59,606 nucleotides of DNA, from NCBI GenBank assembly GCA_030693515.1, contig JAUYAK010000106.1, positions 1-59,606 of the forward strand. Direction: 5' to 3'. Shown piece by piece: positions 1-59,606 of this stretch (the first letter of the stretch is position 1; the number at the start of each line of letters is the position of its first letter). This DNA is from Opitutaceae bacterium (GTDB taxonomy: Bacteria; Verrucomicrobiota; Verrucomicrobiia; Opitutales; Opitutaceae). Made by a program: the position numbers and the translations under genes. The notes beneath the pieces are model-generated. The model had not been told where the DNA came from. It did not search any database and saw only the letters and a program-made list of their open reading frames with translations.

Positions 1-396
1 GCGCCGGCGGCCCGGCGGCGTCGCCACCTCGGCGCGGCGCAGGCGGGCGCGCACCGCGGTCAGCAATTCGTCGGGCGTCGCGGGCTTCGTGAGATAGTCG
101 TCGGCCCCGAGGTTCATGCCCGTGCGCATGTCCTCGTGCCCGGTGCAGCCCGTGAGAAACACGAACGGCAGGTGCGCCGTGAGCGGATCGCCGCGCAGGA
201 CCTCGAGCACGCGGTGGCCGTTGATCTCGGGCATGGTCACATCGCAGAGCACGAGATCCGGGGCGTCCTGGCGCGCCCGCTCGATGCCCTCGCGCCCGCC
301 GCGCGCCTCGATCACCTCAAAGCCTTCGAGGCGCAGCAGCTCACCGTAGTGCTGGCGCAGCTTGCCTTCGTCGTCGATGACCAGAATCCGTTTCAC
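1..396 (-). CDS. Response regulator, receiver domain (C-terminus cut by window edge)
   Basis: Reading leftward from a GTG at 396, 132 codons run off the window with no stop. The visible part is a CheY-like receiver: acidic pair D8-D9 in ILVIDDE, phospho-acceptor D52 in LVLCDVTMPE, switch T82 in VFLTG and lysine K104 in YLTKP. It should accept a phosphate from a histidine kinase. Whether it ends as a stand-alone receiver or carries an output domain lies outside the window. It diverges from the hybrid kinase gene 123 bp away, so the two may share a control region and a phosphorelay. The GTG start is chosen because the receiver fold begins at residue 3 and no upstream ATG fits. Confidence 0.85.
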   Translation of the reverse strand, partial: MKRILVIDDEGKLRQHYGELLRLEGFEVIEARGGREGIERARQDAPDLVLCDVTMPEINGHRVLEVLRGDPLTAHLPFVFLTGCTGHEDMRTGMNLGADDYLTKPATPDELLTAVRARLRRAEVATPPGRRR

Positions 397-519
397 AGGG
401 ACGGCAGACTGGGAAACACCCCGCCCAATGTAAAGCCGCTGCTAGGCCCCCCGGCCCACTCCTTCGCACCGCGTGGTTGCGCTGGCTGGCACGCCCCGTT
501 TCACTGCGGATCCTCCGCT

Positions 520-3500
520 ATGACCGCCCCGGAAATCCAGACCCGCTCCATCGCCGAACTCGAGCGCCTCTTGGAGCAGCGCACGGCGGAGCTCGCCCAG
601 GCCCGCGCCGCGCTGGCCGACAACGCCACGCGGCAACGCGAGTCGCAGACGTATTTCGAGAAGAGTTTCCACTCCAGCCCGGCACTGATGGTCATCACGC
701 GGGCCGGGGACCGCCGCATCGTCGAGGCCAACCCGGCCTTCGTCCGCGCCAGCGGTTACACCCGCGAGGAACTGGTCGGCCGCACAGCCGACGAGCTAAA
801 CTTCTGGGCCTACCCACCGCAGCGCGAGGAGTTCTTCCGGCGCCTGCGTGAGGACGGCGCGATCCGCGGCTTCGAGAGCGGGTTGCGCGTCAGGTCGGGC
901 GCGGTCCACACCTTCCTCGTCCACGCCGATCTGCTGGAGGTCGACGGCGTGCAATGCCTGCTCACCGTGGGGATCGACATCACGGATCGGCGCCGCCGCG
1001 AGCAGGTGCAGTCCGCCACCTACGCCATCTCGCAGGCCGTGCTCGCCGGCGGCGATCTCTCCGATTTGTTTCCCCGCCTGCACCGGATCGTGAGCGGGCT
1101 CATCTCGGCGAAGAATTTTTACGTCGCCGTCATCAGCCCGGACCATGCGATGCTCTCGTTTCCCTATTACATCGACGAGACGAGCGCCAAGCCGGCGCCG
1201 CGCAAACCCGGGGTGGGCCTCACCGAATACGTGCTCCACACGGCGCGCCCGTTGCGCACGACGGCCGACGAGATGACCGTCTTGTTCCGGGGCGAAACGC
1301 GCTACCGGCCCAACGGCCAGCCCGCCGCCGTGTGGCTGGGCGCACCGCTGCTCATCGATGGCCGCGCCATCGGCGTTATCACAGTCCAAGACTACCACAA
1401 TCCCAGTGCCTACACTGACGGCGACCTCGAGCTGCTGAAGTTCGTCGCCGATCAGGCGGCGGTGGCGGTTTATCGCCAGCAGATCGAGGCGGCGCAGCGC
1501 GAGTCGCGCGCCTCGTTCGAGAAGACGTTCTTCTCCAGCCCGGCGTTGATGACCATCGCGCATGCCACGGACGGACGGCTGCTTGAGATCAACCCCGCCT
1601 TTGAGCGCGGCTCCGGCTACACGCGCAAGGAGGCGATCGGCCGCACCACGCTGGAGCTGAACCTCTGGCGCGATCCGGCCCAGCGCGACGACTTCCTCCA
1701 CCGCATCCGCGCCGACGGGGCGATCCGCGATTTTGAAGCCGTTTTCCGGGCCAAGGACGGCTCCAGCCGCACCCTGCTGCTCAATGCCGACCTCATCGAA
1801 CTCGGCGGCCGGCCCTGCATGCTCACCGTCGCGATCGATGTGTCCGACCGCCAGCGGCGGCTGCGCATCCAGAGTGCAGCCTTCCAGATTTCCCGCGCCG
1901 TGCTTGAGGGCGGCGCCCTGGAGGAACTCTACGCACGGCTGCATCGGATCGTGGCGGAGCTGATGCCCGCGCGGAATTTCTACATCGCCGTGCTCAGTCC
2001 GGACGGCCGCGAGGTGTCATTCCCCTACTTCGTCGACGAACATGTGGAGGCGCCGCCGCGCCGCTCCGCGGCAAACGGCTTCACCGAGGTGCTGCTGGAA
2101 AGCCACCGCCCGCTGCTCACGGACGCGGCCGAGCTGGCCGAGCTGCTGCAGGCCCGCGGCCGCTATATCCCGCTCGATCGGCCCGCCGCCCAGCGGCTCG
2201 GCGCCCCGCTCGTCGTCGGCGGCCGCGTGCTGGGCGCCATCGCCCTGCAGGACTACGATCGCGCGGACGCCTACAGCGAGGAGGACATGCACCTCCTGAA
2301 CTTCGTCGCCGAGCAGACCGCCGTGGCAATCCAGCGGCGGCAGTCCGAACTCGCGCTGGCTGACGCCGAGCTGAAATACCGCGGCATCTTCGAGAACGCG
2401 CTGGAAGGTCTCTACGTCACCTCGCCCGACGGCCGCTTCATCAGCGCCAACCCCGCGCTTGCGCGTATCTTCGGCTTCACCTCGCCCGCGGAGCTCATCG
2501 CCGCCACGCCCGATATCGGCCGCCGGATCTACGCGCAACCCGGCCGCCGCGCGGAGTTCCTGGCCCTCGCCATGCGCAGCGATGAGGTCGCGGGCTTCGA
2601 GTCCGAAGTGCGCCGGCGCGACGGCTCGACGTGCTGGATTTCCGAGTCCGTGCGCGTCATCCGCGATGCCACTGGCGCGATCGAGCGCTTCGAGGGCGTG
2701 GCCAACGACATCACGCAGCGCCATGAGGCGGCGCGCGTGCTCCGGCAGGCCAAGGAGGCCGCCGACGCCGCGAGCCGGGCCAAGAGCTATTTCCTCGCCA
2801 GTGTAAGCCATGAGCTGCGCACGCCGCTGAACGGCATCCTCGGCTACACGCAGATCCTGCGGCGCGACGCCGCGCTCACCGAGCGCCAGCGCGAGGGGGT
2901 GCGCGTGATCCACGAATCCGCCGACCATCTGCTGGCGCTCATCAACGATGTGCTCGATCTTTCCAAGATCGAGGCGGGGCGCATCGATTTGCACCCGGCG
3001 GACTTCGACCTGGCCGAATTTGCGCTCGGGGTGGAGCGGGCGTTCACGACGCGCGCGCGGGAAAACGGCATCCTCTTCGAGACCGCGGTCGCGGCCGACC
3101 TGCCGCGCCGCGTGCATGGCGACGAGCAGCGGCTGCGGCAAATCGTGTTCAACCTCGTCTCCAACGCCGTGAAGTTCACGCGCACCGGCGGCGCGGTGTT
3201 CTCGTTGCAGCGCCCCTCGCCCGGGGGCGCCGCGATTCGCTTCTCCGTGAGCGACACCGGCCCGGGCATCACGGCGGAGGATATAGGCAAACTCTTCGAG
3301 CCTTTCTCGCAGGTGGGGCGCCGGACCGCCGCCGCCGCGGCCGGCACGGGCCTCGGCCTCGTGATCAGCCGCAGCCTCGTCGAGCGGATGGGCGGAGCGC
3401 TGCGCGTCGAGAGCCGGCCCGGCTGGGGCAGCCGCTTCTGGTTCGACGTTGAGCTGCCCGCGGCCAGTTCGGCGGCGCCCCCCGTGCCCGCCACGTCGCG

Positions 3501-4146
3501 CATCACCGGTTACGCGGGCCCCCGGCGCCGCGTGCTCGTGGTCGATGACAACGCCGCCAACCGGGCCGTGCTCATCGAGATGCTCGCGCCCCTCGGCTTT
3601 GAGATGGCCGAGGCGGTCGACGGCGATTCGGCGCTGGAGCGGGCCGATGCGTTCCTCCCGGAGCTCGTCTTGATGGATCTGCGCATGCCAGGCGGTGCCG
3701 ACGGACTTGAAGCCACGCGCCGCCTGCGCGCCTCGCCGCAGGGCGCGGCCTTGCGCATCGCCGCCGTGTCCGCCAGCGCCTACGCCATCGACCGCACGGA
3801 GTGCTTCGCAGCGGGCTGCGACGAATTTCTCGCCAAGCCCTTCCGCGAAGAGGATCTTTTCACCCTCGTCGCGCGGCTCCTTGGGATCGAGTGGACGCAC
3901 TCCGAGGCGCCCGATTCCAATTCGCCTTTTCCGCAGTCGCTCACCCATCACGCGCCGCCTCCCGCCGAGGCCGCCGCGCTCCACGATCTCGCGTCCAAGG
4001 GCGATGTCGTGGGTCTGCGCGCGCGGGCCGAGGCGCTCCTTGCGCAGGACGCGCGGCACGCGCCGTTCGCACAAAACGTCCTCGACCTCGCCGCTCGCTA
4101 CAAGATGAAGGCCGTGCGGCAATTCGTCGCCCGCTACATGGGCTAA
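520..4146 (+). CDS. Hybrid sensor histidine kinase, PAS-GAF-PAS-GAF-PAS-HisKA-HATPase-REC
   Basis: A 1208-residue kinase without an obvious membrane segment, so probably a soluble sensor. Domains in order: coiled-coil start; PAS about 45-165; GAF 166-320; a second PAS 325-440 and GAF 445-600 very like the first pair; a third PAS 612-735; HisKA with phospho-acceptor H764 in SHELRTPLNG; HATPase with N-box FNLVSNAVKF, G1 SDTGPGI and G2 GTGLGL; receiver with D1053 in LMDLRMPG; and a helical tail of about 55 residues as in many hybrid kinases. The ATG at 520 begins the coiled coil; the frame stays open upstream, but that stretch is complementary to the response regulator. The 20-bp gap to the next gene suggests one operon. 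The signal sensed is unknown. Confidence 0.92.
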   Translation: MTAPEIQTRSIAELERLLEQRTAELAQARAALADNATRQRESQTYFEKSFHSSPALMVITRAGDRRIVEANPAFVRASGYTREELVGRTADELNFWAYPPQREEFFRRLREDGAIRGFESGLRVRSGAVHTFLVHADLLEVDGVQCLLTVGIDITDRRRREQVQSATYAISQAVLAGGDLSDLFPRLHRIVSGLISAKNFYVAVISPDHAMLSFPYYIDETSAKPAPRKPGVGLTEYVLHTARPLRTTADEMTVLFRGETRYRPNGQPAAVWLGAPLLIDGRAIGVITVQDYHNPSAYTDGDLELLKFVADQAAVAVYRQQIEAAQRESRASFEKTFFSSPALMTIAHATDGRLLEINPAFERGSGYTRKEAIGRTTLELNLWRDPAQRDDFLHRIRADGAIRDFEAVFRAKDGSSRTLLLNADLIELGGRPCMLTVAIDVSDRQRRLRIQSAAFQISRAVLEGGALEELYARLHRIVAELMPARNFYIAVLSPDGREVSFPYFVDEHVEAPPRRSAANGFTEVLLESHRPLLTDAAELAELLQARGRYIPLDRPAAQRLGAPLVVGGRVLGAIALQDYDRADAYSEEDMHLLNFVAEQTAVAIQRRQSELALADAELKYRGIFENALEGLYVTSPDGRFISANPALARIFGFTSPAELIAATPDIGRRIYAQPGRRAEFLALAMRSDEVAGFESEVRRRDGSTCWISESVRVIRDATGAIERFEGVANDITQRHEAARVLRQAKEAADAASRAKSYFLASVSHELRTPLNGILGYTQILRRDAALTERQREGVRVIHESADHLLALINDVLDLSKIEAGRIDLHPADFDLAEFALGVERAFTTRARENGILFETAVAADLPRRVHGDEQRLRQIVFNLVSNAVKFTRTGGAVFSLQRPSPGGAAIRFSVSDTGPGITAEDIGKLFEPFSQVGRRTAAAAAGTGLGLVISRSLVERMGGALRVESRPGWGSRFWFDVELPAASSAAPPVPATSRITGYAGPRRRVLVVDDNAANRAVLIEMLAPLGFEMAEAVDGDSALERADAFLPELVLMDLRMPGGADGLEATRRLRASPQGAALRIAAVSASAYAIDRTECFAAGCDEFLAKPFREEDLFTLVARLLGIEWTHSEAPDSNSPFPQSLTHHAPPPAEAAALHDLASKGDVVGLRARAEALLAQDARHAPFAQNVLDLAARYKMKAVRQFVARYMG

Positions 4147-4166
4147 ATCCGCCCGCCCCTTACCTC

Positions 4167-5246
<1,080 letters not shown>

Positions 5247-5293
5247 ACGCCGCGGGGATTGCTTCCCCCGGACCCGCCACCCACCGTCCGCGC

Positions 5294-6376
5294 ATGGCCG
5301 AAACCGGCAACACCAATCCCCTGCCGACGCGGCGCAAGCCCAGCATCCCCGTCAGCGAGGGCCTGCGCACCTACCTCCGCCGCTACCGCCGCGAGCGCGA
5401 TCTGCCGATCACTTATGAGCGGCTGCGCGCGTTTCACGAGGTCATCCCTCTTACTGACGACGCCGGCAAGCCCACCCTGTGGGACACCGTGATCTACGAC
5501 GCCGTCGAAATGACCGCCCTCAACCAGGCGCTCAAGGAAGTCTACGCCCTGCTCAAAGTGGACGGTGATCTGTCCGTCGTGCAGCATCTCTACGTGGACC
5601 GCGTGGATTTTTGCACCTTCGGCAACTCCACGCCGTTCCGCGTCCGAATCGTCAACGCCTACAACGACAACCAGGACTACTTCTACGTGAAGCAGGCCGA
5701 CGCCTCGCGCCTCTACGGCCTCGAGCTCGAGCACCTCCTCTCGCCCAACCGCCTCAACTTCCTCACGCACGGCGCGACGCTCGTGGAGGAGCACGTCGCC
5801 GGCATCCCCGGCGACATGTTCATCGCCAACTGGCTGGGCAAACGCGCCGAACTGAAACCCATCCGCGTGGCCAAGGAACTCGTGAAGTTCAACGAGCGCT
5901 GCTTCGTGCGCCTGCTCGGCGACATGCGCTCCTACAACTTCGTCTTCGTGCTGACCCCCGACTTCGAGGAGGCGCAGGTGCGCATCCGCGCGATGGACTT
6001 CGACCAGCAGAGCTACGACGGGCGGAAGAACTTTTATTTTCCCCAGTTCTTCAAGGACAACAACCCGCTCGTGCGCTACTGCCTGCGCCACCTCCGGACC
6101 GAGACCGCGCGCCAATATGAACGCGAGGAGCAGACCCTAATCCTCCAGCGCGCCTCGCTCGCCGCCGAACGCCTCGGCCTCCTGCTCACCCAGATGTCCG
6201 CCGATCCCCTCGCGCCGCCGGACAAGGTCCGCACGCTGCGCGAGGGCCTCGCCGAACACTACGACCGCAAAGCCTACCTCAAGTGCGAGTCGATGGGCGC
6301 GCTCATCCGCGAGAACCTCGAGTCGCTCCGCCGCGACATCGCCCGCCCGCTGCCCGTGGCGGCGGCGCAGGAATAA
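5294..6376 (+). CDS. Uncharacterised protein with protein-kinase-like motif spacing
   Basis: A 360-residue cytosolic protein that I cannot place in a named family. Four spaced motifs resemble an atypical kinase: K133 in YFYVKQAD (possible beta-3 lysine), E144/E146 in GLELEHLL (possible alpha-C glutamate), D210 and N215 in LLGDMRSYNF (the D-x4-N spacing of catalytic loops) and D235 in AMDFDQQ (possible DFG equivalent). A glycine-rich loop is not obvious. The gene lies 47 bp after the receiver-kinase and is probably co-transcribed with the signalling genes. The ATG at 5294 avoids a proline-rich extension that the frame would allow. The kinase idea is inference; a non-enzymatic role is equally possible. 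Confidence 0.7.
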   Translation: MAETGNTNPLPTRRKPSIPVSEGLRTYLRRYRRERDLPITYERLRAFHEVIPLTDDAGKPTLWDTVIYDAVEMTALNQALKEVYALLKVDGDLSVVQHLYVDRVDFCTFGNSTPFRVRIVNAYNDNQDYFYVKQADASRLYGLELEHLLSPNRLNFLTHGATLVEEHVAGIPGDMFIANWLGKRAELKPIRVAKELVKFNERCFVRLLGDMRSYNFVFVLTPDFEEAQVRIRAMDFDQQSYDGRKNFYFPQFFKDNNPLVRYCLRHLRTETARQYEREEQTLILQRASLAAERLGLLLTQMSADPLAPPDKVRTLREGLAEHYDRKAYLKCESMGALIRENLESLRRDIARPLPVAAAQE

Positions 6377-6452
6377 TAATTTTCATCGCCAGCCCGCGCC
6401 GGCCCGGGGGAATTTTGCCCCGCCCCGCGTCGCAACCCCTCGCTCCCGCCCC

Positions 6453-7178
<726 letters not shown>

Positions 7179-7243
7179 CTCAAAATCTTCGGACTGCGAA
7201 CTGCACGGAAGCTGACGGATCGGGTCCCGCTCCGGCGGCCTTT

Positions 7244-7270
7244 ATCCGTTCTATCCGTGTAATCCGTGGT
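7244..7270 (+). repeat. Three 9-bp tandem units beginning ATCCGT between glpF and glpK
   Basis: ATCCGTTCT, ATCCGTGTA and ATCCGTGGT follow each other with exact 9-bp period. One strand reads as an IRSIRVIRG peptide, the other as [10 protein letters not shown] recall such strings as frequent spurious translations of a dispersed repeat in environmental bacterial genomes; that is recollection, not a search. Confidence 0.6.
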
Positions 7271-7292
7271 CAAAAAATCCCCTAAGCTTTCC

Positions 7293-8780
<1,488 letters not shown>

Positions 8781-8783
8781 AAA

Positions 8784-8859
8784 GTAGGGCGGGTCTGTGA
8801 CCTGCCCTTTTGGATGCTGAGTGTTCGCACCCAGGGCGGGTCACAGACCCCGCCGCTAC
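8784..8859. repeat. REP-like imperfect palindrome between convergent genes
   Basis: The left arm, GTAGGGCGGGTCTGTGACC, pairs with a right arm whose reverse complement reads GTAGCGGCGGGGTCTGTGAC. The 76-nt unit fills the whole gap between the glpK stop and the stop of the convergent oxidoreductase, so it could fold as a bidirectional terminator. It opens with GTAGGG and closes with CTAC, like the palindrome inside the nitrate reductase gene. Confidence 0.7.
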
Positions 8860-10185
8860 TCACCCGTTCAGCGGCCAGCCGTCGCGATACTTGCGGCTCA
8901 GAAACACGTTCGCCTCCGGACTGTCGGTCAGACCGGTCTTCCCGTCGTAGGCGATCTTCTTGCCCGCGCGGTAGGCGACGAGGCCGAGCGCCATCTGCTC
9001 GGTCATGAGCCCGTTATAGTCAAAATTGCACGAGGTCTTCAGGTTCGTTTTGCAGGCCCGGAAGAACTCCTCCTGAAAATTGCCGAGCGGCGGCGTGACG
9101 GTGGACTCGGTGCGCGGCTGGTAGCCGGCGAGGTCGAGCTTGTCGTCGGTCGGGATGATCATGCGCGTCGTGAAGTCCGCGACGAGCACGCCCTTCGAGC
9201 CCTTGAACATCGCGCCGTGCCCGATGCCGTTGAGATCGATCCAGCGCTTGGGCGAGGTGGGCAGCGCGCCACCCTGATACCAGCTCACGCGGATCGCGGG
9301 GCGCCAGTCGTTGGCCGGGTGATCAAAATGCGCAGTGAGTTCCACCGGCGTCACGTCGGGGTTGAAGGCGTCGCCCTTGGCCTCGATGGCAGTGGGGTGC
9401 GTGGCGTCGATGGCGTTCCACGCGAGGTCCATCGTGTGGGCGCCCATGTCGCCGACTTGGCCGGTGCCGAAGTCCCAATACATATTCCACTGGAGGCAAT
9501 TCGCGCCGGGGCCGCCGGAGAAGTAGCCGGAATTGTAGGGATGCGCAGGCGAGGGCCCGAGCCAGAGATCGTAGTGGAGCGTGGCGGGCGGCGTGCCCTC
9601 GGCGGGCAGGTAGGAGGGACGCGGGAGCTTGCGGTTGCCCCAGGCAAACACGCCGCGCAGCTCGCCGATCGCGCCGTCGCGCACGAGCTCGCGCACGCGG
9701 GCGAAATTCGGGTTGGCGTGCCGCTGCGTGCCGGCCTGCGTCGCGATTTTGTTTTTCTTGGCGAGGTAGGCGGCGCGGAGAAGGCGGCATTCCTCGACGC
9801 CGAGGCCGATCGGTTTTTCGCAGTAGACGTGAAGATTACGGTTCATCGCCCACATCGCGATGTGCGCGTGGGTGTGGTCGGGCGAGCACACGACGACGGC
9901 GTCAAGGTCCTTTTGCTCGAGGCATTTTCTCCAGTCCACGTAAGTCTTGGCACCGGGGAATTTCTTCAGCGCATCGGGGAAACGCAGCTCGTTGACATCG
10001 CAGAGCGCGACGACGTTCTCCCGCGAGAGCCCGTCATAGTGCGCGAGGCCGCGACCCCAGACGCCGATGAGGGCGACGTTGAGTTTCTTACTCGGCGTGT
10101 TCTGGCCGAACAGCATCGAGCGCGGGAGGAGGAGGAGGCCCGCACCGGAAGCGGTGGAGGATTTGAGGAAGAGGCGACGGTTCAT
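8860..10185 (-). CDS. Gfo/Idh/MocA-family oxidoreductase with twin-arginine signal
   Basis: A 441-residue NAD(P)-dependent oxidoreductase. The N-terminus (MNRRLFLKSSTASGAG) is a twin-arginine signal followed by a hydrophobic stretch, so the enzyme is probably exported folded with its cofactor. The Rossmann motif is VALIGVWGRG, and the family's EKP motif places the catalytic lysine at K124. The C-terminal alpha/beta domain is complete. Exported members of this family are abundant in Planctomycetes and Verrucomicrobia and usually act on sugars or sugar derivatives; the substrate here cannot be told. It is convergent with glpK and stands alone. Confidence 0.88.
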   Translation of the reverse strand: MNRRLFLKSSTASGAGLLLLPRSMLFGQNTPSKKLNVALIGVWGRGLAHYDGLSRENVVALCDVNELRFPDALKKFPGAKTYVDWRKCLEQKDLDAVVVCSPDHTHAHIAMWAMNRNLHVYCEKPIGLGVEECRLLRAAYLAKKNKIATQAGTQRHANPNFARVRELVRDGAIGELRGVFAWGNRKLPRPSYLPAEGTPPATLHYDLWLGPSPAHPYNSGYFSGGPGANCLQWNMYWDFGTGQVGDMGAHTMDLAWNAIDATHPTAIEAKGDAFNPDVTPVELTAHFDHPANDWRPAIRVSWYQGGALPTSPKRWIDLNGIGHGAMFKGSKGVLVADFTTRMIIPTDDKLDLAGYQPRTESTVTPPLGNFQEEFFRACKTNLKTSCNFDYNGLMTEQMALGLVAYRAGKKIAYDGKTGLTDSPEANVFLSRKYRDGWPLNG

Positions 10186-10308
10186 GATGGGGAGGGAAAG
10201 CGTCCGCAGCGTGAAGCGCCCGAAAGCGTGGCGTCAACGCGCCATTGCATCGCTCGCACCTGACACGCGGCCTTGTGCCCGCCCCGGCAGCGGACCACGC
10301 TGCCGATC

Positions 10309-11004
10309 ATGCGCCGCCCTCGCCTGCCCTCATTGCCCCTCGTGCTGGCGATGATCGGGCTCGCCATCGCCGCGCCCGCCGCGGAGGTCCAGCAGCACGG
10401 CCTGATCTTCGAGCAATGGGTCCGCGACACCTTCTTCGACGGCTACCGCCCGCCGAGCTACACGCAGCCGTGGGACATTCCGGCCTCGGCCAACACGCGG
10501 CACGGCGGTGTGCCGGTGAACCCCAAGGCCGCCAAGCTCGGCACGCCCGTCGATCTCGGCGACGCGCTGCGGCAGTTCGCGATCGACGAGCCGTTTATCC
10601 TCGTCGTCGGTTTCTGGCGGCAGGAGGGCGATGAAAAACGCTTCGTCAACCTCATCGCCCCTCGCATCGACCCCGCCGTCTGGCGCCGGCTCTGGGGCCC
10701 GATCACGCGCGCCGATCTCGAGCGCCTCGACGCCGTGATCAAGGACCGCTCGCTTACGCCCGCGCAGGCACGGGCCGCCGCGCAAAAGATAAAAAACGCC
10801 CCGCCCTTCACGCAGGCCACCATCGTCCTCAACCCGAAGATCGACGGCCAGACGCAACGCCGCCTCCAGTGCAGCCTGCGCTACGCCGATGTGTTCGCGC
10901 ACCTCGTCCCCGGCGGCAACCCGGAGCCGCAGGCGCAGCCCGCGCTCTGGGGCGTGCCGTTTCCCAGCGCGGTGGCCTCGAAGCCGCGGAGCTTCGCCAA
11001 GTGA
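10309..11004 (+). CDS. Exported protein of unknown function
   Basis: A 231-residue protein with an apparent signal peptide (residues 1-24, ending around AAPAAEV), so it is probably periplasmic. I do not recognise the family. The middle part, with WDIPASAN, VPVNPKAAKLG, TPVDLGDALRQF and PFILVVGFW, alternates short strands with charged residues and loosely recalls PD-(D/E)XK nuclease cores, but no motif is decisive. The ATG at 10309 is the first one that yields a plausible signal peptide. Its stop overlaps a possible GTG start of the aminotransferase (GTGA at 11001-11004), so the two genes are probably co-transcribed. Confidence 0.7.
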   Translation: MRRPRLPSLPLVLAMIGLAIAAPAAEVQQHGLIFEQWVRDTFFDGYRPPSYTQPWDIPASANTRHGGVPVNPKAAKLGTPVDLGDALRQFAIDEPFILVVGFWRQEGDEKRFVNLIAPRIDPAVWRRLWGPITRADLERLDAVIKDRSLTPAQARAAAQKIKNAPPFTQATIVLNPKIDGQTQRRLQCSLRYADVFAHLVPGGNPEPQAQPALWGVPFPSAVASKPRSFAK

Positions 11005-11015
11005 TCACCCACTTC

Positions 11016-12194
11016 ATGCACGAATCCCGCCGCCTTCGCGCCGTCCAGACGCCCATCATCCCCGCCATCGCCGATCTGATCCGTGCGCACCCGGGCACGA
11101 TCTCGCTCGGGCAAGGCGTCGTGAACTACCCGCCGCCACCGGAGGCCTTCGCGGCGATCGCGCGCTTCGCCGCCGATCCGGCCAACCACAAATACCAGCC
11201 CGTCGCCGGCATCCCGGCGCTGCTCGACGCACTCGCGCGCAAGCTCGAAACGGAAAACCACCTCGCCACCGGGCCCGCGCACGGCAACCGCATCATGGTT
11301 ACCGCCGGCGGCAACAACGCCTTCCTCGCCGCGCTCCTCGCCATCGCTGATCCCGGCGACGAGGTGATCCTGCCCGTGCCGTATTATTTCAACCACGAGA
11401 TGGCGATCACGATGGCCAACTGCCGCCCCGTGCTTGTGCCGACCGACGCCCACTACCAGCTCGACGTCGCCGCCCTGCGCGCCGCGATTACGCCGCGCAC
11501 GCGCGCGATCGTCACCGTCTCGCCCAACAACCCCTCCGGCGCGGTCTATTCCGCGGCGACCCTGCGCACGGTCAATGCGCTGTGCGCCGAGCACGGGATT
11601 TTCCACCTGAGCGACGAAGCCTACGAACAGTTCACCTACGACGGCGCGACCCATTTTTCGCCCGCGTCGATCCCCGGCGCCGCGGCGCACACGATCTCGC
11701 TCTTCTCGCTGTCGAAGGCCTTTGGGTTCGCGAGCTGGCGGATCGGCTGGATGGTTTATCCTGAAAAACTCGAAGCGGCGCTCCGCAAAATCCAAGACAC
11801 GATCATCATCTGCCCCCCGGTGATTTCGCAGCACGCGGCCATCGGCGCGCTCGCGGCCGGCACGCCCTACGTCCGTGAACAACTGCGCGCGCTCGCCGAG
11901 GTCCGCGCCCTCGTGCAACGCGAACTCGCCCCGCTCGTCGCCGACGGGCTCACGGAAATACCTCCCGCCACGGGTGCGTTTTATTTCCTGCTGCGCCTCA
12001 ACTCATCACGGCCGCCGTTGGAAATCGCCGAACGCCTCATCCGTGAACATCGCATCGCCGCGATTCCCGGCAGCGCCTTCGGCCTAGACCAAGGCTGCCA
12101 CCTGCGCGTGGCCTACGGCGCGCTGCAATCGGACAACGCGGCCGAAGGCATCGCACGGCTCTCCCGCGGACTGCGGGCCCTGACCAGGCCATGA
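11016..12194 (+). CDS. PLP-dependent aminotransferase, class I/II
   Basis: A 392-residue fold-type I aminotransferase of the aspartate aminotransferase group. The Schiff-base lysine is K234 in SLSKAFGFASWRIGW, the final arginine of that motif being the usual phosphate or carboxylate contact. VSPNNPSGAVY and DEAYEQF carry the cofactor-contacting asparagine, aspartate and tyrosine. The amino donor is not resolved; aspartate, aromatic amino acids or alanine are all possible. The ATG at 11016 is preferred. A GTG at 11001 overlaps the stop of the upstream gene and would add five residues. The gene is convergent with the LysR regulator, 20 bp away. Confidence 0.9.
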   Translation: MHESRRLRAVQTPIIPAIADLIRAHPGTISLGQGVVNYPPPPEAFAAIARFAADPANHKYQPVAGIPALLDALARKLETENHLATGPAHGNRIMVTAGGNNAFLAALLAIADPGDEVILPVPYYFNHEMAITMANCRPVLVPTDAHYQLDVAALRAAITPRTRAIVTVSPNNPSGAVYSAATLRTVNALCAEHGIFHLSDEAYEQFTYDGATHFSPASIPGAAAHTISLFSLSKAFGFASWRIGWMVYPEKLEAALRKIQDTIIICPPVISQHAAIGALAAGTPYVREQLRALAEVRALVQRELAPLVADGLTEIPPATGAFYFLLRLNSSRPPLEIAERLIREHRIAAIPGSAFGLDQGCHLRVAYGALQSDNAAEGIARLSRGLRALTRP

Positions 12195-12214
12195 GTCATG
12201 CTCCGCGCGGATCC

Positions 12215-13147
12215 TCACGCCGCGCTGAGCGGCGCGTTGAGCCCGAGTGATTCGGAGACCGAGCCGCAAAGGCCGACGAACGTCTCCTCTGCGAGCGCGA
12301 GCCGGCGGCCCTTAAGGTGCGCGACGCCCCAGCTCCGGCGCAGCTTGCGCGGACCGAGCGGCAGCGACACAAGCGAACCACTCTCCAGCTCCGCGCGCGC
12401 GATCCAGGGCGCGAGCACACCGGCGCCGATGCCAATCTTCACGAGTTCTTTGATCGCCTCCATGCTGCCGAGCTCGATGAAGTTGCTCAGCGTGATTTTA
12501 TCCGCGCGGAAATAATCGTTCACGAGCCGGAAGGTCTGGCTCGTCTTGTTGTAGAGCACGAGCGTCTCGCCCTCGATGGCCTCGCGCGGCACGCGGCCGG
12601 CCCGGGCCCAGGGATGCAGCGGCGCGACGATGAAGCGCAGCTCGTCCTGGAACAGCGGCACAAATGCAAACTCCCCGCCCTGCGACGGCGGCTCCAGCAC
12701 CACCGCGAGATCCACCTGCCCGCCCCGCAGCAGCTCCAGCTGCTGCGCGTTGTCGCCCGGCTCGATGCGGATGACGCACTTGGGATAGCTCTGGCGAAAC
12801 TCGCGCAGCACCGTCGGCAGGATGTGCTGGCACGCCGTCGTGCTCGCGCCCACGCGCAGGCGGCCGTGGCCCCACTTGGTGAGGGTCTCGAGGCCGGCCC
12901 GCGCGGCCTCCATCTCGCGCAGGATTTTTTCCGTGTGCCGGAGGAACTGCTCGCCCGCCTGCGTGAGCAGCACGCGCCGCCCGATGCGGTCGAGCAGGCG
13001 CGCGCCCACATCGTCCTCGAGCGCCTTGATGGCATGGCTCACCGCCGACTGCGTGAGAAACAAATCCTTCGCGGCGATCGTGAAGCTCCCGCGCCGCGCC
13101 AGCGCGGCGAAGGCGAGCAGCTGACGGCTGTCGAGCGTCGGTTTCAT
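12215..13147 (-). CDS. LysR-family transcriptional regulator of the nitrate locus
   Basis: A 310-residue LysR regulator. The N-terminal winged helix-turn-helix (LDSRQLLAFAALARRGSF, then SQSAVSHAI-like LTQSAVSHAIKAL) is followed by the two-lobed effector domain beginning near RLRVGAST. The frame stays open upstream of the ATG at 13147, but the helix-turn-helix begins six residues after that ATG, so this start is chosen. The gene is transcribed away from the nrt operon, whose first start lies 95 bp beyond, the classical layout for a LysR activator and its target. A dyad at 13160-13176 is a candidate operator. The effector is unknown; nitrate, nitrite or a nitrogen-status metabolite would fit. 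Confidence 0.9.
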   Translation of the reverse strand: MKPTLDSRQLLAFAALARRGSFTIAAKDLFLTQSAVSHAIKALEDDVGARLLDRIGRRVLLTQAGEQFLRHTEKILREMEAARAGLETLTKWGHGRLRVGASTTACQHILPTVLREFRQSYPKCVIRIEPGDNAQQLELLRGGQVDLAVVLEPPSQGGEFAFVPLFQDELRFIVAPLHPWARAGRVPREAIEGETLVLYNKTSQTFRLVNDYFRADKITLSNFIELGSMEAIKELVKIGIGAGVLAPWIARAELESGSLVSLPLGPRKLRRSWGVAHLKGRRLALAEETFVGLCGSVSESLGLNAPLSAA

Positions 13148-13159
13148 GGATGAGCGGAC

Positions 13160-13176
13160 TTCATTCAGGTGATGAA
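13160..13176. promoter_or_regulatory. Dyad TTCAT-N7-ATGAA, candidate LysR operator
   Basis: The 17-bp sequence TTCATTCAGGTGATGAA is a perfect 5-bp inverted repeat with a 7-bp spacer. It lies 13 bp upstream of the LysR start codon and 38 bp upstream of the nrt -24 element. LysR proteins usually bind interrupted dyads in such shared regions and repress their own gene. A CATTCAG copy also precedes the nirA promoter (23057-23063). Confidence 0.4.
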
Positions 13177-13213
13177 AAGGTTGAAGAGCAGTTAACGGGC
13201 CAGCCGCGCGGCA

Positions 13214-13232
13214 TGGCACAGCGGCGGCTAAA
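13214..13232 (+). promoter_or_regulatory. Sigma-54-type -24/-12 promoter of the nrt operon
   Basis: TGGCACAGCGGCGGCTAAA has the invariant GG and GC dinucleotides with 10 bases between them, as in TGGCAC-N5-TTGCW. The -12 half reads CGGCT, one or two bases off consensus. The same CATGGCAC and GCTAAA blocks recur before nirA (23106). The predicted start point is near 13240, almost at the first ATG (13243), so the leader would be very short or translation may begin at the ATG at 13252-13255. Confidence 0.6.
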
Positions 13233-13242
13233 TCCCCCGCAC

Positions 13243-14364
13243 ATGACCACGATGCCGACGACACCTGCCGCACCCGGCCCCGCCACCCGGGGCCGGCCAC
13301 TGCGCGTAGGTTTTGTCGCGCTCACGGATGCGGCGCCGTTTGCCGTCGCGCAGGAACTCGGGCTGTTCGCACGCCACGGCGTGGAGGTCGAGCTCCGCCG
13401 CGAAATCGGCTGGGCCACGATCCGCGACAAGATCATCTACGGCGAGCTCGACGCCGCCCACGCGCCCGCGCCGATGCTGTGGTCCGTGCAACTCGGGCTC
13501 GGCTGCCCGCCCTGCGATGCGCTGACGGCGCTCGTGCTGGGCCTCAACGGCAACGCCATCACGCTGTCCCGCGCCCTTTGGGAGGCCGGCGTGCGCGACG
13601 CCGCCTCGCTGGGCGAGCATGTGCGCACCCGCCGGGCGCGTGAGCCGCTGACCCTCGGCGTGGTCTTCCCCTTTTCCTCCCACCAGTTGCTGCTGACCGA
13701 CTGGCTCCGCTCGGCCGGCCTCGATCCTGCGAAGGATGTGCGCATCGTCGTCGTGCCGCCGGCGCAGATGTTCCGGAATCTCGCCGCGCGCACACTCGAT
13801 GGCTTTTGCGCGGGCGAGCCGTGGAACTCCCTCGCGGTGCGCGAGGGCGCGGGCTGGTGCCCGGCGTGGAGCGCGGCCCTCCAGCCGGGCCATGTCGAAA
13901 AAGTGCTGCTGGTGACGCGACGCTTTGCCGAGACCCGCGCCACGGAGCACGCCGCGCTCGTGCGCGCGCTCGCCGAGGCCGCCGCGTGGTGCGACGAACC
14001 GCAGCACCGCGAGCGGCTCGCCGAGCTGCTGGCGCAAGCGCCCTACCTGAACCTGCCCGCGCGCGTGATCGCGCCGGCGCTGCTGGGCGGCTTCGACTGC
14101 GGCCACGGCCGGGTGGAAGCGGTGCCGGATTTCCATGTGTTCCACCGCGGCGAGGCCAGCGTGCCCGCCGTGGAAAAGGCCCGTCCGCTCCAGCGCGCAC
14201 TCGGCGCCGCCGGCCTGCTCCCGGCCACCGCCGCCAAGGACCCCGAATTACCCCGCCGCCTGTTTCGCGAAGATCTCCATCGCACGATCCTATCCACCCA
14301 CCCACACCATCATGAAATCGCACCTGCATCCGACCTCCGCGGGGTCCGCAGCCTCTCCGGCTGA
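13243..14364 (+). CDS. NrtA-like cytosolic protein, NasS-type nitrate/nitrite sensor candidate
   Basis: A 373-residue homologue of the NrtA/CmpA solute-binding fold but without signal peptide or lipobox: after a short proline-rich start the fold begins at LRVGFVALTDAAPF. It shares PPAQMFRNL and DGFCAGEPWN with the true binding protein encoded next. Cytosolic NrtA relatives include NasS, which holds the antiterminator NasT until nitrate or nitrite binds, and the C-terminal regulatory half of cyanobacterial NrtC. Here the NrtC-like ATPases lack that half, so this protein may supply it in trans. No NasT/ANTAR gene is in the window. The gene overlaps nrtA by 53 bp in another frame. Confidence 0.8.
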   Translation: MTTMPTTPAAPGPATRGRPLRVGFVALTDAAPFAVAQELGLFARHGVEVELRREIGWATIRDKIIYGELDAAHAPAPMLWSVQLGLGCPPCDALTALVLGLNGNAITLSRALWEAGVRDAASLGEHVRTRRAREPLTLGVVFPFSSHQLLLTDWLRSAGLDPAKDVRIVVVPPAQMFRNLAARTLDGFCAGEPWNSLAVREGAGWCPAWSAALQPGHVEKVLLVTRRFAETRATEHAALVRALAEAAAWCDEPQHRERLAELLAQAPYLNLPARVIAPALLGGFDCGHGRVEAVPDFHVFHRGEASVPAVEKARPLQRALGAAGLLPATAAKDPELPRRLFREDLHRTILSTHPHHHEIAPASDLRGVRSLSG

Positions 14365-15625
14365 TCGCCCGCTCAACCGCCGCCGCTTTCTCGCCAACGC
14401 CGCCACCGGCGTGGGCGCCGCCGCGCTCTGGTCTGCCCTCGGCACCCGCACGTGGGCCGCGACGGCCGGCAGCGCAAGCGACGCCCCCGAGGCGCCGAAC
14501 ATCAACTTCGGCATGATCGCGCTGACCGACTGCTCTCCCATCGTCATCGCGCATGAGAAGGGCCTGTTCAAAAAATACGGCATCAACTCGACAGTCACGA
14601 AGGGCGCCAACTGGGCCGCCATCCGCGACAACCTTTCCTCCGGCTCCATCCAGGCCACGCACATGCTCATCGGCATGCCGCTCGCCTCGACCATGGGCCT
14701 CGCCGGCTCGCCCAAGAAGCCGATGGTGATCCCCTGGCTCATGAACCGCAACGGCCAGGCCATCTCCCTCAAAACCGAGTGGAAGGGCAAGGTCGGCGCC
14801 GACCCGAAGGCCATCAAGCCCTTCGTCGATGCGGCCAAGAAGCTCGGCGAGCCGCTCACGTTTGCGATGACGTTTCCTCCCGGCACGCACGCGATGTGGA
14901 TGCGCTACTACCTGGCCGCCGGCGGCATCGACCCCGACAAGGACATCTCCCTCATCGTCGTGCCGCCCGCGCAGATGGTCTCCAACATGAAGATCGGCAA
15001 GATGGACGGCTTCTGCGTCGGCGAACCGTGGAACGCCCGCACCATCGCCGACAACATCGGGTTCACCTCCGTCACCACGCAGGACATGTGGAAGGATCAC
15101 CCGGAGAAAGTCTGCGCGTTCACCGAGGAGTTCGCCGAAAAAAATCCCAAGACCGTCAAGGCCGTGCTCAAAGCCCTGCACGAGGCCAGCGTCTGGCTCG
15201 ACGACTACGCCAACCGCCCCGAGCAGTGCGCCATCGTCTCCAAGGCCACCTACATCAATTGCGATCAGAAGATCATCCTCGGCCGCCTCCTCGGCGAACT
15301 CGACTACGGCGACGGCCGCAAGGTGAAGGACGAGTTCCCGATGCACTTCAGCAAGCGCAACTGCAACTACCCGCAGGCCAAGTATGCGAAATGGTTCATG
15401 TCGCAGTATCGCCGCTGGGGCATGGTCACCGGCGCGCCCGATTACGACGGCATCGCCAAGCGCGTCATGCGGGCCGACCTCTACGAGCAGGCCATGAAGG
15501 AAATCGGCTACGCCCACGGTGGCGTCGACGACACGCCCGAGAAACTCTTCGACGGCGCGACCTTCGACCCGAAGGACCCGGAGGGCTACGCCAAGTCCTT
15601 CGCCGTGAAATCGCTCAAGGGCTGA
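14312..15625 (+). CDS. nrtA: Nitrate/nitrite ABC transporter, substrate-binding protein
   Basis: A 437-residue NrtA. A twin-arginine signal (R23-R24-R25 in NRRRFLANAATG) precedes a hydrophobic run and an AxA-like site, so it is exported by the Tat route to the periplasm. Family blocks include NFGMIALTDCSPIVIA, TKGANWAAIRDN, MTFPPGTHAMWMRYYLAAGG, PPAQMVSNMKIGKMDGFCVGEPWN and ATYINCD. It captures nitrate or nitrite for NrtB and the two ATPases. The ATG at 14312 lies inside the end of the preceding gene and is the start that completes the Tat signal. Confidence 0.93.
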   Translation: MKSHLHPTSAGSAASPADRPLNRRRFLANAATGVGAAALWSALGTRTWAATAGSASDAPEAPNINFGMIALTDCSPIVIAHEKGLFKKYGINSTVTKGANWAAIRDNLSSGSIQATHMLIGMPLASTMGLAGSPKKPMVIPWLMNRNGQAISLKTEWKGKVGADPKAIKPFVDAAKKLGEPLTFAMTFPPGTHAMWMRYYLAAGGIDPDKDISLIVVPPAQMVSNMKIGKMDGFCVGEPWNARTIADNIGFTSVTTQDMWKDHPEKVCAFTEEFAEKNPKTVKAVLKALHEASVWLDDYANRPEQCAIVSKATYINCDQKIILGRLLGELDYGDGRKVKDEFPMHFSKRNCNYPQAKYAKWFMSQYRRWGMVTGAPDYDGIAKRVMRADLYEQAMKEIGYAHGGVDDTPEKLFDGATFDPKDPEGYAKSFAVKSLKG

Positions 15626-15627
15626 CG

Positions 15628-15888
15628 ATGCCGCCCTCGGCGCCAACTCCCTCACCCACGCGCCGCGCGCTCACCACGCGCGCCGTGTGGCTCCGCGCCG
15701 CCAAGTTCGGGGTGCCGGTCGGTCTCGTGCAGGTCGCCCTCAACCAAGGCGACCATTGGCTCCACCACGAGATCACCACCGGGCTCGTGCTCAAATCCAT
15801 CCTCTCCCCGCTCCTCTCGTTCTCCATCGCGTTTGTTTCCTCCGTCGCGACCCACGCCGGCACCTCCGACTCCATCTCCTCTTCATGA
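15628..15888 (+). CDS. NrtS-like small membrane protein
   Basis: An 86-residue protein with two predicted membrane segments, about residues 25-42 and 54-74. VPVGLVQVALNQGD, a charged turn WLHHEI and LKSILSPLLSFSIAFVSS resemble NrtS, a very small nitrate/nitrite transporter first described in cyanobacteria, whose core also carries an N-x-G-D turn between two helices. It lies between nrtA and nrtB, 2 bp after the former and overlapping the latter by ATGA, so it is made together with the ABC system. It could be a second low-capacity carrier or an accessory subunit. Assignment is from remembered motif pattern. Confidence 0.65.
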   Translation: MPPSAPTPSPTRRALTTRAVWLRAAKFGVPVGLVQVALNQGDHWLHHEITTGLVLKSILSPLLSFSIAFVSSVATHAGTSDSISSS

Positions 15889-16670
15889 ACAAATTCAAAC
15901 TCGACTGGCTCATCCTCCCGCTGCTCGGCATCGCGGTCATCCTCGGTCTCTGGGCCCTGTTCAGCGCCACGTGGGCCAAGGACCTGCCCTCTCCGCTCAA
16001 GACCTGGGAATCCAGCAAGCCCTACATCGTCGAGCCCTTCGCCAAGCGCGGTGAGATGGACCAGGGCATTTTGAGGTTCACGTGGTATTCGCTCACGCTG
16101 GTGGCGCAGGGCTACGCGCTGGCGCTGATTATCGGCACGCCCATCGGATTTTTCCTCGGGCTCTCCAAAGGCTTCACGAAGACGTTCGATCCCATCATCC
16201 AAATCCTGCGGCCCGTTTCTCCGCTCGCGTGGCTGCCGCTCGGCCTCGTGCTGTTTCTCGGCACGGGCAAGGAAGCCGGCACCTACGGCGCATTGTTCAC
16301 CATCGCGATCTGCGCGATGTGGCCGACCGTGCTCAATACCGCGGTCGGCGTGCGCGCCGTGCCGCAGGATTACCTGAATGTCGGCCGTGTGCTGAAGCTC
16401 TCGCGCTGGAAGACGCTCACCAAAATCCTCATCCCCGCGACCCTGCCCTACATGTTCACCGGCTTCCGCCTGAGCCTCGGCATCGCGTGGCTCGTGATCG
16501 TGGCGGCCGAGATGCTGACGGGGCGGCCCGGCGTCGGCGGCTTCCTCTGGCAGGAATACAACGCGCTCATCTACGAGCACATCATCCTGTCGATTATCGT
16601 CATCGGCCTCGTCGGCTTCGTCCTCGACCGCCTGATGAGCCTGCTTGAGCAGCGCTTCAAGACAGCTTGA
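15885..16670 (+). CDS. nrtB: Nitrate/nitrite ABC transporter, permease
   Basis: A 261-residue inner-membrane permease with an N-terminal helix ([19 protein letters not shown]) and further segments around [26 protein letters not shown] and [16 protein letters not shown]. The cytoplasmic coupling loop has the EAA-like pattern [20 protein letters not shown]. It resembles NrtB/CmpB/SsuC permeases. Start ATG overlaps the stop of the NrtS-like gene (ATGA), which points to translational coupling. It works as a homodimer with the two ATPases encoded next. Confidence 0.92.
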
Positions 16671-16720
16671 TGCACATCAAGGCGCGCCCGCTCCGAAACC
16701 TTATCCTCACGTTCACTCCG

Positions 16721-17617
16721 ATGCCCTTTCTCGAACTCAACGGGGTCTGCAAAGGCTTTGGCGGACCCGAAGTCCTCACCGACGTCAATCTGGCGATCGA
16801 GCGCGGCGAGTTCGTCGCCATCGTCGGCTACTCCGGCTCGGGCAAGACCACGCTCATCTCGCTCATCGCTGGTCTGCAGAAACCCGACCGCGGCACCGTG
16901 AAGCTCAACGATCTTGAGATCACCGGTCCCGGCCCCGACCGCGGCGTCGTGTTTCAGAATTATTCGCTGCTGCCCTGGCTCACCGTCGCCGAGAACATCG
17001 CCCTCGCCGTCGATCAGGTTTTTCCGAACCACTCGGCGGAGAAGCGCACCGCAATCGTGGACAAGGCGATCGCCACGGTGAACCTCACGCCCGCGCGTGA
17101 AAAACTCCCGCGCCAGCTCTCCGGCGGCATGCGGCAGCGCGTCTCCGTGGCCCGCGCGCTCGCGATGGACCCGCAGATCCTGCTGCTCGACGAGCCGCTC
17201 TCCGCCCTCGACGCGCTCACGCGCTCGACCTTGCAGGACGAGTTCGAGCGCATCTGGGAGGCCGACAAGAAAACTGTCGTCCTCATCACCAACGACGTCG
17301 ACGAGGCCCTGCTGCTCGCCGACCGCATCATCCCGCTCACGCCCGGCCCCGGCGCCACGCTCGGCGAATCCGTCGCCGTCACCCTCGCCCGCCCGCGTGA
17401 CCGCAAGGCGTTGAACCACGATCCCGAGTTCAAGCGCCTGCGCGCCCTCGTGACCAACCAGCTGCTCGGCTTCGGCGCAAAGCGCCGCGCCACCATCACC
17501 AAGAAGCTCATCCTCCCCGACATTCTCCCCGAGGATCTCGATGTGCCGCGCACGTCGCGCAAGCGTCCGCTGCGTCCGCACGAGATCAAGCAGGAGGAAG
17601 TCGCCGCCGCCACCTGA
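16721..17617 (+). CDS. Nitrate/nitrite ABC transporter, ATP-binding protein 1
   Basis: A 298-residue ABC ATPase: Walker [11 protein letters not shown]-loop in [10 protein letters not shown], signature [15 protein letters not shown] and Walker [12 protein letters not shown]. It is NrtC/NrtD-like but lacks the NrtA-like C-terminal domain of cyanobacterial NrtC; its tail instead carries about 60 basic residues ([16 protein letters not shown]). The ATG at 16721 begins the usual MPFLELNG strand. An upstream ATG at 16670 overlaps the nrtB stop and would add 17 residues. With the next ATPase it should form a heterodimer. Confidence 0.9.
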
Positions 17618-17620
17618 ACC

Positions 17621-18484
17621 ATGAAACCATTCCTCGAAATCTCCCAGCTCGGAAAAACCTACCCGACGCCCTCGGGCAAACCCGCCGTGATCGTCGAGCA
17701 GTTCGACCTCAAGATCCGCAAGGGCGAGTTCGTCACCCTCATCGGCCACTCGGGCTGCGGCAAGTCCACCGTGCTCTCGATGATCGCCGGCCTCACTGAT
17801 GTCACGTCCGGCGGCATCATCCTCTCGGGCCGCGAGGTCGTCGGCTCCGGCCCGGATCGCGGCGTCGTTTTCCAGGCGCCGTGCCTGCTGCCGTGGTTCA
17901 CGGCATTTGAAAATGTGATGCTCGGCATCGACCAGGTTTACTACACCGCCGCACGCGAGGAGCGCCGCCAGATTGCGGAGTATTACCTGACGGTCGTCGG
18001 TCTCGCCGATGCGATGCACAAGCGGCCCGCCGAACTTTCGCAGGGCATGCGTCAGCGCTGTGGCATCGCGCGCGCCTTCGCCCTCTCGCCCAAGATGCTG
18101 CTGCTCGACGAACCGTTCGGCATGCTCGACTCGCTCACGCGCTACGAGCTGCAGGAGGTGCTCCTCGACCTCTGGCAGAAGGATCAAAAGACCGCGCTGA
18201 TGGTGACGCACGATGTCGACGAGGCGCTGTTCCTCTCCGATCGCGTCGTGATGATGACCAACGGACCCGCCGCCACCGTCGGCGAAATCCTCGAGATAAA
18301 ATTCCCCCGCCCGCGCTCCCGCAAGCAGCTCCTCGAGGATCCGTTCTACTACGAGCTGCGCGCCCAGCTCATCGGCTTCCTCGAAGAGCGCTCGCACCAC
18401 CGTCCGGTGCACGCCGCGGCCACCCCGCCGCCCGCCGTGCCGCCACGCCGTCGCAATTTTCTTAGCTCCCTGGTCCACGCTTGA
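17621..18484 (+). CDS. nrtD: Nitrate/nitrite ABC transporter, ATP-binding protein 2
   Basis: A 287-residue ABC ATPase with Walker [11 protein letters not shown]-loop [10 protein letters not shown], signature [15 protein letters not shown] and Walker [14 protein letters not shown]. The signature has glutamine instead of the usual second glycine, which also occurs in other NrtD/SsuB relatives. It begins 3 bp after the first ATPase. The two proteins differ enough to be distinct subunits rather than a recent duplication. A proline-rich tail follows the ATPase core. Confidence 0.92.
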
Positions 18485-18506
18485 AACCACGCCACCACCA
18501 CAGCCC

Positions 18507-20015
18507 ATGAAACCGATCACCCGTCTCCTCGCTCTCCTCGCGTTCGCGGCTCCCGCGTTCGCCCAATTCGCGCCGCCGCCTCCACCGCGGCCGTTCCCCG
18601 GCTTCGCCAACGAGAAGCTCCGCGCCAGCGATCCCTACATGTCCTCGTGGGACATCGCCGCCAACTACCGCGCACGCTACGAGTCCAAGCTCGGCGCCGG
18701 CTTCACCGACGCCGGGTCGAACTGGGACTTCTCCAAGCGCCGGGTCGACGACAACAACAACAGCTACCTCCTCTCGCGCCTGATGCCGCGCGTCGGCTAC
18801 ACGGGCAAGCGACTGGCCTTCACTGTCGAGGGCCGCGCCAGTTCCTCGATCGGTGACGAGCGCTTCAACGCCACCGCCCCCGGCAAGGGCCTCGCCGAAA
18901 ACGACAGCGGCATGGATGTGCACCAGGCGTTCGTCTTCATCGGCAATCACAAGGAGTTTCCCGTCTCGGTCAAAATCGGCCGGCAGGAACTCTCCTACGG
19001 CGACCAGCGGCTCGTCGGCCATTTCCGCTGGAACAACAACGCCCGCACCTTCGACGCGCTCAAGGTCCGCTGGCAGAACCCGCTCTTCGGCGTCGATGTC
19101 TTCACGGGCGGCGTCGTTTACAACGACTCGCGCAACCTGAACAAATCCAACTCCCAGGATCATTTCTCCGGCGCCTACTTCAATTTCCCCACGCTCCTCA
19201 AAAACGAGATCACCGAGGCCTATCTCTTCGCGCGCAACGTCGAGCGCGGAATTGCCACTGACAATTGGAGCGGTGTGCCCGCGCCCTTCCGTTTCCCCGG
19301 CGCGCAGGATGTCTACACCGCCGGCCTCCGCGTGAAATCAAAGCCCAACGCCTACGATCCCTTCGACTATGGCGTGGAGCTGATGCAGCAGTTCGGCAAC
19401 CGCACCGCCGTCTTCGCCGGCACCGCGCCCGCCGCCGCGCTCGCCGCACCGCGCCTCAACCACAAGGCCTATGCCGCCGTGCTGCAGGGCGGCTACACGT
19501 GGACGCAAAACACCCACCAGCCGCGCCTCGCGCTCATCTACAGCTACGGCACCGGTGACAAGAACGCCACCGACACGAAGAGCGGCACGTTCCAGAATCT
19601 CTTCCCGACGAACCATCTCTTCTACGGCTACATGGACCTGAGCAGCCTCCAAAATCTGCACGACATCCGCCTCGCCTACACCATCAAGCCCACCCCCACC
19701 TCGATCATCGCCCTCGAAGGGCACGCGCACTTCCTCGGGCGCACCTCGGACTTCTGGTATAACGTCGCCGGCATTCCGCGCAATTTCGCCACCGCGCCCG
19801 TCGGCAGCGGCGGCGGCTACCGCATCAACCCTGGCTACTCGAAGCACGTGGGCAACGAGCTCGACCTCGTCGCCGCGTGGACCTTCAAGCCCTACGCGCA
19901 GATCGAAGCCGCCGCGTGCCGCTATTTTCGCGGCGACTACATCAAGCAGTCGCTCGCCAGCGTCGGCTCGAAGGACGCGACCTACTTCTACGTGCAGTTC
20001 ACGCTGAATTTGTGA
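18507..20015 (+). CDS. Outer-membrane porin, alginate-export (AlgE-like) family
   Basis: A 502-residue outer-membrane beta-barrel. It has a Sec signal peptide ending AAPAFAQ, and alternating amphipathic strands continue to a terminal YFYVQFTLNL, whose last residues suit barrel assembly. Blocks such as SRLMPRVGYTGKRLAFTVEGRA and IGRQELSYGDQRLVG match the alginate export family, many members of which are general anion porins rather than alginate exporters. It lies 22 bp after the ABC ATPase at the end of the nrt operon, so I infer that it lets nitrate and nitrite across the outer membrane. Confidence 0.85.
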   Translation: MKPITRLLALLAFAAPAFAQFAPPPPPRPFPGFANEKLRASDPYMSSWDIAANYRARYESKLGAGFTDAGSNWDFSKRRVDDNNNSYLLSRLMPRVGYTGKRLAFTVEGRASSSIGDERFNATAPGKGLAENDSGMDVHQAFVFIGNHKEFPVSVKIGRQELSYGDQRLVGHFRWNNNARTFDALKVRWQNPLFGVDVFTGGVVYNDSRNLNKSNSQDHFSGAYFNFPTLLKNEITEAYLFARNVERGIATDNWSGVPAPFRFPGAQDVYTAGLRVKSKPNAYDPFDYGVELMQQFGNRTAVFAGTAPAAALAAPRLNHKAYAAVLQGGYTWTQNTHQPRLALIYSYGTGDKNATDTKSGTFQNLFPTNHLFYGYMDLSSLQNLHDIRLAYTIKPTPTSIIALEGHAHFLGRTSDFWYNVAGIPRNFATAPVGSGGGYRINPGYSKHVGNELDLVAAWTFKPYAQIEAAACRYFRGDYIKQSLASVGSKDATYFYVQFTLNL

Positions 20016-20088
20016 ACTCCTCCTGGCACCGGCAATGAACCTGATTCATGCCATGATCTAAAATTATTCACCCGGCCCATGCCGGCCG

Positions 20089-20107
20089 TGGCGCGAACGC
20101 TGCTAAT
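20089..20107 (+). promoter_or_regulatory. Sigma-54-type -24/-12 promoter of the nitrate MFS transporter
   Basis: TGGCGCGAACGCTGCTAAT has GG and GC correctly spaced and a CTGCTAA end identical to the nirA site. The predicted start point is near 20114, giving a leader of about 10 bases before the ATG at 20124. A palindrome TCATGCCATGA (20046-20056) lies about 33 bp upstream. Confidence 0.55.
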
Positions 20108-20123
20108 CATGCCGCGTTCGCCC

Positions 20124-21329
20124 ATGAAATTTTCTCAACTCAAGGACTCCGGCCACTGGCCCACGCTGCTCACGTCGTTCCTGTATTTCGACGTGAGCTT
20201 CATGGTGTGGACTCTCCTCGGCGCCCTCGGGGCGTTGATCGCTCCGTCGCTCGGGCTTGATGCTCAGCAGAAGTTCCTGATGGTCTCGACGCCCATCCTG
20301 TCCGGCGCGTTTCTCCGCATCGTCCTCAGCCTCCTCGTCGATCGCATCGGCACCAAGACCACCGGCATCATCGCTCAGCTCGGCGTCATGGCGGGCCTCG
20401 CGGTCGCGTGGCAGACCGGCCTCTCTACGCTCGGCCAGACCCTTCTGCTCGGCGTCGTGCTCGGACTCGCGGGTGCGAGCTTCGCCGTCGCGCTGCCGCA
20501 GGCCGGCCGCTGGTATCCGCCCCACATGCAGGGCGTCGTCCTCGGCCTCGCCGGCGCAGGCAACATCGGCGTCGTCATCGACCATCTGGCTGCGCCGCGC
20601 ATTGCGGCAGTCTGGGGCTGGCAGGCGGTCTTTGGGGCGGCGCTCATCCCGCTCTCGTTCGCCTTCGTGCTCTACGCGATTTTTTCCAAGGAGCCGCCGG
20701 GTGAGTTCAAAAAGAAAAACCTCGCCGACTACTGGTCGCTGCTGCGCCAGCGCGACGCGCACTGGTTCTGCTTCTTCTACACGATCAGCTTCGGCGGTTT
20801 TGTCGGCCTCGCGACGGCGTTCGCGATCTATTTCCGCGACGAGTTCCAACTCGCACCGGTGCACGCGGGTGAGGTCGCGGCGTTCTGCACGCTGGTGGGT
20901 GCGCTCGGCCGTCCCTTCGGCGGCGCGCTCGCGGACCGGCTCGGCGGCATCCGGGCGCTCGGAATTTTCTACTCGATCGCGGCGGCCGCGCTCGTGTTTG
21001 CGGCGCTCTCGCACAATCTCTGGCTCTGCGGCGCGGGTTTCTTCGTGGCGTCGGGCGCGTTCGGCATGTGCAACGGCTCCGTGTTTCAACTCCTGCCTCA
21101 GCGCTTCGCCAAGGACATCAGCGTGATGACCGGCCTCGTCGGCTGCGGCGGTGGCATAGGGGGATTCGTGCTCGGCATGATGTTTGGCGCGTCCAAGGAG
21201 CACACCGGCAGCTATGTCACCGGCATCTTGCTCTTCGCCGGGCTCTGCGGCGTCGCGCTCATCGGCCTGAAGCTCGTGAAGACCCGCTGGCGCACCACCT
21301 GGGGCGCCCTCGCCGCGGCGCGAATTTGA
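20124..21329 (+). CDS. Nitrate/nitrite transporter, MFS family (NarK/NasA type)
   Basis: A 401-residue, 12-helix inner-membrane carrier of the nitrate-nitrite porter family. The two nitrate signature loops are visible as AGAGNIGVVIDHLAAPRIA in the first half and GCGGGIGGFVLGMMFG in the second. Single-domain NasA-type members import nitrate for assimilation, which fits the neighbouring reductase genes. The ATG at 20124 (MKFSQLKDSGHWP) is chosen because the -24/-12 promoter leaves no room for the upstream start at 20079. It gives the cell a second uptake route beside the ABC system. Confidence 0.92.
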   Translation: MKFSQLKDSGHWPTLLTSFLYFDVSFMVWTLLGALGALIAPSLGLDAQQKFLMVSTPILSGAFLRIVLSLLVDRIGTKTTGIIAQLGVMAGLAVAWQTGLSTLGQTLLLGVVLGLAGASFAVALPQAGRWYPPHMQGVVLGLAGAGNIGVVIDHLAAPRIAAVWGWQAVFGAALIPLSFAFVLYAIFSKEPPGEFKKKNLADYWSLLRQRDAHWFCFFYTISFGGFVGLATAFAIYFRDEFQLAPVHAGEVAAFCTLVGALGRPFGGALADRLGGIRALGIFYSIAAAALVFAALSHNLWLCGAGFFVASGAFGMCNGSVFQLLPQRFAKDISVMTGLVGCGGGIGGFVLGMMFGASKEHTGSYVTGILLFAGLCGVALIGLKLVKTRWRTTWGALAAARI

Positions 21330-21366
21330 TGCCCTCGGACGGGTTTGCCCGCTTGATGATCCGCGC

Positions 21367-23040
21367 ATGAACGTCCTCTCCACCGGCTATGCGCTCGCCC
21401 GCAGCGAGGACGCCGCCTGCGATGACGCCTGGCTCGTGCGCGAACGCAACGGCGTCACGATCGCGGCCGTCGCCGACGGCATCAGCGCGGCCCGCGAAGG
21501 GGGCGCCGCGGCGCGCCGCGCCGTGGAGATGCTCGCCGATTACTGCCTCTCGCGCCCGCGCGCCTGGAGCCCGCGCCGCGCGCTCGCCGATTTCGTCGCC
21601 CAGATCAACCGCCACCTCCACACCGAATCGCTCGCGCGCCACGGCCAGCCCGAGCTCGCCTGCACGCTCAGTGCTGTGCTGATCGAGGAAGGCCGCCTCT
21701 ACGGGTGCAACATCGGGGATTCGCCTGTCTTCCGCTGGCACCGCGGCGGGATCACTAGGCTCTCCGAGGCACACGTCGTAGCCGCGCCGGAACTCGCCCA
21801 TGTGCTGACGCGCGCCGTCGGCCTCGCGCCGGAGATCGAGCCGCATTTTTTTGAAGCCGAACTCGCCGCCGGCGACGTCGTGCTCCTCTGCTCCGACGGC
21901 GTGGCCAACGTGCTGCCGCCCGAGCAGCTCGCCGATCTGCTCTCCCGCCAAGCCACCGCCCGTTCGCTGGTAGCTCGAGCCCGGGCCATGACGGAAGACA
22001 ACCCCGAGCTGCGCGATGACGCCTGCGCCGTCGTCCTCGAACTCGCTCCCGGCGAGCGCGCTGGCGATCCCACCCGGCGGCCGCTCGAGGTGATTCGCAC
22101 GCTGCGGGCCGGCGATACCATCGACGGTCACCGCCTCGTGCGCTCGCTCGGCGGCAACCATCGCGTCTGGCTCGCTGAGGCCCCACCCCAGACCCGCGCC
22201 CCCAAACTCCAGCCTCCCACTCGCGTCGTCCTGAAATTCCCCGATCCCGAGGCCACCGACACCGAGGCGCTCCGCGAGGCCTTTCTGCGCGAGGTGCGCA
22301 CCGCCCTGCGTCTCACCTCGCCCGATCTCGTGCGCGCGTGGGTGCCCGAGGGTCTTGCGCTGCGCTGTTACGCGATGGAGTTTGTCAACGCCCCTACCCT
22401 GCGCTCGGTGCTGCTCACGAGCCGCCTCGGGGTCGAGGATGCGCGCGAGCTCGCGCGGTTTCTCCTCCGCACCGGCCAGTTTCTCCTCGGCCACGATCTC
22501 GCGCATGGCGACATCAAGCCGGACAACATCCTCGTGCTGCGCGAGGCGGGCGGCGTCAGCTTCCGCCTGCTCGATCTGGGCAGTGCGTCGGAGGTTTTTT
22601 CCGTCACCTCGCGCGCGGGCACGCCGAGCTATCTCGCCCCGGAGCGCTTCCGCGGGAGCGCGTTGGCGGAGCGCACTGAGATTTTCGCCATCGGAGTCAC
22701 GCTCTACGAGGCGCTCACCGGCGCCTACCCCTACGGCGAGGTCGAGCGGTTCCAGACGCCGCGCTTCGATCGACCGCCGCGCCGTCTTGTGCGCCACAAT
22801 CCCGCCGTGCCGCCGTGGCTCGACCACATCATCCTCCGCGCCCTCGATCCCGATCCGGAACGGCGCTACCAGCTCTTCTCCGAGATGGCCTACGAACTCG
22901 CCCATCCCGCCCGGGTGGCGCCGCATCATCGCAAGGATGCGCCGTTGCTCGAACGCAACCCGTTGCGCTTCTACAAGGGCCTGAGCGCCGCACTGTTTCT
23001 CGTGGTGCTCGTGCTGCTTTATCTGCTGCTCCAGCGTTAG
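21367..23040 (+). CDS. Fused PP2C phosphatase and Ser/Thr protein kinase, membrane-anchored
   Basis: A 557-residue bifunctional protein. Residues 1-240 are a PP2C-type phosphatase: VADGISAAREGG, a CNIGDSPVFRW strand, LLCSDGV and ELRDDACAV supply the metal-binding aspartates. Residues 255-525 are a Hanks-type kinase: catalytic loop HGDIKPDNIL with D382, LDLGSAS with D403 (DLG instead of DFG) and GTPSYLAPERF. A single membrane helix (about 538-556) at the extreme C-terminus anchors it with the catalytic part in the cytoplasm. Fusions of this kind occur beside nitrate carriers and nitrite reductase genes in other bacteria. It may adjust the transporter or reductase to nitrogen supply. It lies 37 bp after the carrier gene. 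Confidence 0.9.
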   Translation: MNVLSTGYALARSEDAACDDAWLVRERNGVTIAAVADGISAAREGGAAARRAVEMLADYCLSRPRAWSPRRALADFVAQINRHLHTESLARHGQPELACTLSAVLIEEGRLYGCNIGDSPVFRWHRGGITRLSEAHVVAAPELAHVLTRAVGLAPEIEPHFFEAELAAGDVVLLCSDGVANVLPPEQLADLLSRQATARSLVARARAMTEDNPELRDDACAVVLELAPGERAGDPTRRPLEVIRTLRAGDTIDGHRLVRSLGGNHRVWLAEAPPQTRAPKLQPPTRVVLKFPDPEATDTEALREAFLREVRTALRLTSPDLVRAWVPEGLALRCYAMEFVNAPTLRSVLLTSRLGVEDARELARFLLRTGQFLLGHDLAHGDIKPDNILVLREAGGVSFRLLDLGSASEVFSVTSRAGTPSYLAPERFRGSALAERTEIFAIGVTLYEALTGAYPYGEVERFQTPRFDRPPRRLVRHNPAVPPWLDHIILRALDPDPERRYQLFSEMAYELAHPARVAPHHRKDAPLLERNPLRFYKGLSAALFLVVLVLLYLLLQR

Positions 23041-23105
23041 GATGACGATTGCTCATCATTCAGACCAAAACAATTCACGCGAGTAATCCGAAAGCGATCA
23101 GCCCA

Positions 23106-23124
23106 TGGCACCGTGGCTGCTAAA
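23106..23124 (+). promoter_or_regulatory. Sigma-54-type -24/-12 promoter of the nitrite/nitrate reductase operon
   Basis: TGGCACCGTGGCTGCTAAA fits TGGCAC-N5-TTGCW with one mismatch (CTGCT) and correct GG/GC spacing. It matches the nrt site at 13214 in the flanking CATGGCAC and GCTAAA blocks. The predicted start point (near 23132) falls on the GTG start codon, so the message may be leaderless or translation may begin further in. Confidence 0.65.
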
Positions 23125-23131
23125 GTGAGGC

Positions 23132-24907
23132 GTGCCCGCCGATTTTACGCCCCCCCTCCCGGTTCCCGCCCAGCCCTTTACGGCTGAGCAAAAGGAGTAT
23201 CTCGCCGGCTTCATGGCTGGCGTGGGCGCGAGCGGTTTGAGTCCCTTTGTGGGTCAGACCGTCGGCGGCCAGCTCACGTCCACTCCCGCAGGTTCCGCCA
23301 CACCCAACCTCGCCGCTCCCGCCACCGAGCCGACGGTCCACGGCACGCCGCTCTCCGATCTCTGCAAGGAGGAGCGCTGGAAATACGACGAGAACCCGCT
23401 CGACGCCTGGGATCGCCTGCTCAAGCACGCCGACTCGGACCAAGTGCCCGACGCCGAGCACACCTACCGTTTCAAAACCCACGGCCTCTTCTACGTCGCG
23501 CCCGCACAGGACAGCTTCATGATCCGCCTGCGCGTGCCCGCCTGCGAGATCACCGCCGCGCAATGCCACGGCCTCGCCGATCTCGCCGCCGACCTCGGTA
23601 ACGGGCGCCTCGACATCACGACGCGCGGCAACCTCCAGCTCCGCGAATTCAAGCCGCGTGACATCGTCAGGGTCCTGACGCGCGTGCAGGAACTCGGCCT
23701 CACCTCGCGCGGCGCCGGCGCGGACAACATCCGCAACGTCACCGCCTCGCCCGACAGCGGCTTCGCGCCCGACGAACTGCTCGACGTGCGGCCTTACGCC
23801 AAGGCGCTGCACCACTACATCCTCAATCACCGCGACCTCTACGGGCTGCCGCGGAAGTTCAACGTCGCCTTCGACAACGGCGGCAGCATGTCCGCCGCCG
23901 CCGACACCAATGACATCGGCTTCTTCGCCGTGCGGCAAAAGTCCGACGGCACCCTCGCGTTTCGCGTGCAGCTCGGCGGCATCACCGGCCACAAGGATTT
24001 CGCGCGGGACACCGGGCTGCACGTGAAACCCAGCGAAGCCGTCGCCATCGCCGTCGCGATGATCCGCGTGTTCGCCGAGAACGGCTGCCGCACGGATCGC
24101 AAGAAGGCGCGGCTGAAATATCTCCTCGAAAGTTGGGGTGTGGAAAAGTTTCTCGCCGAGACCGGGCGCAAGCTCGCGTTCCCTCTCACCCGCACGCCGC
24201 TTGAAACCTGCGAACCGCGCCGCCCCGTCGAGAAACACGCGTGGCTCGGCGCGCGCAAGCAGGCCCAGCGCGGCCTCAATTCCCTCGGCGTCGGCGTGCC
24301 GGTCGGTCGCGTCACCGCAAAGCAGATGCACGCGCTCGCCGATCTCGCCACGCACTACGGCAAGGGCGAACTCCGCCTCACCGTGTGGCAGAACCTCCTC
24401 ATCCCGCACGTGCCCGATGCGTTCGTCGAAACGCTCCGCCGCAGCGTCCAGCGGATCGGCTTCTTCACCGAGGCCTCCTCGGCCGCCGGCGGCATCATCG
24501 CCTGCACGGGCAGCAAGGGCTGCAAATATGCCGCCGCCGACACCAAGGCGCACGCGCTCGCGCTGCTGAAGCACCTCGATGGCCGCATCGCCGTAGGTTC
24601 GCCGGTCAACCTCCACTTCACCGGCTGCCCGCACTCCTGCGCGCAGCACTACTGCGGGGACATCGGCTTCGTCGGCGCCAAGCTCGCCGACGGCAGCGAA
24701 GGCTACCACGTGGTCCTCGGCGGCGGGATGGATCACGAGCAGGGCATCGCGCGCGAGATTTTCCGCGGCGTCCGCGCCAGCGAGGTCAACCCCCTCGTCG
24801 AAAAAGTCCTGGTCACCTACGAGGCAAAAAAGCAACTCGGCGAGACCTTCGTCCAATGGGCGCGCCGCCACTCCGTGAAAGAGCTGCAGGAATTCCTTTC
24901 CGCATGA
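23132..24907 (+). CDS. nirA: Siroheme-dependent assimilatory nitrite reductase
   Basis: A 591-residue ferredoxin-type nitrite reductase that reduces nitrite to ammonium. The siroheme/[4Fe-4S] ligands are C458 and C464 in CTGSKGC and C499 and C503 in CPHSC. The two parasitic half-repeats are both present (TTRGNLQLREF and LTVWQNLLIPHVP). An N-terminal extension carries FTAEQKEYLAGFMAGV (16-31), closely resembling the start of the flavoprotein encoded next. The GTG at 23132 is needed to include this motif; the first ATG is at 23213. The gene overlaps the flavoprotein start by ATGA. Confidence 0.9.
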   Translation: MPADFTPPLPVPAQPFTAEQKEYLAGFMAGVGASGLSPFVGQTVGGQLTSTPAGSATPNLAAPATEPTVHGTPLSDLCKEERWKYDENPLDAWDRLLKHADSDQVPDAEHTYRFKTHGLFYVAPAQDSFMIRLRVPACEITAAQCHGLADLAADLGNGRLDITTRGNLQLREFKPRDIVRVLTRVQELGLTSRGAGADNIRNVTASPDSGFAPDELLDVRPYAKALHHYILNHRDLYGLPRKFNVAFDNGGSMSAAADTNDIGFFAVRQKSDGTLAFRVQLGGITGHKDFARDTGLHVKPSEAVAIAVAMIRVFAENGCRTDRKKARLKYLLESWGVEKFLAETGRKLAFPLTRTPLETCEPRRPVEKHAWLGARKQAQRGLNSLGVGVPVGRVTAKQMHALADLATHYGKGELRLTVWQNLLIPHVPDAFVETLRRSVQRIGFFTEASSAAGGIIACTGSKGCKYAAADTKAHALALLKHLDGRIAVGSPVNLHFTGCPHSCAQHYCGDIGFVGAKLADGSEGYHVVLGGGMDHEQGIAREIFRGVRASEVNPLVEKVLVTYEAKKQLGETFVQWARRHSVKELQEFLSA

Positions 24908-26685
24908 GCCCCGCCGCTCCCTTCATTCCCGACGCCGCGCCGTTCAGCGCCGAGCAGCGCGCCTGGCTCAACGGCTTCTTCGCCGGCATGTTCTCGCGCG
25001 CTCCGGTCGCAGGCGGGTTGCCCTCGCCACGCGAGACACCGGCCCCGCTCACGCCTCTCACGATCCTGTTTGGGTCCCAGACCGGCACCGCCGAAGGTCT
25101 GGCCAAACGCGTCGCCAAGGAAGCCGGCAAACGCAATTTCGCACCCACCGTGCTCGACATGGCGCAATGCGATGTCGCTAGGCTTGCAGGCGAAAAGAAT
25201 CTCCTCGTGCTCACCAGCACCTATGGCGACGGCGAACCGCCCGACAACGCCAAGGCCCTGCACACCGCGCTCCAAGCAGCGGCGAGCGCCAGCGAGCCGA
25301 CCCGCTCACTCACTGCGCTCCGTTTCTCCATCCTCGCCCTCGGCGACACCAACTACACCCAGTTCTGCAAAGCCGGCGCCGACTTCGATCTCTACCTGGA
25401 AAAACTCGGCGCCACGCGCGTCACCCCCCGCGTCGACTGCGATCTCGATTACGAGGGTAAGTTCAGCGCGTGGCTCAATTCCGCCCTCACCGCCCTCGGC
25501 TCGTCCGCTCCGCTCCCGTCAACGGAGACGACCGCCACCATCGAAAATCATAAACCTGAAATCGTAAATGAGAGCGGTTACAACCGCTCCCGTCCCTTCC
25601 CCGCCCTCCTGCTCGCCTCGCGCAACCTCAATGCCCCCGGTTCCGCCAAACAGGTCCACCACGTCGAGTTTGATCTCGCCGGCTCCGGACTCGCCTACGA
25701 AGCCGGCGACGCCTTGGGCGTTTACGCCCACAATTGTCCCGCTCTCGTCGCCGACGTGCTGGCCGCCCTCGCCTGCGACGGCGAGGAGGCCGTGCCCGCA
25801 CCCGATGGTAGTTCCGTTCCGCTGCGCCGCGCGCTCACCGAGTTCTACGATCTCGGCAAGCCCTCGCCCGATCTGCTGAATCTTGTGGGAGCGACCTCGG
25901 TCGCGACTGGGCCCGCCGGAGTCGCGAGCCAGCTCTTTCCCGCCACTCCGCATCACGTGATCGATGCAATTCTGACCCGCGCCGATGCGAAGCTCGCCCC
26001 GGCCGACTTCGTCCGCACTCTGAAGAAACTTCAACCGCGCCTCTATTCGATCTCCTCCTCGCCACGCGCGCACGCGGGTCAGGTCCACCTCACCGTCGGC
26101 GCCGTGCGCTACGAACTCTCCGGCCGAGCGCGCAAGGGCGTCTGTTCAACATTTCTGGCCGAACGCGCGGCGCCTGGCGAAGTGCGCATTGGAATCTTCG
26201 TCCACTCGAACAAGGCTTTCCGTCCGCCCGCCTCCGGCGACACCCCGGTGATCATGGTCGGACCCGGCACGGGCATCGCGCCTTTCCGGGCCTTTCTCCA
26301 CGAGCGCAAGGCCGCCGGCGCGAAGGGCAAAAACTGGCTGCTCTACGGCGATCAGCGCGCGGCGACCGATTTTCTCTACCGCGAGGAACTCGCCGCCCTC
26401 CAGCACGAGGGCGTGCTCACGCGCCTCGACACCGCCTTCTCCCGCGATCAGGCGGAGAAACTCTACGTGCAGCAACGCATGACGGAAAACGCCGTCGAAC
26501 TCTACGCGTGGCTCGAGGCCGGCGCGCATTTCTACGTCTGCGGCGACGCCTCGCGCATGGCCAAGGATGTCGATGCCGCGCTCCACGCCGTAATCGAGCG
26601 CGCCGGCGGCAAGACCGCCGATCAAGCCGCCGCCTACGTGCAGGCCCTCCAAGCTGCGAAACGCTACGCGCGCGACGTTTACTGA
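24904..26685 (+). CDS. CysJ-like diflavin reductase (electron donor for nitrite/nitrate reduction)
   Basis: A 593-residue flavoprotein: N-terminal FSAEQRAWLNGFFAGM (14-29); flavodoxin domain with FGSQTGTAEGLA, STYGDGEPPDN and LGDTNYTQFC; FAD domain with RLYSISSSP and GVCSTFLAE; and NADPH domain with GPGTGIAPFRAF and WLLYGDQR. It resembles the alpha subunit of NADPH-sulfite reductase, but its place after nirA points to nitrite or nitrate reduction; it may also serve CysI, since no other CysJ is in the window. Two low-complexity, palindrome-bearing segments sit in frame, one in the linker near residue 214 and one in the connecting domain near residue 328. Confidence 0.88.
   Translation: MSPAAPFIPDAAPFSAEQRAWLNGFFAGMFSRAPVAGGLPSPRETPAPLTPLTILFGSQTGTAEGLAKRVAKEAGKRNFAPTVLDMAQCDVARLAGEKNLLVLTSTYGDGEPPDNAKALHTALQAAASASEPTRSLTALRFSILALGDTNYTQFCKAGADFDLYLEKLGATRVTPRVDCDLDYEGKFSAWLNSALTALGSSAPLPSTETTATIENHKPEIVNESGYNRSRPFPALLLASRNLNAPGSAKQVHHVEFDLAGSGLAYEAGDALGVYAHNCPALVADVLAALACDGEEAVPAPDGSSVPLRRALTEFYDLGKPSPDLLNLVGATSVATGPAGVASQLFPATPHHVIDAILTRADAKLAPADFVRTLKKLQPRLYSISSSPRAHAGQVHLTVGAVRYELSGRARKGVCSTFLAERAAPGEVRIGIFVHSNKAFRPPASGDTPVIMVGPGTGIAPFRAFLHERKAAGAKGKNWLLYGDQRAATDFLYREELAALQHEGVLTRLDTAFSRDQAEKLYVQQRMTENAVELYAWLEAGAHFYVCGDASRMAKDVDAALHAVIERAGGKTADQAAAYVQALQAAKRYARDVY
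25543..25589. repeat. AT-rich segment plus 8-bp palindrome in frame within the flavoprotein gene
   Basis: An AT-rich stretch (25543-25570), out of character with the surrounding GC-rich code, is followed by GAGCGGTTACAACCGCTC, a perfect 8-bp inverted repeat with a 2-base loop. It encodes ENHKPEIVNESGYNRSRP in the linker between the flavodoxin and FAD domains. The opposite strand reads YDFRFMIFD, which I recall as a recurring repeat translation. Confidence 0.55.
25884..25927. repeat. REP-like element in frame within the flavoprotein gene
   Basis: The segment opens TGTGGGAGCGACCTCGG and contains TCGCGACT and AGTCGCGA as perfect inverted 8-mers (25901-25908 and 25920-25927). The first ten bases, TGTGGGAGCG, also open the intergenic element at 56503. 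It encodes VGATSVATGPAGVAS in the connecting domain. Confidence 0.6.
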
Positions 26686-26686
26686 C

Positions 26687-28183
26687 GTGGTCGCGTCGCC
26701 AAAGAATTTCCCGCTGATCGCCGAGCTCCTCGCCGAGCAGCAGCGGTTGCAAACGCCCGTGGCGCAGTTCGCCACCGCCCACGATGCCGGCGTTTCCTTC
26801 GTCCCCCAGCTCATCCCGCTCAGCCTGCCGGGCCCCGGCGAGCAATACGCCTTCGAGGTCGACCTCGATTCCTGCACGGGCTGCAAGGCCTGCGTTTCCG
26901 CCTGCCACTCGCTCAATGGCCTCGACGACGAGGAGACGTGGCGCGACGTCGGCCTCGTCGTGAGCCCGAGCCGCGCGCATCCGTTCACGCAGACCGTCAC
27001 GACCGCGTGCCACCATTGCGCCGACCCTGCGTGTCTCAACGGCTGCCCCGTCCTCGCCTACGAAAAGGATCCGATTACGGGCGTCGTCGTTCATCTCGAC
27101 GACCAGTGCATCGGCTGCAGCTACTGCGTGCTGAAGTGTCCCTACGACGTGCCGAAATTTTCGGAACGCCTCGGCATCGTGCGCAAGTGCGACATGTGCC
27201 ACAGCCGGCTCGCCGCCGGCGAAGCCCCCGCCTGCGCCCAGGCCTGCCCCACGCACGCGATCAAGATTGTCACGGTGCAATCGAATGTAGGCAGATCGGC
27301 CACATCCGGCGTCGACACCTCCTCATTCCTCCACGCCGCGCCCGACCCGTCCTACACGCAGCCCACGACGCGCTACATTTCGAGCCGCCCGCTGCCGGAG
27401 AATCTGGTCGCCGCCGACGCCACCACCCTCCGCGTTCAGCCCGCCCACTGGCCGCTCGTGATCATGCTCACGCTGCTGCCGGCCGCGGTCGGACTGCAAA
27501 TCGCCTCGTTGGGTTCTGCCTCTAAACTTTCGACGCTCAACGCTCAACTGCTGCCCCTTGCCGCAGCCGCAGCCGGCGGCCTCGGCCTCCTCGCCAGCGT
27601 CTTCCACCTCGGCCGACCGCTGCGCGCGTGGCGCATCTTCCTCGGCTGGCGCAAAAGCTGGCTCTCGCGTGAAGCGATGGTCTTCGGCGCGTGGTTCCCG
27701 CTCACGGTCCTCGCTGCAGTCGCTCCGCATTTCTCTCAACTTTCACGCTTTAACTTTCAATCGCTGCCGATGGTGACGGCCACCATCGGCACCCTCGGAC
27801 TCGTCTGCTCCGCGATGATCTACGTCGATACGCGGCGGCACTTCTGGCGCGCGGCCCAGACCTTCCCGCGTTTCTTCGGCACCGCCCTCGTGGTCGCGGC
27901 CGCCTGCCTCGCTCCCCTCGCCGCCATCCCGCTGCTCGCGTTCAAGCTGGCGCTTGAGTCGCGCACCTTTTTCTTCGGCGAAGTCTCGGCCCGCCTCCAG
28001 CGCGGACCGCTCGCCCGCGCCGCCGTCGCCCGCGATCTCTGCGGCCTCACCGCGCTCGTGCTCCTCACGGCCGCCCCTGTTTGGCTTGCGCTCGCGCCGC
28101 TGCTTGCGGGCGAACTCGCCGAGCGTTACCTGTTTTTCCGCGCCGTCGACGCGCCCAAGATGCCCGGCGTCCCCTCCGCATGA
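26687..28183 (+). CDS. Nitrate reductase electron-transfer subunit, DmsB-DmsC fusion
   Basis: A 498-residue fusion. The first 210 residues are a four-cluster ferredoxin of the DmsB/NarH kind, with [35 protein letters not shown] and CDMCHSRL...CAQACP. The remainder is a DmsC-like membrane anchor with seven or eight helices ([42 protein letters not shown] and others). It should pass electrons from the quinol pool, or from the flavoprotein, to the molybdenum subunit encoded next. The start is GTG at 26687, 1 bp after the previous stop. Two copies of an AACTTTC repeat lie in frame in the membrane half. Confidence 0.88.
27524..27549. repeat. AACTTTC repeat, copy 1, in frame within the DmsB-DmsC gene
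   Basis: The segment contains AACTTTCGACGCTCAACGCT and encodes KLSTLNAQL, replacing the expected hydrophobic wording between two membrane helices. It matches copy 2 at 27738 over AACTTTC, ACGCT and AAC. Composition is less GC-rich than the surroundings. Confidence 0.55.
27733..27762. repeat. AACTTTC repeat, copy 2, in frame within the DmsB-DmsC gene
   Basis: The segment contains AACTTTCACGCTTTAACTTT and encodes [10 protein letters not shown] in a loop between membrane helices. AACTTTC occurs twice within it. I recall LSTFNFQLST-like peptides as common spurious translations of a dispersed repeat; this is recollection. Confidence 0.55.
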
Positions 28184-30438
28184 TTCCCCCGCTCGACGAA
28201 CTGCTGCACGCCCGCACCGGCCCGATGACGGCCGACATGGTGCTGCACCCCGCCGACTTCGGCCTCGGCCGCATGCCCGCCCGTCTTCAACCCGCCGCCA
28301 CCACGACCTCCGTCTGCGGCTTTTGCAGCACCGGCTGCTCGCTCAGGATCCACCTCAACGCCGCCGGCGAAGCCATCAACCTCAGCCCGGACCGCGATCA
28401 CCCCGTCAACCTCGGCATGGCCTGCCCCAAAGGCTGGGAGGCGCTCACGCCCCTCGCCGCACCCGATCGCGCCACGACGCCACTGCTGCGCGAAAGCAAA
28501 TCCGGCGCACTCGCACCCGTCTCGTGGGAACGCGCGCTCGCGGCGTTCACCGAAACTTTTAAGGGCATCCAGCAAAAGCACGGTCCTCACTCGATCGCGT
28601 TTCTCAGCACCGGCCAGATCGTGATGGAGGAGATGGCCCTGCTCGGCGCGCTCTTCAAATTCGGCATGGGCGGGCTGCACTGCGACAGCAACACGCGCCA
28701 GTGCATGGCCACCTCGCACGTCGCCTACAAACAGTCGTTCGGCTTCGACGCGCCGCCGTTCACCTACGCGGACTTCGAGGAGAGCGACGCCCTCATCTTC
28801 ATCGGCGCCAATCCCTGCATCGCCCATCCGATCATGTGGCAGCGCGTGATGATGAACCAACGATCGCCCGAGATCGTCGTCATCGATCCCCGCGCCACCG
28901 AGACCGCGCAGGCCGCCACGCTCCACGTCCCACTCCGCCCGAAGAGCGATCTCACGCTGCTCTACGGCCTCGCTCACCTGCTCGTCGCGCGCGGCGCAGT
29001 AAAAATGGATTTCGTGAAAAAACACACGAACGGCTTCGAAGCTTTCGTCACCTTCCTCGCGGATTTCACCCTTGATCGCGTCGCCGCCGAAACCGGTCTC
29101 CCCGCCGCCACGCTGCACCGTCTCGTCGAAATCATCACCACCCGCGAACGCGTTTCCTTCTGGTGGACGATGGGCGTCAACCAGAGCCACGAGGCCACGC
29201 GCACGGCGCAGGCGATCATCAATCTCGCGCTGATGACGGGCAACATCGGCCGCCCCGGCACCGGGGCCAACTCGATCACCGGCCAGTGCAATGCGATGGG
29301 TTCGCGCCTCTTTGGCAACGCCACCTCGCTCCTCGGTGGCCATGACTTCGGCAACCCCGCGCACCGCGATAAAATCGCGGATGCCCTCGGACTCGACCCC
29401 GCGCGCATCCCGGAAAAAACCGGCTACGCCTACGATCAGATCCTCGACGCCATCGACCGCGGCGAGATCCGCGCCCTCTGGGTGATCGCGACCAACACCG
29501 CGCACTCATGGATCAACCAACGCCACGCGCAGGAGATCCTCGGCAAGCTCGATTTCCTCGTCGTGCAGGACATGTATGCGACCACCGAGACCGCCCGTAT
29601 GGCCGACCTCGTGCTCCCCGCCGCCGGCTGGGGCGAGAAGGAAGGCGTGCTGATCAACAGCGAGCGCCGCCTCGGCGTCGTGCGCAAGGTCGCCCGCGCG
29701 CCCGGCCAGGCGCTGAGCGACTTCGCGATCTTCCAGCTCGTCGCCGAGGCGTGGGGCTGCGGAGGGATGTTCCGCGCGTGGCGCACACCCGAAGCGGCGT
29801 TTCAGCTCCTGAAAAACATCTCCGCCGGCCAGCCCTGCGATTTCTCCGGCATCCGCGACTACGAACACATTGCGGCGAGCGGCGGCATCCAGTGGCCGTT
29901 TCCGAATTCCGTAGGGGCGCAGTCTTGCTGCGCCCTTTCCGAATACGAACCGGGGCCGCAGCAAGACTGCGCCCCTACGCTCATCCGCCAACGCCGCCTT
30001 TTCACCGACGGCCGCTTCTTCCACGCCGACGGCCGCGCCAAATTCCTCTTCGACCCGCCGCGCCCGATGCCTGAGCTGCCCGACGCGGCCTACCCTTTCA
30101 TTTTACTCACCGGCCGCGGCTCCTCCGCGCAATGGCACACCGGCTCACGCACCGACAAAAGCGCCGTGCTCCGCAAACTCGCGCCCACCATCCTCACGAT
30201 GGAAATCCACCCCGACGACGCCGAGCGCCTCGGCCTCGCCGCCGGCGATCAGGCCGAAATCCGCTCCCGCCGCGGCACCGCCACCGCAACGACGATCGTC
30301 ACCGCCACCGTGCAACGCGGCCAGATTTTCCTGCCGATGCACTTCGACGCCGTGAACCGCCTCACCTTCCCCGCCTTCGACCCCCACTCGCGCCAGCCGA
30401 GCTACAAGGCCTGCGCGGTGGCGGTGACCAAGGGGTAA
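28180..30438 (+). CDS. nasA: Assimilatory nitrate reductase, molybdopterin subunit
   Basis: A 752-residue DMSO-reductase-family enzyme that reduces nitrate to nitrite with Mo-bis-MGD. The N-terminal [4Fe-4S] ligands are C46, C49, C53 (CGFCSTGC) and C82 (MACPKGW). [10 protein letters not shown] supplies the usual Mo-ligand cysteine, and the C-terminal domain has [12 protein letters not shown] and the closing [18 protein letters not shown]. There is no Tat signal, so it is cytoplasmic. It overlaps the DmsB-DmsC gene by ATGA and is the last gene of the operon. A perfect 22-bp palindrome (29911-29978) lies in frame just before [14 protein letters not shown], adding about 25 residues not expected in the family. 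Confidence 0.93.
29911..29978. repeat. Perfect 22-bp inverted repeat inside nasA
   Basis: The left arm at 29911-29932 opens GTAGGGGCGCAGTCTTGCTG, and the right arm at 29957-29978 is its exact reverse complement, with a 24-base loop. It reads through in frame as [20 protein letters not shown] plus APT. Composition and lack of family counterpart mark it as an inserted REP-like element. Confidence 0.85.
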
Positions 30439-30551
30439 CCCGCGAGAACAGTCTGGCGACGGGGCGCATCACCCATTGACGGTAGGCCCGAGAGGACCTT
30501 GCCTCGCCGCACAGATCCCTTCCGTCCGCGCACACCCCAGAAGCATCCGCC

Positions 30552-32381
30552 ATGCACACTCGCCTCGCCCTCTTCTGCTTGCTCACCGCGCCCGCCTTGC
30601 CCGCGCAGCAGCCGCCTCCGCCAGCGGCCACTCCTCCGCGCCCCGCGCCGCGAGCGCAAACCATGCGCCCCGAAATCGTCGGGCAGCGCGGCATCGTCGC
30701 GGCGGGGCGGCACTACTCGGTCGCCGCCGGCACCCGTATCCTTGAACAGGGCGGCAACGCGATCGATGCGGGCGTGGCCACGGTGTTCGCGGCGGCGGTG
30801 GTGGAGATTTCGCATTTTGGATTCGGCGGTGAATCACCCGTGATCATCCACGACGCGAAGACGAAGCAGGTTTACGTGATCAACGGCCAGGGCCCCGCGC
30901 CAAAGGCGGCGACGCCCGCGATGTTTGCCAAGCAAGGGAAGGTCGACGGCAACGGTCCGCTCGGCGCCACCATTCCCGCCGTGATGGACGCGATGGCGAT
31001 CGCGCTCGAACGCTTCGGCACCATGAGCCTCGCGCAGGTGATGGCGCCCGCCATCGAGTTCGCCGACGGCTTTCCGATGTATGCCTATCTGCGCGAAAAC
31101 ATGGCCACGCATCGGAAGGCCACCGAAGCCTTCACGTGGGGCCACACTTACTATCCCGCAGGCAAACTCGCCGAAGTCGGTGAGATTTTCCGCCAGCCGA
31201 ATCTCGCGCGCACGCTGCGCACGATCGTCGCCGCCGAGCGTGACGCCCTGAAGAAGAGCGCGGACCGGGGCGCGGCGATCCGCGCCGGGCGCGATGCATT
31301 CTACACGGGTGATATCGCCCGCCGCATCGTGGCGGCCAATCGCGCCGAGGGCGGCGTGTTCACCTACGAGGACCTCGCGAATTTCCGCGGCGCCATCGAG
31401 CAGCCCGCGACGACGACGTTTCACGGCTACGAGATCAACAAGGCCGGCGCGTGGAACCAGGGTCCGGTGATGCTGATGACGCTGAACATCCTCGAAGGCG
31501 TGGACCTGAAGGCGATGGGCCTGAATTCGGCCGACTATATCCACACCGTGATCGAAGCCATCAAGCTCGCCTACGACGACCGCAACGCCTTCCTCGGCGA
31601 TCCGGCATTTGCCCAGGTGCCGATGCAGGGCCTGCTCTCGAAAGCCTACGCCGCCGAGCGCCGCAAGCTGATCGGGGCGCAGGCGTTTCTGGAGCACCGT
31701 CCGGGCGATCCGTTTGCCTTCGATCCCGGCGTGAAGCCGCCCGCGGTCCGCTACCTGCCGCACGCGCAGGGTGAAAAAAATCCCGACAGCTCCGGCGACA
31801 CGACGTGTGTCAACACGGTGGACGCCGCGGGCAATCTCTTCAGCGCCACGCCCAGCTCGGGCTGGGTGATCGGCGGGGCCTTCATCGCGGGCGACACCGG
31901 CGTGCCGCTCTCGAACCGGATGCAGGCCTTCGACCTCGATCCCGCGAGTCCCAACGTGCTCGTCGGCGGCAAACGCCCTCGCACCACGCTCACGCCCACG
32001 GTCGTGCGCAAGGACGGGGTGCCGTTTCTCGCGCTGAGCACGCCCGGCGGTGACAGCCAGGATCAGCAGGTGCTCAACGTGCTGCTGAACGTGATCGTCT
32101 TCAACCAGGAGCTGCAGGTCGCCATCGAGGCGCCGCGCATCAACTCGAACCACCCGCACGCCTCCTTCGACAACCACGCCAGCGCGCCGGGTCAGCTCGA
32201 TCTGGAAAGCCGCATCGCCGCCAACGTGCTGGAGGACCTCCGCGCACGCGGCCATGTGCTGCGCGTGCTCACGCCGTATGGCATGAGCAGCGGTGTCGTG
32301 GCCGTGGGCGTGAACCCGAAGACCGGCACGCTCCGCGGCGGCGCCGATCCACGGCGCGAGCGCTACATTTTCGGCTGGTAG
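30552..32381 (+). CDS. ggt: Gamma-glutamyltransferase
   Basis: A 609-residue gamma-glutamyltransferase precursor that cleaves or transfers the gamma-glutamyl group of glutathione and related peptides in the periplasm. It has a Sec signal peptide (MHTRLALFCLLTAPALPAQ). Autocleavage should occur before T417 in GDTTCVNTVDAAG, giving a large subunit and a small subunit led by the catalytic threonine. Downstream, SSGWVIGG, GGKRPRTTLTPT and STPGGDSQDQ match the small-subunit core. It lies 113 bp after nasA and is probably a separate unit. It is convergent with the PqiA-like gene. Confidence 0.93.
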   Translation: MHTRLALFCLLTAPALPAQQPPPPAATPPRPAPRAQTMRPEIVGQRGIVAAGRHYSVAAGTRILEQGGNAIDAGVATVFAAAVVEISHFGFGGESPVIIHDAKTKQVYVINGQGPAPKAATPAMFAKQGKVDGNGPLGATIPAVMDAMAIALERFGTMSLAQVMAPAIEFADGFPMYAYLRENMATHRKATEAFTWGHTYYPAGKLAEVGEIFRQPNLARTLRTIVAAERDALKKSADRGAAIRAGRDAFYTGDIARRIVAANRAEGGVFTYEDLANFRGAIEQPATTTFHGYEINKAGAWNQGPVMLMTLNILEGVDLKAMGLNSADYIHTVIEAIKLAYDDRNAFLGDPAFAQVPMQGLLSKAYAAERRKLIGAQAFLEHRPGDPFAFDPGVKPPAVRYLPHAQGEKNPDSSGDTTCVNTVDAAGNLFSATPSSGWVIGGAFIAGDTGVPLSNRMQAFDLDPASPNVLVGGKRPRTTLTPTVVRKDGVPFLALSTPGGDSQDQQVLNVLLNVIVFNQELQVAIEAPRINSNHPHASFDNHASAPGQLDLESRIAANVLEDLRARGHVLRVLTPYGMSSGVVAVGVNPKTGTLRGGADPRRERYIFGW

Positions 32382-32413
32382 CGGACAGGATTAGCGGAGC
32401 GCACACGCGAGAC

Positions 32414-32893
32414 CTACTCTCGCTTCAGCAACCGCGCGACCAATGCCGAGGCAAACTGGGCCGCGACGACCGAGAAGGTGAACAGATAGAGCCCGAGGCC
32501 AATGTGGATGTCCGCCACGGTGGCGGACTTCATCGCCACGATGAGGATGGCGACGACAAACACATCGAGCATCGACCACTTGCCGAGCGACTCGACCCAG
32601 CCATGCAGCCGGCGCACGCGCGCCAGATCGTGCTCACGCTCCAGCCAGATGATGCCTAGCAGTCCGAGTTTGAAGCACGGGAAGACGAGCGTGAACAGCG
32701 TGAGGACCGCGAAGAGAAAATACTCACCCTCGCGAAAGAGATCGATGATGCCGCTCACCACTGAGACGGCATCCCCAAACACCCAGAATTTCTTGACGTG
32801 AAAAAACGGGAAGAAGATGCCGGCACCGAACAAGAGAAGGGAGCAGACGATCAGAAAAGGAATCGCGCGATGTCGCGGTGGAGCCTCAGCCAT
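32414..32893 (-). CDS. PqiA-like inner-membrane protein (single paraquat-inducible A domain)
   Basis: A 159-residue protein with four predicted membrane helices: IPFLIVCSLLLFGAGIFFPF, FLFAVLTLFTLVFPCFKLG, MLDVFVVAILIVAMK and LGLYLFTFSVVAAQFAS. The FPCFKLG and SMLDVFVVAILI wording is characteristic of PqiA domains. E. coli PqiA has two such domains and works with the MCE protein PqiB in envelope lipid transport; this is a half-length stand-alone version without neighbouring MCE genes, so its role is uncertain. It lies 121 bp downstream of the Rrf2 gene on the same strand. Confidence 0.75.
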   Translation of the reverse strand: MAEAPPRHRAIPFLIVCSLLLFGAGIFFPFFHVKKFWVFGDAVSVVSGIIDLFREGEYFLFAVLTLFTLVFPCFKLGLLGIIWLEREHDLARVRRLHGWVESLGKWSMLDVFVVAILIVAMKSATVADIHIGLGLYLFTFSVVAAQFASALVARLLKRE

Positions 32894-33014
32894 GGGATTT
32901 CAGTAGGCAGGGACAGGAAAAACCGCGAGCGACATTTGCCGAAGGATCACGTCGCCTCCGATCCGCGCATGATCAGGCCGTCACTTGACCTGCGCCGCGG
33001 TTGTAAGACCGGGC

Positions 33015-33428
33015 TCAGATGTAATACATCTCGCCCGCCGTCTTCGTGCAGAGCTGATCGAGGGTGTAGGTCTTGGTCTTCTCGTCGAGGACCTCGCTGA
33101 TTTCGTCCCACACCCGCTTGAGGCGGCGGCCGCTGCGGCCTTCGTGATTGCCGCTGAGGTGCAGGCAGCCGCCCTCGACGGCGACGAGGATGTCGTGCAG
33201 CGAAATCTCCTCGGGCGGACGCGCGAGCGTGTAGCCGCCGTGGTTGCCGCGGCGGCTGGTGATGAGGCCGGCGTCGCGGAGCTGAAGGAGAATCTGCGCG
33301 AGAAAGTTCGCCGGCACCGCCTCGGTGCGCGCGAGGTGCTCGATCTGCGCCAGCCCGCCGGAGCCGTGGAGCCGCGCCAGCTCCGTCATGACACGGGCGG
33401 CGTAGTCGACCTTGACGGAGATTTTCAC
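33015..33428 (-). CDS. Rrf2-family transcriptional regulator of sulfate assimilation
   Basis: A 137-residue Rrf2 protein. The N-terminal winged helix (MKISVKVDYAARVMTELARL) and SRRGNHGGYTLARPPEEISL are diagnostic. It lacks the three clustered cysteines with which IscR and NsrR hold an iron-sulfur cluster; only isolated cysteines remain (GGCLHLSG, QLCTKT). It therefore resembles CymR, which senses cysteine status through CysK/O-acetylserine. The gene is the last of the cysH-cysD-cysN run, 18 bp after cysN, so it probably controls its own operon and perhaps the divergent siroheme/cysI operon. Confidence 0.88.
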   Translation of the reverse strand: MKISVKVDYAARVMTELARLHGSGGLAQIEHLARTEAVPANFLAQILLQLRDAGLITSRRGNHGGYTLARPPEEISLHDILVAVEGGCLHLSGNHEGRSGRRLKRVWDEISEVLDEKTKTYTLDQLCTKTAGEMYYI

Positions 33429-33446
33429 GGCGAGGGAGATCGCGAA

Positions 33447-34799
33447 TCAGATCACGTAGTCGCCGTTCTCCGGCTTCACGATTTCACGCGGCGGGAGGAG
33501 CATGCCGGCGGCGACGGTGGCGTTGGTGCCTTGCTCGATAAGGATGAAGGAGCCGGTCAGCCGGTTGGTCGCGTAGCCGTCAAACACCAGCGGTTTCGCC
33601 GCGCGGAGCCGAATTTCCCCAATGTCGTTCATCGCGAGTTCCGCGGCGCCTTCGTCCGAATCGAGCGTCGCCAGATTCAGGCGGTTGACGATCTCGGTGA
33701 CAGACACCTGCACGGTATGCGTCGTGTGCTTGAGATAGTATTTCTTCCCCGGCTGAAGTGCGCGCGGGTGCATCCAGCACACCTCGGCCTGGAGGTCGCT
33801 GTGCGATCCGGGCAGGTGGTCGAGGCCGACGAGCATGGAACCGCGGCTGATGTCGATGTCGTGCTCCAGGACGAGCGTGACCGACTGCGGGCAGAACGCC
33901 TCCGTCACCACGCCGTCGTAGGTCCAGATTTGTTTCACGGTCGTCACGATGCCGGCGGGAAACGCGATCACCTTCTGGCCCGTGCGCACGATGCCGCCGG
34001 CGATCTGGCCGCTAAAGCCGCGGAAATCGTGGAGCGATTGATCGGTGGGGTTGTTCGGGCGGTTGACCCACTGCACCGGGAGGCGGAAGCCGTTGAGGTT
34101 CCAATCGCTCGCGATGTGCACGGTCTCCAGGTGGCCGAGAAGCGTGGGCCCGACATACCACGGCGTGTGCGGCGAGGGATCGACGACGTTGTCGCCGTTG
34201 AGTGCGCTCATCGGGATGAACTTCACGTCCTTGATGTCGAGGCGGGGGAGAAACTCCTCGAACTGCGCGCGAATCTCCAGGAACCGCGCCTCGCTCCAGC
34301 CGACGAGGTCCATCTTGTTCACCGCGACAACGAGGTGCGGGATGCGCAGGAGCGCGGCGATGGCGGTGTGGCGGCGGCTCTGCTCGATCACGCCGGTGCG
34401 CGCATCGACGAGGATGATCGACAGGTTCGCGTTCGACGCGCCCGTCACCATGTTTCGCGTGTATTGGACGTGGCCGGGGGTGTCCGCGATGATGAACTTC
34501 CGCCGCGGCGTCGCGAAGTAACGATACGCGACATCGATGGTGATGCCTTGCTCGCGCTCGGCGCGGAGGCCGTCGGTGAGGTTGGCGAGGTTGATCTGGC
34601 CGCCGCCGGTGATGTCGGCCGAGCGCTCCAGCGCCTCGATCTGATCCTCCATCAGCGATTTTGAATCGTAGAGAAGGCGGCCGATGAGGGTGGACTTGCC
34701 GTCATCGACGGAGCCGCAGGTGTTGAACCGGAGAATATCCACCGGCACGTGCGGAATACTGGAAGTTGAAGGGGCAGGCATGACGTCTTCGGAAATCAT
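33447..34799 (-). CDS. cysN: Sulfate adenylyltransferase subunit 1 (GTPase)
   Basis: A 450-residue EF-Tu-like GTPase that drives APS synthesis by CysD. GTP-binding motifs: P-loop GSVDDGKST, switch region AEREQGITIDVAY, G3 DTPGH, G4 NKMD and G5 SAL. Two beta-barrel domains follow, completing the usual CysN length without an APS kinase (CysC) fusion. The start at 34799 leaves 1 bp after the cysD stop; an internal ATG at 34781 is an alternative. Confidence 0.95.
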   Translation of the reverse strand: MISEDVMPAPSTSSIPHVPVDILRFNTCGSVDDGKSTLIGRLLYDSKSLMEDQIEALERSADITGGGQINLANLTDGLRAEREQGITIDVAYRYFATPRRKFIIADTPGHVQYTRNMVTGASNANLSIILVDARTGVIEQSRRHTAIAALLRIPHLVVAVNKMDLVGWSEARFLEIRAQFEEFLPRLDIKDVKFIPMSALNGDNVVDPSPHTPWYVGPTLLGHLETVHIASDWNLNGFRLPVQWVNRPNNPTDQSLHDFRGFSGQIAGGIVRTGQKVIAFPAGIVTTVKQIWTYDGVVTEAFCPQSVTLVLEHDIDISRGSMLVGLDHLPGSHSDLQAEVCWMHPRALQPGKKYYLKHTTHTVQVSVTEIVNRLNLATLDSDEGAAELAMNDIGEIRLRAAKPLVFDGYATNRLTGSFILIEQGTNATVAAGMLLPPREIVKPENGDYVI

Positions 34800-34800
34800 T

Positions 34801-35703
34801 TTAGAAATAACCCGCCTTTTTGCGGTCTTCCATCGCGGCCTCGGAGGCCTTGTCGTCGGCGCGGGAGCCGCGCTCGGTCACGCGCGCGGCGGCGATCTCG
34901 GCGATGATGTCGCTGACCGTGATGGCAGGCGACTCGACGAGACCGGTGCTGATGATGTCACCGATGGTGCGCACCCGCACGACGAGCTCTCGCACGTCCT
35001 CGGTGGGCTTGGGCGGGAGGATGTCGCTCACCGGGAGCCACTGGCCGGCGCGGCGGACGGCCTGGCGACGGTGGCTGAAATAGATGTTGGGCACCTCCAG
35101 CTTTTCACGCTGGATGTATTCCCACACGTCCATCTCCGTCCAGTTGCTGAGCGGGAAGACGCGCATGTTTTCGCCGGGGTTGAGGCGGCCGTTGTAGAGA
35201 TTCCAGATTTCGGGGCGCTGGTTCTTGGGGTCCCACTGGCCGAACGCGTCGCGGAAACTGAAGAAGCGTTCCTTGGCGCGGGCTTTCTCCTCGTCGCGGC
35301 GCGCGCCACCGATGCAGCAGTCGAAGCGAAATTCCTCGATGGCCGCGAGCAGCGTGGGGATCTGGAGCTTGTTGCGGCTGATTTCGCCGGGCGCGGGCGT
35401 CGCGATGCCCTTCTTGATCGCGTCCTCGACGGTGCGGATAATGAGCTTGGCGCCGAGCTGCTTCGCGCGGCGATCGCGGAATTCGTTCAGCTCGGGAAAA
35501 TGGTGGCCGGTGTCGACGTTGAGCAGCGGCATCGGCAGGTCGGACGGGCGGAAGGCTTTTTCCGCGAGGCGCAGCAGACAGATCGAGTCCTTGCCGCCGG
35601 AAAAGAGGAGCGCGGGTCGCTCAAACTCGCCCGCGACTTCGCGCATGATGTGGATGGCCTCGGTCTCGAGGTGCTGGAGGTGATCCAAGTGGTAGCTCGT
35701 CAT
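34801..35703 (-). CDS. cysD: Sulfate adenylyltransferase subunit 2
   Basis: A 300-residue PP-loop ATP pyrophosphatase that adenylates sulfate to APS. The PP-loop is LLFSGGKDS; VDTGHHFPE, IGGARRDEEKARAKER and RVFPLSNWTEMDVW are family blocks, and the conserved C-terminal tail ends RKKAGYF. It forms a complex with CysN, encoded immediately after it. It begins 36 bp after cysH in the same transcript. Confidence 0.96.
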   Translation of the reverse strand: MTSYHLDHLQHLETEAIHIMREVAGEFERPALLFSGGKDSICLLRLAEKAFRPSDLPMPLLNVDTGHHFPELNEFRDRRAKQLGAKLIIRTVEDAIKKGIATPAPGEISRNKLQIPTLLAAIEEFRFDCCIGGARRDEEKARAKERFFSFRDAFGQWDPKNQRPEIWNLYNGRLNPGENMRVFPLSNWTEMDVWEYIQREKLEVPNIYFSHRRQAVRRAGQWLPVSDILPPKPTEDVRELVVRVRTIGDIISTGLVESPAITVSDIIAEIAAARVTERGSRADDKASEAAMEDRKKAGYF

Positions 35704-35739
35704 GATGCGACGGATATAGTGCGTTGAAAAAATGAGAGA

Positions 35740-36405
35740 TCAGGCGCCGACGGCTTTCTTGCCCCAGGCGGCGTGAAGACCGCACTCGCGTTTCTCGTCG
35801 GCCTTCGCCGGATCGAAATAGTCCCACTCGTTGGGGAGCTGATGTTGCGCGAGGTAGGCGTCGAGTTCGGCGTCGGTGTGATAAAACAAAGGGCTGACCT
35901 TGAGCGCGCCGAAGTTCTCGTCGTGCGACACGATGTCGAGGCCGGCCCGGTTGGGGTTCTGCACCTTGCGCAGTGCGGTGATCCAGACCTTGGGCGCGAG
36001 CTCCTTCATGCCGCGCTGGAAAGGCTCGAGTTTCATGACTGCGCTGAAGTTCTTCAACTCTTCCTCCTGCTCCGTCGTCGGGATCGGGCCGTGAACGGCA
36101 TCGCGATGCGCGGCGGTCATTTTGGGCAGGAACGGCTTCAGGTTCAGTTTGAGGCGCTGGCGCAGCTCCTCGGCATGTTGGTAGGTCGCCGGCCGATTGT
36201 AGCCGTGATCGACCCAGAGCACCGGGATGTCGGCCTGCGCCTGCACGGCGAGATGAAGAATCGCCGCCTCATAAGGCCGGAAGTTGGTCGAGACAATCGC
36301 GCGCCCACCCGACTGGGCAACCGCCCAGCGGACGATCTCAAGCGGGGAGCGGGAACGCAGCTCGGCGTTCCATGCGGCAAGGGTGGCGGAAGAAATTTCG
36401 GACAT
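35740..36405 (-). CDS. cysH: Phosphoadenylyl-sulfate (PAPS) reductase
   Basis: A 221-residue thioredoxin-dependent reductase. It has the family's PP-loop-like IVSTNFRPYEAA, LWVDHGYN and the catalytic C208 in KRECGLH. The paired cysteines that bind the [4Fe-4S] cluster of APS reductases are missing (ITALRKVQNP in place of a CC-xx-RK motif), so the sequence argues for PAPS rather than APS as substrate. PAPS requires an APS kinase, which is not in this window. The ATG at 36405 is preferred; an in-frame ATG at 36426 would add seven residues. It is the first gene of the minus-strand cys operon. Confidence 0.9.
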   Translation of the reverse strand: MSEISSATLAAWNAELRSRSPLEIVRWAVAQSGGRAIVSTNFRPYEAAILHLAVQAQADIPVLWVDHGYNRPATYQHAEELRQRLKLNLKPFLPKMTAAHRDAVHGPIPTTEQEEELKNFSAVMKLEPFQRGMKELAPKVWITALRKVQNPNRAGLDIVSHDENFGALKVSPLFYHTDAELDAYLAQHQLPNEWDYFDPAKADEKRECGLHAAWGKKAVGA

Positions 36406-36551
36406 GACAATGAGACTGCTTGCCACGGATGCTCAGGTGGTAAAGATGAAAACACGTCATATTTACTAAAGAAGTCATGTTTGACCTAAACAGATTCCTC
36501 AAAGCATTGCCCGCCATCGCTTCATGGCGCGGCTCATGCTGAATGCGGCCA
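36406..36551. promoter_or_regulatory. Shared control region between divergent cysH and cobA
   Basis: The 146-bp gap is clearly AT-richer than its surroundings, especially 36445-36500, as expected for two back-to-back promoters. GTCATATTT (36456) and GTCATGTTT (36474) form a near-repeat 18 bp apart. A TTGACC at 36481 could be a plus-strand -35, but no good -10 follows. An Rrf2 operator might lie here; I cannot define one. Confidence 0.4.
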
Positions 36552-37346
36552 ATGAACTCTGTTTTGGAATTTAACAAACAGGCCGGCAAAGTCCACCTCG
36601 TCGGGGCGGGTCCGGGCGATGTGGAATTGCTGACCCTGAAGGCGGCCCGACTCATCCGCACGGCCGAAGCCATCGTGCATGATCACCTCGTGTCCCGCGA
36701 GATTCTCGCGCTCGCGAGCCAGGCGGCAGAGTTGGTTTTTGTCGGCAAAAAAGGCGGCGGCTTTTGCTGCCCGCAGCGCGACATCGAGGGCACGCTCATA
36801 CGTCTCGCGCGTGAAGGAAAAATGGTCGTCCGCCTCAAGGGCGGCGATCCCTTCATCTTCGGACGCGGCGGCGAAGAGGCCGAAGCGCTCGTGGCCGCCG
36901 GCATCGCCTTTGAAATCGTGCCCGGTGTGACCTCCGCGCTCGCTGCGGCCGCCTACGCCGGCATCCCACTCACGCACCGCGCGCACAGTTCGGCGGTGAT
37001 CTTTCTGACCGGCCACGAGGACCCCAACAAGCCGGACACGGCCATCCGTTGGGAAGACTACGGCCGCACCGGAGCGACGCTGTGCCTCTACATGGGTATG
37101 AAGAACCTCGAGACGATCACGCGTCGCCTCCAAGCCGGCGGCCTTTCGGCCGAGACGCCAGCCGCGGTGATCCAGTCGGCCACCACCGGTGAGCACCGGC
37201 AGCTCGTCACCACAGTCGGCCGCATCGCACTCGAATCAGAACATGCCGGCTTTGGCGCGCCCGCCATCGTCGTGATCGGCGAGGTCGCGGGGCTGGCCGA
37301 CAAGCTCGGGTGGTTCGCCGCCCGCGCGGAAACCGTGTCCTCATGA
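36552..37346 (+). CDS. cobA: Uroporphyrinogen-III C-methyltransferase
   Basis: A 264-residue SUMT that methylates uroporphyrinogen III twice with S-adenosylmethionine to give precorrin-2, the siroheme precursor. Diagnostic blocks: VHLVGAGPGDVELLTLKAAR, VRLKGGDPFIFGRGGEE, VPGVTSALAAAAYAGIPLTHR and TLCLYMGMKNL. It is the stand-alone form without the CysG dehydrogenase/chelatase domain. It overlaps the chelatase gene by ATGA. The ATG at 36552 is preferred to one at 36543. Confidence 0.94.
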   Translation: MNSVLEFNKQAGKVHLVGAGPGDVELLTLKAARLIRTAEAIVHDHLVSREILALASQAAELVFVGKKGGGFCCPQRDIEGTLIRLAREGKMVVRLKGGDPFIFGRGGEEAEALVAAGIAFEIVPGVTSALAAAAYAGIPLTHRAHSSAVIFLTGHEDPNKPDTAIRWEDYGRTGATLCLYMGMKNLETITRRLQAGGLSAETPAAVIQSATTGEHRQLVTTVGRIALESEHAGFGAPAIVVIGEVAGLADKLGWFAARAETVSS

Positions 37347-38137
37347 TCGTCGCGCTGATCGACAACGGCTCGCTCGAACCCGCTGCGCACCGGAATCTCC
37401 GTGCGGTCGCCGCCGCGTTGGCGAAGGTCACGGGCACGGCGGTCCACCCCGTCTCCTGGAAACACAGCGACCGGATCGACGCAGCCGCGCTCGACGGCCC
37501 GCCCGCGTGGACCTTGGCGCCCTTCGTCCGGGCCATGCACGCGCTCGGCCAGCGCGAATTCATCTTCGTTCCTTTCTTCATCAGCCCCCAAGGCGCGATC
37601 GGGTCCGCGCTGCGCGCCGATCTGGAGCGACGTCAAACCGAGCTCGGCGGGTTCGATTTCGCATTTACGCACGGGCTCGCCGACTCCGAGACGATTCCCT
37701 CCATCGTGGCCGCGCGCATCCGCGAAACCCTCACAGCCAGGCCGCCCGCCCGCCTGCCGGTCGTGCTCGTCGATCACGGAGGTCCCTCGGCGGCTTCCGC
37801 CACGCTGCGCGATCGGCTCGCGGATCGCGTGCGCGCGCTCCTCGGCCACGAAATCGCCTCGGTCACACCCGCGTCGATGGAAGGCGCCCACCCGCCACTC
37901 TTGGGCGACATCCTGCGCACGCCCGGCTTCGCCGCTAGCGATGTAATCGTGGCGCCGCTGTTTCTTTCCCCGGGCCGGCACGCCGGGCCTGAGGGTGACA
38001 TCGCCCGCATCTGCGCCGACTCCCCCGCCCGCTGCCACGTCGCGGCGCTCGTGGGCACGCACCCCCTGGCCATCGACGCGCTTGCCGTTGCACTGCGTGA
38101 ATATCTTTCCACGCTTCCGGTCCCAATTTCCGCATGA
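37343..38137 (+). CDS. Sirohydrochlorin ferrochelatase, CbiX-like with two half-domains
   Basis: A 264-residue class II chelatase built from two CbiX-type halves. The second half is intact: LVDHGGPSA with the metal-binding histidine and VAPLFLSPGRHAGPEGD with the second histidine. In the first half the corresponding positions read LIDNGSLEP and VPFFISPQGAIGS, so both histidines are lost and it is probably structural. It should insert Fe2+ into sirohydrochlorin to make siroheme for NirA and CysI. The gene is coupled by ATGA overlaps to cobA upstream and cysI downstream. Confidence 0.85.
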   Translation: MIVALIDNGSLEPAAHRNLRAVAAALAKVTGTAVHPVSWKHSDRIDAAALDGPPAWTLAPFVRAMHALGQREFIFVPFFISPQGAIGSALRADLERRQTELGGFDFAFTHGLADSETIPSIVAARIRETLTARPPARLPVVLVDHGGPSAASATLRDRLADRVRALLGHEIASVTPASMEGAHPPLLGDILRTPGFAASDVIVAPLFLSPGRHAGPEGDIARICADSPARCHVAALVGTHPLAIDALAVALREYLSTLPVPISA

Positions 38138-39894
38138 GTTCCACGCCCGCCACCGCCACACCCGCCAAGCCGCTGCACAAAAACGAGCAGCTCAAGGCCG
38201 GGAGCAATTTCCTCCGCGGCCACATACTCCGCGATCTCGCCGATCACTCGACCGGCACCATCACCGAGGAAAGCGGCCAGCTCACGAAATTCCACGGCAT
38301 CTACGCGCAGGACGACCGCGATCTGCGCAACCAGCGGCGCAAGGAGAACAAGGAAAAAGCCTTCTCCTTCATGGCGCGCATCCGCGTGCCCGGCGGCGTC
38401 TGCACCCCCGGCCAGTGGCTCGCGCTCGACCGCCTCTCCGACGATCACGCCAACGGCACGCTCAAGCTCACCACGCGCCAGGCGTTCCAATTCCACGGCA
38501 TCCTCAAGGGCGATCTCTGGCGCACAATCAATGGCGTCAACAAGGCGCTGCTCGACACCATCGCCGCGTGCGGCGACGTGAATCGCAACGTCATGTGCAA
38601 TCCCAACCCGGAGCAGTCCGAACTGCACGCCGAGGTTTACGCCGTCACCAAGGCCATCAGCGAGCACCTCCTCCCCCGTTCGCGCGCCTACCACGAACTC
38701 TGGGTCGGCGACGAACTCGTCGCCGGCGGCGAACCCGAGGCCGAGCCGATCTACGGCAGCACGTATCTGCCGCGGAAATTCAAGATCGTCGTCGCGGTGC
38801 CGCCCTCGAACGACGTGGACATCTACGCCCACGACCTCGGCTACATCGCGATCACCGATGCGGCCGGAAAACTGATCGGTTTCAACGTCACCGTCGGCGG
38901 CGGCCTCGGCATGTCGCACAACCAAATCGACACGTTTCCCCGCATCGCCGATGTGATGGGTTTTTGCACCGTCAAGCAGGCCATCGAAGTCGCCGAGAAA
39001 GTCGTGATGGTCCAGCGCGACTATGGCGACCGCACGGAGCGCAAGCACGCGCGCCTCAAATACACCATCGAGGATCGCGGGCTCGCGTGGTTCCGCAGCG
39101 AAGTGGAGGCGCGCCTCGGCTACCGGCTCGGTGCCCCGCGCGCGTTCAAGTTCACCCACACCGGCGATCGCTACGGCTGGGTGGAGAGCCACGACGGCCG
39201 CTCGCACTTCACGCTCTTCCTCATGAGTGGACGGGTGCGCGACGACGCGACCTACAAACTCAAGACCGCCCTCCGCGATATCGCCCTCGCGCACAAGGGA
39301 GACTTCCGCCTCACCGCCAACCAGAACCTGATCATCGCCAACATCGCGCCGGCCGACCGACCGCAAATCGAGGCGCTGCTGCGCAAGCACAAGCTCGACA
39401 CCGCCAACGACGCCTCGGGCCTCAAGCTCAACGCCATGTCGTGCGTCGCGCTGCCCACCTGCGGCCTCGCCCTCGCGGAGAGCGAACGCTATCTGCCGGA
39501 ACTCGTGCAACTGCTCGAGGCCGAATTCGAGGCCGCCGGCCTGCGCCACGACGAGGTCACGCTCCGCATCACCGGCTGCCCCAACGGCTGCGGCCGCCCC
39601 TATCTCGCCGAGATCGGCTTCGTCGGCAAATCGCCCGGCAAATACAACATCTACCTCGGCGCCGCCTTCAACGGCTCCCGCCTCAACACGCTGTTCAAGG
39701 CCAATGTCCCCGAGACCGAAATCGTCGCGCTGCTCGGCCCGATCATCCGGCGTTTCGCGACCGAGCGGCGGGAAGGCGAACGTTTCGGCGATTTCACGAT
39801 CCGCGCAGGCTACGTCACGCCCACGCTCACGCCGCAGGATTTCCACGAGGCCAAGGCCGCGAAACCCGCGGCCCCCACCACCGCTGCGACCTGA
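38134..39894 (+). CDS. cysI: Sulfite reductase hemoprotein (beta) subunit
   Basis: A 586-residue siroheme enzyme that reduces sulfite to sulfide. The cluster/siroheme cysteines are C437 and C443 (CVALPTC) and C482 and C486 (GCPNGC), at nearly the same positions as in E. coli CysI. GSNFLRGHI, LTTRQAFQFHG and NVMCNPNP are family blocks. Electrons normally come from the flavoprotein CysJ; no cysJ is adjacent, and the only candidate in the window is the diflavin reductase of the nitrate operon. It ends the cobA-chelatase-cysI operon and is followed by a strong terminator. Confidence 0.95.
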   Translation: MSSTPATATPAKPLHKNEQLKAGSNFLRGHILRDLADHSTGTITEESGQLTKFHGIYAQDDRDLRNQRRKENKEKAFSFMARIRVPGGVCTPGQWLALDRLSDDHANGTLKLTTRQAFQFHGILKGDLWRTINGVNKALLDTIAACGDVNRNVMCNPNPEQSELHAEVYAVTKAISEHLLPRSRAYHELWVGDELVAGGEPEAEPIYGSTYLPRKFKIVVAVPPSNDVDIYAHDLGYIAITDAAGKLIGFNVTVGGGLGMSHNQIDTFPRIADVMGFCTVKQAIEVAEKVVMVQRDYGDRTERKHARLKYTIEDRGLAWFRSEVEARLGYRLGAPRAFKFTHTGDRYGWVESHDGRSHFTLFLMSGRVRDDATYKLKTALRDIALAHKGDFRLTANQNLIIANIAPADRPQIEALLRKHKLDTANDASGLKLNAMSCVALPTCGLALAESERYLPELVQLLEAEFEAAGLRHDEVTLRITGCPNGCGRPYLAEIGFVGKSPGKYNIYLGAAFNGSRLNTLFKANVPETEIVALLGPIIRRFATERREGERFGDFTIRAGYVTPTLTPQDFHEAKAAKPAAPTTAAT

Positions 39895-39925
39895 GGGTCG
39901 CCTCGGCAGGGTTGCAAAAGAAAGA

Positions 39926-39964
39926 GGGCGGACCGCCTACCCCTAAGCGGTCCGCCCATTACTT
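39926..39964 (+). terminator. Terminator after cysI
   Basis: An 11-bp perfect stem (GGGCGGACCGC at 39926-39936 pairing with GCGGTCCGCCC at 39947-39957) with a 10-base loop. Purine-rich AAAAGAAAGA precedes it and ATTACTTTCTT follows, so the helix can extend and the 3' side is T-rich. It would end the cobA operon and could also work for the minus-strand gene at 40067. Confidence 0.8.
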
Positions 39965-40066
39965 TCTTACTTACCCCAATTCTCAACCGCTAAGCGGATG
40001 AGAAAATCTTTCGTGGCCTACGAAACATAGGTCCGCCAAATGTTCCAACGCCCGGCGACGATTTTT

Positions 40067-40378
40067 CTACGGATGCGGCAAATCGGCGGTTTTCCGCTTG
40101 GGCCGGGGCTCCGTCCACAACCGCAGGAGCAGTTCTGCCAAGTTCTTCATGCTGGTCCGGGCGAGCCCCTCATTCGCCGCCGCAGCCTTGAACGCGGCCA
40201 CCACCGCACTTCGCTCCAAGTAGTATCGCCACAATTGCGGCTCGACAAAATCCACCGCAAGTCGCTCATCTCCAGCATCCCGCAGTATCTTTTGAAACTT
40301 TTCCTGCCAGTAGTGTCTCTCGTCTTGATGACGTTGCAAATAATCGAACACGCGCTGCTCGCACCGGTTAAGGCTCAT
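40067..40378 (-). CDS. Small protein of unknown function
   Basis: A 103-residue, charged, mostly helical protein with no signal peptide or membrane segment; I do not recognise it. It is rich in arginine, glutamate and aromatic residues (CEQRVFDYLQRHQDERHYW, EPQLWRYYLER), ends with a basic KRKTADLPHP tail, and has a base composition less GC-rich than its neighbours. It is an isolated gene between the cysI terminator and a divergent coiled-coil gene. A regulatory or nucleic-acid-associated role is possible but unsupported. Confidence 0.6.
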   Translation of the reverse strand: MSLNRCEQRVFDYLQRHQDERHYWQEKFQKILRDAGDERLAVDFVEPQLWRYYLERSAVVAAFKAAAANEGLARTSMKNLAELLLRLWTEPRPKRKTADLPHP

Positions 40379-40506
40379 GCCGCCACCGTGGGCGGCGTGA
40401 TTCGGAAAACAACCGCAAACGTCCCGGCCGCCTGCGTGCCGTAGTTTTTCCGTCAGTTACGCCTAGCGATCCCTCACCACACACACAACCGACAACCCTT
40501 CCTTCC

Positions 40507-41373
40507 ATGCTACAAAAATTCAAAGAGCAGCTCCCTGCCGTCATTCTCACCGCGTTGCTCGTCATCGCGGGCGCCTTCTGGCTCCACCAGCAGACCGTCA
40601 GCCAGATGGCTGCCAAGCAGCAGGCCGAATTTGCGCCGCTGCGCGACTCCAACGACGCGCTCCGCGCCGCTTCCGAGGAGAACCGCAAGCAGATCGAGTC
40701 CACCAACAAGTTGCTCCGCGACGCCATCGCGAAGCGCGAGTCCGACATGTTCCGCACTGACGAAGAAGTCCAGAAGCTCAACACCGAGCGCATGGATGCT
40801 CTCGCTGAAGCGATCGCCAAGAAGGTCCAACCCTACAATCCGCTCCCCAAGTCCGCCGAAGAGGCCGAGAAGCAGCAGAACGAACAGGTCGACCGCGTCT
40901 CCGGCCGCCTCGCCGATCGCATCCAGCCCATCCTGAGCGAAATGTCCAAGGACCAAAATCTCACCCGCGAAGCCATCGTCTCCTACAGCAACCGCATCTC
41001 CGATCAGGTGGGCAGCGTCCTCACCGCGGAACTCGCGAAAAACCAGCAGCTGAACAACAATCTTCAGCGCACCCAGGCCGCCGCGCAGGATGCGATGAAG
41101 CTCTCCCAAGAGATCACCGCCCTCTACCTCAGCTCCTTCAAGGATCAGGGCCTTATCACCCGCCTCCTCACCCTCCCGGCCAACGTCGTGCGCGATGCCG
41201 CCAGCCTCAGCATCGTCACCAGCAGCGACCGCAAGAAAATCGAGGAGCAACTCGTCGCCCGCATGAAGGAGATCGAAAGCCGCCTCAGCGAACTCCACGC
41301 ACAGGCACCTGTCGCCGCTGCGACCGTGACCCACGCCTCACCCACCCGGCCCAAGACAGCCGCGACGCCCTAA
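40507..41373 (+). CDS. Membrane-anchored coiled-coil protein of unknown function
   Basis: A 288-residue protein with one N-terminal membrane helix (AVILTALLVIAGAFWL, about 10-25) followed by long heptad-rich helices: DSNDALRAASEENRKQIEST, KLNTERMDALAEAIAKKV, and a C-terminal KKIEEQLVARMKEIESRLSEL. The tail is alanine/threonine/proline-rich. The single start helix without a cleavage site suggests an inner-membrane anchor with the coiled coil in the periplasm or cytoplasm. It might serve in envelope organisation; the family is not recognised. It ends at a strong bidirectional terminator. Confidence 0.75.
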   Translation: MLQKFKEQLPAVILTALLVIAGAFWLHQQTVSQMAAKQQAEFAPLRDSNDALRAASEENRKQIESTNKLLRDAIAKRESDMFRTDEEVQKLNTERMDALAEAIAKKVQPYNPLPKSAEEAEKQQNEQVDRVSGRLADRIQPILSEMSKDQNLTREAIVSYSNRISDQVGSVLTAELAKNQQLNNNLQRTQAAAQDAMKLSQEITALYLSSFKDQGLITRLLTLPANVVRDAASLSIVTSSDRKKIEEQLVARMKEIESRLSELHAQAPVAAATVTHASPTRPKTAATP

Positions 41374-41413
41374 AGGCCCAACGATCCGACACCAAGCCCC
41401 GGCCTTCCACCCC

Positions 41414-41445
41414 GCCACGCGAGCCCCGGCTCGCGTGGCTTTTTT
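41414..41445 (+). terminator. Rho-independent terminator between convergent genes
   Basis: A perfect 12-bp stem (GCCACGCGAGCC and GGCTCGCGTGGC) with a 2-base loop ends in six T residues at 41440-41445. It lies between the coiled-coil gene and the convergent acid phosphatase gene and is the clearest intrinsic terminator in the window. Confidence 0.92.
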
Positions 41446-41453
41446 GCGCCCGC

Positions 41454-42164
41454 CTATTCCGAAAGATAGAACGGATTCGGCAGCTTAAACGTCCGCTCCG
41501 CATATCCCCCCGCCAGATCGCTCGCCTGATCACCGAGGTTGGCGATGATCGCGCGGCCTCCGGCTGCAAGCCGGGCGCGCACTGCGGTCTTGAACTCCGC
41601 GTTGCTGCGCCGGTCGTCATCTGGCCGGCAGATCAGCACGGCAAAGTCGCCGCACCCGATCGCGTGGAGATTCTTTTCCGTCGCGACCCGCGCCCGCTCT
41701 GGCCGTCCGGTCAGGAAAACCACCTCCACCCCCAGCCGCCGCGCCACCTGAAACACCTCGCGCACCGGCTCGTGCGCCGGCGCATTCGCAGCCTCGACCC
41801 AGCGGTCCCATTCGCGGTGCACGTAGCCGAAATCCATCGCGGTCAGGTAGGGCCAGTTGTCGAGCAACGTCTCATCAAGGTCGAAGACCACCGTGAGCTT
41901 CACCCCGCCGGCCTTCGCCCGCTGCTCCACCCAAGCTTGCGCCTGCGCGGCCACGGCCGCGATTTCCCGGCGATAGGCGCCGCTCTCGACGTAAGCCTTC
42001 AGCTCCTGTTTGTGCGGAAAGAGATTCGCCGGCTCGCGCAGCGCCGTCGCACAGCCGGCCAGTGCCAATACCGCAATAATGGGCAGGGCGCGGATCCCGT
42101 TCCGCGCTGCGGCGGCCAGCGGCGTAGCCGCCCGACCACGAGTTGCATCCTCATCAGCCCTCAT
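41454..42164 (-). CDS. HAD-family acid phosphatase lipoprotein
   Basis: A 236-residue class B/IIIB acid phosphatase. The N-terminus is basic and then hydrophobic, with lipobox LALAGC, so the protein is probably an envelope lipoprotein. HAD motifs: [10 protein letters not shown] (nucleophile and acid/base aspartates), VVFLTGRP (motif II) and [11 protein letters not shown] (motif IV). It may release phosphate from nucleotides or other esters outside the cytoplasm; lipoprotein e(P4) is the best-known relative. Its ATG overlaps the gltX stop (ATGA), an unusual operon partner for a tRNA synthetase. Confidence 0.87.
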
Positions 42165-43561
42165 GGCTGCGCGCCCGCGAGAAACCGCTCGATCCGCGCT
42201 TTCACCCGCTCCCGACCGAGCACGCGGAAGATCGCCGTGATGCTCGGGCCCGCATTGGTCCCGGTGACAGCGAGGCGCGTCACCGCCTGGTAGTCGCCGA
42301 AGCCGAGGCCCTTTTCCGCCGCGAGTTTCTTAATCGCCTCCTCGATGGCGGCGTCGCTGGAAAAATCCATCGTCGGCAGTGCCGCGATGATCTCGGCGAG
42401 ACGCGCCTTGGGATCGCCCTTGGCCATGACCTTTTCCTTCACCTTGGCATCAATGACGAAATCCTCGGTGAAGAAATACGCGGTGTAGGCCGCGAGTTCG
42501 TCCACCGATTTGATCTTCGGCTGGGCGAGCAGCATGATCTCACGGAAATAGTTTTCGTTCGCCATCACCGCCGCGCCGTTGGGCTGCGTCGCGAAGAAAG
42601 CCTTAGCCAGGGCCACAAACGTCTCCGCCGGCTGCTCCAGCAGGTAGGTCATGTTGAGGTGCGCGAGTTTTTTTCCGTCGAACTTCGCGTTCGACTGGTT
42701 CACGGCCGGCAGGTCAAAGAGCCGCACGATTTCCGCGATGGACATCTTCTCGCGGTCGTCGCCGGGGTTCCAGCCGAGCAGCGAGAGGTAGTTCACCAGT
42801 GCTTCGGGCAGAAAGTGCCGCTGCTGGTATTCCTCGATGAGTGCGCCCTTGTCGCGCTTGCTCATCTTGCCCTGCCCCATCTCCGGCGACTTCAGGATGA
42901 GCGGAATGTGCGCGAAGGCGGGCGGCGTCACCCCGAAGCCTTCGTAGAGTCGCACGTGTTTGCTCGTGTTCGAGAGGTGGTCCTCGCCGCGGATGATGTG
43001 CGAGACCTTCATCTCGATGTCGTCGACGACATTCACGAAATGGAAAACAGGATTCCCGTCCGAACGGAAAATGACGAAGTCCTCGTCCTCCATCCGCTCC
43101 ACGCGCCCACGGATCTGATCGTCGATCACCACCGGGTCGCACTTCACCTTTTCGACCTCCTTCTTCCGGTGGTCGTCGAAGACCCGGTAGCGCTCACCGA
43201 GCAGCTTGAACCACACCGCGCCGTCCTTTTCGTAGGCCCGGCCGCTCGCGAGTAGCTTTTGCTTGTAAGCCTCGTAGATCGCCCCGCGCTGGCTCTGGCG
43301 GTAGGGGCCGAACGCGCCGCGCTCGCCGTTGCCGTCGGGATTCGGACCCTCGTCCCAGTCGAGCCCGAGCCACGTCATGCTCTCGTAGATCAGTTTCAGG
43401 AACGCCTCGCTGTTGCGCTCCTTGTCCGTGTCTTCGATGCGCAGGATGAACGCCCCGCCCGTGTGGCGCGCGTAGAGCCAGTTGAACAGCGCCGTGCGGG
43501 CGCTGCCGATGTGGAAGAACCCCGTGGGACTGGGCGCGAAACGGACGCGGACGGATGACAT
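42161..43561 (-). CDS. gltX: Glutamyl-tRNA synthetase
   Basis: A 466-residue class I synthetase that charges tRNA-Glu. The HIGH motif is FHIGS (16-20) after RFAPSPTG, and the KMSKS motif is KMSKR beginning at K232. [10 protein letters not shown] and [14 protein letters not shown] are family blocks. The ATG at 43561 puts the conserved [10 protein letters not shown] at residues 5-14; upstream extension in frame lacks support. Length is normal. It diverges from the M14 peptidase gene 62 bp away. Confidence 0.96.
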
Positions 43562-43623
43562 GGAAGCGTGGTGCGGAAGATGAAACGCGGTGACAAACGC
43601 CACCGAAACGAAAGGGTGATTCC

Positions 43624-44400
43624 GTGCATTCCAGCGCACCTGTCAAAGACTCCTTCCCGCCGCCCGCCGAGCTCGCGATGCGCCTCGAAGCGGCCGCGCA
43701 GGCGCAGGGGTTTCAGGTGGATCGCTTTGGCACCGCCGGAGGCGTGCCCCTGCTGGGGCTCGCACGGCGCCCCGGCGGGACAAAACCCAATATTTATCTC
43801 TCGGCCGGCATCCACGGCGACGAGCCGGCGCCCCCGCTTGCACTGCTCGATTGGCTGGAGCGCGGCTGGTTCGACGAACGCGCGGCGTGGCACCTCTGCC
43901 CCCTGCTCAATCCCACCGGCTTCACGCACGGCACGCGGAACAATGCCGACGACGTGGACCTCAACCGCGATTTCAAGTCGCCGCGCACGGCTGAGATTCG
44001 CGGCCATGTCGCGTGGCTCGAGCGCCAGCCGGCCTTCGACCTCGCGATTTGCCTGCACGAGGATTGGGAGGCCGGCGGCTTCTACCTCTACGAGCTCAAC
44101 GCCCTCGACTTGCCCAGCCCCGCGCGCGCCATGCTCGCCGCCGTCTCAACCATCTGCCCTATCGAGCCGGCAGCCGTGATCGACGGCCGGCCGACCGACG
44201 AGCCCGGCATCATCCGGCCCGTCGCCGATCCGCTACTGCGCGACATGTGGCCCGAGTCGATTTTTCTCCGGCACCACCACGCCCGCCTCGGCTACACTCT
44301 CGAGTCGCCCTCGGCGCTGCCCCTGCCCAAGCGCATCGCGGTTTTGCAACACGCTGTCGCCGCCGCGGTCGAAGCCACCGTCCTTCGCCCCTTCGAATAG
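43624..44400 (+). CDS. M14-family zinc peptidase (MpaA/succinylglutamate desuccinylase-like)
   Basis: A 258-residue zinc carboxypeptidase. GIHGDEP supplies the first zinc histidine and glutamate and CLHEDWE the later histidine; [22 protein letters not shown] is the substrate-contacting asparagine-arginine region, and TLESPS near the end supplies the general-base glutamate. The short size fits the cytosolic MpaA subgroup, which trims murein peptides, rather than secreted carboxypeptidases. The start is GTG at 43624; no ATG precedes the fold. Confidence 0.82.
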
Positions 44401-44457
44401 GCTTGGGAGGTTGCGCTCGCGCCACCGCCCGACAAGCTGACACCAGCTTTCGCCGTT

Positions 44458-47400
44458 ATGAAAAAAATCAAGATCACCGCTCTCGTCCTCGGCTCCCTGT
44501 GCGCGCTCGTCGTCATCGCGGTGGTGCTCGCGCTCAACTCCGCCGTGCAAACGTGGGCCGTGCGCAAGGCAGTCGCCGGCCAGCCCGGCACCAAAGTCGA
44601 GGTCTCACGCGTCAGCGCGGGTTTCTCCGCCGCCGAGGTGAACGATTTCCAGTTCGAGCAGGACGGCATGATCGTCACGGCGAAGGGCGTGAGCGCAAAA
44701 TACTCGGCGTGGGATTTTCTCCTCAGCCGCCGCGTCAACGCCGACAGCGTCACCGTCGATGACCTCGTGGTCGATCTGCGCAAGGCGCAGGCGCCCGTCT
44801 CGACTGAAAAAACACCCGCCACGACTGAGTCGGCCGCGAAGCCCACGCCCTTCGACGGCCTGCTCAAGCAGCTCCAATTCGCGTTCGATGTCCGCGTCGG
44901 CACGATCGATGTCAAAGGCCGCGCGCTCCTGCCCGACGATCAGACGGTGGTCTTCAATCTCAAAGGCGCGCGCATCGAGACCGGCCAGCAGGGCAACCTC
45001 GAGTGGACCGTAGACTTTGCCGACACCAAGGTCGGGGCCGCGCTCAAGACCCTGCGCACCACGGGCACCCTCGCTGTCCGCATCACACCCGACCGCCGCA
45101 TCGATCTCATCGCGATTGAGGGCACCGCCGCCGCGCTCGGGCCGAAGATCCCCGCCGAGCAATTCCGCCTCAATGTCCGCGCCGAACAGTCCAAGGCCGG
45201 CGGCGACGAAAATTACGCGATCAACCTCGGCCTGGTGCGCGGCGCCACCATCGAGCCACTCCTGAAAATCGCCGCCGCCTGGACCGCCGCCGCCCGTGAA
45301 ATCGCCGGCACATGGGAGCTCGGCATCCGCAACGAGCAGCTCGCCGCCCTCTTCTCCGGCCTAGGCCTCCCCGAGATCGCCGCCGATGGCACGGGGAAGT
45401 TCGCCGTGAAGCCCGACACCACCGCCGCCACCGCCAGCGGTCGCCTTACCGCCCGCGCCTCGCAGTTGCAAAAACTCTCTCCGGAACTCGCGGCCATCGG
45501 CTCCATGCAACTCACGTCGCGCTTCGACGGTGCACTGGCCGACAACGTCGCGCGCCTCGACACACTCGACCTCGACATCACCGCCGCCGACGGCCGCAAG
45601 TTCGCCCAGATCGCCCTGCTCCAGAAGGTGAGCTTCAGCCTCAAGGATCAGCGCCTCACCCTCGCCGATCCCAGGGCCGAGGCTGCGCGCCTCTCCATCC
45701 AGGCGCTGCCGCTCGCGTGGGCGCAGCCGTGGCTCAAGGGTCTCGTGATCGAGAGCGGCGATCTCTCGGAAGTGTCAGCGATCGAAGCCGAGCCGGATGG
45801 GAGCCGCGTGCGCATTCGCGCGATCGAGCCGCTCGTGCTGCACAACGTCACGATCCGCGACGCGCAAAAAAAGCTCCTCGTCGATCGCGTCACGCTCTCC
45901 GTGCGCCCGTCGCTCGACTACTCCGCGACCAAAGTCACCGCCCAGCTCGCCGCGCTTTCCATCACCATGCCGGCCGGCGATTCCGTTTCGGGCACGTTCA
46001 GCACTGAGATCACGAATCTCGCCACCACCCCCATCGTCGCCTTCAGCGGCCAGCTGCAGGCCAAGCTCGTTTCCGCCCATCAACCCTACCTGCCCGCCGG
46101 CTTTGATCCCGGTCCGCTCACGATCGCCAACACGATCGAAGGTCGCCTTGAGGGGAAAACTCTTCAGCTCGCCCAAGCCTCGTCCACCGTGACGCGCGAG
46201 GGCGGCGCGCTGCTCTCCGCGATTGAGTTGCTGCAATCCGTGCGCGTCGATCTGACGGCGCTCACCTTCGCCGTCGCCACGCCGACCGCCACTGCGGCGC
46301 GCGTGCGCCTCGGCGAGGTGCCGTTCGCGTGGGGCGAGGCCTTCGTGCCCAAGTCGAAATTTTCCGGCAGCTTCACCGGCGCCACCCTGGAGGTCACGAT
46401 GCGCTCCGCCGATGATCTCACGATCGCGACCACCGCCCCCATCGCCGTGCGCGGTGCCAGCGTGACGCTCGACGGGAAACCCCAGGTGCAGTCGCTCGAT
46501 CTCTCCGCCAGTTTCTCCGCCACCAAGCGCGGCGACACCGTGAGCTACGACCTCAAGAAAGTGGACGTGCGCCAAGGCGACACCGCCCTCGCCACGCTCG
46601 CCGTTGCCGGCGAAGCCACACTCGCGCCCAAGTTCACGGCCTCCGCCAAGGGCCGCCTCGAAGCCGATGTCGCCGCGCTCATGAAGCAGCCCGCGCTCGC
46701 CGAGTATAGCACCCTCTCACGCGGCCAGCTGACGACGACCTTTGAGGCATCCCTCGCGGACAATACCGACGCCAAGCTCTCGCTCTCCGCCAAGAACCTT
46801 GTCGCCAAACAGGACAACCGCGTGCTCGGCGATCTCGATCTCACCCTGCGCGCCAATGTGAAAGCCGACGGCAGCGGCACGGTCGTCCTTCCGCTCACCC
46901 TCACCAGCGCCGCGCGGAAATCCGACGTCACGGTCGACGGCACTTTCGGCAAAGCCTCAGACGGCCGCACGTTTCTCTTCACCGGTAAAATCACCGGCGA
47001 TCAGATCGTCGTGGACGATTTCATGCCGCTCGCTGCGCTCGCGCCAGCCTCCTCCCCCGCGCAAACCGCGCCCGCCGCCCGCCCCGGCACCACCGTAGTC
47101 CGCGCCCCATCGCCGGCCACGCGCCCCGCCAATGCACCCGCGCCGCCACGCAACACCACGCGCGACACGCAGCCGTTCTGGAAAGGCGTGAATGGAAAAC
47201 TCGAACTCGACCTTAAGCGCGTGCTCTACGGCGCCGAAGCCGAAATTACCGCCATCCTCGGCAGCACGACCATCACCGACAGCAAGCTCGCGCTCGATAG
47301 CCTCAGTGGCCGTTTCAAGGGCACGCCGTTCAAGCTCGCCGCCGGCGTGGGATTCTCCGCCTCGCAGCCCAAGCCCTACACGCTCGACGCCACCGTCGAT

Positions 47401-48126
47401 GCCAACGGTTTCGACGTTGGCGCTTTTTTGCGCGCGGCCGCTCCCAAGGAAGAGCCCCAAATCGAAACCAAAGTCACCATCGTCGGAAAACTCCGCGGCA
47501 CCGGCGCCAACCTCGAGGACCTCGGCCACGGCACGCTCGGAACCTTCGACGTGACCGGCACCAAGGGCATGCTGCGGGCCATGGGCAAAAAGAACGGAGC
47601 CGGTGCCGTGGTGGCAGGCGTCGCGAAACTCGGTGGCTTCGCCACGGCCGTCCTCTCCGCGGCGGGAAAGTCCGTGCCCGCCGAAGTGGCTGGCAGCATC
47701 GAACTGGCGAATGCGATGAACGAGCTGGCGTTCGATCAATTCACCGCCCGTATTGAGCGGCCCGACGAAGCGATCCTGAAGATTGTTTCGATGGAGTTCC
47801 TTTCGCCGGTTATGCGCGTCCGCGGCAGCGGCCCAATCACCCGGCCGGCCGGCGCGCCCGACACACCGATTACGGACTGGCCGATGGCCATCGCGATCGA
47901 GTTCGGATCGAAGGGAAATCTCGCCGCTCTTTTTCAGACCGCCCGCGTGCTCGGCACCGCTACGGACGACAAAGGCTACACGCAACTCCGCGATCCGCTC
48001 ACGATCCGCGGCACGCCCACGAAGCCTGATTCGAGCGAATTTTGGAAGAACGTCGCCACCGCCGCCGTCACCGATGGCGGCGGCGCCATTCGCGGCGGAC
48101 TCGAGGGGCTGCTCCGGAGGAAGTAG
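44458..48126 (+). CDS. AsmA/DUF748-like giant envelope protein
   Basis: A 1222-residue protein with an N-terminal membrane helix (ITALVLGSLCALVVIAVVLAL) followed by a long series of beta-rich repeats typical of AsmA/TamB-like proteins: VEVSRVSAGFSAAEVNDF, LDLKRVLYGAEAEI and GTGANLEDLGHGTLGTFDVT. Such proteins span the periplasm and are thought to move lipids between membranes. A proline/alanine-rich linker (about 865-900) separates the C-terminal AsmA-like domain. The gene is transcribed alone, 57 bp after the peptidase, and ends before a multi-hairpin repeat. Function is by fold resemblance only. Confidence 0.8.
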   Translation: MKKIKITALVLGSLCALVVIAVVLALNSAVQTWAVRKAVAGQPGTKVEVSRVSAGFSAAEVNDFQFEQDGMIVTAKGVSAKYSAWDFLLSRRVNADSVTVDDLVVDLRKAQAPVSTEKTPATTESAAKPTPFDGLLKQLQFAFDVRVGTIDVKGRALLPDDQTVVFNLKGARIETGQQGNLEWTVDFADTKVGAALKTLRTTGTLAVRITPDRRIDLIAIEGTAAALGPKIPAEQFRLNVRAEQSKAGGDENYAINLGLVRGATIEPLLKIAAAWTAAAREIAGTWELGIRNEQLAALFSGLGLPEIAADGTGKFAVKPDTTAATASGRLTARASQLQKLSPELAAIGSMQLTSRFDGALADNVARLDTLDLDITAADGRKFAQIALLQKVSFSLKDQRLTLADPRAEAARLSIQALPLAWAQPWLKGLVIESGDLSEVSAIEAEPDGSRVRIRAIEPLVLHNVTIRDAQKKLLVDRVTLSVRPSLDYSATKVTAQLAALSITMPAGDSVSGTFSTEITNLATTPIVAFSGQLQAKLVSAHQPYLPAGFDPGPLTIANTIEGRLEGKTLQLAQASSTVTREGGALLSAIELLQSVRVDLTALTFAVATPTATAARVRLGEVPFAWGEAFVPKSKFSGSFTGATLEVTMRSADDLTIATTAPIAVRGASVTLDGKPQVQSLDLSASFSATKRGDTVSYDLKKVDVRQGDTALATLAVAGEATLAPKFTASAKGRLEADVAALMKQPALAEYSTLSRGQLTTTFEASLADNTDAKLSLSAKNLVAKQDNRVLGDLDLTLRANVKADGSGTVVLPLTLTSAARKSDVTVDGTFGKASDGRTFLFTGKITGDQIVVDDFMPLAALAPASSPAQTAPAARPGTTVVRAPSPATRPANAPAPPRNTTRDTQPFWKGVNGKLELDLKRVLYGAEAEITAILGSTTITDSKLALDSLSGRFKGTPFKLAAGVGFSASQPKPYTLDATVDANGFDVGAFLRAAAPKEEPQIETKVTIVGKLRGTGANLEDLGHGTLGTFDVTGTKGMLRAMGKKNGAGAVVAGVAKLGGFATAVLSAAGKSVPAEVAGSIELANAMNELAFDQFTARIERPDEAILKIVSMEFLSPVMRVRGSGPITRPAGAPDTPITDWPMAIAIEFGSKGNLAALFQTARVLGTATDDKGYTQLRDPLTIRGTPTKPDSSEFWKNVATAAVTDGGGAIRGGLEGLLRRK

Positions 48127-48182
48127 TTCCGGACCCGCCTCCTATTTGGACTCGCGCATTAAATTGAGAGCCTCGTGGTTCG

Positions 48183-48297
48183 ATTCCCGGGGAGCGCACG
48201 CGGCTCGCGTGCTGGTGCCGGCGTCCCGCCGGGACCTCTGAACATCCTCGGCGAGACGCCAAGGACTGCCTGCGGGACGCAGGCGCTCCCCGGGAAT
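48183..48297. repeat. 115-bp element with 15-bp terminal inverted repeats and four internal hairpins
   Basis: ATTCCCGGGGAGCGC (48183-48197) is exactly inverted at 48283-48297. Inside are four perfect hairpins: GCACGCG/CGCGTGC (48196-48212), GTCCC/GGGAC (48223-48235), GGCG/CGCC (48250-48260) and GCCTGCG/CGCAGGC (48268-48284). It lies between convergent genes. It could fold as a cloverleaf-like multi-branch structure in DNA or RNA. Confidence 0.85.
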
Positions 48298-48361
48298 GCA
48301 CGGGCGTCAGTCTGTGGGGCGAGCCTTAATAAGACAGCTTCGGGCATCCCACCGACGAGGC

Positions 48362-49882
48362 CTAGCCCGTCGTCAGTGTGCGATGCTTCGCGAACACCCC
48401 GCGCAGCGCCGTGCTCAGCTCGTCCTGCACGGCTTGCACCGCGCGGTAGCGGGCGACGTTTTCCTTTTTCGGGAGGCAACGTGTCGCTTCGTTCAGGGCC
48501 ACGACGCCGTCGGTGAAATCGGCAATCTTCGCCGTGCGCTTGCCGTCGCGGCGGGCGACGCACCACGCGGCCTGCAACGCGCCGCCGAGCGCCGCGCCCT
48601 CGTCCTCGGCCATGCCGACGACCGGCACGCCGAAAACATCCGCCATGATCTGCCGCCATGCGGCGGACTTCGCGCCGCCACCGGTGACGCGGATTTCCTT
48701 CGCTTTCACGCCAAGCACGGCGAGCCGGCGCAGGCCGTAGTTCATGCCCATCGTCACGCCCTCCATCGCGGCGCGCGCGAGCGGGCCGCGGTGAAACGAC
48801 TGGTTGTTCAGCCCGAGCAGGACGCCCGTGCCCTCGGGGACGTTGGGCGTCCGCTCGCCGGCGAAATACGGCAGGAGCACGAGCCCGTGCGCGCCAGCGG
48901 GCACGCCCGCGACCGCCGCCTCGAGTGCCGCATGGTCGTAGCCGAAGAGCGCGCGCACCTGCTCGGTCACCGTCGTGACGTTCATCGTGCAGAGCAGCGG
49001 CAGCCAACCGCCGGTCGATCCGCAGAACGCCGCAATCTCGCCCGCGGGATCAACGACGGGCTTGGCCGCATGCGCGTAAATCGTGCCGCTGGTGCCGAAG
49101 CTCGCCGAGATCACCCCAGGCGTGACGTTGCCCGTGCCGATGGCGCCCATCATGTTGTCGCCGCCGCCGGCGCTCACGACGACGTCCGGCGAGAGACCGT
49201 AGGTTGCGGCGAGTTCGGGCCGCAGCGTGCCGGCCGCGGCGTGAGATTCGCTCAGCGGCGGGAGCCAGTCGGCGAGGTTTTTATCGATGGCGTTGATCGC
49301 ATCGCGGCTCCACTTGCGGGCGCGCACGTCCATGAGTGCGGTGCCGGAAGCGTCGCCGAACTCCATGAAGAAATTCCCGGTGAGATGATAGTTCAGGAAA
49401 TCGTGCGGGAGCAGCACGTGGCGCAGGCGCTTGAAGTTCGCGGGCTCATGCCGCTTCAACCAGAGAATCTTGGGCGCGGTGAACCCGGGGAGGATGAGGT
49501 TGCCGGTCTTACGGATCGCGGCCTTGGGACCGCCGAGCTGCTTGGTGATGAGCGCGCATTCGGCGGTCGTGCTCGTGTCGCACCAGAGCTTGGCGGGACG
49601 GATGACGTGGCCCGCCGCATCGAGCGGCACAAAGCCATGCTGCTGGCCCGAGACGCCGATGCCGCGCACCCGCGCGCGGTCGATTTTCCCGACGACCTCG
49701 AGGATCACGCCGTCCATCGCGGCGGCCCAGTCGCACGGGTGCTGCTCCATGTGGCCGACGGGCAGGCCATCGATCAATTTGTGCGGCGCGCGGGCCTCGG
49801 CGATCACTTTGCGGGTGTCGAGATCGAGGACCACGGCCTTGACGCTCTGGGTGCCGGAATCGATGCCAATGAAGAGGGACAT
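48362..49882 (-). CDS. xylB: Xylulokinase-like FGGY carbohydrate kinase
   Basis: A 506-residue FGGY kinase. FIGIDSGTQSVKAVVLD is the N-terminal phosphate loop, GVSGQQHGFVPLD and PAKLWCDTST are typical of xylulokinases, SAGGGDNMMGAIG carries the catalytic aspartate, and VTGGGAKSAAW is in the second ATPase half. It should phosphorylate D-xylulose. It diverges from a GntP permease 125 bp away, so a different pentulose or a sugar acid substrate is possible. The ATG at 49882 starts the conserved MSLFIGIDSGT. Confidence 0.88.
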   Translation of the reverse strand: MSLFIGIDSGTQSVKAVVLDLDTRKVIAEARAPHKLIDGLPVGHMEQHPCDWAAAMDGVILEVVGKIDRARVRGIGVSGQQHGFVPLDAAGHVIRPAKLWCDTSTTAECALITKQLGGPKAAIRKTGNLILPGFTAPKILWLKRHEPANFKRLRHVLLPHDFLNYHLTGNFFMEFGDASGTALMDVRARKWSRDAINAIDKNLADWLPPLSESHAAAGTLRPELAATYGLSPDVVVSAGGGDNMMGAIGTGNVTPGVISASFGTSGTIYAHAAKPVVDPAGEIAAFCGSTGGWLPLLCTMNVTTVTEQVRALFGYDHAALEAAVAGVPAGAHGLVLLPYFAGERTPNVPEGTGVLLGLNNQSFHRGPLARAAMEGVTMGMNYGLRRLAVLGVKAKEIRVTGGGAKSAAWRQIMADVFGVPVVGMAEDEGAALGGALQAAWCVARRDGKRTAKIADFTDGVVALNEATRCLPKKENVARYRAVQAVQDELSTALRGVFAKHRTLTTG

Positions 49883-50007
49883 GGGATAGGGACGCGCATC
49901 GCCGCAAAATCCCCGCGACGGCGCAAGCCGGACATTCACGGCCAGCGCGGCACCCCCGGCTTGCCTCGGCGGTATTTCCGCGCTGACTCGCAACCCTCCC
50001 CTGCCCC

Positions 50008-51414
50008 ATGGATCCGTTTCTCCTCCTGCTCATCGGCGTCGTGATCGTGGTCGGTGGCATCGTCTTTCTCCGGCTGCATGCGTTCATCGCCCTGATGGGC
50101 GCGGCGATCGTCGTCTCGGCGCTCACGCCGCGCGACGCCATCGAGCGGGCGGTGCTCTCCCAGAAGCGCCCGGCGGCGGAGGCCAAGGCCCGCGCCGATG
50201 AGCATCTGGGCGCCAAGCTCGCGAACAAGTTTGGCGGCGCCTGCACCAGCCTCGGCGTGCTCATCGCGATGGCCTCGATCGTGGGCGCGGGCCTGCTGCA
50301 CAGCGGCGCCGCGGACCGCATCGTGCGCTCGACCCTGGCGCTCTTCGGCGAGCGGCGGACCCCGATCGTGCTCGCGGTGTGCGGCCTCGTGCTGGGCGTG
50401 CCCGTCTTTTTCGACACGGTCTTTCTCCTGCTCATACCGCTGGCGCGCGCGATGGCGGTGCGCACCGGGAAGGATTACCTTCTCTACGTGCTCGCGATCG
50501 CCGTGGGCACGACGATGACGCACTCCCTGGTGCCGCCGACACCCGGCCCGCTGTTCGCAGCCAACGCCCTCAAGGTCGATCTCGGCACGATGATGATTGG
50601 CGGTCTGCTGCTGAGCGCCTTTGCGGCGACCGTCGGTCTGGGCTACGCATGGTGGGCCAACCGCCGCTGGCCCATCGCCGTCCGCAGCCCCTCCGCCGAG
50701 GGCACCGCCGCTCCGCTTGTAGAACGCCCGGACCACGAGCTGCCGCCGCTGTGGCTCGCGCTCGCGCCCATCGTGCTGCCCGTCCTCCTCATCTCCGGAT
50801 CGACGGTCGCCGAAGTCGTCGCGCTGCCCGCCGAGCTGAAGAAACTCATCGGCACCCTCGGCCATCCCAACATCGCCGTCGCCCTCGCCGCGGGTATCGC
50901 CCTGCTGATGGTCGCGACGCGCCGCGGCGCCGAGCCGAAGAAAGTGAAATCCACCGTGCAGGAAGCGCTGGCCGATGCCGGCATGATCATCCTGATCACG
51001 GCGGCGGGCGGCGTCTTCGGCGGGGTGTTGCAGGAGACCGGCGTGGGCGAGCGCATCCAGGGGCTCGCGCGCGAATATCGCATCGGCGTGCTGCCGCTGG
51101 CGTTTTTCGTGACGGCATTCATCCGCACCGCGCAGGGCTCCGCCACCGTGGCGATGGTGACGAGCGTCGGCATCGTGGGCGCCTTTGCCACGCCCGAGAC
51201 ACTCGGCTGCCACCCCGTCTATCTCGCGCTCACGATCGGGTGCGCGTCAAAGCTCGTGCCGTGGATGAACGACAGCGGCTTCTGGGTGGTCTCCAAGACC
51301 GCCGGCCTCACCGAGCGCGAGACGTTGCGCACGATGTCCGTGATGTTCTCCCTGATGGGCGTGGCCGGCTTCCTGGCCGTGCTCGTCGCGGCCACGTTGT
51401 TTCCGCTCATCTGA
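50008..51414 (+). CDS. GntP-family permease (gluconate or related sugar acid)
   Basis: A 468-residue inner-membrane symporter with about 12 helices. SLVPPTPGPLFAANAL in the first half and TAQGSATVAMVTSVGIV in the second are the paired GntP signatures; PWMNDSGFWVVSKTAGLTERE near the end is also typical. Family members take up gluconate, idonate, glycerate or fructuronate with protons. The gene is divergent from xylB and followed by a terminator. Confidence 0.9.
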   Translation: MDPFLLLLIGVVIVVGGIVFLRLHAFIALMGAAIVVSALTPRDAIERAVLSQKRPAAEAKARADEHLGAKLANKFGGACTSLGVLIAMASIVGAGLLHSGAADRIVRSTLALFGERRTPIVLAVCGLVLGVPVFFDTVFLLLIPLARAMAVRTGKDYLLYVLAIAVGTTMTHSLVPPTPGPLFAANALKVDLGTMMIGGLLLSAFAATVGLGYAWWANRRWPIAVRSPSAEGTAAPLVERPDHELPPLWLALAPIVLPVLLISGSTVAEVVALPAELKKLIGTLGHPNIAVALAAGIALLMVATRRGAEPKKVKSTVQEALADAGMIILITAAGGVFGGVLQETGVGERIQGLAREYRIGVLPLAFFVTAFIRTAQGSATVAMVTSVGIVGAFATPETLGCHPVYLALTIGCASKLVPWMNDSGFWVVSKTAGLTERETLRTMSVMFSLMGVAGFLAVLVAATLFPLI

Positions 51415-51470
51415 GAGGGCGTCGATAAAGTCGCGGAAAGGGGGAGGGCGGCGAATCACCCTTGAAACCA

Positions 51471-51502
51471 GGCCGGCTCGGAGAGCCGGCCCCACCTTTT
51501 TT
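51471..51502 (+). terminator. Intrinsic terminator after the GntP gene
   Basis: GGCCGGCTC (51471-51479) and GAGCCGGCC (51483-51491) form a 9-bp stem with a 3-base loop; CCACC and then TTTTTT (51497-51502) follow. It serves the permease gene and may also act on the convergent synthase gene. Confidence 0.8.
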
Positions 51503-51537
51503 AGACGCCCACTGAGGTGCGCACCAAGGCCGGTGCC

Positions 51538-52464
51538 TTACTTTTTCTTCCGCTGCTCGTCGGCGTTGTTCGCCTTGAGCGCGTCGAGAAATTCCACCGG
51601 CGCAAAGTCGTCGCTCAGCACCTGGCCGGCGCGCATGCGATTGAGCGGCAGGCGCACGTGCTCGCCGCGGACGTGCTTCATGTCCACCCGGCCGGCGAAG
51701 ACCGGCTGCGTGACCGCTTCCGGGGTCGGCCACTTCGTGGGATCAATGATCAGCGGCTCGCGGTATTTCACGGCGCAGGCGATCACGTTGCCCCGGCCCT
51801 CGGTCTCGAAGAGCACGACCTGCGGAAACACGGCCTGGATGGTCTTGAGATCGGAGTAGTAGAGCTCGGTGGTCGCGTGGAGATTGCTGATGAAGACGCC
51901 GCGGTCACTCAGGCGCGCGGCGCACTCGCGGTAGAATTCCTCCGTCTTCAGGTGCGGCGGCACAAACCCGCCGCGGTAGGCGTCGAGGATGAGCCAGTCC
52001 CACTGCTCGCGGTTGCGTTTGATGAACATGCGCCCGTCCATGATCGTGACAGGGGTCTTGGGGCCGGGCGTAAAGCCCATGTGGACGCCGCAGAGTTCGA
52101 GGACCTTGGGGTCGAGCTCGATGGTGTGCAGCAACGCGTCGGGATAGGCGGCCGAGAACAGGCGGTGGAAGCCCGCGCCGCCGAGGCCGACCATGAGCAC
52201 GCGCTGGGGCTTGGGCTGGATGAACAGCGCGCCGTAGAGCGACTGGATGTAGTGGACGATCGGCTTGAACGGATCGGTGAGGTCGATGGCCGATTCGAGG
52301 GCCTCGGTGCCGCGCGCACGGGCGCGCATCTCGACGATGTTGCCGCGCTTCTCGATCGTGAGGCTGTTGTAGATCGTGTCGTGGCGCTCGGTGAAGTCGC
52401 CGGCGCGTTCCGCGGCAAGGGCCGCGCACGGCAGGGCGAGGGTAAGGAGGAGGGAACGTTTCAT
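51538..52464 (-). CDS. Spermidine-synthase-like methyltransferase-fold protein with signal peptide
   Basis: A 308-residue protein with the spermidine synthase fold: RVLMVGLGGAGFHRLF (nucleotide-binding loop), IELDPKVLELC, IMDGRMFI and LILDAYRGG. Its N-terminus (MKRSLLLTLALPCAALAAE) reads as a signal peptide, which a normal cytosolic aminopropyltransferase would not have. The upstream gene encodes the membrane half usually fused to this domain in MFS/spermidine-synthase proteins, and the two overlap by ATGA, so I read the pair as a split version. The hydrophobic start may be a former membrane segment. The true substrate is unknown. Confidence 0.83.
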   Translation of the reverse strand: MKRSLLLTLALPCAALAAERAGDFTERHDTIYNSLTIEKRGNIVEMRARARGTEALESAIDLTDPFKPIVHYIQSLYGALFIQPKPQRVLMVGLGGAGFHRLFSAAYPDALLHTIELDPKVLELCGVHMGFTPGPKTPVTIMDGRMFIKRNREQWDWLILDAYRGGFVPPHLKTEEFYRECAARLSDRGVFISNLHATTELYYSDLKTIQAVFPQVVLFETEGRGNVIACAVKYREPLIIDPTKWPTPEAVTQPVFAGRVDMKHVRGEHVRLPLNRMRAGQVLSDDFAPVEFLDALKANNADEQRKKK

Positions 52465-53066
52465 GAAGCTTGGGGCGCGCGCAGCAGGCGCACGAGGCCG
52501 GCGAGGCATAGCACCGCCACCGCGAGCCATAGGTAGAGCAGCGTCGAGACGCGGAAGTGCGAGATGAGGACGAAGGTCGTGAGCATCACGCCGGCGATGT
52601 TGCCGAGCGTGCTCACGCCGTAGACGAGGCCGGAGGCCTTGCCCGGCGGCGTGCCCCGCACGGCCAGCCATTGCACGCATTGTGGCGCAAAGGTGGACAG
52701 CGCCGTGACCGGCACGAAGAACAGCGCCACGCACGAGAGCAGCACGCCGAGCCCGCCGGGCGGAAACGCCTCCTCGATCCCGCCGAGGATCGCGCGGCCC
52801 CAGAGGGCGGTGATCGTGAGCGTCACCACGGCGGCGACGGCCCCGATGTTCTGGCCGCGGCGGCGCGGCTCCAGCGGCAGATTGCTGATCCAGCCGCCGA
52901 GCATCGAGCCGATGCTGAACGCGGCGAGAAACGTGGAAATCAGGCAGGCCCAGACATCGATACTGGAGCCAAAGTGCGGGCTCAGAAGCCGTGATCCGAG
53001 CATCTGGAAACCCATGCTCAGGATGCCGAGGGTGGTTACGAAGACGTAGAAGGCGAGGTGCGTCAC
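52461..53066 (-). CDS. Membrane half of a split MFS/spermidine-synthase system
   Basis: A 201-residue membrane protein with six predicted helices (LAFYVFVTTLGILSMGFQML, VWACLISTFLAAFSIGSMLGG, VLLSCVALFFVPVTAL, GVSTLGNIAGVMLTTFVLI and LLYLWLAVAVLCLAGLVRLL). GSRLLSPHFGSSIDVWA and GLVYGVSTLGNIAG match the integral-membrane domain of fused MFS/spermidine synthase proteins. Its stop overlaps the start of the synthase-like gene, so the two are coupled. Role unknown; transport or membrane targeting of the synthase domain is possible. Confidence 0.83.
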   Translation of the reverse strand: MTHLAFYVFVTTLGILSMGFQMLGSRLLSPHFGSSIDVWACLISTFLAAFSIGSMLGGWISNLPLEPRRRGQNIGAVAAVVTLTITALWGRAILGGIEEAFPPGGLGVLLSCVALFFVPVTALSTFAPQCVQWLAVRGTPPGKASGLVYGVSTLGNIAGVMLTTFVLISHFRVSTLLYLWLAVAVLCLAGLVRLLRAPQAS

Positions 53067-53155
53067 AGCGAGCGGGCAAAGTGCGGGTCCACTCCGGCGA
53101 TGTCACCTCGAAAGTCCGCGTGCGTCCTGCCGCGCGGACCGAACCGCGCCACCCC

Positions 53156-53983
53156 ATGAAAATCCTCCCCCTCCTCGCCGCCCTCCTGAGCGTCGGCACT
53201 CTCCAAGGCCAGACTGCGGCTCCGACCAAGCCGACCATGGGCTCGCGCGTCTTTGCCTGGGAAAAGCTCGTCGCCCGGCCCACGCCCAACGGTGAGCGCC
53301 GCGACGTGGCCAACCACGCCACGCCCACGCTCGCGGTCTTCGAGTGCCACATCACCACGCTCAATCCCGGCGCGGCTTCGCACGAGCCGCACCGCCATCC
53401 GCAGGAGGAGCTCATCATCGTGAAGGAGGGCACGCTCGAGGTGCACATCAACGGCCAGACGCAGGTCGCCGGCCGCGGCTCGACGTTTTTCTACGCCGCC
53501 AACGACGCCCATCGCGTGCGCAACGTGGGCGCCACCCGCGCCACCTACTGGGTGATCAACCTCGCCTCAGCCGCCACCCACACGCCGGCCCTGCACAACC
53601 CCGCCTCCACGCTCAAGTCAGGCGTGTTTGACTGGGAGAAACTCACGGTCGTCCCGACCAAAACCGGCGAGCGTCGCGCCGTGCTGGAAGGCTCCACCGT
53701 CACCCTCGTCAAGCTCCAGAGCCACATCACGACCCTCGAGGGCGGCGTGGCCGCCCACGGGGCCCACCGCCATCCGGACGAGGAGATCGTGCTCGTCGCC
53801 GAGGGGTCCATCGAGGCCACGATCAACGGCCAATCCACGATCGGCGGCCCGGGCTCGGTGTTCTTCTTCGCCTCCGATGATCTGCACGGCATGAAAAACG
53901 CGGGGCCGACCCGCGCGCGCTACCATGTCATCCGCCTGGTGACGGCCGCGACACCGAAGCCCGCGCCCGCCGCCGCGAAATAA
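53156..53983 (+). CDS. Secreted bicupin protein
   Basis: A 275-residue protein with a Sec signal peptide (MKILPLLAALLSVGTLQGQ) and two tandem cupin domains that resemble each other: HEPHRHPQEELIIVKEGTLE with NDAHRVRNVG, and HGAHRHPDEEIVLVAEGSIE with DDLHGMKNAG. Each has the HxH-x4-E and later H metal site, so two metal ions are expected. Periplasmic bicupins can be sugar isomerases, dioxygenases or binding proteins; the substrate is not evident. It diverges from the membrane-protein gene 89 bp away and converges on the following minus-strand gene. Confidence 0.88.
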   Translation: MKILPLLAALLSVGTLQGQTAAPTKPTMGSRVFAWEKLVARPTPNGERRDVANHATPTLAVFECHITTLNPGAASHEPHRHPQEELIIVKEGTLEVHINGQTQVAGRGSTFFYAANDAHRVRNVGATRATYWVINLASAATHTPALHNPASTLKSGVFDWEKLTVVPTKTGERRAVLEGSTVTLVKLQSHITTLEGGVAAHGAHRHPDEEIVLVAEGSIEATINGQSTIGGPGSVFFFASDDLHGMKNAGPTRARYHVIRLVTAATPKPAPAAAK

Positions 53984-53992
53984 CGCGGGGCC

Positions 53993-54550
53993 CTACCGCC
54001 GCCGATACTCCATGCCCTCGATCGCGCCGAGGAGCTGCTGGTAGGCCTCCTCGCTGAAACTATCCGCGCCGATGAACACCTCAAGGTGGACATCCGCTGC
54101 GAGCCGGATGCGACCCGAGCTGATGACCTTGAACTCGCCGGGCGGCGCTTTTTTCCCGCGCAGCGCGGCGTCGGTGAAGTTGCAGTAGAACCCGTAGCCC
54201 GAGCCGAGAGTGAACTCCCGGGCGCGCGCCTTGCCCTCGACCGACTGCTCCTCGTAGGGCACGCCATCGGCCTCCACCCGCAGCTTGAGGCGCGGCTTGG
54301 TGTCGTAGCGATCAACGTCGGGGTAGGTCACCTTGATGGTGGCCTGCGCGTTGATGGAGTCCTTCTTCGGCGCCAGCATGAGGTCGTATTGGCCGGCCAT
54401 GTTGATGACCGTGGCCTTCCAGTCGCCGAGCAGGTAGAGCGTGGCCTTCCCGCGCGGGCCAAAGTCGAGCACGTGCTCCTGCGCGGCGGCGCGGGTGGCC
54501 AGCAATCCCAGCACGGTGAACAGCGAAAACAGCAGGACGCGGAGTTTCAT
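53993..54550 (-). CDS. Secreted protein of unknown function
   Basis: A 185-residue protein with a Sec signal peptide ending near TRAAAQEH. The mature part is beta-rich (ATLYLLGDWKATVINMAGQYD, QATIKVTYPDV, RLKLRVEADGVPYEEQSVEG) and resembles a small exported sandwich domain; I do not recognise the family. The ATG at 54550 begins the signal peptide directly; an upstream ATG at 54571 would add seven residues. It lies 99 bp after the TPR gene on the same strand. Confidence 0.7.
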   Translation of the reverse strand: MKLRVLLFSLFTVLGLLATRAAAQEHVLDFGPRGKATLYLLGDWKATVINMAGQYDLMLAPKKDSINAQATIKVTYPDVDRYDTKPRLKLRVEADGVPYEEQSVEGKARAREFTLGSGYGFYCNFTDAALRGKKAPPGEFKVISSGRIRLAADVHLEVFIGADSFSEEAYQQLLGAIEGMEYRRR

Positions 54551-54649
54551 GGCCCGAGGAAGTTGGCGCACCCTCGGCCCGGCGCGAAGAAAAAATCCGC
54601 CGGGCTTTCCTGAAAACCCGGGAACCTTTTCGAGGAAGCCAGCCTGGTG

Positions 54650-56311
54650 CTACTCGGATCGGCCGGGACCGTGCTTCGCCAGAAACGCCCGGGCGTGCTC
54701 GACGCGCGGGATGCCGGCGTCGCTGGCGACCGCGACCGCCGCCACCTGCGCGAAATACTCGCGCGCCTTCGCCGTGTTGCCGGCGCGTTCGGCGGCATGG
54801 CCGGCGCCATAGAGGGTGTTCAGGCGGTTGGGGCTCGCGGCCAGCACGGCCTCGAACGCCGCGAGCGCCTCCCCATGCCGTCCCGCCTCCATGAGCATGT
54901 CGCCCAGCAGGTCGCCGGCGGGCAGGACTTCGCCGGGCGTGACGGCTTCCTTGTCCGCGGTGGCTTCGAGTTCGACCGCACGGCGCATCGACGCGATCGC
55001 GGCGTCGTGGTTTTTCCCGGCGAACTGCACCCAGGCGCGCGCGGCGAGGAGCTGCGTCTCGGCCTGCGCCGCCCAATACGAGGCGCGGTTGGCGCCCGCC
55101 AGCTCGCGCTGGATCCTCTCCAACTCGGCAATCTCCGCGCCCGCGGCGTCGATCCGGCCGCTGCGCGCCGCGCCGATCGCGCGCGCGAAGCGCACGATCG
55201 AGTCGCAGTGGAGAAATGCCTTGCCCCACGAAAACTCCGCGGGCTGGCGCAAGGGCAGCTCCGCCGCCTCGGCCCAAGCTTGGCGCTCGAGGGCGCAGCG
55301 CGCTGGCACCGCGGCGAACGCAAAGGCGGTCGCACCGGGTTGCGCGGGCGAATACGGGCCGCGGAAGCCCGCGAGCTGGCGGCGAATGGCGTCGGCCTCC
55401 GCAAATTGCCCGCGCTGCAGGTAGGCGTAGGCCATGTAGTCGAGCGCGTGCGGCAGGTGGCCGTTCAGCGCGCCGGCCGCCTCACCGAGCTTGCGCGCGG
55501 CCTCGGCCGAGCGGCGGTTGAAGTCGATCGATTTTTCCCAGAGGCCGCGGCGCGTGTAGATGTGCGTCGGCATGTGCAGCGCGTGCGGCACATCGGGCGC
55601 GATGCCGCCGTAGGTGTCGCACACCTCGATCGCCCGGTCCGCCAGCAGCGGAAAGTCGAGGGCGTGAATTTTGTAGTGCTGCGCGCCGGGATGGTCCGGG
55701 ATCTTGGCGCTCACCTTTTGCAGCCGCGCCGCGGCCTCGAGCTGGATCCGGTGCGATTTGTCCTTCGCGAGGAAGCGGGCGGGCGCGAGGTGGTAGAGCG
55801 CGCTGAACGCGACCGCGTCCAAATCCTCGGGAAAACGCTCGGCCAGCGCCGACCACGCCTCGTCGAGGATCTTCAGCCGCGCCGGGTAATCGGCGGGGCC
55901 GGCGTCGAGGAAATACCGGCCGAGGGTCTCGAGATACGCGCGCTCCCGGGGCGTGGCGGAGGCCACCGCAAGCCCGCGGCGGAGGTGCTCCGCGCCGAGC
56001 GTCCGGTCTGCCTCGGTGGGGGTGTCAGGCCACAGCGGATGAATGATCGTCATCGCGCGGCCCCAGTGCGCGAGGGCGCACGCCGGATCAGCCGCCGCCG
56101 CGGCCGCGAACTCACGTTCGGCCTCGGGATACATCATGTGGTGGACGAGCTTCACGCCACGGACCACGCGCTCCTGCGCCTCGGCCGTGCCGCTGACCTC
56201 GAAACGGATGGTGCCCAGTTTTTCCCCGGGCCGATGATCGGCGAGGGAATCGGACGGAAGGAGAATCGCGCCGAACACGGACGCGGCGATGAGTGCGGGA
56301 AGGGATTTCAT
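54650..56311 (-). CDS. Secreted TPR-repeat protein
   Basis: A 553-residue protein with a Sec signal peptide (MKSLPALIAASVFGAILLP...) and tetratricopeptide-like helical pairs throughout, for example KLVHHMMYPEAEREFAAAAA, ALAHWGRAMTIIHPLW and, near the end, GRHGEALAAFEAVLAASPNR with GNTAKAREYFAQVA. GAQHYKIHALDFP and HALHMPTHIYTRRGLW carry conserved histidines found in exported TPR proteins of this type. It is probably a periplasmic scaffold; partners unknown. Confidence 0.8.
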   Translation of the reverse strand: MKSLPALIAASVFGAILLPSDSLADHRPGEKLGTIRFEVSGTAEAQERVVRGVKLVHHMMYPEAEREFAAAAAADPACALAHWGRAMTIIHPLWPDTPTEADRTLGAEHLRRGLAVASATPRERAYLETLGRYFLDAGPADYPARLKILDEAWSALAERFPEDLDAVAFSALYHLAPARFLAKDKSHRIQLEAAARLQKVSAKIPDHPGAQHYKIHALDFPLLADRAIEVCDTYGGIAPDVPHALHMPTHIYTRRGLWEKSIDFNRRSAEAARKLGEAAGALNGHLPHALDYMAYAYLQRGQFAEADAIRRQLAGFRGPYSPAQPGATAFAFAAVPARCALERQAWAEAAELPLRQPAEFSWGKAFLHCDSIVRFARAIGAARSGRIDAAGAEIAELERIQRELAGANRASYWAAQAETQLLAARAWVQFAGKNHDAAIASMRRAVELEATADKEAVTPGEVLPAGDLLGDMLMEAGRHGEALAAFEAVLAASPNRLNTLYGAGHAAERAGNTAKAREYFAQVAAVAVASDAGIPRVEHARAFLAKHGPGRSE

Positions 56312-56602
56312 GGGGAGAACTCCGAGGTTGGATATTTGAGGGCGGAGACGAACCGTCACTTGGCCAGAGCGGGTGACGCAGCTGCATCGGCCTACGGCAG
56401 CCAGGGGAACGCCGCCGCGCAGGAAATGAATAGATTAGCGCAGCAGTGAATCGTCAAGCCACGCGGCTGCGGGGTGGTGGTTCAGTTTAATGCGGCCTGA
56501 ACTGTGGGAGCGGGTTTACCCCGCGACTTGTCGGGGCATAAAGCCCCTCCCACAATCAAACGGACCTACTCCCGGCCGCGGCCATCCGCGAGAGCCGCCG
56601 CG
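56312..56602. other. Intergenic region with one REP-like element
   Basis: This 291-bp gap between two minus-strand genes holds the TPR gene's promoter side (an AT-rich patch at 56425-56455) and, toward the pectate lyase gene, the palindromic element at 56503-56554. I see no open reading frame that looks like a gene. Confidence 0.6.
56503..56554. repeat. REP-like element with TGTGGGAG/CTCCCACA ends
   Basis: TGTGGGAGCGGGTTTACCCC opens the element and CTCCCACA closes it (56547-56554). The arms pair with small interruptions around a CGACTTGTCGG core. It lies 48 bp beyond the pectate lyase stop and could end that transcript. Its opening TGTGGGAGCG recurs inside the flavoprotein gene at 25884. Confidence 0.7.
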
Positions 56603-57772
56603 TTACTTCGACGCCACGCGCTTCCGCCACGCCGGATAGTAGGTCTCGAGCAATTTCCCCGGGTTGGTGACATACCAGCCCGAGCCGGTCCGCCGCTCGC
56701 GATCGACCTCGGCGAGCGAATAGACCTTCACGCCGTCGCGGCTCGCGAAGATCGGCCGGTCCGTGCCCGGCTCGACGGTCCGCGCCCAGAGTGGCGGGGC
56801 GCTCTCGTCCTTGATCACGACGACGTCGAAATCCGTTTTGTGCCGGGCAAACTCCGCGCGTGGCGCAGGAACGCGCTGGACGCGGATGCCGTCGAGCCGG
56901 ACTTTTTTCAACCACGCCACCGCCGCCTCCACCGCGGCCACGATCTCGGGCGCGGGCGGTTCGAAGCGCATCAGAAATTGCACGACCTCGGTCGTGTCGG
57001 CCGGCGCGACGCACGGCAGCTCAAAGGTCCGCGCGCCCACGGTCGCGAGCGTCACCTCATCGTGCTGCTGCCCCCAGCCGGTCGGGGCGCCGTCGCTCCC
57101 AGGGATCTGCATCTTGAGCAGGCACGCGGTGCCGCGCGCGACGGCCTCCGCGCAACGGGCGCGGCGCGCCTCGTCGAGCCACGTCCAGTGCGGCGCGCGA
57201 TCAGCGGCGTCCTTAAGCACATTCAGGATGCCGATCATCACGCCGTCATTGAGCGTGATGCGCTTCGCGATCGTGCCGCCCTTGGGCCACCACTGCGGGA
57301 AGCCGCCGTTGGCGTATTGCGAGGCGAGCATGAAATCGAGGCCGCGCTCGCACGCCGCACGCAGCGCCGGATCGCCGAGCGCGACGAAGGCCCGCGCGAG
57401 GTAGGCGACCTGCGGGTGCGTGTTATGGTTGTCGTAGCTGGTGTCGGTGTTCGCACGCGTATCCCGCACGAGTTTCTTCTGCGCCTCGGTGAGGACGGCG
57501 AGCATGTCGTAGTCCTTGGGCCAGCCGCCGTTTTCCCGCTGAAAAAGGAGGATATTGTCCGCGATCTCGCGCGCCTGCTCCGGCCCATACGCCGGCTGGT
57601 CCGGACCCGTCGCCTGCATGAAGCGCTCCGGCTGGATGATGTTGCGCCAGTGGTGCCGGGAGTCACTGAAGCCCGCCACATCGATCGTGCCGGGCATCGG
57701 CTTGGGCGACGTGGCCGCCCACAACGGGGCGACCGGCAAAAGCAGCGAAAGCAGCAGGCGGGGGTGGCGCAT
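56603..57772 (-). CDS. Pectate lyase, family PL10-like
   Basis: A 389-residue secreted enzyme that cleaves polygalacturonate by beta-elimination. The signal peptide is MRHPRLLLSLLLPVAPLWA. ADNILLFQRENGGWPKDYDM, TSYDNHNTHPQVAYLARAF and GLDFMLASQYANGGFPQWWP are blocks of the PL10 alpha/alpha-toroid; RITLNDGVMIGILN and the late RPIFASRDGVKVYSLAEVDRERR complete the fold. The start at 57772 is the first that gives a signal peptide; in-frame upstream residues do not. It indicates use of plant pectin. It diverges from icd. Confidence 0.88.
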   Translation of the reverse strand: MRHPRLLLSLLLPVAPLWAATSPKPMPGTIDVAGFSDSRHHWRNIIQPERFMQATGPDQPAYGPEQAREIADNILLFQRENGGWPKDYDMLAVLTEAQKKLVRDTRANTDTSYDNHNTHPQVAYLARAFVALGDPALRAACERGLDFMLASQYANGGFPQWWPKGGTIAKRITLNDGVMIGILNVLKDAADRAPHWTWLDEARRARCAEAVARGTACLLKMQIPGSDGAPTGWGQQHDEVTLATVGARTFELPCVAPADTTEVVQFLMRFEPPAPEIVAAVEAAVAWLKKVRLDGIRVQRVPAPRAEFARHKTDFDVVVIKDESAPPLWARTVEPGTDRPIFASRDGVKVYSLAEVDRERRTGSGWYVTNPGKLLETYYPAWRKRVASK

Positions 57773-57845
57773 GCGGCAGATTGGGCGAGAAAATCGGAGC
57801 GAGGCAACGCCACGCTGCCAGCGATCGCGCCGGAATTGCTTTTGA

Positions 57846-59606
<1,761 letters not shown>

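Follow-up and report, generated by a model that had tools for sequence, protein, structure and literature searches.

The element at 29910-29979 of the window (the whole stretch of 59,606 nucleotides that was analysed, contig JAUYAK010000106.1 of an Opitutaceae bacterium) is very probably a mobile REPIN that was copied into nasA, in the part encoding a predicted disordered link before the C-terminal domain, and kept as a tolerated in-frame insert. The insertion was no one-off accident, for the NasA linker has served as a landing place repeatedly: among homologues, unrelated foldback DNA and DNA with a 7-nt period occupy the same spot.

Structure of the element and of the gene that carries it

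Two perfect inverted arms of 23 bp (29910-29932 and 29957-29979) are separated by 24 nt; under looser pairing they reach 26 nt at 96% identity (29910-29935 and 29954-29979). An earlier note on this sequence had described a 22-bp palindrome starting at 29911, which is correct but one base short on each side. About 1e-6 perfect inverted repeats of at least 23 bp, with a spacer of at most 100 nt, are expected in the window, whose G+C content is 66.8%, and a chance palindrome was rejected on this ground. The tags are those of a GTAG REP doublet, with GTAG at 29911 and CTAC ending at 29978. Every REP in the doublet, read directly, folds as its own short hairpin, a form of the left REP that was also found by a REP scan in locus L186. 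The pair is inverted, with the GTAG ends outward, and together makes one larger hairpin. Since both arms form GTAG hairpins of their own, the unit has to be classed as a REPIN, a head-to-head REP doublet; the earlier label 'REP-like' thus named the right kind of repeat but not the unit. The RNA of the element strand has a folding energy of -58 kcal/mol (z = -10.3 versus 200 shuffles). A terminator was ruled out, as the stem is internal to nasA and no T run follows it. The coordinates of the features are collected in Table 1.

Table 1. Features of the nasA region and of the inserted element (window coordinates)
Feature	Coordinates	Strand	Remark
FeS/DmsC-like fusion gene upstream of nasA	26687..28183	+	relatives' linkers there also carry palindromes
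nasA-like molybdopterin oxidoreductase, 737 aa from inferred ATG	28225..30438	+	best NCBIfam model NasA
NasA inter-domain linker, 31 codons, GGIQWP to RRLF	29899..29991	+	hypervariable among homologues
REPIN, two inverted GTAG REPs and spacer, 70 bp	29910..29979	.	within coding frame
Left REP, GTAG tag and hairpin GGGCGCAG-tcttg-CTGCGCCC	29911..29935	+	read directly
Spacer, 18 nt	29936..29953	+	5/18 positions unlike sister species
Right REP, inverted copy of left REP	29954..29978	-	one mismatch over 25 nt

The open reading frame around the element has 785 codons (28081-30438), with a likely start at 28225. The best NCBIfam model is the assimilatory nitrate reductase NasA (463.9 bits, below the cut-off of 1000) and the runner-up is formate dehydrogenase alpha (457.2 bits, cut-off 666); among solved structures, periplasmic nitrate reductases come closest. 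The name NasA was therefore given from the best score and from the neighbours, a CysJ-like flavoprotein and the FeS/DmsC-like gene, and not from a curated cut-off. As the earlier note had observed, the nasA frame crosses both arms and the sequence between them without a stop. The element encodes 23 residues, three of them cysteines; they are residues 563-585 counted from the ATG at 28225, so that the insertion in NasA stands while its proposed position, residues 577-600, does not. Overall, the element can be read without a stop in four of its six frames, and in two of the three on the plus strand.

The AlphaFold model of NasA has a mean pLDDT of 83.5 and a pTM of 0.84 (window and 39 of 80 named loci). 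The pLDDT falls below 50 only at residues 1-9 and 568-587, the latter being the sole internal segment of this kind. The linker before the C-terminal domain is thus predicted to be disordered, and the insertion site, which the earlier note had placed between GGIQWPFP and the C-terminal beta-barrel domain, is a disordered stretch in the model. The copy in the window lies inside nasA, unlike the typical extragenic REPIN; we did not treat extragenic location as defining, since intragenic cases are published in passages of PMC3733652.

Copies of the element and candidate transposases

A search of the host genome with the element returned 29 matches, which we grouped into 16 places including nasA, with 8 doublets. 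A pattern search allowing at most 2 mismatches gave 30 matches in the same genome, against 4 for the reversed control. The REPIN family is present in 8 of the 27 genomes of the genus, and genome G002 has 72 matches to the window element. The view that a REP-like element was inserted in frame is supported: the sequence is present at 15 further places of the host genome, and among 87 linkers compared the peptide is found only in the window and in the sister species (L047). None of these linkers combines the same peptide with a diverged palindrome, so neither of the two outcomes that the earlier note had named as contradicting its reading was observed.

In the sister species G018 (L047/L076), whose NasA is 92% identical, the same element occupies the same nasA site. 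An assembly artefact is disfavoured, since a second genome has the element in place, and the insertion is older than the split from the sister species. Neither an empty site in a close strain nor a target duplication was seen. Between the window and G018, the arms differ at 0/50 positions, the spacer at 5/18, and nasA outside the linker at 235/2160 nt. The lack of changes in the arms is striking, yet 68 of 1719 control windows of the same nasA pair are just as conserved, and the comparison thus argues but weakly for selection on the arms.

Of the further host places, 14 were examined, and Pfam on 20 ORFs put two of the copies clearly in frame within host genes: a sugar-type ABC ATPase and a DUF3516 helicase. 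Three in-frame copies in the host, nasA included, are therefore a minimum. One of the 14 places (L168) had no motif match; at L160, a copy that may or may not be in frame lies at the end of a TIM-barrel ORF.

Among 21 Y1 transposase loci examined in four genomes, one was flanked by REPs of the window's family. This gene of G018 (L186:1392-2012), whose frame is broken, lies between two inverted REPs and matches the REP_Tyr_transpos model of NCBIfam (NF047646) with 47.4 bits (E = 1.8e-12), short of the model cut-off of 80. Such flanks were seen at 0/7 Y1 loci in the host genome and 0/5 in G002. Given the seven unflanked host loci, and since the closest host-genome relatives of the G018 transposase are 39-40% identical to it, we consider that the element's own transposase was not found in the host. 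Two host Y1-transposase loci (L044 and L045) are near other GTAG REP families, with three copies of GTAGCGGCGGGCG... and two of GTAGGGCCTGAG....

Occupancy of linkers in NasA and in other proteins

We assembled 95 NasA loci, 15 from a search of 57 genomes (the window's own included) and the best 80 of 499. After L134 was dropped (its open frame ended early) and 7 identical linkers were merged, 87 linkers of 11 to 51 codons were kept. In 18 of these 87, an inverted repeat beat every sampled same-length window elsewhere in its own gene. The proportion of such strong repeats was 0/16 for linkers of less than 15 codons, 1/17 for 15-19 codons, 2/17 for 20-29 codons and 15/37 for at least 30 codons. 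Inverted repeats scoring at least 18 were found 13 times in the linkers (6,744 nt); the remainder of nasA had 2 and the flanks had 49, over a joint 633,146 nt. On the protein, 15 of 17 NasA inverted-repeat matches mapped to residues 550-579. The linker of L078 contains a different GTAG REPIN, with 68 matches in its host genome, and that of L113 contains a third.

Many other NasA linkers turned out to be arrays of 7-nt units, often foldbacks. Leaving aside the 33 of 87 linkers shorter than 20 codons, self-similarity at lag 7 (p <= 0.01) was found in 29 of 54 linkers and at lag 14 in 28, with 0 to 6 significant linkers for each of the other lags from 2 to 15. Of the strong lag-7 stretches, 7 were located in linkers and 9 in the flanks (445,673 nt), while nasA outside the linker (187,473 nt) had none; there were no such stretches at lags 5, 10, 11 and 13, and one, in a flank, at lag 8. 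When codons were shuffled within the linker, 32 of the 54 still stood out for lag 7 or for an inverted repeat, and 22 for neither. Seven not being a multiple of three, this period is not expected from selection for a repeated peptide. Out of phase with the codons, it marks an origin at the DNA level even where the foldback has decayed; 17 of the 30 lag-7 linkers listed have an inverted-repeat p above 0.05. Two of the 7-nt foldbacks were searched in their host genomes, where that of L138 had 19 matches and that of L126 had 11, mostly weaker.

A quick NasA tree was built without the linker columns. On this tree, six linker states require at least 35 changes, repeat versus no repeat 20, and REPIN 3. 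The shuffled mean for the six states was 42.6, and none of 200 shuffles gave a value as low as 35, so that linker states follow descent in part. Linkers are alike (0.77-0.90) in the five pairs that are closest outside the linker (93-96% identity). In the next two pairs (approximately 92% identical), L122/L106 and L133/L138, linkers are unlike (0.56 and 0.61), at the level of unrelated linkers; a CGGAA core is common to L133 and L138, whose linkers may, on their sequence, be relatives. Since the repeats at this one position differ among related bacteria, the linker gives the impression of having been rebuilt again and again from mobile DNA.

Foldback DNA was also encountered in the linkers of other genes. 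In the sugar-type ABC ATPase of the host, the REPIN lies in frame between the two ABC domains, and 2 of 19 linkers of this gene score at least 18, both with the window's REPIN. The DUF3516 helicase was surveyed across the genus at 30 loci, 26 of which cover the linker on both sides. The window's REPIN occupies this linker in G000; G016 has a second family there, and G017 has a third. In G018 (L202), the second REP family adjoins a 20-nt remnant of the right arm of the window's REPIN, which reads as a picture of turnover, one element apparently invading another. These four are the helicase linkers that score at least 18 (4/26); 10 of the 26 are merely 15-21 nt long, and every one of the 26 lengths is divisible by three, as is necessary for the frame to be maintained.

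Across 77 loci, the FeS gene that precedes nasA has two clusters of other palindromes, each in 5 loci, one at residues 200-219 and one at residues 270-289; 7 further matches are scattered outside both clusters. At residues 270-289 of L050, L051, L053, L078 and L083, palindromes such as TGTCACGTATTACGTGACA, present twice in L051, are read in a loop; they belong to a class of small palindromes distinct from REPINs. The CysJ-like gene (25 loci) gave 3 palindrome matches. In the window's copy of this gene, an in-frame GTGGGAGCGACCTCGGTCGCGAC (25885-25907) resembles half of another, decayed REP, and a different REPIN is present at about the same protein position in L090; the 7-nt repeats near 25531 are below threshold and count as a hint only. 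A codon-likelihood frame test on 51 non-linker palindromes called 15 in frame, 30 not in frame, 4 in the same frame with a stop and 2 at an edge. These counts were set aside, because the REPINs of L050 and L078 were called 'not', yet protein mapping puts both inside the FeS gene.

Between two ORFs of the window, the intergenic positions 48183-48298 have long inverted ends and further inner repeats, and are perhaps a composite of repeat elements. At 41414-41445, a G+C-rich hairpin followed by a T run is an ordinary terminator-like site.

Possible origins, precedents and meaning

The history that we favour is as follows. A RAYT (REP-associated tyrosine transposase) would have moved the REPIN as single-stranded hairpin DNA, and a copy would have entered the segment of nasA encoding the disordered link. 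Its retention by the cells would be owed to the fact that two of three frames on the plus strand are open, to the intact reading frame of nasA, and to a presumed tolerance of the protein for extra residues there. The insert would then be expressed, neutral, and compatible with normal enzyme activity. Several results count against this history: a single Y1 locus of 21 is flanked by the REP family, and its gene is frame-broken; neither an empty site nor a target duplication was seen; and 33 of the 87 linkers are short, while 22 of the 54 longer ones show neither signal after codon shuffling.

The hairpin could instead have been kept for a job, as an mRNA stem before the last domain that slows ribosomes during co-translational folding, or that protects or pauses the transcript, with lineages repeatedly recruiting foldbacks. 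Slowing of ribosomes or stalling of the polymerase is possible, judging from the folding energy of this very stable stem, and both the recurrence of unrelated foldbacks at one site and the identity of the arms in the sister species, next to a changed spacer, speak for such a job. However, 68 of the 1719 control windows of the same gene pair are equally conserved, 69 of the 87 linkers have no inverted repeat beating their own gene, and many 7-nt arrays do not pair any more; we consider this explanation unlikely. We hold it very improbable that transposition played no part and that slippage or template switching generated the repeats locally, within a tolerant linker. Tandem 7-nt arrays are a typical slippage product, and the L126 repeat has few and weak host copies, but the window element and the repeats of L078 and L138 have copies dispersed in their genomes, and simple slippage does not make paired inverted arms; for the window element, slippage is already disfavoured. 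A function of the added peptide, whose three cysteines might bind metal or form a disulfide, seems more improbable still: the cysteines are retained in the sister species, but the peptide is limited to two of the 87 linkers and its segment is predicted to be disordered.

Invasion of coding sequence by a REPIN has precedents. In-frame GTAG REP dimers are already published: passages of PMC3733652 (2013) describe intragenic, head-to-head dimers encoding 20-30 residues, most of them in the verrucomicrobium Opitutus terrae, as well as two Xanthomonas in which unlike REPs lie at nearly the same position of recB, and its authors propose flexible linkers or loops as neutral, tolerant sites. The window element is like these dimers in being GTAG-tagged, hairpin-forming, head-to-head and in frame, with 23 residues; the main text of that paper, however, does not contain the word nitrate, and its passages do not describe recurrent replacement of content in one linker over many lineages, or the 7-nt foldbacks therein. 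REPINs were defined, in the passages of PMC3116915, as dispersed, RAYT-linked inverted REP doublets of approximately 70 bp in Pseudomonas fluorescens; the window element shares their size, inverted arrangement and dispersal, but they were analysed in extragenic space whereas the window copy is coding. Rickettsia palindromic elements, according to passages of PMC10969869 and PMC3733652, also lie in frame in protein-coding genes. They are a functional parallel to the window's palindromic repeat, set apart by description: they are longer (approximately 150 bp in a review passage), of other families, and found in obligate intracellular hosts. The facing heptamer arrays of Xanthomonas described in PMC4692102 (passages), dispersed in 70 and 75 cases in two genomes, resemble the 7-nt foldbacks of the relatives' linkers and not the window element; there, one heptamer type is 89-93% intergenic, whereas NasA has many heptamers in one coding linker. 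A closer precedent for the NasA case, or for recurrent colonisation of one linker, was not found in the open-access literature. Recurrent, interchangeable occupation of the same linkers may thus be the new part.

In our reading, small foldback DNA finds a safe harbour in such linkers. A broader proposal, to which we give about even credence, is that in Verrucomicrobiota and their relatives disordered inter-domain linkers are a standing niche where unrelated REPINs and 7-nt foldbacks enter, decay and replace one another, so that the linkers would owe their sequence to the assembly of mobile DNA more than to point change. The examples are NasA, its FeS partner and the DUF3516 helicase; the CysJ-like flavoprotein and the sugar-type ABC ATPase provide a hint. 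The 7-nt period provides a simple means of searching for further linkers that consist of mobile DNA. The nasA insert is a clear case of mobile DNA becoming, presumably through expression, protein in an enzyme of nitrogen assimilation, and the recurrence of repeats at one linker opens an old question to testing, namely whether translated palindromes are no more than tolerated or have a part in setting the length of linkers and in translation.
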